Part shown: positions 1 through 17,376 of the stretch, piece after piece | Layout of the letters: each line of letters opens with the position of its first letter | Position numbering within the stretch: the first letter of the stretch is position 1 | Assembly: GCA_003695505.1 (NCBI GenBank) | Contig: RFIY01000391.1 | Location: 1 to 17,376, forward strand | Length of the DNA: 17,376 nucleotides | Source: J088 sp003695505 [NCBI: Candidatus Dadabacteria bacterium] | GTDB lineage: Bacteria > J088 | Reading direction: 5' to 3' | Notes under the pieces: model-generated | Told to the model about the DNA's origin: nothing | Databases searched by the model: none | What the model saw: only the letters and a program-made list of their open reading frames with translations | Translations under genes and position numbers: made by a program

Positions 1-648
1 ATCGGGAAGCACGAGCGCGACCCACGGGACATCGTATTCCTCTTCTGCGATACGCACGTCCGAGATTTCGACGTAGTAGGTTCCCGCTTTTGGCATGACC
101 AGGCCCAGGCCCTCGCCGCTGCGGGTCGAGATCGTGCGTCCCGCGACCGGAGCGCCCGTATCATCGAGCACCGTCGCCCGCGGCGTGGCGATCGCAGACG
201 AGACGGGAACCAGGGCACCCTTCTCGACGGTGCCGGCGAAGACGACGACGGCGATCCGCGCGCCGGCCGTGGCGGTAAACGAAAAGTAGTCACTGTCGAC
301 ACGGTAGCTCGTGCCGTTGGCCAGTGAACCGCTCAGCAAGAACGGCGCGGACCGCCCGACGGCATTGGCGTCGATGATGTTGTTGTTGAATTCGGTTTCC
401 GCAACGAGCGGGGGCAACGCGGACGCGGCATCCTGCGGAGCGAGATCGAACACGTCCGGGACCCCGTCCCGATCACTGTCGGCACCAAACTGCGGCGCCA
501 CGGCCGTCACATCGGGCTGTTGGGGAGCGTCGGTCGGCAACTTCCGGTGCGCTTCCCGGGAAACGCAGTCATTACCGGAACTGCAGGCGCCAATCCACAG
601 GGCCGCCAGAACGATGAACAACGACTGCCATGGGCTGCGACGGCTCAT
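1..648 (-). CDS. Predicted lipoprotein with a calcium-loop motif, 5' part only (runs off left edge)
   Basis: The reverse complement from the ATG at 648 stays open for exactly 216 codons and leaves the window, so the C-terminus is missing. Residues 1-22 are a lipoprotein signal (basic start, hydrophobic core, lipobox I-G-A-C with Cys22). Residues 54-70 (FGADSDRDGVPDVFDLA) match the Asp-rich calcium loop seen in thrombospondin type 3 repeats. Residues from about 80 on (ETEFNNN, then D-S-D-Y-F-S-F-T-A) resemble the start of bacterial pre-peptidase C-terminal-type beta domains, which suggests a secreted, surface or outer-membrane protein. The start overlaps the stop of the preceding gene as ATGA (645-648), so the two are probably translationally coupled and share a transcript. 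No catalytic domain is visible in the part present. Lipoprotein status is well supported; the function is unknown. Confidence 0.82.
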   Translation of the reverse strand, partial: MSRRSPWQSLFIVLAALWIGACSSGNDCVSREAHRKLPTDAPQQPDVTAVAPQFGADSDRDGVPDVFDLAPQDAASALPPLVAETEFNNNIIDANAVGRSAPFLLSGSLANGTSYRVDSDYFSFTATAGARIAVVVFAGTVEKGALVPVSSAIATPRATVLDDTGAPVAGRTISTRSGEGLGLVMPKAGTYYVEISDVRIAEEEYDVPWVALVLPD

Positions 649-1772
649 CGCGGCACCTCCCAGGTGACGCCCTCAAGAACGGCATCCAACATCACCCAGG
701 CGGACAGAGAGCCGTCATTCGCGTCCTCGAAGTTCACGCGCCAGGCCGCTCGTACTGTACCCGTATGCCGTGTACAGGGAATTTTGCCTCCCGCACAGGT
801 CGTCGTGACTGGCGCCGCCGTATCGTGCCATTCGCTGAACAGCACGCGACCATGCGGCGGACGCGACGGATTGTACGCATCCTCGTTCCAGACCGAATCG
901 TTACCGCAGTCAAGTTCGAGCGTCGAGCCTCCACGCCAGATGGGCAGGTTCACCACAAGCGGCTTCCCTGGAACCGGGAGGTGCGGGGTACTTCCAAGAG
1001 ATAGCTCTGTATAGACCCAGTCGGAACTGGATGGCGTCAAATCGATCACCAGCGAGAACTCCGGTGATGCAGACGTGCCGTATACCGCCAGATACGCATC
1101 ACGCAGTGCGGACGGACTCACGGACAACGTCCTGTCACAAAACGCGTTGCGCCCCGATTTGCCTATGTACGAAAGCCGTCCCGTGACGGCAGGCTGAACA
1201 CCGGCGGTTTGATTCGCGACGGGCCGGAACGTACTGAGACGATCCGCGCGACCGCGGATCCGCCCGGATGCCTCATCAATTGCCGCGTCTGGCAAATAGC
1301 TCCAGACATCGTCGTGCAGCCCGGCGATCGCGTATAACGAGACCGGATCGGTCACACCCGTCGCCGGCAACCAGAACCAGAGCGGTGTCGCCGGCTGCAA
1401 GCGTGTTTCCGCGTCTTTCGCGGACAAGAGCGTAATCTCGACACCGGGCCCGACCGCTACGGCATCCGTGGCGGGTGTCACGTCGGTCGGTGCCACCACT
1501 AGCACGGCCTCGTCATTTCCGTCGCTGATGGCCGGCGCCGGCCACGTCACTTCGAGACCATACAACGGACTTGTCGTCTCCGAAACGGTGAGCGTAAACG
1601 TTTCACCCGCACGGACAACCTCGGCAAGCGCGCCACCCTCTCGAACCTGATCGAGAACCGTCCCGGTCTGCCCGGCAGGTTCGTCGGCGCCGACGTGTTC
1701 GGCCGGCTCCGTTCCCAGGCACCCCGCAAGTCCGACGACGGGCACAATCCACAAAAACCACTTCCGCGCCAT
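645..1772 (-). CDS. Predicted lipoprotein of unknown function
   Basis: This encodes 375 residues. The frame is open from a TTG at 1793, but I prefer the ATG at 1772: it begins a standard signal (MARKWFLWIV) with lipobox L-A-G-C and Cys18, and AGAAAGGG lies about nine bases upstream. After the signal comes a short acidic linker, then beta-rich sequence that looks like two immunoglobulin-like or wall-associated domains. Around residues 120-190 the pattern is reminiscent of ZU5- or Ig-type exported proteins (PLWFWLPATG, then DDVWSYLPDA). The C-terminal half has four cysteines that could form disulfides. It ends in ATGA overlap with the second lipoprotein gene. An FNR-type site and a -10 element lie 60-105 bp upstream. 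I recognise no enzyme family. Confidence 0.85.
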   Translation of the reverse strand: MARKWFLWIVPVVGLAGCLGTEPAEHVGADEPAGQTGTVLDQVREGGALAEVVRAGETFTLTVSETTSPLYGLEVTWPAPAISDGNDEAVLVVAPTDVTPATDAVAVGPGVEITLLSAKDAETRLQPATPLWFWLPATGVTDPVSLYAIAGLHDDVWSYLPDAAIDEASGRIRGRADRLSTFRPVANQTAGVQPAVTGRLSYIGKSGRNAFCDRTLSVSPSALRDAYLAVYGTSASPEFSLVIDLTPSSSDWVYTELSLGSTPHLPVPGKPLVVNLPIWRGGSTLELDCGNDSVWNEDAYNPSRPPHGRVLFSEWHDTAAPVTTTCAGGKIPCTRHTGTVRAAWRVNFEDANDGSLSAWVMLDAVLEGVTWEVPR

Positions 1773-1833
1773 CTGCCGCATCCCTTTCTGCAATGATTGA
1801 ATCAGCGCGCCAACATGCGGGCACGCTCATTCA

Positions 1834-1876
1834 ATCGTAACGGAACGCGGCGACACATTACCTTGATTCAGATCAA
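1834..1876 (-). promoter_or_regulatory. FNR/ANR-type promoter: perfect TTGAT-N4-ATCAA box plus -10 element
   Basis: Positions 1863-1876 read TTGATTCAGATCAA, a perfect match to the FNR/ANR/DNR consensus TTGAT-N4-ATCAA. On the minus strand, TACGAT at 1839-1834 matches four of six bases of TATAAT. Taking it as the -10 puts the start point near 1827 and the box centre near -42, the classic spacing for an activator contacting RNA polymerase at a class II site. Both flanking genes are on the minus strand, so the target is the lipoprotein pair starting at 1772, with a leader of about 55 bases. The sequence match is certain; oxygen- or nitric-oxide-responsive activation is inferred. Confidence 0.68.
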
Positions 1877-1942
1877 TTTTTCAGCAGGCCAACCCATGAC
1901 GCGCGGTCTGTTGGGTCTTGCGCGTGACGGGCGCGACGTGTT

Positions 1943-2332
1943 TCAACGGCGTCGGATGCGCGTAAAGATTTTCATGACGAGATCGTCGTCGGTGCCACAG
2001 GTCAGGTCAGGTCCGCAACTACGCAGCACGGGGAAATCATCCGGCCCCTGGTAATCGCCCTCGTACGGCGCGCCAAAAAAATCGACCCCGACTTCACCTC
2101 CTGAACTGCTCTTGAATTCGCTGTTCAATAACGCGCGCACGTCGCGCGGCCAGTAGTAGTTGTTGGACTCCAGCCAGCTCGCCAGCCGCCCCTTCATCGA
2201 CTCCATCTCGACGTACGTCTGCACGAGCGGCATGACGTTGGTAATCAGTTCGGCCTGCTTGCGCACCATCTCCTGATGCTGCCAGCCCAGACCGACCATG
2301 ACGCCCAGCGATACGAGTTTGCCCAGTTTCAT
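1943..2332 (-). CDS. Small membrane-anchored protein with pseudopilin-like C-terminus
   Basis: This encodes 129 residues from the ATG at 2332, which overlaps the preceding gene's stop as ATGA. The longer upstream reading of the frame is Gly/Arg-rich and is a shadow of that preceding gene. Residues 4-17 form one short hydrophobic segment (KLVSLGVMVGLGW), followed by an amphipathic helix of about 45 residues. The C-terminus carries D-F-F-G-A-P-Y, then G-P-D-D-F-P-V-L-R, then C-G-P-D-L-T-C-G-T-D-D-D-L-V. This resembles the C-terminal (G)xDG-GT-DDI calcium-loop region of GspG-type major pseudopilins. There is no prepilin peptidase site (no G-F-T-L-x-E), so it is not a canonical pseudopilin. The two cysteines in the loop could form a disulfide. 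The function is unknown and the pilin link is inference from a short pattern. Confidence 0.8.
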   Translation of the reverse strand: MKLGKLVSLGVMVGLGWQHQEMVRKQAELITNVMPLVQTYVEMESMKGRLASWLESNNYYWPRDVRALLNSEFKSSSGGEVGVDFFGAPYEGDYQGPDDFPVLRSCGPDLTCGTDDDLVMKIFTRIRRR

Positions 2333-4071
2333 GCCGCAAGCCCCCTGCTTCGCGCCAGCGCTTCCAGTGCCTCGCGCATGGCCAGTGCCTCGGGTGCCGC
2401 GTCCAGCCACTCGGGATCCCAACGCCAGAGCAACACACGTTCCTGCGCGATCACATCGGCACTGCGCGGCGCCCCGGTCAGCCAGGCGGCTTCTCCGACC
2501 ACGGTGTCAGGCGCAAGTCTTGCCAGTTCCTGCCCCCCTTTTTCGACGCGCGCCGTGCCATCGACGATCAATGCCATCCAGCGATCAGCATCACCATCCC
2601 GCATAATCGCGGTTCCGGGTTCGAACGTCTGGCCGTGGCCCGCGGCGAGCCAGCGCGCACGATCCGCCGGATCGAGGCCGAAAAACAGATCCGAACGCGC
2701 GATCGCCTGTCCGGCCTGCGTCACGGCGCGCAACTGTGCCGCCGCGGCTTCATCGCCGTGAGTCCGCCACTGTTCGAACGGCAGACGGGCAAGCACGACG
2801 TCCTCTCCGGCGATCACATCCGCCGTGCGCGGCTGATCTTCCAGCAATCCGATCTCACCGAACCCCGTGCCGGCCGTCAGCGTCGCCACATGCAGGGGAT
2901 CACCATCGGACGACCGAATGATCACATCGCAACTGCCGCGTGCAATCCAGTAATAGTCACGATCCCGCCCACCCCACGAGACGATCGCGCTTCCGGCCGG
3001 GCAGCGCAGCCACTCCCATTCGACGTCTGCCAATATCGGCACATGGCGCAATAACGGTCCCTGCCGAAGCGCCTCCAGGTCCGCCGGTTCAGGCTGACAT
3101 AGCTCGAGCGCCGTGGCCGCCAGCCGCCACGAGGCACGCAACAAACGGGCGAAATACCATACGACCCAGACCACATACAGCACACCGCCGACAGCGAGCA
3201 GCAATCGCCACAGAAAAGCCGCGAAGCTTTCGCCGGTCAGTTCCGGCCGACCAAGCAGCGACAGCCCGCCCGCCACAAGACCCAGCCAGAGCGGTGGAAT
3301 CAACGCCAGCAGCGCCAGGCGCCATCCGCCTGTCACGGGCACGCGCGAAGCAGGGAGAAGAAATCGCGTAACGATCGTCCAGCGCAACTGGCGCGCCGCG
3401 TCGTCGATGCCGGCCCATGTGCCCGCCAGCGCCATCAACGGTGACGGGCCGAGCGGCCACGCCGCGCGAACGAGCAACAACCACGCACCGAAGGCCATCG
3501 CCAGGCCAAGTGCCGGATGGCCGGGCAACACGATTGCGGCAACCAGCGCCCATAGCGCAGCCGCCGCCAACGCCGCCAGTGGGGCACCGGCTCCCGTGTC
3601 CAGCCGCCAGACGACCGGCTCGACCACCGGCCAGCCGAAACGAACGCCCCAGACCGGAGCGGGGCCGGTGGTATCGATTGTCCTCAACGCCGCAACGGTC
3701 ATCCACGTTCCCCAGGCACAGACCAGCAATGCGACACCCAGCGCCGCAAGCAGATCCAGCGGCTCCTCGAGCGTTGCGCCGGCGATCCAGCCGAGCCAGG
3801 ACATCGCCGCAAAGATCAGCGGCGCACTCCAGACAAGCAGGGCGATCACGGGGCTCCGCAGGATGGAACCGTCCCCACCACGCTGCAACACCCGCGGCAC
3901 GATGGTCGGATCATTGAGGCTGCCAGGCCCGGAGCGCTGCAGTCGTACACCAACGCTCGGCGGAACCAGGCCGTCGACAAGGCGGTCCGTCGGAACGAGG
4001 ATCCATTGCCGGGCCCCGGGTGCAGACACGGCGGCACGACGTCCCGACCGGATGATCACTGGCTCATTCAT
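2329..4071 (-). CDS. Multi-pass membrane protein with two C-terminal cyclic-nucleotide-binding domains
   Basis: This encodes 580 residues from the ATG at 4071. A TTG at 4107 in frame would overlap the upstream stop and add 12 residues; neither start has a strong ribosome binding site. The N-terminal 70 residues are soluble. Residues about 73-310 hold six or seven hydrophobic stretches (near 74-98, 108-128, 163-183, 186-204, 251-272, 284-308), so this is an integral inner-membrane protein. Residues about 345-437 and 460-552 are two tandem cyclic-nucleotide-binding folds. Each phosphate-binding cassette is intact: F-G-E-I-G-L-L with Glu406 and Arg415, and V-G-E-A-A-W-L with Glu527 and Arg536. 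Conserved Glu and Arg are the ligand-contacting residues in CAP and PKA-R, so binding of cAMP or cGMP is plausible. No kinase, cyclase, esterase or ion-pore motif was seen. It is probably a nucleotide-gated sensor or transporter of unknown type. Confidence 0.86.
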   Translation of the reverse strand: MNEPVIIRSGRRAAVSAPGARQWILVPTDRLVDGLVPPSVGVRLQRSGPGSLNDPTIVPRVLQRGGDGSILRSPVIALLVWSAPLIFAAMSWLGWIAGATLEEPLDLLAALGVALLVCAWGTWMTVAALRTIDTTGPAPVWGVRFGWPVVEPVVWRLDTGAGAPLAALAAAALWALVAAIVLPGHPALGLAMAFGAWLLLVRAAWPLGPSPLMALAGTWAGIDDAARQLRWTIVTRFLLPASRVPVTGGWRLALLALIPPLWLGLVAGGLSLLGRPELTGESFAAFLWRLLLAVGGVLYVVWVVWYFARLLRASWRLAATALELCQPEPADLEALRQGPLLRHVPILADVEWEWLRCPAGSAIVSWGGRDRDYYWIARGSCDVIIRSSDGDPLHVATLTAGTGFGEIGLLEDQPRTADVIAGEDVVLARLPFEQWRTHGDEAAAAQLRAVTQAGQAIARSDLFFGLDPADRARWLAAGHGQTFEPGTAIMRDGDADRWMALIVDGTARVEKGGQELARLAPDTVVGEAAWLTGAPRSADVIAQERVLLWRWDPEWLDAAPEALAMREALEALARSRGLAA

Positions 4072-4103
4072 CGCTGTTTCTCGTTTCCATGCGGTTCTCT
4101 GCT

Positions 4104-4676
4104 TCAATCCGGCCGAGCCTGCTTCCAGCCGGCGCTGCGGGCAATCGCTTCGATGGCCGGCTGGTTGATGCCCCGCAGCAGTTCAATCAGCCACTCTCGG
4201 TCCCGGTCGATCACCTCGTTGACGATGCCAGCAATCTGGGCCGCATCGAGGCCCGTGAGCAGCTCGACCGTGAACTCCGGCTTCCGACCGGCAGCCTCAT
4301 TGACGGCCTGCGCAATCGCGTTCACATCCAGTGCAGCAACCAGATCGGCAACAAAGTCGGGGTGCCTGGAGACGCTGCGGTTGGCGGCCTCGGCGATCTG
4401 GACCGGATCGAGCCCGGCGATCAGCGCCGGGACGAACTCCGGGTTGGCGCGCAATGCATCATTGACCGAATGCGCGGTCAGCTCGGTGTCGAGTTCACGG
4501 ATGATCGTCGGGATCATTTGCGGATGTTCGCGAATCAGATCTGTCACCGTTTCGACGATCACGCGCACATCGGCTTCGCGGACGAGCTTGCGCAGGAACC
4601 CGGTAAACCAGCGTGTCCATCGGCTCACGGTGCAGGATCCGTTCTCGTGGGGTTGTGATGGCTGCGACATTATCAT
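4104..4676 (-). CDS. Protein of five tandem 27-residue helical repeats
   Basis: This encodes 190 residues. ATG codons at 4676 and 4670 are both possible starts; neither has a clear ribosome binding site. After a basic, tryptophan-containing leader (residues 19-34), residues 52-186 divide exactly into five 27-residue units starting at 52, 79, 106, 133 and 160. The pattern is P/R-E/D-F/W-x3-L-hydrophobic-x-G/A-L-D-x3-I-A-x-A-V-N-x-A. A partial unit (35-51) precedes them. The register is free of gaps, which suggests a right-handed helical solenoid of two short helices per unit, usually a protein-binding surface. It has no signal peptide, so it is probably cytoplasmic, perhaps membrane-associated through the basic leader. 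It is first in a three-gene set with the cyclic-nucleotide-binding membrane protein. I do not recognise the family. Confidence 0.82.
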   Translation of the reverse strand: MIMSQPSQPHENGSCTVSRWTRWFTGFLRKLVREADVRVIVETVTDLIREHPQMIPTIIRELDTELTAHSVNDALRANPEFVPALIAGLDPVQIAEAANRSVSRHPDFVADLVAALDVNAIAQAVNEAAGRKPEFTVELLTGLDAAQIAGIVNEVIDRDREWLIELLRGINQPAIEAIARSAGWKQARPD

Positions 4677-4734
4677 ACCGATGAACCGCTGTTTGTCCAG
4701 CGCCGCCGGGACGCCCCGCCCGATGTAACGGCCG

Positions 4735-4763
4735 TTGCAAATTCAGGAAAAAGCGACTAGACT
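4735..4763 (+). promoter_or_regulatory. Sigma70-like promoter for the 4812-9903 gene cluster
   Basis: TTGCAA at 4735-4740 and TAGACT at 4758-4763 each match four of six consensus bases and are separated by the optimal 17 bp. The start point would be near 4770, giving a leader of about 42 bases before the ATG at 4812. The palindrome at 4768-4783 covers that start point, which fits a repressor-controlled promoter. This is a pattern-based prediction. Confidence 0.5.
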
Positions 4764-4767
4764 CTTC

Positions 4768-4783
4768 GTGAGTAGGCACTCAC
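4768..4783. promoter_or_regulatory. 16-bp palindromic operator (TetR-type candidate)
   Basis: GTGAGTAGGCACTCAC is a perfect inverted repeat with 6-bp arms and a 4-bp spacer, placed on the predicted start point of the downstream cluster. A second inverted pair surrounds it: AGCGACT at 4752-4758 and AGTCGCT at 4787-4793. Palindromes of this size over a start point are typical of TetR-family repressors controlling lipid or alcohol oxidation genes. No regulator gene lies in the window, so the family is inferred from the shape of the site. Confidence 0.5.
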
Positions 4784-4811
4784 TTGAGTCGCTGCCCACA
4801 AGGGAGGGCCG

Positions 4812-5723
4812 ATGAGTCGAAGCAACGACATCGACACGCTACTGAGTCCGCTGTTCCGCGTGCTTGCCATTGCCTTCGCCGTCACCGGCACGTTGTTCTT
4901 TCTGTTTCCCGACGGCACGATCGACACCCTGAATCGAGCGGGGTCGTGGCTCGGACTGCCCCCGGCGCCACATCTGACGCACCGCTTCTGGCTCGGGCTC
5001 GGCACGGCGTACATGGCCGTCGTGACCGTACTCGCCTGGCGCATCAGCCCGGCTCCAAGCGAGCGCCGGCTGCTGATGGAACCGCTGATGGTCGGCAAGG
5101 CGACGAGCAGCCTGACCTGTCTGCTGTTTGCGATCTTTGACCAGCCGTTTTTCATTTACATCGCGAACTTCGTGGTTGACGGCGCACTCGTCGGCATCGT
5201 CTGGTGGGCATGGCGGCAAACCGCGCCGAATGGTGGGGGCCGTGGCGGTGGACATCTCGACGAACGTTCGAATCAACTGCTGCAGCGCATCGCCGAGGCC
5301 TTTCTGCCGCCCCTCGACGGACGAGCCGGAGATGCCGAAGGCATTGGGCTCGGCGGGCGCGTCGCGGCGCATCTCGAATCTCAGGGGGCGGGCGCGCGGA
5401 TCGGCGGTGCGGTCGCGCTGCGCTGGCTGAACGTCGCGCCATTCGTGCTGGGTACCCCTCGCACGCTTTCACGTCTGCCCGTGGACGAGCGCGCCATGGT
5501 GCTGGACAGGATGGAGCGCAGCCGCTGGCTGATCCTGCGCACCCCGGTCGTCGCATTGAAGCTGCTGCTCGGCCTGCACGCCTACAGGCAGCCGGACCTT
5601 CGCGCCGACATCGGCGTCGACGACGACTGGCTGAATGCCCGGCTGGAGCAGGCTCGCGCACGGCGCGCCGCCGGTGAGAAAGGCCCCTTCCCCGAGCCAC
5701 AGTCGCCCGATGGCGTGTCTTGA
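4812..5723 (+). CDS. Membrane protein fused to a gluconate-2-dehydrogenase-subunit-3-like domain (partner of the GMC oxidoreductase)
   Basis: This encodes 303 residues. The start is secure: AAGGGAGGG at 4800-4808 precedes the ATG by three bases. Residues 14-32, 59-77, 98-114 and 116-133 are four hydrophobic segments forming a small membrane domain. A Gly-rich linker follows (139-147). Residues 151-280 then resemble the helical subunit-3 domain that precedes the flavin domain in long-chain alcohol oxidases: LLQRIAEAFLPPLDG near 156, FVLGTPRTLSRLP near 211, DERAMVLDRM near 225, and a helix ending LLLGLHAY near 251. In plant and actinobacterial alcohol oxidases this domain is fused to the oxidoreductase. 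Here it is tied to a membrane anchor and the oxidoreductase follows as a separate gene overlapping by 14 bases. Its likely role is to anchor or assist the flavoprotein; that is inference. Confidence 0.78.
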   Translation: MSRSNDIDTLLSPLFRVLAIAFAVTGTLFFLFPDGTIDTLNRAGSWLGLPPAPHLTHRFWLGLGTAYMAVVTVLAWRISPAPSERRLLMEPLMVGKATSSLTCLLFAIFDQPFFIYIANFVVDGALVGIVWWAWRQTAPNGGGRGGGHLDERSNQLLQRIAEAFLPPLDGRAGDAEGIGLGGRVAAHLESQGAGARIGGAVALRWLNVAPFVLGTPRTLSRLPVDERAMVLDRMERSRWLILRTPVVALKLLLGLHAYRQPDLRADIGVDDDWLNARLEQARARRAAGEKGPFPEPQSPDGVS

Positions 5724-7194
5724 CGGCGCAAAGCTGACCCGGAACCATCGCGTCCGCTGCGATGTGGTCATCGTCGGCACCGGCGCGGGTGGTGCCGTAT
5801 TCGCCGCCGAGGCGGCAAAGGCCGGCCTCGATGTCGTGATGCTCGAGGAAGGTGGCTACTACACAGGCAAAGATCTGTCGGGTGATGCAAAGTTCTCATT
5901 CGACCACCTCTACCGCGATGGCGGCCTGACGGCAACGCTTGGGCGGCCGCCCATTCCTGTTCCGGTCGGCTGCTGCGTCGGCGGCACGACCATGGTCAAC
6001 AGCGGAACCTGCTACCGGACGCCTGACTTCGTCCTGCAACGCTGGGAACGAGAATTCGGCCTCGAGGGCGCAACCGAACTTGACAACGACTATGCCGCGA
6101 TCGAACAGGATCTGTCGATCAAGCCCGTTCCAGACGCGCTCTATGGCCCGCAGCACCAGCGCGTCGAAGACGCGATCAAGGAACTGGGCTGGGCCGGTTC
6201 GCGGATCCCGCGCAACGAGGATGGTTGTATCTCAACCGGTACCTGCGCAATGGGCTGCCCTTCCGACGGCAAGACCTCGATGGCCGTATCGAAGGTGCCC
6301 GAGGCGCTGGCCGCGGGTGCGACCCTGTGGACGCGCGCGCCGGTACGACGCATCCTGCGCCACCGCAACCAGGTTGTTGGCGTCGCCGCTCGTGCAGGTA
6401 CACCCGAGCAGCCCACCGACCTGCTCGTGACCGCCGAGACCACCGTCATCGCCTGCGGCGCGCTGCATACCCCTGCCCTGCTGCTCGCATCGGGCATTGG
6501 CGGACCGTGGATCGGGCGCAATCTACATCTTCACCCGGCCACCCGGGTCGTGGCCCGCTTTCCCGACGAGATCCGTGGCTGGCAGGAAGTCCCCCAGGCA
6601 TACAACATCGACGAGTTCATCGACGACGGCGTGTTCATTCAGGGGCAGTTCGTCCCACCGGACGTTCAGGCGCCGGTCATTCCCGGATGGGGCGTTGAAC
6701 ACCGTCAGCGCATGGCGGCCTTTCCGCGACTCGCCAGCTTTGGCGCGTTGATCAGCGACCGCAGCGCCGGACGAGTCCGGCCGGCCGGCCGTTCGACTCG
6801 ACCTGTTGCGACGTACCGCCTGCAGCCCGCCGATCGGGACCGGCTGATCTTCGGCATCGCCCGCACGATCGAAGCCTTCCTCGCGGCCGGCGCCGAAGAA
6901 GTCTATTCCGGTGTCGCCGCGATGCCGGTCGTCCGGTCGCGCACGGAACTGGCACGTTTCGAACGATTGCAGCCCCCGGCGACGCAGATCGAGATCATGG
7001 CATTTCACCCGATGGGCACCGTGCGCGCCGGTGGACCAGAAATCGCCGCCAGTGATCCATGGGGACGCCTGTATGACGTCGAGGGAATCGTGGTCAGCGA
7101 TGGCAGCCTGCTGCCGACATCGAATCGGATCAACCCTCAATTGACCATCATGGCGCTGGCGCGCCGCGCTGCCCGAAAACTGGTCGCGCCATGA
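5710..7194 (+). CDS. GMC-family FAD-dependent oxidoreductase, long-chain alcohol oxidase/dehydrogenase-like
   Basis: This encodes 494 residues from the ATG at 5710; an in-frame ATG at 5635 would overlap the previous gene by 89 bases and add a non-conserved leader. Residues 19-28 (VVIVGTGAGG) are the FAD-binding GxGxxG with Glu47 ending strand two. G-C-C-V-G-G-T-T-M-V-N-S-G-T (88-100) is the GMC signature region. Residues 173-183 hold a C-x5-C-x3-C cluster followed by G-K-T-S, common in alcohol-oxidising GMC enzymes. A-F-H-P-M-G-T (431-437) gives the catalytic His433, and N-P-Q-L-T-I (475-480) the second active-site residue, Asn475. There is no signal peptide, so it is cytoplasmic or docked to the membrane by the preceding subunit. 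It probably oxidises a primary or secondary alcohol to an aldehyde or ketone. The substrate is unknown; a long-chain or steroid-like alcohol is the best guess. There is no strong ribosome binding site, so coupling by overlap is likely. Confidence 0.9.
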   Translation: MACLDGAKLTRNHRVRCDVVIVGTGAGGAVFAAEAAKAGLDVVMLEEGGYYTGKDLSGDAKFSFDHLYRDGGLTATLGRPPIPVPVGCCVGGTTMVNSGTCYRTPDFVLQRWEREFGLEGATELDNDYAAIEQDLSIKPVPDALYGPQHQRVEDAIKELGWAGSRIPRNEDGCISTGTCAMGCPSDGKTSMAVSKVPEALAAGATLWTRAPVRRILRHRNQVVGVAARAGTPEQPTDLLVTAETTVIACGALHTPALLLASGIGGPWIGRNLHLHPATRVVARFPDEIRGWQEVPQAYNIDEFIDDGVFIQGQFVPPDVQAPVIPGWGVEHRQRMAAFPRLASFGALISDRSAGRVRPAGRSTRPVATYRLQPADRDRLIFGIARTIEAFLAAGAEEVYSGVAAMPVVRSRTELARFERLQPPATQIEIMAFHPMGTVRAGGPEIAASDPWGRLYDVEGIVVSDGSLLPTSNRINPQLTIMALARRAARKLVAP

Positions 7195-7228
7195 CGCCGG
7201 TTGTTCCCATCCGGCCTCAGCGCCGCAG

Positions 7229-7250
7229 CCCCACACCCACCCAACCCAAC
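7229..7250 (+). promoter_or_regulatory. C-rich, G-free leader tract (possible Rho-loading site)
   Basis: These 22 bases contain only C and A and lie in the 73-bp gap between the GMC gene and the exported-protein gene. Unstructured C-rich, G-poor RNA is what Rho factor binds, so this could allow polarity inside the cluster. A 5-bp inverted repeat (GCCGG 7196-7200, CCGGC 7211-7215) just upstream has no following T-run and is not a good intrinsic terminator. The composition is certain; the function is speculative. Confidence 0.2.
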
Positions 7251-7267
7251 GCCACGAGGCTATGCTG

Positions 7268-8791
7268 ATGCACCACCGCGCGCTATTGCTATCCGCCGCA
7301 CTGACGTTATTCGTTGCAACGCCCGCCGCCGCACAACCGCCTGAAGCGCTGACCGCGTGGGCGCCGATCGTCCTGTTGGCGGGCGACGGCGACCCTGCCC
7401 GGGCCATCGCCGAAATCGAACAGATGATGGCGGCCGTCGATGCCGCCGTCCAGGGTCTGGACGCCGACGAACGCACGCTGGCTTTTGCCGCAGAGGTCCG
7501 CAAAAACTTGCGCGCCTTCGATCTGAAGGATTTCTATCGCGCCCTTCCAGACGAGGAAGCCGGCAGCGAATGGCGGCGCCTGACGATTGCCGGTCGCATC
7601 AGCGATGGACGGTATCGGGTTTCGCAATTTCCCAATTACAGCAGCTGGGCCACGGCTGTCTCGACGCTCGGCCGGTACCGCACCGAAAGCGTCGCGCTGA
7701 TTCGTGCCACGCCCCGCGAACTCGAACGCGAGCAACATTACCTGATTGAAGGCCGCGTGGCCGTCGCGCTGGGCAATCTGCAGTGGCGCAATGTCATCGA
7801 AGCGATCGCCGAGCTGCTGCTTTCCCCGACCCGTTACGCCGCGCAGGTATCGGCGCCACCCGTCGAGCAGATCGCCGCTCCGGTCGCCGCTGCGATTGAT
7901 GCCTACGCCGAGGGTTTCCCGCATCTGCGCGATCAGTTACGCGATGTCGGCGACCTGGAGCAGGTCTCGCTCGAAGCAGGGCCAAATCTGCAGTGGTATT
8001 GCGCGACGGGTCGTGGTCGCGCCCGCATCGAAGCGATGGAAGCGCGTTACGAGGAACTGGCCGATTTTCTGGAAGGGCTCGACGAACTGGCCCGCATCCG
8101 CATGCAATGGCTCGATCCCAAGGGCCGAACGCTGTACGACACGACGATCGATACCCGCGAACCCACGGTGTCCTTCCGCTTCTGCTCGCGGGATGGCGTG
8201 CTGCTGCCATTTTCGGGCCGCACGGTATACGCGGATGAACCGGTTGATCCCTGGGGGCCCCAGCTTGCGGAGACCCGCGCGCTGGTCGACGCACATTTCA
8301 AGGTACTGGGACTGAAGATCGACGTACTGCGGCTGCCAATCGAGCTGCACTATCACCCCACGACCGCCCGGGTTTCGGCACGCCTCGTTGCCCGGGAGCT
8401 GCCCGATATCAAGGTGTCGGGCTACGCGCTCGGATTCATCTCGCCGAAACTGATCGACTTCTTCATTCCGGGGAACATCCAGTCGATCGCCTATGACTTC
8501 GCTCGGGCCATGCTGCAGGGCGATGATGGCCGTGGCGTCGTTACGAACGCCGCCTTCGGTCCGCAAGCGGCCGAACGCTTTGCCGTGTTCGAACTGGGCA
8601 TGCGCACCGAGATCCTCAACAACTTCATGGTCAAGTTTGCGGCTCGCGCGGCGCTGAAGCGGTTTCTGCCCGACGACGACGCACGCGCGGACCTTGCACG
8701 CCTGCTCCGCGACAGCCGCGAAGCCTTCCGCCTCGACCTGGCCGAGTTCGCCAACATGGTCGCGTTGCCTCAACCACCACCCCAACCATGA
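7268..8791 (+). CDS. Exported protein of unknown function
   Basis: This encodes 507 residues. ATG codons at 7262 and 7268 compete; ACGAGG at 7254-7259 is eight bases from the second, so I use 7268. Residues 1-22 are a clear Sec signal (MHHRALLLSA then an A-rich end T-P-A-A-A) with cleavage likely before Gln23. There is no lipobox and no later membrane segment, so it is probably soluble in the periplasm. The mature part is mostly helical, with a central region around residues 270-370 that looks beta-rich. A conserved-looking stretch near residue 400 (F-F-I-P-G-N-I-Q-S-I-A-Y-D-F) comes before a charged helical end. No catalytic motif was found. It overlaps the next gene as ATGA (8788-8791), which ties it to the glycoside-hydrolase-like lipoprotein. 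Family not recognised. Confidence 0.82.
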   Translation: MHHRALLLSAALTLFVATPAAAQPPEALTAWAPIVLLAGDGDPARAIAEIEQMMAAVDAAVQGLDADERTLAFAAEVRKNLRAFDLKDFYRALPDEEAGSEWRRLTIAGRISDGRYRVSQFPNYSSWATAVSTLGRYRTESVALIRATPRELEREQHYLIEGRVAVALGNLQWRNVIEAIAELLLSPTRYAAQVSAPPVEQIAAPVAAAIDAYAEGFPHLRDQLRDVGDLEQVSLEAGPNLQWYCATGRGRARIEAMEARYEELADFLEGLDELARIRMQWLDPKGRTLYDTTIDTREPTVSFRFCSRDGVLLPFSGRTVYADEPVDPWGPQLAETRALVDAHFKVLGLKIDVLRLPIELHYHPTTARVSARLVARELPDIKVSGYALGFISPKLIDFFIPGNIQSIAYDFARAMLQGDDGRGVVTNAAFGPQAAERFAVFELGMRTEILNNFMVKFAARAALKRFLPDDDARADLARLLRDSREAFRLDLAEFANMVALPQPPPQP

Positions 8792-9903
8792 TCCGGTTTG
8801 CCTGCGGCGTCGCGCTGGCCCTGATCCTGGCCACGGGGTGCGACGCCCCCGGAGGGCAGGCCGCATTTCGACCCGAGCGCGACAGCGACGGGCGCTGGAC
8901 CGCCGCCTCTGCGCAGCAGTGGTATGCCGCCCAGCCGTGGTTTGTCGGCGTCAACTACATTCCTGCCGATGCCGTCAATGAACTCGAAATGTGGCAGGCG
9001 GACACCTTCAACCCCGACCGTATTGACCTCGAACTGGGCTGGGCCGAAGCCATCGGTTTCAACGTGCTGCGCGTCTTTCTGCATGACCTGCTCTGGCAAC
9101 AGGATCCGGAAGGATTCCTGACGCGGATCGACCAGTTCCTCGCGATCGCGAATGAACACGGTTTCCGCACATCACTGGTCCTGTTCGACAACGTCTGGAA
9201 TCCCGATCCGCAGCTCGGACCGCAGCCGGATCCGATTCCCGGCATCCACAACTCGCGCTGGGTTCAGAGTCCCGCACAGGCCGAGACCTTGGCCTTTGCC
9301 AGCTCGGTCACGATTCAGGCGCGCCTGCGCGACTACGTCCAGGGTGTCGTCGCCCGGTTTGCAACCGATTCCCGTGTCCTGATGTGGGAAGCGGTCAACG
9401 AACCCGGCAACTCCGACATCGGTGCGGATGCAGTTCCGCTTCTGCGCGCGGCGTTCGACTGGATTCGCGAAGTCGGGCCACGACAACCGGCGACCGCGTC
9501 ATTCTGGAGCGCGTTTCGTGACGACCCGGTCGCCGACGCGATCGCCGAGCTGGCGGACATCCATACGTTCCATAGCTATTATGGCCCGACGCTGACGATG
9601 CAGCTCGTTGGACAGATCGACAACCCCGAACAGCGCCCGGTCATTTGCACCGAATACATGGCGCGATCGATCGGCAGCACCTTCGAGGAGATGTTACCCC
9701 TCTTTCGCGAGGAGAATATCGGCGCAATCAGCTGGGGACTGGTCGCCGGCAGAACGCAGACGTACTATCCGTGGACATCGACCGAGGGCGCACCCGAACC
9801 GGAGCTCTGGTTCCACGACATCCTGCGTGAAGACGGCACACCGCGCTATCCGGGCGAGGTGTCCTTTCTGACCGATCTCCTGCACGCGCAGAAGCGCAGG
9901 TGA
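8788..9903 (+). CDS. Lipoprotein with a glycoside hydrolase (GH5-like, clan GH-A) TIM-barrel pattern
   Basis: This encodes 371 residues. Residues 1-18 are a lipoprotein signal (lipobox A-T-G-C, Cys18). From residue 51 the sequence follows the clan GH-A barrel: W-F-V-G-V-N-Y-I-P near strand 1, G-F-N-V-L-R-V-F (90-97) at strand 2, S-L-V-L-F-D (129-134) at strand 3, and M-W-E-A-V-N-E-P (199-206) at strand 4 with Glu205 as candidate acid/base. H-T-F-H-S-Y-Y (259-265) and V-I-C-T-E-Y (285-290) follow, with Glu289 as candidate nucleophile. I-G-A-I-S-W-G (311-317) is the strand 8 tryptophan region. Both catalytic glutamates are present, so activity on a beta-linked glycoside is plausible. The start has no ribosome binding site and overlaps the previous stop by ATGA. 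The last codon and stop lie inside a 30-bp inverted repeat. The substrate is unknown. Confidence 0.84.
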   Translation: MIRFACGVALALILATGCDAPGGQAAFRPERDSDGRWTAASAQQWYAAQPWFVGVNYIPADAVNELEMWQADTFNPDRIDLELGWAEAIGFNVLRVFLHDLLWQQDPEGFLTRIDQFLAIANEHGFRTSLVLFDNVWNPDPQLGPQPDPIPGIHNSRWVQSPAQAETLAFASSVTIQARLRDYVQGVVARFATDSRVLMWEAVNEPGNSDIGADAVPLLRAAFDWIREVGPRQPATASFWSAFRDDPVADAIAELADIHTFHSYYGPTLTMQLVGQIDNPEQRPVICTEYMARSIGSTFEEMLPLFREENIGAISWGLVAGRTQTYYPWTSTEGAPEPELWFHDILREDGTPRYPGEVSFLTDLLHAQKRR

Positions 9904-9927
9904 CAGCTTTCAATTCTTCAATTCTGC
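9898..9927 (+). repeat. Left arm of 30-bp perfect inverted repeat
   Basis: This starts AGGTGACAGC and ends CAATTCTGC; it includes an 8-bp unit TTCAATTC repeated in tandem at 9909-9916 and 9917-9924. It contains the final Arg codon and TGA stop of the upstream gene. Pairing with 10101-10130 is exact over all 30 positions and stops sharply at both ends. Confidence 0.95.
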
Positions 9928-10100
9928 ACCCTCCTCTGGCGACGACGCTTCAACCCGCAAGACCGGTCTGGCAGCCGCACCTCGACAGAGGCCCCCCGTC
10001 AGAACTCACGGCACGGCCAATAACCCGTCAGAGGCTCCAAAGTGCGGTCCACGCTTCGCTATCCGAACGAGCTGAACCGCCCTGGCACGCCGCGCGCGCG

Positions 10101-10130
10101 GCAGAATTGAAGAATTGAAAGCTGTCACCT
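10101..10130 (-). repeat. Right arm of 30-bp perfect inverted repeat
   Basis: This is the exact reverse complement of 9898-9927. Read on the minus strand it follows the convergent lipoprotein gene directly, sharing the last two bases of its TAG stop. Both transcripts would therefore carry the same 30-base tail sequence and could pair only within a long 173-base loop. Confidence 0.95.
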
Positions 10131-11811
10131 ACTGGCTGGAGGTTGTCAGAACCTGTTCGAGTTCGGCATCGGGATTGAACTCGAGCCGCGTTCCGTCATC
10201 CAGATTCTGAATCGCGCCCTTCAGCGAGCCGTCTGCATCGCGCGCGACCCAGGCGACACGTCCGCCGCCGACATCGGCGCGCTCGATAATCGCGCCACTC
10301 GCTGATCCATCGAACAGTGTCACCTTCTCGTCCCCGTTCATCCGGATCGCCTGCAACAAGGATGCGCCAACGCGCGCGACGATCCAGTCCGCTGTCAGGC
10401 CGTAGGCGGTCGGATCTTCTCCGGCGGCAATACCGTCTGCAACATCGGTGAACGGCAACGGGCCGGCGACCCAGGTAATCGTGCCGTCCGGATGCATCGC
10501 GCAAACGTCGATCGTCAGAGTCGATGGTCCGGCATAGATCTTGCCGGACTCACCGCACAGATTGCGGGCCACGAACCAGGTTGACGTGCCGCGATCACTG
10601 AACAGCGGATAGGGCCGCTGCATGTTCAGAAACGCGTGCGCAACGTCGATGTCGGTAAAATTGGCGTTCCCGTAGCCGAATGAGATCGTCTGCCCGTCAG
10701 CCGTTCGGACCGAACGGATCGGCACCGTCGTAAAACTGTCATCGCCGTTGACGCGCACGAGCGACGGCTCACTGACAGCCTCTGGATGCCCGTCCACGGG
10801 GGTCCCAAAAAACAGCTCGTCACCAACAGCCCATTCGAGCGTCCAGGCCGATGTCCAGTCACCGTCCCGTGTATCGAGTGTAAATTGTTGCCCGCTCGTC
10901 CCACCGCCTTCGCTGCCGGTCACGAACGGGCCGTCCACGCCGTTGAACGTCAGATCCGTCCCGTCGATGTCGAGATGATCCACTTCCCAGAGTGCATCTC
11001 CACTGATCCGGATGATGTCGCCGTTGGCCATCAGCGCGTCACCCGCATCATTCTCGCCAACGTAGCGGCGGGCAAAGAGCTGGTCAAAACCGCTGACCCA
11101 CGTCCCTTGCGCGCAACGCGACTGTTCGCGGTCGAGTCCGTCATGGCAAAGCACGACCGAATCGGGCGGACAGGGCTTGTCGAACTGCGGCTGCTCCTGG
11201 ATGCACCAGGTATGGAACGCCGGCTCGCCATCATTGGGAAACCAGGCCAGAACCTCGACCGGACGGACAACCGACTGCACGATGGCCGTGGACGCGACCG
11301 GGAATTCAAGCGGTTCCGCATCGGCGAGCGCGGGATCTGTGATGCGGAAGACCGTCCGATCGAAGTCGCCGCACGTCGCATCCGGCAACCACACCGACGC
11401 GCCGGTATCGGCGGGATTCAGGCCAGAATTGCAGGCGAGAAACCCGACGAGCACCGTCGTTTGCATCAACAAACCATTGCGCAGTACATGCACGCTATCG
11501 GCAACGAAATCTCCGGCCAGCAATGGATCGCCATCGGCGCCAAAGGTCACGAGATTGGAAACGACCGTCGTTGCGGTGGGCCCGCCCTGCAGCGGAACGA
11601 GCAGTTTGCTGGAAGGAGCGCCCGTTGGCAGGATGCCGAGCACGTCGTTGCGAACATTCAGCGTCAGGCCATCGTGGTCGACGGCACCCTGCGCCGCGGC
11701 CTCAATCGCACCTTCTGTGTGCTCGGGCCGCCCCGGAGCATCCTCACCGAGAAAGCACCCCCCGGCAAGGGGCATGATTCCGAACAATACCGCAACAAAT
11801 CCAGCGCGCAT
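10129..11811 (-). CDS. Large predicted lipoprotein of unknown function
   Basis: This encodes 560 residues. The start is clear: GGAGG lies six bases before the ATG at 11811. Residues 1-19 form a lipoprotein signal (MRAGFVAVLFGIMPL) with Cys19 in L-A-G-G-C, a slightly non-canonical lipobox. An acidic, Ala-rich linker follows to about residue 48. The rest is beta-rich with several short units of the type D-G-T-I-T-W-V-A and G-D-E-K-V-T-L-F-D, suggesting a beta-propeller or repeated beta-sheet domain, but the units are too divergent to number. Several paired cysteines occur (for example around C-I-Q-E-Q and C-P-P-D). It is separated by 120 bp from the thioesterase gene and may have its own promoter. 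The 3' end borders the inverted-repeat element. No enzyme family recognised. Confidence 0.83.
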   Translation of the reverse strand: MRAGFVAVLFGIMPLAGGCFLGEDAPGRPEHTEGAIEAAAQGAVDHDGLTLNVRNDVLGILPTGAPSSKLLVPLQGGPTATTVVSNLVTFGADGDPLLAGDFVADSVHVLRNGLLMQTTVLVGFLACNSGLNPADTGASVWLPDATCGDFDRTVFRITDPALADAEPLEFPVASTAIVQSVVRPVEVLAWFPNDGEPAFHTWCIQEQPQFDKPCPPDSVVLCHDGLDREQSRCAQGTWVSGFDQLFARRYVGENDAGDALMANGDIIRISGDALWEVDHLDIDGTDLTFNGVDGPFVTGSEGGGTSGQQFTLDTRDGDWTSAWTLEWAVGDELFFGTPVDGHPEAVSEPSLVRVNGDDSFTTVPIRSVRTADGQTISFGYGNANFTDIDVAHAFLNMQRPYPLFSDRGTSTWFVARNLCGESGKIYAGPSTLTIDVCAMHPDGTITWVAGPLPFTDVADGIAAGEDPTAYGLTADWIVARVGASLLQAIRMNGDEKVTLFDGSASGAIIERADVGGGRVAWVARDADGSLKGAIQNLDDGTRLEFNPDAELEQVLTTSSQ

Positions 11812-11822
11812 CTCAATCCTCC

Positions 11823-11847
11823 GTTCGGGCGCAACGCGTTCCCGAAC
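11823..11847 (-). promoter_or_regulatory. Leader hairpin upstream of the large lipoprotein gene
   Basis: GTTCGGG at 11823-11829 pairs with CCCGAAC at 11841-11847 across an 11-base loop, and allowing one bulge adds two more pairs. The stem lies in the 5' leader a few bases upstream of GGAGG, so it could protect the message or modulate initiation. There is no T-run after it, so it is not an intrinsic terminator. This is a sequence pattern only. Confidence 0.3.
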
Positions 11848-11931
11848 CGGACGGGGCGCGGATTCAGTTTAATGGAGACGCACGAACGAGCGCCAGACAC
11901 GATCGTCGGTTAGCGGATCCGCAGACTATTG

Positions 11932-12330
11932 CTAGCGACGGCTGCGCGGCTGGAAGATCGCGAAGCTGCCGGTCGCGCGGGCGACGAGCTGATCGTCGTT
12001 GAGGATGTCGGCTTCGAGCAGCGCGACGGACCGGCCGCGGTGGAGGACCTTCGCGCGAGCGCTCAGCCGCCCCTCGACGACGTAGCGCAGATAGCTGATC
12101 TTGATCTCGATCGTCGCACAGATTTCACCGTCCACGAGCGTCGGGTACAGCGCTGCGCCCATCGCGGTGTCGGCGAGACCGTAGAGCACCGCGCCATGCA
12201 CGACTTCCTGCGGATTCATCAGCACGTCGGTGACGTCAATCGCGCAGACGGCTTCGCCCTCGGACTGCTCGACCAGCTCCATGCCGATCAGTTCGGCATA
12301 GGGATGCTTCATCGTTGTCGGATCAGGCAT
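11932..12330 (-). CDS. PaaI/YbgC-type hotdog-fold acyl-CoA thioesterase
   Basis: This encodes 132 residues, the usual length for a single hotdog domain. AGGAG lies about eight bases before the ATG at 12330. The key motif N-P-Q-E-V-V-H-G-A-V-L-Y-G-L-A-D (39-54) matches the PaaI-family pattern N-x-x-G-x-x-H-G-G-x-x-x-x-x-x-D, with His45 and Asp54 on the central helix. Asn39 is present; the second Gly of H-G-G is replaced by Ala. E-I-K-I-S-Y-L-R-Y (74-82) is the typical second strand. The family hydrolyses acyl-CoA thioesters in the cytoplasm, often acting on aromatic or medium-chain CoA esters. The gene lies 35 bp after the acyl-CoA mutase and is probably co-transcribed, so it may clear or release a CoA intermediate of that pathway. 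The substrate is unknown. Confidence 0.88.
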   Translation of the reverse strand: MPDPTTMKHPYAELIGMELVEQSEGEAVCAIDVTDVLMNPQEVVHGAVLYGLADTAMGAALYPTLVDGEICATIEIKISYLRYVVEGRLSARAKVLHRGRSVALLEADILNDDQLVARATGSFAIFQPRSRR

Positions 12331-12365
12331 CGTTCAGCTCCTGAGCAGGTTCGCACCGCGCGGCA

Positions 12366-14036
12366 TTACAAATATGCTGGATCGCTGTAGACGCCATAGA
12401 CCTGACGGAAGACGTCGCAAATCTCGCCGACGGTCGCGTAGGCCTCGACGGCTTCGAGCACCGCGTCGAACGCGTTTTCGTTCTGGTCGCAGGCGTTGCG
12501 CACCTTTTCGAGCGCTGCCGCAACCCGCTCGGGGTCGCGCTGCTCGCGCACCTGACGCAGGCGCTCGACCTGACGACGCTCGACTTCGGGGTCGATCTTC
12601 AGGATCGGGATCGGCGTGTCTTCATCGACCTGATACTTGTTGACGCCGACGATCGTACGTTCTCCGGCCTCGACCTGTTGCTGGAAGCGGAACGCGCTCT
12701 CGGCAATGCACTTTTGCGGGAAACCGGCTTCGACGGCCGCGATCATGCCGCCCATCGCGTCAATCCGTTCGATGATCTCCATCGCTGCGACCTCGACCTG
12801 GTCGGTCAGCGTCTCGACATAGTAGCTGCCGCCCAGCGGATCGACGACGGCATCGACACCCGATTCTTCGGCGATGATCTGTTGCGTGCGCAGTGCGACC
12901 GTCACGGCCTCCTCGGTGGGCAGGGCGTAGGTTTCGTCGAGGCTGTTCGTGTGCAGGCTCTGCGTTCCACCCAGCACCGCTGCGAGCGCCTGCAACGTCA
13001 CGCGCACGACGTTGTTGAGTGGCTGCTGCGCGGTCAACGTCACGCCCGCGGTTTGCGCGTGCGTGCGCAACATCAGGCTTTTCGGTTTTTTTGCGCCGAA
13101 ACGGTCGCGCATCTGACGGGCCCAGATGCGGCGCGCCGCACGGAACTTGGCAATCTCTTCGAAGAAGTCGTTGTGGACATCCCAGAAAAAGCTCAGGCGT
13201 GGCGCGAAATCATCGACGTCGAGGCCGCGGCCAACCAGCTCCTCGACATAGGCCAGGCCGTCGGCCAGCGTGAAGGCCAGCTCCTCTACGCCGGTCGCGC
13301 CGGCTTCACGAATGTGGTACCCCGAGATGCTGACGCCGTGGAATTTCGGCGCATGGGTCGTACACCACTCAACGATGTCAAGGCTGAGTTTGACGCTCGG
13401 CCGCGGCGGGACCATCCACTCTTTCTGTGCGATGAACTCCTTGAGCATGTCGTTCTGGATCGTGCCGCCGATGCGTTCGGATGGCACGCCCTGCTTGCGC
13501 GCGACGGCAACGTACATCGCCATCAGAATGATCGCCGGCGCGTTGATCGTCATCGATGTGGTGACCTGGTCGAGCGGGATCCCGTCAAACAGCACTTCCA
13601 TGTCGCGCAGGCTCGATACAGAGACGCCCTCTTTGCCGACTTCGCCCTCGGCGAGCGGATGATCGGCGTCGTAGCCCATCAACGTCGGCATATCGAATGC
13701 GGTGCTCAGCCCGGTCATGCCCTGAGACAGCAGATACTTGAAGCGCGCATTCGTATCCTCGGGACTGCCGAATCCGGCGAACTGGCGCATCGTCCAGAGG
13801 CGACCGCGATACATGCTCGGTTGCGGTCCGCGTGTGTAGGGCCAGTCACCGGGCAGACCTTCCTGTTCGAAGGGGTCAATCCCCGCGCGGTCGAGCGGCG
13901 TGTAGACGCGTTTGAGCGGCAGGCCGCTGATCGTTTCGAATCGTTCGCGCCGCTCGGGAAACCGTTCCAGCGCGGGCGCGAGGATGTCCTTTTCCCACGC
14001 GGCAAACCGGTCTGCGGCACTCTGTCGTTCGGTCAT
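12366..14036 (-). CDS. Adenosylcobalamin-dependent acyl-CoA mutase large subunit, isobutyryl-CoA-mutase-type active site
   Basis: This encodes 556 residues. GAGGAGG lies five bases before the ATG at 14036; the open frame extends further upstream but that part overlaps gspN. The chain covers the substrate-binding barrel of the methylmalonyl-CoA mutase family. Landmarks are T-M-R-Q-F-A-G-F (82-89), T-A-F-D-M-P-T (112-118), G-G-T-I-Q-N-D (190-196), S-I-S-G-Y-H (236-241, His241 matching His244), R-T-H-A-Q-T-A-G-V and L-H-T-N-S-L-D-E. There is no B12-binding domain (no D-x-H-x-x-G), so a separate small subunit is needed; none is in the window. Counting along the Propionibacterium enzyme without gaps, Tyr89 becomes Phe86 and Arg207 becomes Gln204. 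That pair is characteristic of isobutyryl-CoA mutase (IcmA) and argues against methylmalonyl-CoA. Reaction: probably isobutyryl-CoA to n-butyryl-CoA or a related branched acyl-CoA. Confidence 0.92.
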
Positions 14037-14079
14037 GGCGTCCTCCTCGGACTTCTGGAGGTACAGTGTATCGCGAACC

Positions 14080-14961
14080 CTACCGGGAACGCGCGAGTTG
14101 CGCGATCGGCCCCTTGTACTGGCGCACCCAGGCATCGCGTTCCTGTCGAAAGCCGGCCATCGGTAGCAGCGGACCGATGGCATTGCCGAGCTCGTCATTG
14201 AAGTGGATCCGCGCGGTCAGGTTGGCGCGACTGCGCGCAGCCGGTTTCTGCAGCTTGACGGTTCCGCGTACGGTTCCCCAAACCTGGCCGCCATCCAGAG
14301 CAACTGGCGCGATTTCCACTTCGCCGGATCTGGCCTCGGCTTTGATTTTCAGTTTGCTGCCGGTAATTGCCGATACCGGCAACGGCAACGCACCAACAGC
14401 CAGAACAGGCTGTTCCACGGTCAGGTTGACCGTCCCCGTAATCTCGTCGGGATCTGGTGACACGACCCCGTCGATGATTCCGCTGAGGGTGCCATCAAGA
14501 CGCATTCCGAGTGGCAGGCTCGACGTCAGACCGGTATCACCGAGTCGTACCTGGTCGATCTCGACGTGCAGATCCGCCGGCATCGCCATCGCCGCATTGC
14601 CGTCGACTGTACCAAGGCCCAGCCGGGCGGAAAACGACAACCCCGGATCGCCCCACAATGTCTGCAGGCGCGGCCGCAGCGACAGGCGTTCCACATGCAG
14701 GCGTACCGGCGCAGCAACGTCGATCCCCTCCACCCAGGGACCCGCAAGTCCATTGCCTGCCGCCGCGAATTCGATGCGTAGTCCTTCGTTGGCTGCTTCC
14801 CGCGTGGCGTATTCGAGCAGAGAGTCGACCGGCAAACTGACCCAGAGCGAGAGCAGGATCAGCACAAGGCCCACCCCTCCGGTCCGCGCGACCCGTCCCC
14901 AGCGGACGCGCCGCAACCACGCACCGGCCGTGCGCAGCCATTCCAGCAGACGTTCGGTCAT
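14080..14961 (-). CDS. gspN: Type II secretion system protein N
   Basis: This encodes 293 residues, starting with an ATGA overlap with gspM. A single membrane segment lies at about 26-43 ([13 protein letters not shown]), after a basic cytoplasmic tail. The periplasmic part starts with L-P-V-D-S-L-L-E-Y and continues as repeated beta strands, including G-P-W-V-E-G-I near residue 75 and [12 protein letters not shown]. That arrangement fits GspN, an accessory inner-membrane protein of T2SS with an AsmA-like beta fold. The position directly after gspL and gspM supports this strongly. The assignment rests on order and topology more than on any diagnostic motif. The last residues end 43 bp before the mutase start. 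Confidence 0.78.
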
Positions 14962-15539
14962 CGGGCAACCTCGATCCGGACGTCGAGTTTTCGCTCGTCG
15001 CCACTGTCACGCATCACCTCGAATCGGCTGACGACGACCGGCGGATCATGATATTCGAGTTCGTACAGCAGGCGAACCGCTTCGGACAGCACGAGCGCGT
15101 CGAGCTGCAGTTCGACGCGCTCCCGATCATCACCACGACCGCTTTTCACCGGACGCATCGCCTTGACACGCCCGGAGACACCCACCTTCGCCGCGATACC
15201 ATCCAGCATCGCAATCAACGACTGGTTCCTCGTCCTGGCCGCACGCTTGCCCGCCTTCTTGTCGCCGGTACTGTTCAGGCCACGCCGCAAGATCAGCTCT
15301 TCGAGCTGACGGGCCTGTTCGAGCTGCGCCCGGGCCTGCTCCAGTTTCTGTTGCGCGGTCATGCGCGAGCCAATCAGCGGCACGACGTACAGGACAACCG
15401 GCATCACGATCAGCAACGATACGAGCGTGAGGCGAATGAGCGCCCGACGATCATCGGGCAACGCGGCCCAGCGCGCCCGCGCGGCGTCAAGGACGGGCTC
15501 GAACCGGGTCTGCAATGGTTCCAGCAGGTTGTCGAGCAT
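14958..15539 (-). CDS. gspM: Type II secretion system protein M
   Basis: This encodes 193 residues from the ATG at 15539, which shares one base with the gspL stop (TGATG). GGAGGAGG lies seven bases upstream; a GTG at 15557 in frame is less likely. A short cytoplasmic tail (1-36) is followed by one membrane helix (37-56) and a coiled coil at about 60-86 (Q-Q-K-L-E-Q-A-R-A-Q-L-E-Q-A). The C-terminal part is a ferredoxin-like alpha/beta domain ending in S-R-F-E-V-M-R and D-V-R-I-E-V. GspM binds GspL in the inner-membrane platform of T2SS, and this architecture and gene order fit it well. Confidence 0.86.
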   Translation of the reverse strand: MLDNLLEPLQTRFEPVLDAARARWAALPDDRRALIRLTLVSLLIVMPVVLYVVPLIGSRMTAQQKLEQARAQLEQARQLEELILRRGLNSTGDKKAGKRAARTRNQSLIAMLDGIAAKVGVSGRVKAMRPVKSGRGDDRERVELQLDALVLSEAVRLLYELEYHDPPVVVSRFEVMRDSGDERKLDVRIEVAR

Positions 15540-16837
15540 CAGCCTGCCTCCTCCCACGACAACGTAAACCGAACGTGCGCCTTATCCAGCGTCTGTTCGG
15601 CACGCTGAACGCGCACATTACGGAACGCCGCGACGGATTCGGCGGCCGCCTTGATCCGGTCCACGGTGCCGTAATCGTCCGCCAGACCGCGCAGCAGCCA
15701 GGTTCCGTCACCGGATCGCAGCTCGTCGATCTGGAACTGCACATCATCGGGCAGCGACTTGTGAAGGGTGACCAGACTTTGCAGCACCGGCATGTGCTCA
15801 GATTCCGTACGAGCGGTTCCCGCACGCTCCACGACGGCCTGCATCTGCCGCAATGGATCAACGATGCGGCTGTCAGGGAAATTGCGGCGGTAGATTTCGT
15901 TGATTTCGGCGCGCGCCGCACCGGCCTCGGCAAGCAGTGCGTGGTTTCCGGTGATCACGGTCACGGCGATCATGACCAGCAGCGCCGCAAACGGTGCGGC
16001 GACCTGTTGCAGGATGCCACTCTGTACGATTTCCGGGGAAATCAGCGGCCGACGTGGCGCGAGGTTCCAGACCGGACGGCGCCGCCCCACCAGGTCACGC
16101 GCGGCAAACGTCGCCAGCCAGTGGCGGGCATCGGCCTGTACACGCGGATCAACCTCGATGCCACGAGCCGTCAGCAATGGCGTTAATGACTCCAATGAAG
16201 ATGCGTCTCCGATCAGCGCGACGTGCCGAGCATCGTCGGGCAGCATCGCAACGATACGAACGGCCAGGTTTGCCCGGGCTGCCGAATCTTGCAGGTGACC
16301 GGCGCCAAGCGGCACCGTTGCCGCGCTGGGGCTCGCATCATTCCCGTCGGACCAGGCGATGGTCGTGCGCCATTCACCGACAAGGACAACAGCCTGACCC
16401 GGCTCAGCCTGATCGGCCAGCACCAGACCCAGCGGCTCCATCGTCCGCGGCAGGATCCCGGCGTCAAGCAATGCGGACCGCGCCTGCGCCGCGTCGCGCG
16501 CGGGAACCAGCAGCACGTCGGCGACACCTTCGCCGTCGCGCGTTCCGATCATGACGTGCCGCTCGAAATCCTCTGGCGGCCCCGGCAGATGTTCATCCAG
16601 TTGCAGCGGCAACACCTGGCGAATCTTGCGCGGCTGCGCGAAGGGAAAAGTCAGGCGCCGAAAGTACATCGGTGCGTCGAGAATCGCCGCACACCGCGCG
16701 CCGGACTGACGCTGCCACTCGGACAGTGCGTCAAGCTCCGCAAGCGGACCCTGCCTCGTCTCGGCCTGCCCCGTTTCGGGATCGAACAGGACGGCAGTAT
16801 AGTCGCGGTCGTCAATGACCAGGCCAAGCGTACTCAT
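15539..16837 (-). CDS. gspL: Type II secretion system protein L
   Basis: This encodes 432 residues, starting in an ATGA overlap with the carboxyltransferase gene (16834-16837). Residues 1-250 form a cytoplasmic actin-like domain as in GspL and PilM, beginning T-L-G-L-V-I-D-D and including F-P-F-A-Q-P-R-K-I-R-Q-V-L-P near 64-77. One membrane helix lies at about 279-297. The periplasmic part holds I-Y-R-R-N-F-P-D-S-R-I-V-D-P (315-328), a recognisable GspL segment, then a ferredoxin-like fold to the C-terminus. GspL recruits the GspE ATPase to the inner-membrane platform. It lacks gspC-K neighbours in the window; these would be elsewhere. Confidence 0.9.
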   Translation of the reverse strand: MSTLGLVIDDRDYTAVLFDPETGQAETRQGPLAELDALSEWQRQSGARCAAILDAPMYFRRLTFPFAQPRKIRQVLPLQLDEHLPGPPEDFERHVMIGTRDGEGVADVLLVPARDAAQARSALLDAGILPRTMEPLGLVLADQAEPGQAVVLVGEWRTTIAWSDGNDASPSAATVPLGAGHLQDSAARANLAVRIVAMLPDDARHVALIGDASSLESLTPLLTARGIEVDPRVQADARHWLATFAARDLVGRRRPVWNLAPRRPLISPEIVQSGILQQVAAPFAALLVMIAVTVITGNHALLAEAGAARAEINEIYRRNFPDSRIVDPLRQMQAVVERAGTARTESEHMPVLQSLVTLHKSLPDDVQFQIDELRSGDGTWLLRGLADDYGTVDRIKAAAESVAAFRNVRVQRAEQTLDKAHVRFTLSWEEAG

Positions 16838-17376
16838 ATCACGTCCGCCGCCGATTCAACCTGGCCGTAGCCGCGGTAACGTCGGTACCGGGTCTTCAGC
16901 ACTTCGTCAAGGGGTATGGCTTCGAGTACTTCGAGGTGCGCCCGGATGCGATCGCGCAGCACACACAAGGCCTCAGTCGGGTAGCGATGCGCCCCGCCAT
17001 CCGGCTCGGCAACGATCTCATCCACGATGCCGAATTCCTGCAAATCCTCGGGCAACAGGCGCAGCTTCTCGGCCGCCTGGGGCGTCCTTGCACCGTCACG
17101 CCAGAGGATCGACGCACAGGCCTCCGGACTGATCACACTGAAATAGGCATATTGCATCATCAACATCCTGTCTGCCATCGCCAATGCCAGCGCACCGCCG
17201 CTGCCACCCTCTCCGAGCACGACGGAGACGGTACGCGCTTGCACCTGCGCCTGTTTCCACAGCAACCGTGAAATCGCCTCGGCAACGGCATAGCGCTCGC
17301 TGTCCACGCCAGGCCATGCGCCCGGCGTATCGACGAAACTGACAACCGGCATCTGCCGCCGCTCCGCAAATTCGAG
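16834..17376 (-). CDS. AccA-like carboxyltransferase alpha subunit, C-terminal 180 residues (runs off right edge)
   Basis: The frame is open to the right edge, giving 180 codons plus stop; the N-terminus is missing. Landmarks match the alpha subunit of acetyl-CoA carboxylase: F-V-D-T-P-G-A-W-P-G, then G-E-G-G-S-G-G-A-L-A with F-S-V-I-S-P-E-A-C-A-S-I-L-W-R-D, and later E-P-D-G-G-A-H-R. The carboxyltransferase moves CO2 from biotin to acetyl-CoA or another acyl-CoA. Some positions usually constant in AccA differ: A-Y-P-G is A-W-P-G, and the G-A-E-E-R-G-Q segment reads D-S-E-R-Y-A-V. This could be a divergent paralogue working on another acyl-CoA rather than the housekeeping enzyme. The stop overlaps the gspL start by ATGA. 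Confidence 0.85.
   Translation of the reverse strand, partial: LEFAERRQMPVVSFVDTPGAWPGVDSERYAVAEAISRLLWKQAQVQARTVSVVLGEGGSGGALALAMADRMLMMQYAYFSVISPEACASILWRDGARTPQAAEKLRLLPEDLQEFGIVDEIVAEPDGGAHRYPTEALCVLRDRIRAHLEVLEAIPLDEVLKTRYRRYRGYGQVESAADVI

Follow-up and report, generated by a model that had tools for sequence, protein, structure and literature searches.

A head-out pair of 30-bp inverted repeats between two convergent genes, its dispersed family and the Y1 transposase gene that carries the same arm

How does a segment with perfectly matching inverted ends come to fill the space between two convergent genes, and do those ends supply the stop codons of both? This question is raised by positions 9898-10130 of the window, by which we mean the whole stretch of 17,376 nt that was analysed and which corresponds to contig C110 of a 2.83-Mb assembly in 395 contigs (84.5% complete). 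In the reading that we favour, with a probability of roughly 0.8, the segment belongs to the TIRYT/TIRtron class as a non-autonomous, head-out dimer of terminal inverted repeats (TIRs) that is, or once was, mobilised in trans by a Y1 HUH tyrosine transposase encoded on contig C159 of the same genome. TIRYTs and TIRtrons were named by Di Nocera et al. in 2013, where the consensus GGGGWSAS is given (PMC3733652); in the published sets, many TIRs, although not all, carry this head (PMC3733652, PMC6006769).

Arms, core and flanking genes of the element

The arms (Table 1) are complementary at 30 of 30 positions across a spacer of 173 nt, bearing out the exact 30-bp ends of the original prediction, and the expectation for such a repeat is ~1.3e-10, given the base composition and spacers of up to 1000. 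The layout of an arm is AGGTGACAGC, TT, CAATTCTT, CAATTC, TGC, with TTCAATTC present as two tandem copies, and this internal duplication, likewise foreseen, is present in each arm (for the left arm, p is printed as 0.000 in 2000 shuffles). By eye, the arm starts as (A)GGTGACAGC and lacks a GC-rich hairpin. The core between the arms has no significant match to the cores of the three sister elements described below, to the transposase genes or, at the gathering threshold, to Rfam; at the same threshold, no Rfam RNA was found in the window or in the four element loci.

Table 1. Coordinates in the window of the element's parts and of the two genes that flank it
Feature	Position	Strand	Basis or remark
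Left terminal inverted repeat AGGTGACAGCTTTCAATTCTTCAATTCTGC	9898..9927	+	30/30 vs right arm; further genome copies
Arm head GGTGACAG	9899..9906	+	7/8 to the TIRYT consensus GGGGWSAS as given in PMC3733652
Tandem octamer TTCAATTC x2, left arm	9909..9924 (9909-9916, 9917-9924)	+	sequence
Core, 173 nt, 68% GC	9928..10100	no strand	single-copy in assembly
Right terminal inverted repeat	10101..10130	-	30/30 vs left arm
Tandem octamer, right arm	10104..10119	-	sequence
GH5 cellulase-family ORF (gene 1, 371 aa)	8788..9903	+	TGA 9901-9903 inside left arm
560-aa ORF (gene 2)	10129..11811	-	TAG 10131-10129 overlaps right arm

The element makes up the whole space between the two genes, and both stops lie on its arms, just as had been described from the first reading of this DNA; given its position, the TAG of gene 2 is a codon formed at the right-arm junction. 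At E 0.001, gene 2 matches no Pfam or NCBIfam model. For gene 1, three intact homologues (L175-L177) stop no more than a few residues from its end point, two more matches (L178 and L179) being uninformative, and the arm's TGA therefore sits at a natural end of the gene. Joining the flanks without the element extends gene 1 by 14 aa and gene 2 by 56 aa, while retaining one junction A gives extensions of gene 1/gene 2 of +25/+17, +25/+0 or +57/+68 aa; since these values differ with the choice of junction, the original stops are not inferable. The supply of stop signals that had been proposed thus holds in part: it is seen at this pair, one of four in the genome, where the TGA of gene 1 nevertheless coincides with a natural end, and it is not seen at the other three. 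The idea itself is precedented for REPs, since GTAG REP termini are described as often giving flanking ORFs their stop codon, and in two diagrammed genomes most convergent REPs lie no more than 20 bp away from either ORF end (PMC3733652).

The repeat family and the Y1 transposase gene beside one of its arms

Exact copies of GGTGMCAGCTTTCAATTC occupy nine sites in five loci of the host's own genome, as four inverted pairs and one lone arm, whereas the reversed-pattern control gave 0 sites; the 144 other genomes searched, which are no nearer to the host than the same domain, have 0 exact copies. A comparison of methylmalonyl-CoA mutase, made for the nearest phylum of the host, gave 66% identity at best, which is not decisive. 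The arm is therefore not single-copy, and these copies, together with an expectation of ~1e-10, rule out a single-copy palindrome that arose by chance. The small family suggested by the original prediction does exist. Partial arm matches lie also on C323 and C273. Each of the four loci with two arms is an inverted, head-out pair, with lengths of 233 bp (C110), 366 bp (C391), 279 bp (C199) and 249 bp (C169). Direct repeats of 2-12 nt at the exact junctions were found at none of the four, under either of two boundary choices, in agreement with the predicted lack of a flanking duplication. Across the family, head variants match GGGGWSAS at 7/8 (GGTGACAG) or 6/8 (GGTGCCAG), the latter level being reached by 26.6% of shuffled arms. 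The tandem is significant in two of the four arms tested (C110 and C391L), and is not significant in C169L (p 0.097) or C199R (p 0.589).

The fifth locus (C159:1022-1051) is a single arm 107 nt upstream of a Y1 transposase gene, the REP-associated type of enzyme for which a search had been proposed. The gene starts at 914 and runs downwards off the contig start; because it is cut there, the contig does not reach the far end of that TIRtron, where its other arm would lie. Its protein, with the N-terminus MPRQRRTFVPNGYYHVIQRGVNRR, matches Y1_Tnp (PF01797) above the cut-off and the NCBIfam model REP_Tyr_transpos (NF047646) at 84.2 bits, over the cut-off of 80, and its HVH motif aligns with TnpArep of PDB 4er8 (E 2.9e-5). 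At the C-terminus there is a weak Bac_DnaA_C match (E 0.0094; 16.4 bits, under the Pfam cut-off of 31.5). The genome has two more such genes, on C342 (52% identical to the C159 protein) and on C94. Both are cut by contig ends, and the two segments (C342:1-734, L069, and C94:10636-11467, L111, in genome G000) are 93.8% identical over 422 bp, so that a second transposase (TIRYT) is present in two similar copies. Upstream of the C342 start lies the head GGGGTCAGACATGA, matching GGGGWSAS at 8/8, and similar motifs occur near the C94 gene. A 3-mismatch search behind these motifs returned 7 sites against 3 in the control, so that little weight attaches to its weaker sites.

DDE elements typically have perfect TIRs, and classical insertion-sequence MITEs are short, TIR-bounded and devoid of a transposase gene. 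The perfect ends of the present element would fit a MITE of a DDE-type insertion sequence, a reading that we nonetheless consider very unlikely: target duplication is absent at 4/4 pairs, the arm adjoins a Y1 rather than a DDE transposase gene, and the head fits the TIRYT consensus. Furthermore, the elements differ from classical MITEs in having no shared core: unlike MITE copies related over their whole length, the four cores do not exceed shuffles when compared with one another.

A preference for gene ends, also put forward at the outset, is not borne out, since convergent genes flank just one of the four pairs (C110). With neighbouring genes named by eye, the C391 element lies 15 nt past the stop of a GST-like ORF, the contig extending only 23 nt beyond it in the other direction; the C199 element lies upstream of a SurE-like ORF; and the C169 element separates two divergent ORFs, one TauE-like and one Fur-like, of which the former is readable from a start codon within the element. 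As a separate observation, the C199 element (L037:211-489) has one stop-to-stop open frame of 86 codons on each strand.

These positions also bear on the idea that the long stem is kept as a bidirectional transcription terminator or as a protector of mRNA 3' ends, its mobility being long past. The placement between convergent stops would suit such a role, as would an RNA fold at z -6.7 versus shuffles, which is due to the 30-bp stem. However, so strong a fold follows from any perfect inverted repeat, a T-run after the stem is absent (by eye), and the other copies sit upstream of genes. A consensus scan of 9700-10330 also gave no terminator-like site, although its loop limit of 8 excludes such a stem anyway. 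We judge this role to be distinctly unlikely.

The flanks of the C169 element (L038), CCGCCCCC and GGGGGCGG, form a palindrome around the insertion, matched by 0.5% of shuffles. This recalls REPs described inside palindromes, one of them CCGSSCC..GGSSCGG (PMC3733652). Elsewhere, the flank palindromes are 8 bp with one mismatch at C391 (7.7% of shuffles), 3 bp at C199 (34%) and none at C110 (81%), and insertion into palindromes is suggestive only, because poly-C weakens the C169 case.

A spread of the family across other species was not supported. Pattern searches gave 12 matches, comprising 10 stretches with GGTGNCAGCTTTCAATTCNTNA in genome_contigs and 2 with GGTGNCAGCTTTCAATTC in viral_contigs (own-genome records may be absent from these sets), none of them with an inverted partner: the exact reverse complement of CAGCTTTCAATTC occurred within 2.5 kb of 0/12 stretches. 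Five of the 10 genome_contigs stretches come from one Prevotella MAG and represent a different repeat. This other dispersed repeat of Prevotella sp. UBA3757 (L057-L060, L062) includes GGTGGCAGCTTTCAATTCTTAACAA, with longer conserved context in its four uncut copies.

Similar arms around unrelated cores

The four cores have 58-68% GC, and no second copy of any of them was found in the assembly. Local scores between cores range from 17 to 25, against shuffle maxima of 23 to 29, and the highest pair, C110/C169, equals its own shuffle maximum. Such unrelated cores are unexpected for recent internal-deletion derivatives and thus weigh against our main reading. A decayed transposase gene within the cores was considered and rejected: in a tblastn comparison of 32 transposase sequences with the four elements, matches were short and scattered over all four, and the best (E 0.008) was taken as chance. 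The C391 core compared with the C159 contig end scores 28, above all 60 shuffles (maximum 26), through a match of 21 nt at 81% (E 0.32) that is one among 20 comparisons.

The arms behave differently from the cores. Within an element they agree at 30, 27, 27 and 27 of 30 positions, and arms of different elements agree at a mean of 24.4/30, with a maximum of 29. This bears on a further alternative, in which the arms are single TIR units inserted separately around resident DNA, the core being old, local and never moved. Genome G014, where most of the listed arm matches have no nearby partner (by eye), offers a parallel for such solitary units. Against separate insertion, every two-arm locus is a head-out inverted pair (4/4), the C110 element takes up the whole intergenic space with both stops on its arms, and the true pairing of the eight arms has the highest identity sum among 105 possible pairings, even though C199R and the C159 arm, from different loci, are alike at 29/30. 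Separate insertion therefore seems rather unlikely to us.

Short pairs without a transposase are present in two other genomes as well, G040 and G071. Outside the host's own genome, cores were compared for five G040 pairs (the G040 C31 and G071 C56 pairs were left out), and four of the five had clearly related cores (scores of 88-105 vs shuffle maxima up to 22), with the fifth, of 343 bp, having a partly related one (27-49). The G040 pairs thus resemble ordinary miniature elements in their related cores, whereas the four elements of the host do not. Either age has left the host's copies with decayed cores while their arms were conserved or converted, or else the arms carry arbitrary DNA. In a stronger version of the latter, the transposase would see just two head-out arms, and the copies would not form a line of deletion derivatives but would be interchangeable, core-swapping carriers of a few hundred bases, each with a different piece of captured DNA. 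The two arms of a copy would remain similar because one serves as the template of the other, for instance by way of a single-stranded fold-back intermediate. We regard this version as possible but unlikely.

Relatives of the transposase and known repeat systems

At E 1e-25 or better, 34 of 145 genomes, the host's own among them, encode relatives of the C159 protein. All 74 listed matches outside the own genome (29 + 45 loci, from 33 genomes) were taken; 16 of 28 first-look candidates were scored in G029 and 16 of 25 in G040. Loci were testable with at least 60 nt on both sides, which left 71 of 74, L089, L206 and L221 being dropped for their short flanks. A TIR was defined as an inverted repeat with a score of at least 14 that has one arm in the 300 nt preceding the start codon and the other in the 500 nt following the stop codon. 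By this definition, TIRs are present at 34/71 loci, compared with 39/3000 cross-pair controls, and no TIR was found at the remaining 37/71. The 34 loci are spread over 19 of the 33 genomes; 11 are in G040 (11/13), and the rate outside G040 is 23/58.

The ends of these relatives share features with the arms in the window. GGGGWSAS is matched at 7 or 8 of 8 positions in 25/34 arms, versus 3.2% of shuffled arms, and three relatives (L190, L212, L224) have GGTG-type heads. An internal tandem (offset 6-10; p<0.05 vs shuffles) is present in 8 of the 14 arms of testable length, four of the eight coming from G040; at L213 the script picked the wrong head, and by eye TTGACTTA occurs twice in the arm. 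With the two of four arms in the host's own family, these counts make the tandem of the 9898-10130 arms a frequent, not constant, trait of such ends. Genome G134 (e.g. L081, contig C42) has a TIR unit of ~36 bp in tandem and inverted arrays, with 100 matches at <=2 mismatches and 0 in the control.

As described in PMC3733652 and PMC6006769, the likeness to TIRYTs and TIRtrons lies in a Y1 HUH transposase among TnpAREP relatives, a GGGGWSAS-like TIR head, and TIRs that are both dispersed and dimeric; many TIR repeats are reported in dimers or clusters (PMC3733652). The host's family differs in its head, GGTG[AC]CAG instead of GGGG, and in its spacers of 173-306 nt, which are unrelated in sequence. 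Moreover, 20 of 26 described TIRYTs fall in TnpAREP subclass 2.1 (PMC6006769), which is marked by a C-terminal DnaA_C/HTH domain; in the host's protein the C-terminal HTH is only weakly detectable. The passages of the TIRYT papers considered here mention neither a tandem trait of the ends nor unrelated spacers in TIR dimers, and we do not claim that these are absent from print.

REPINs and REP dimers with their RAYTs are similar in being inverted pairs of short repeats thought to be mobilised in trans by a Y1 enzyme (PMC2817692, PMC3116915). The present arm, however, has no GTAG-tagged palindromic hairpin (by eye, it shows neither a 5' GT[AG]G foot nor a palindrome of its own). REP dimers are described with spacers mostly of 20-100 bp, which as a rule of thumb are conserved if the tags face outwards, whereas those of the host are longer and unrelated; some REP dimer spacers do vary in both sequence and size (PMC3733652). 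According to PMC6006769, REPtrons do not transpose as whole units, a report that speaks against our main reading.

Under the TIRYT/TIRtron reading, the transposase would recognise each arm on single-stranded DNA by its G-rich head and possibly also by its tandem 8-mer, cut at the arm tips and rejoin the ends without target-site duplication; DNA between two head-out arms would thereby be carried along. The element would have landed at the junction of the two convergent genes, where its GGTGA head happens to provide a stop. We infer these steps of recognition, cutting, movement and core carriage; what the sequences themselves show is the repeat family, its inverted pairing, its association with the C159 gene and the TIR architecture of related loci.

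The TIRYT/TIRtron class is already in print and little studied, and the present element extends it to a host that has no close relative among the genomes searched. The 71-locus survey sharpens the end anatomy of the class, to a G-rich head with a tandem in 8/14 testable arms. Finally, the same ends around different cores in four copies raise the question of whether any DNA between two head-out arms may be mobilised.
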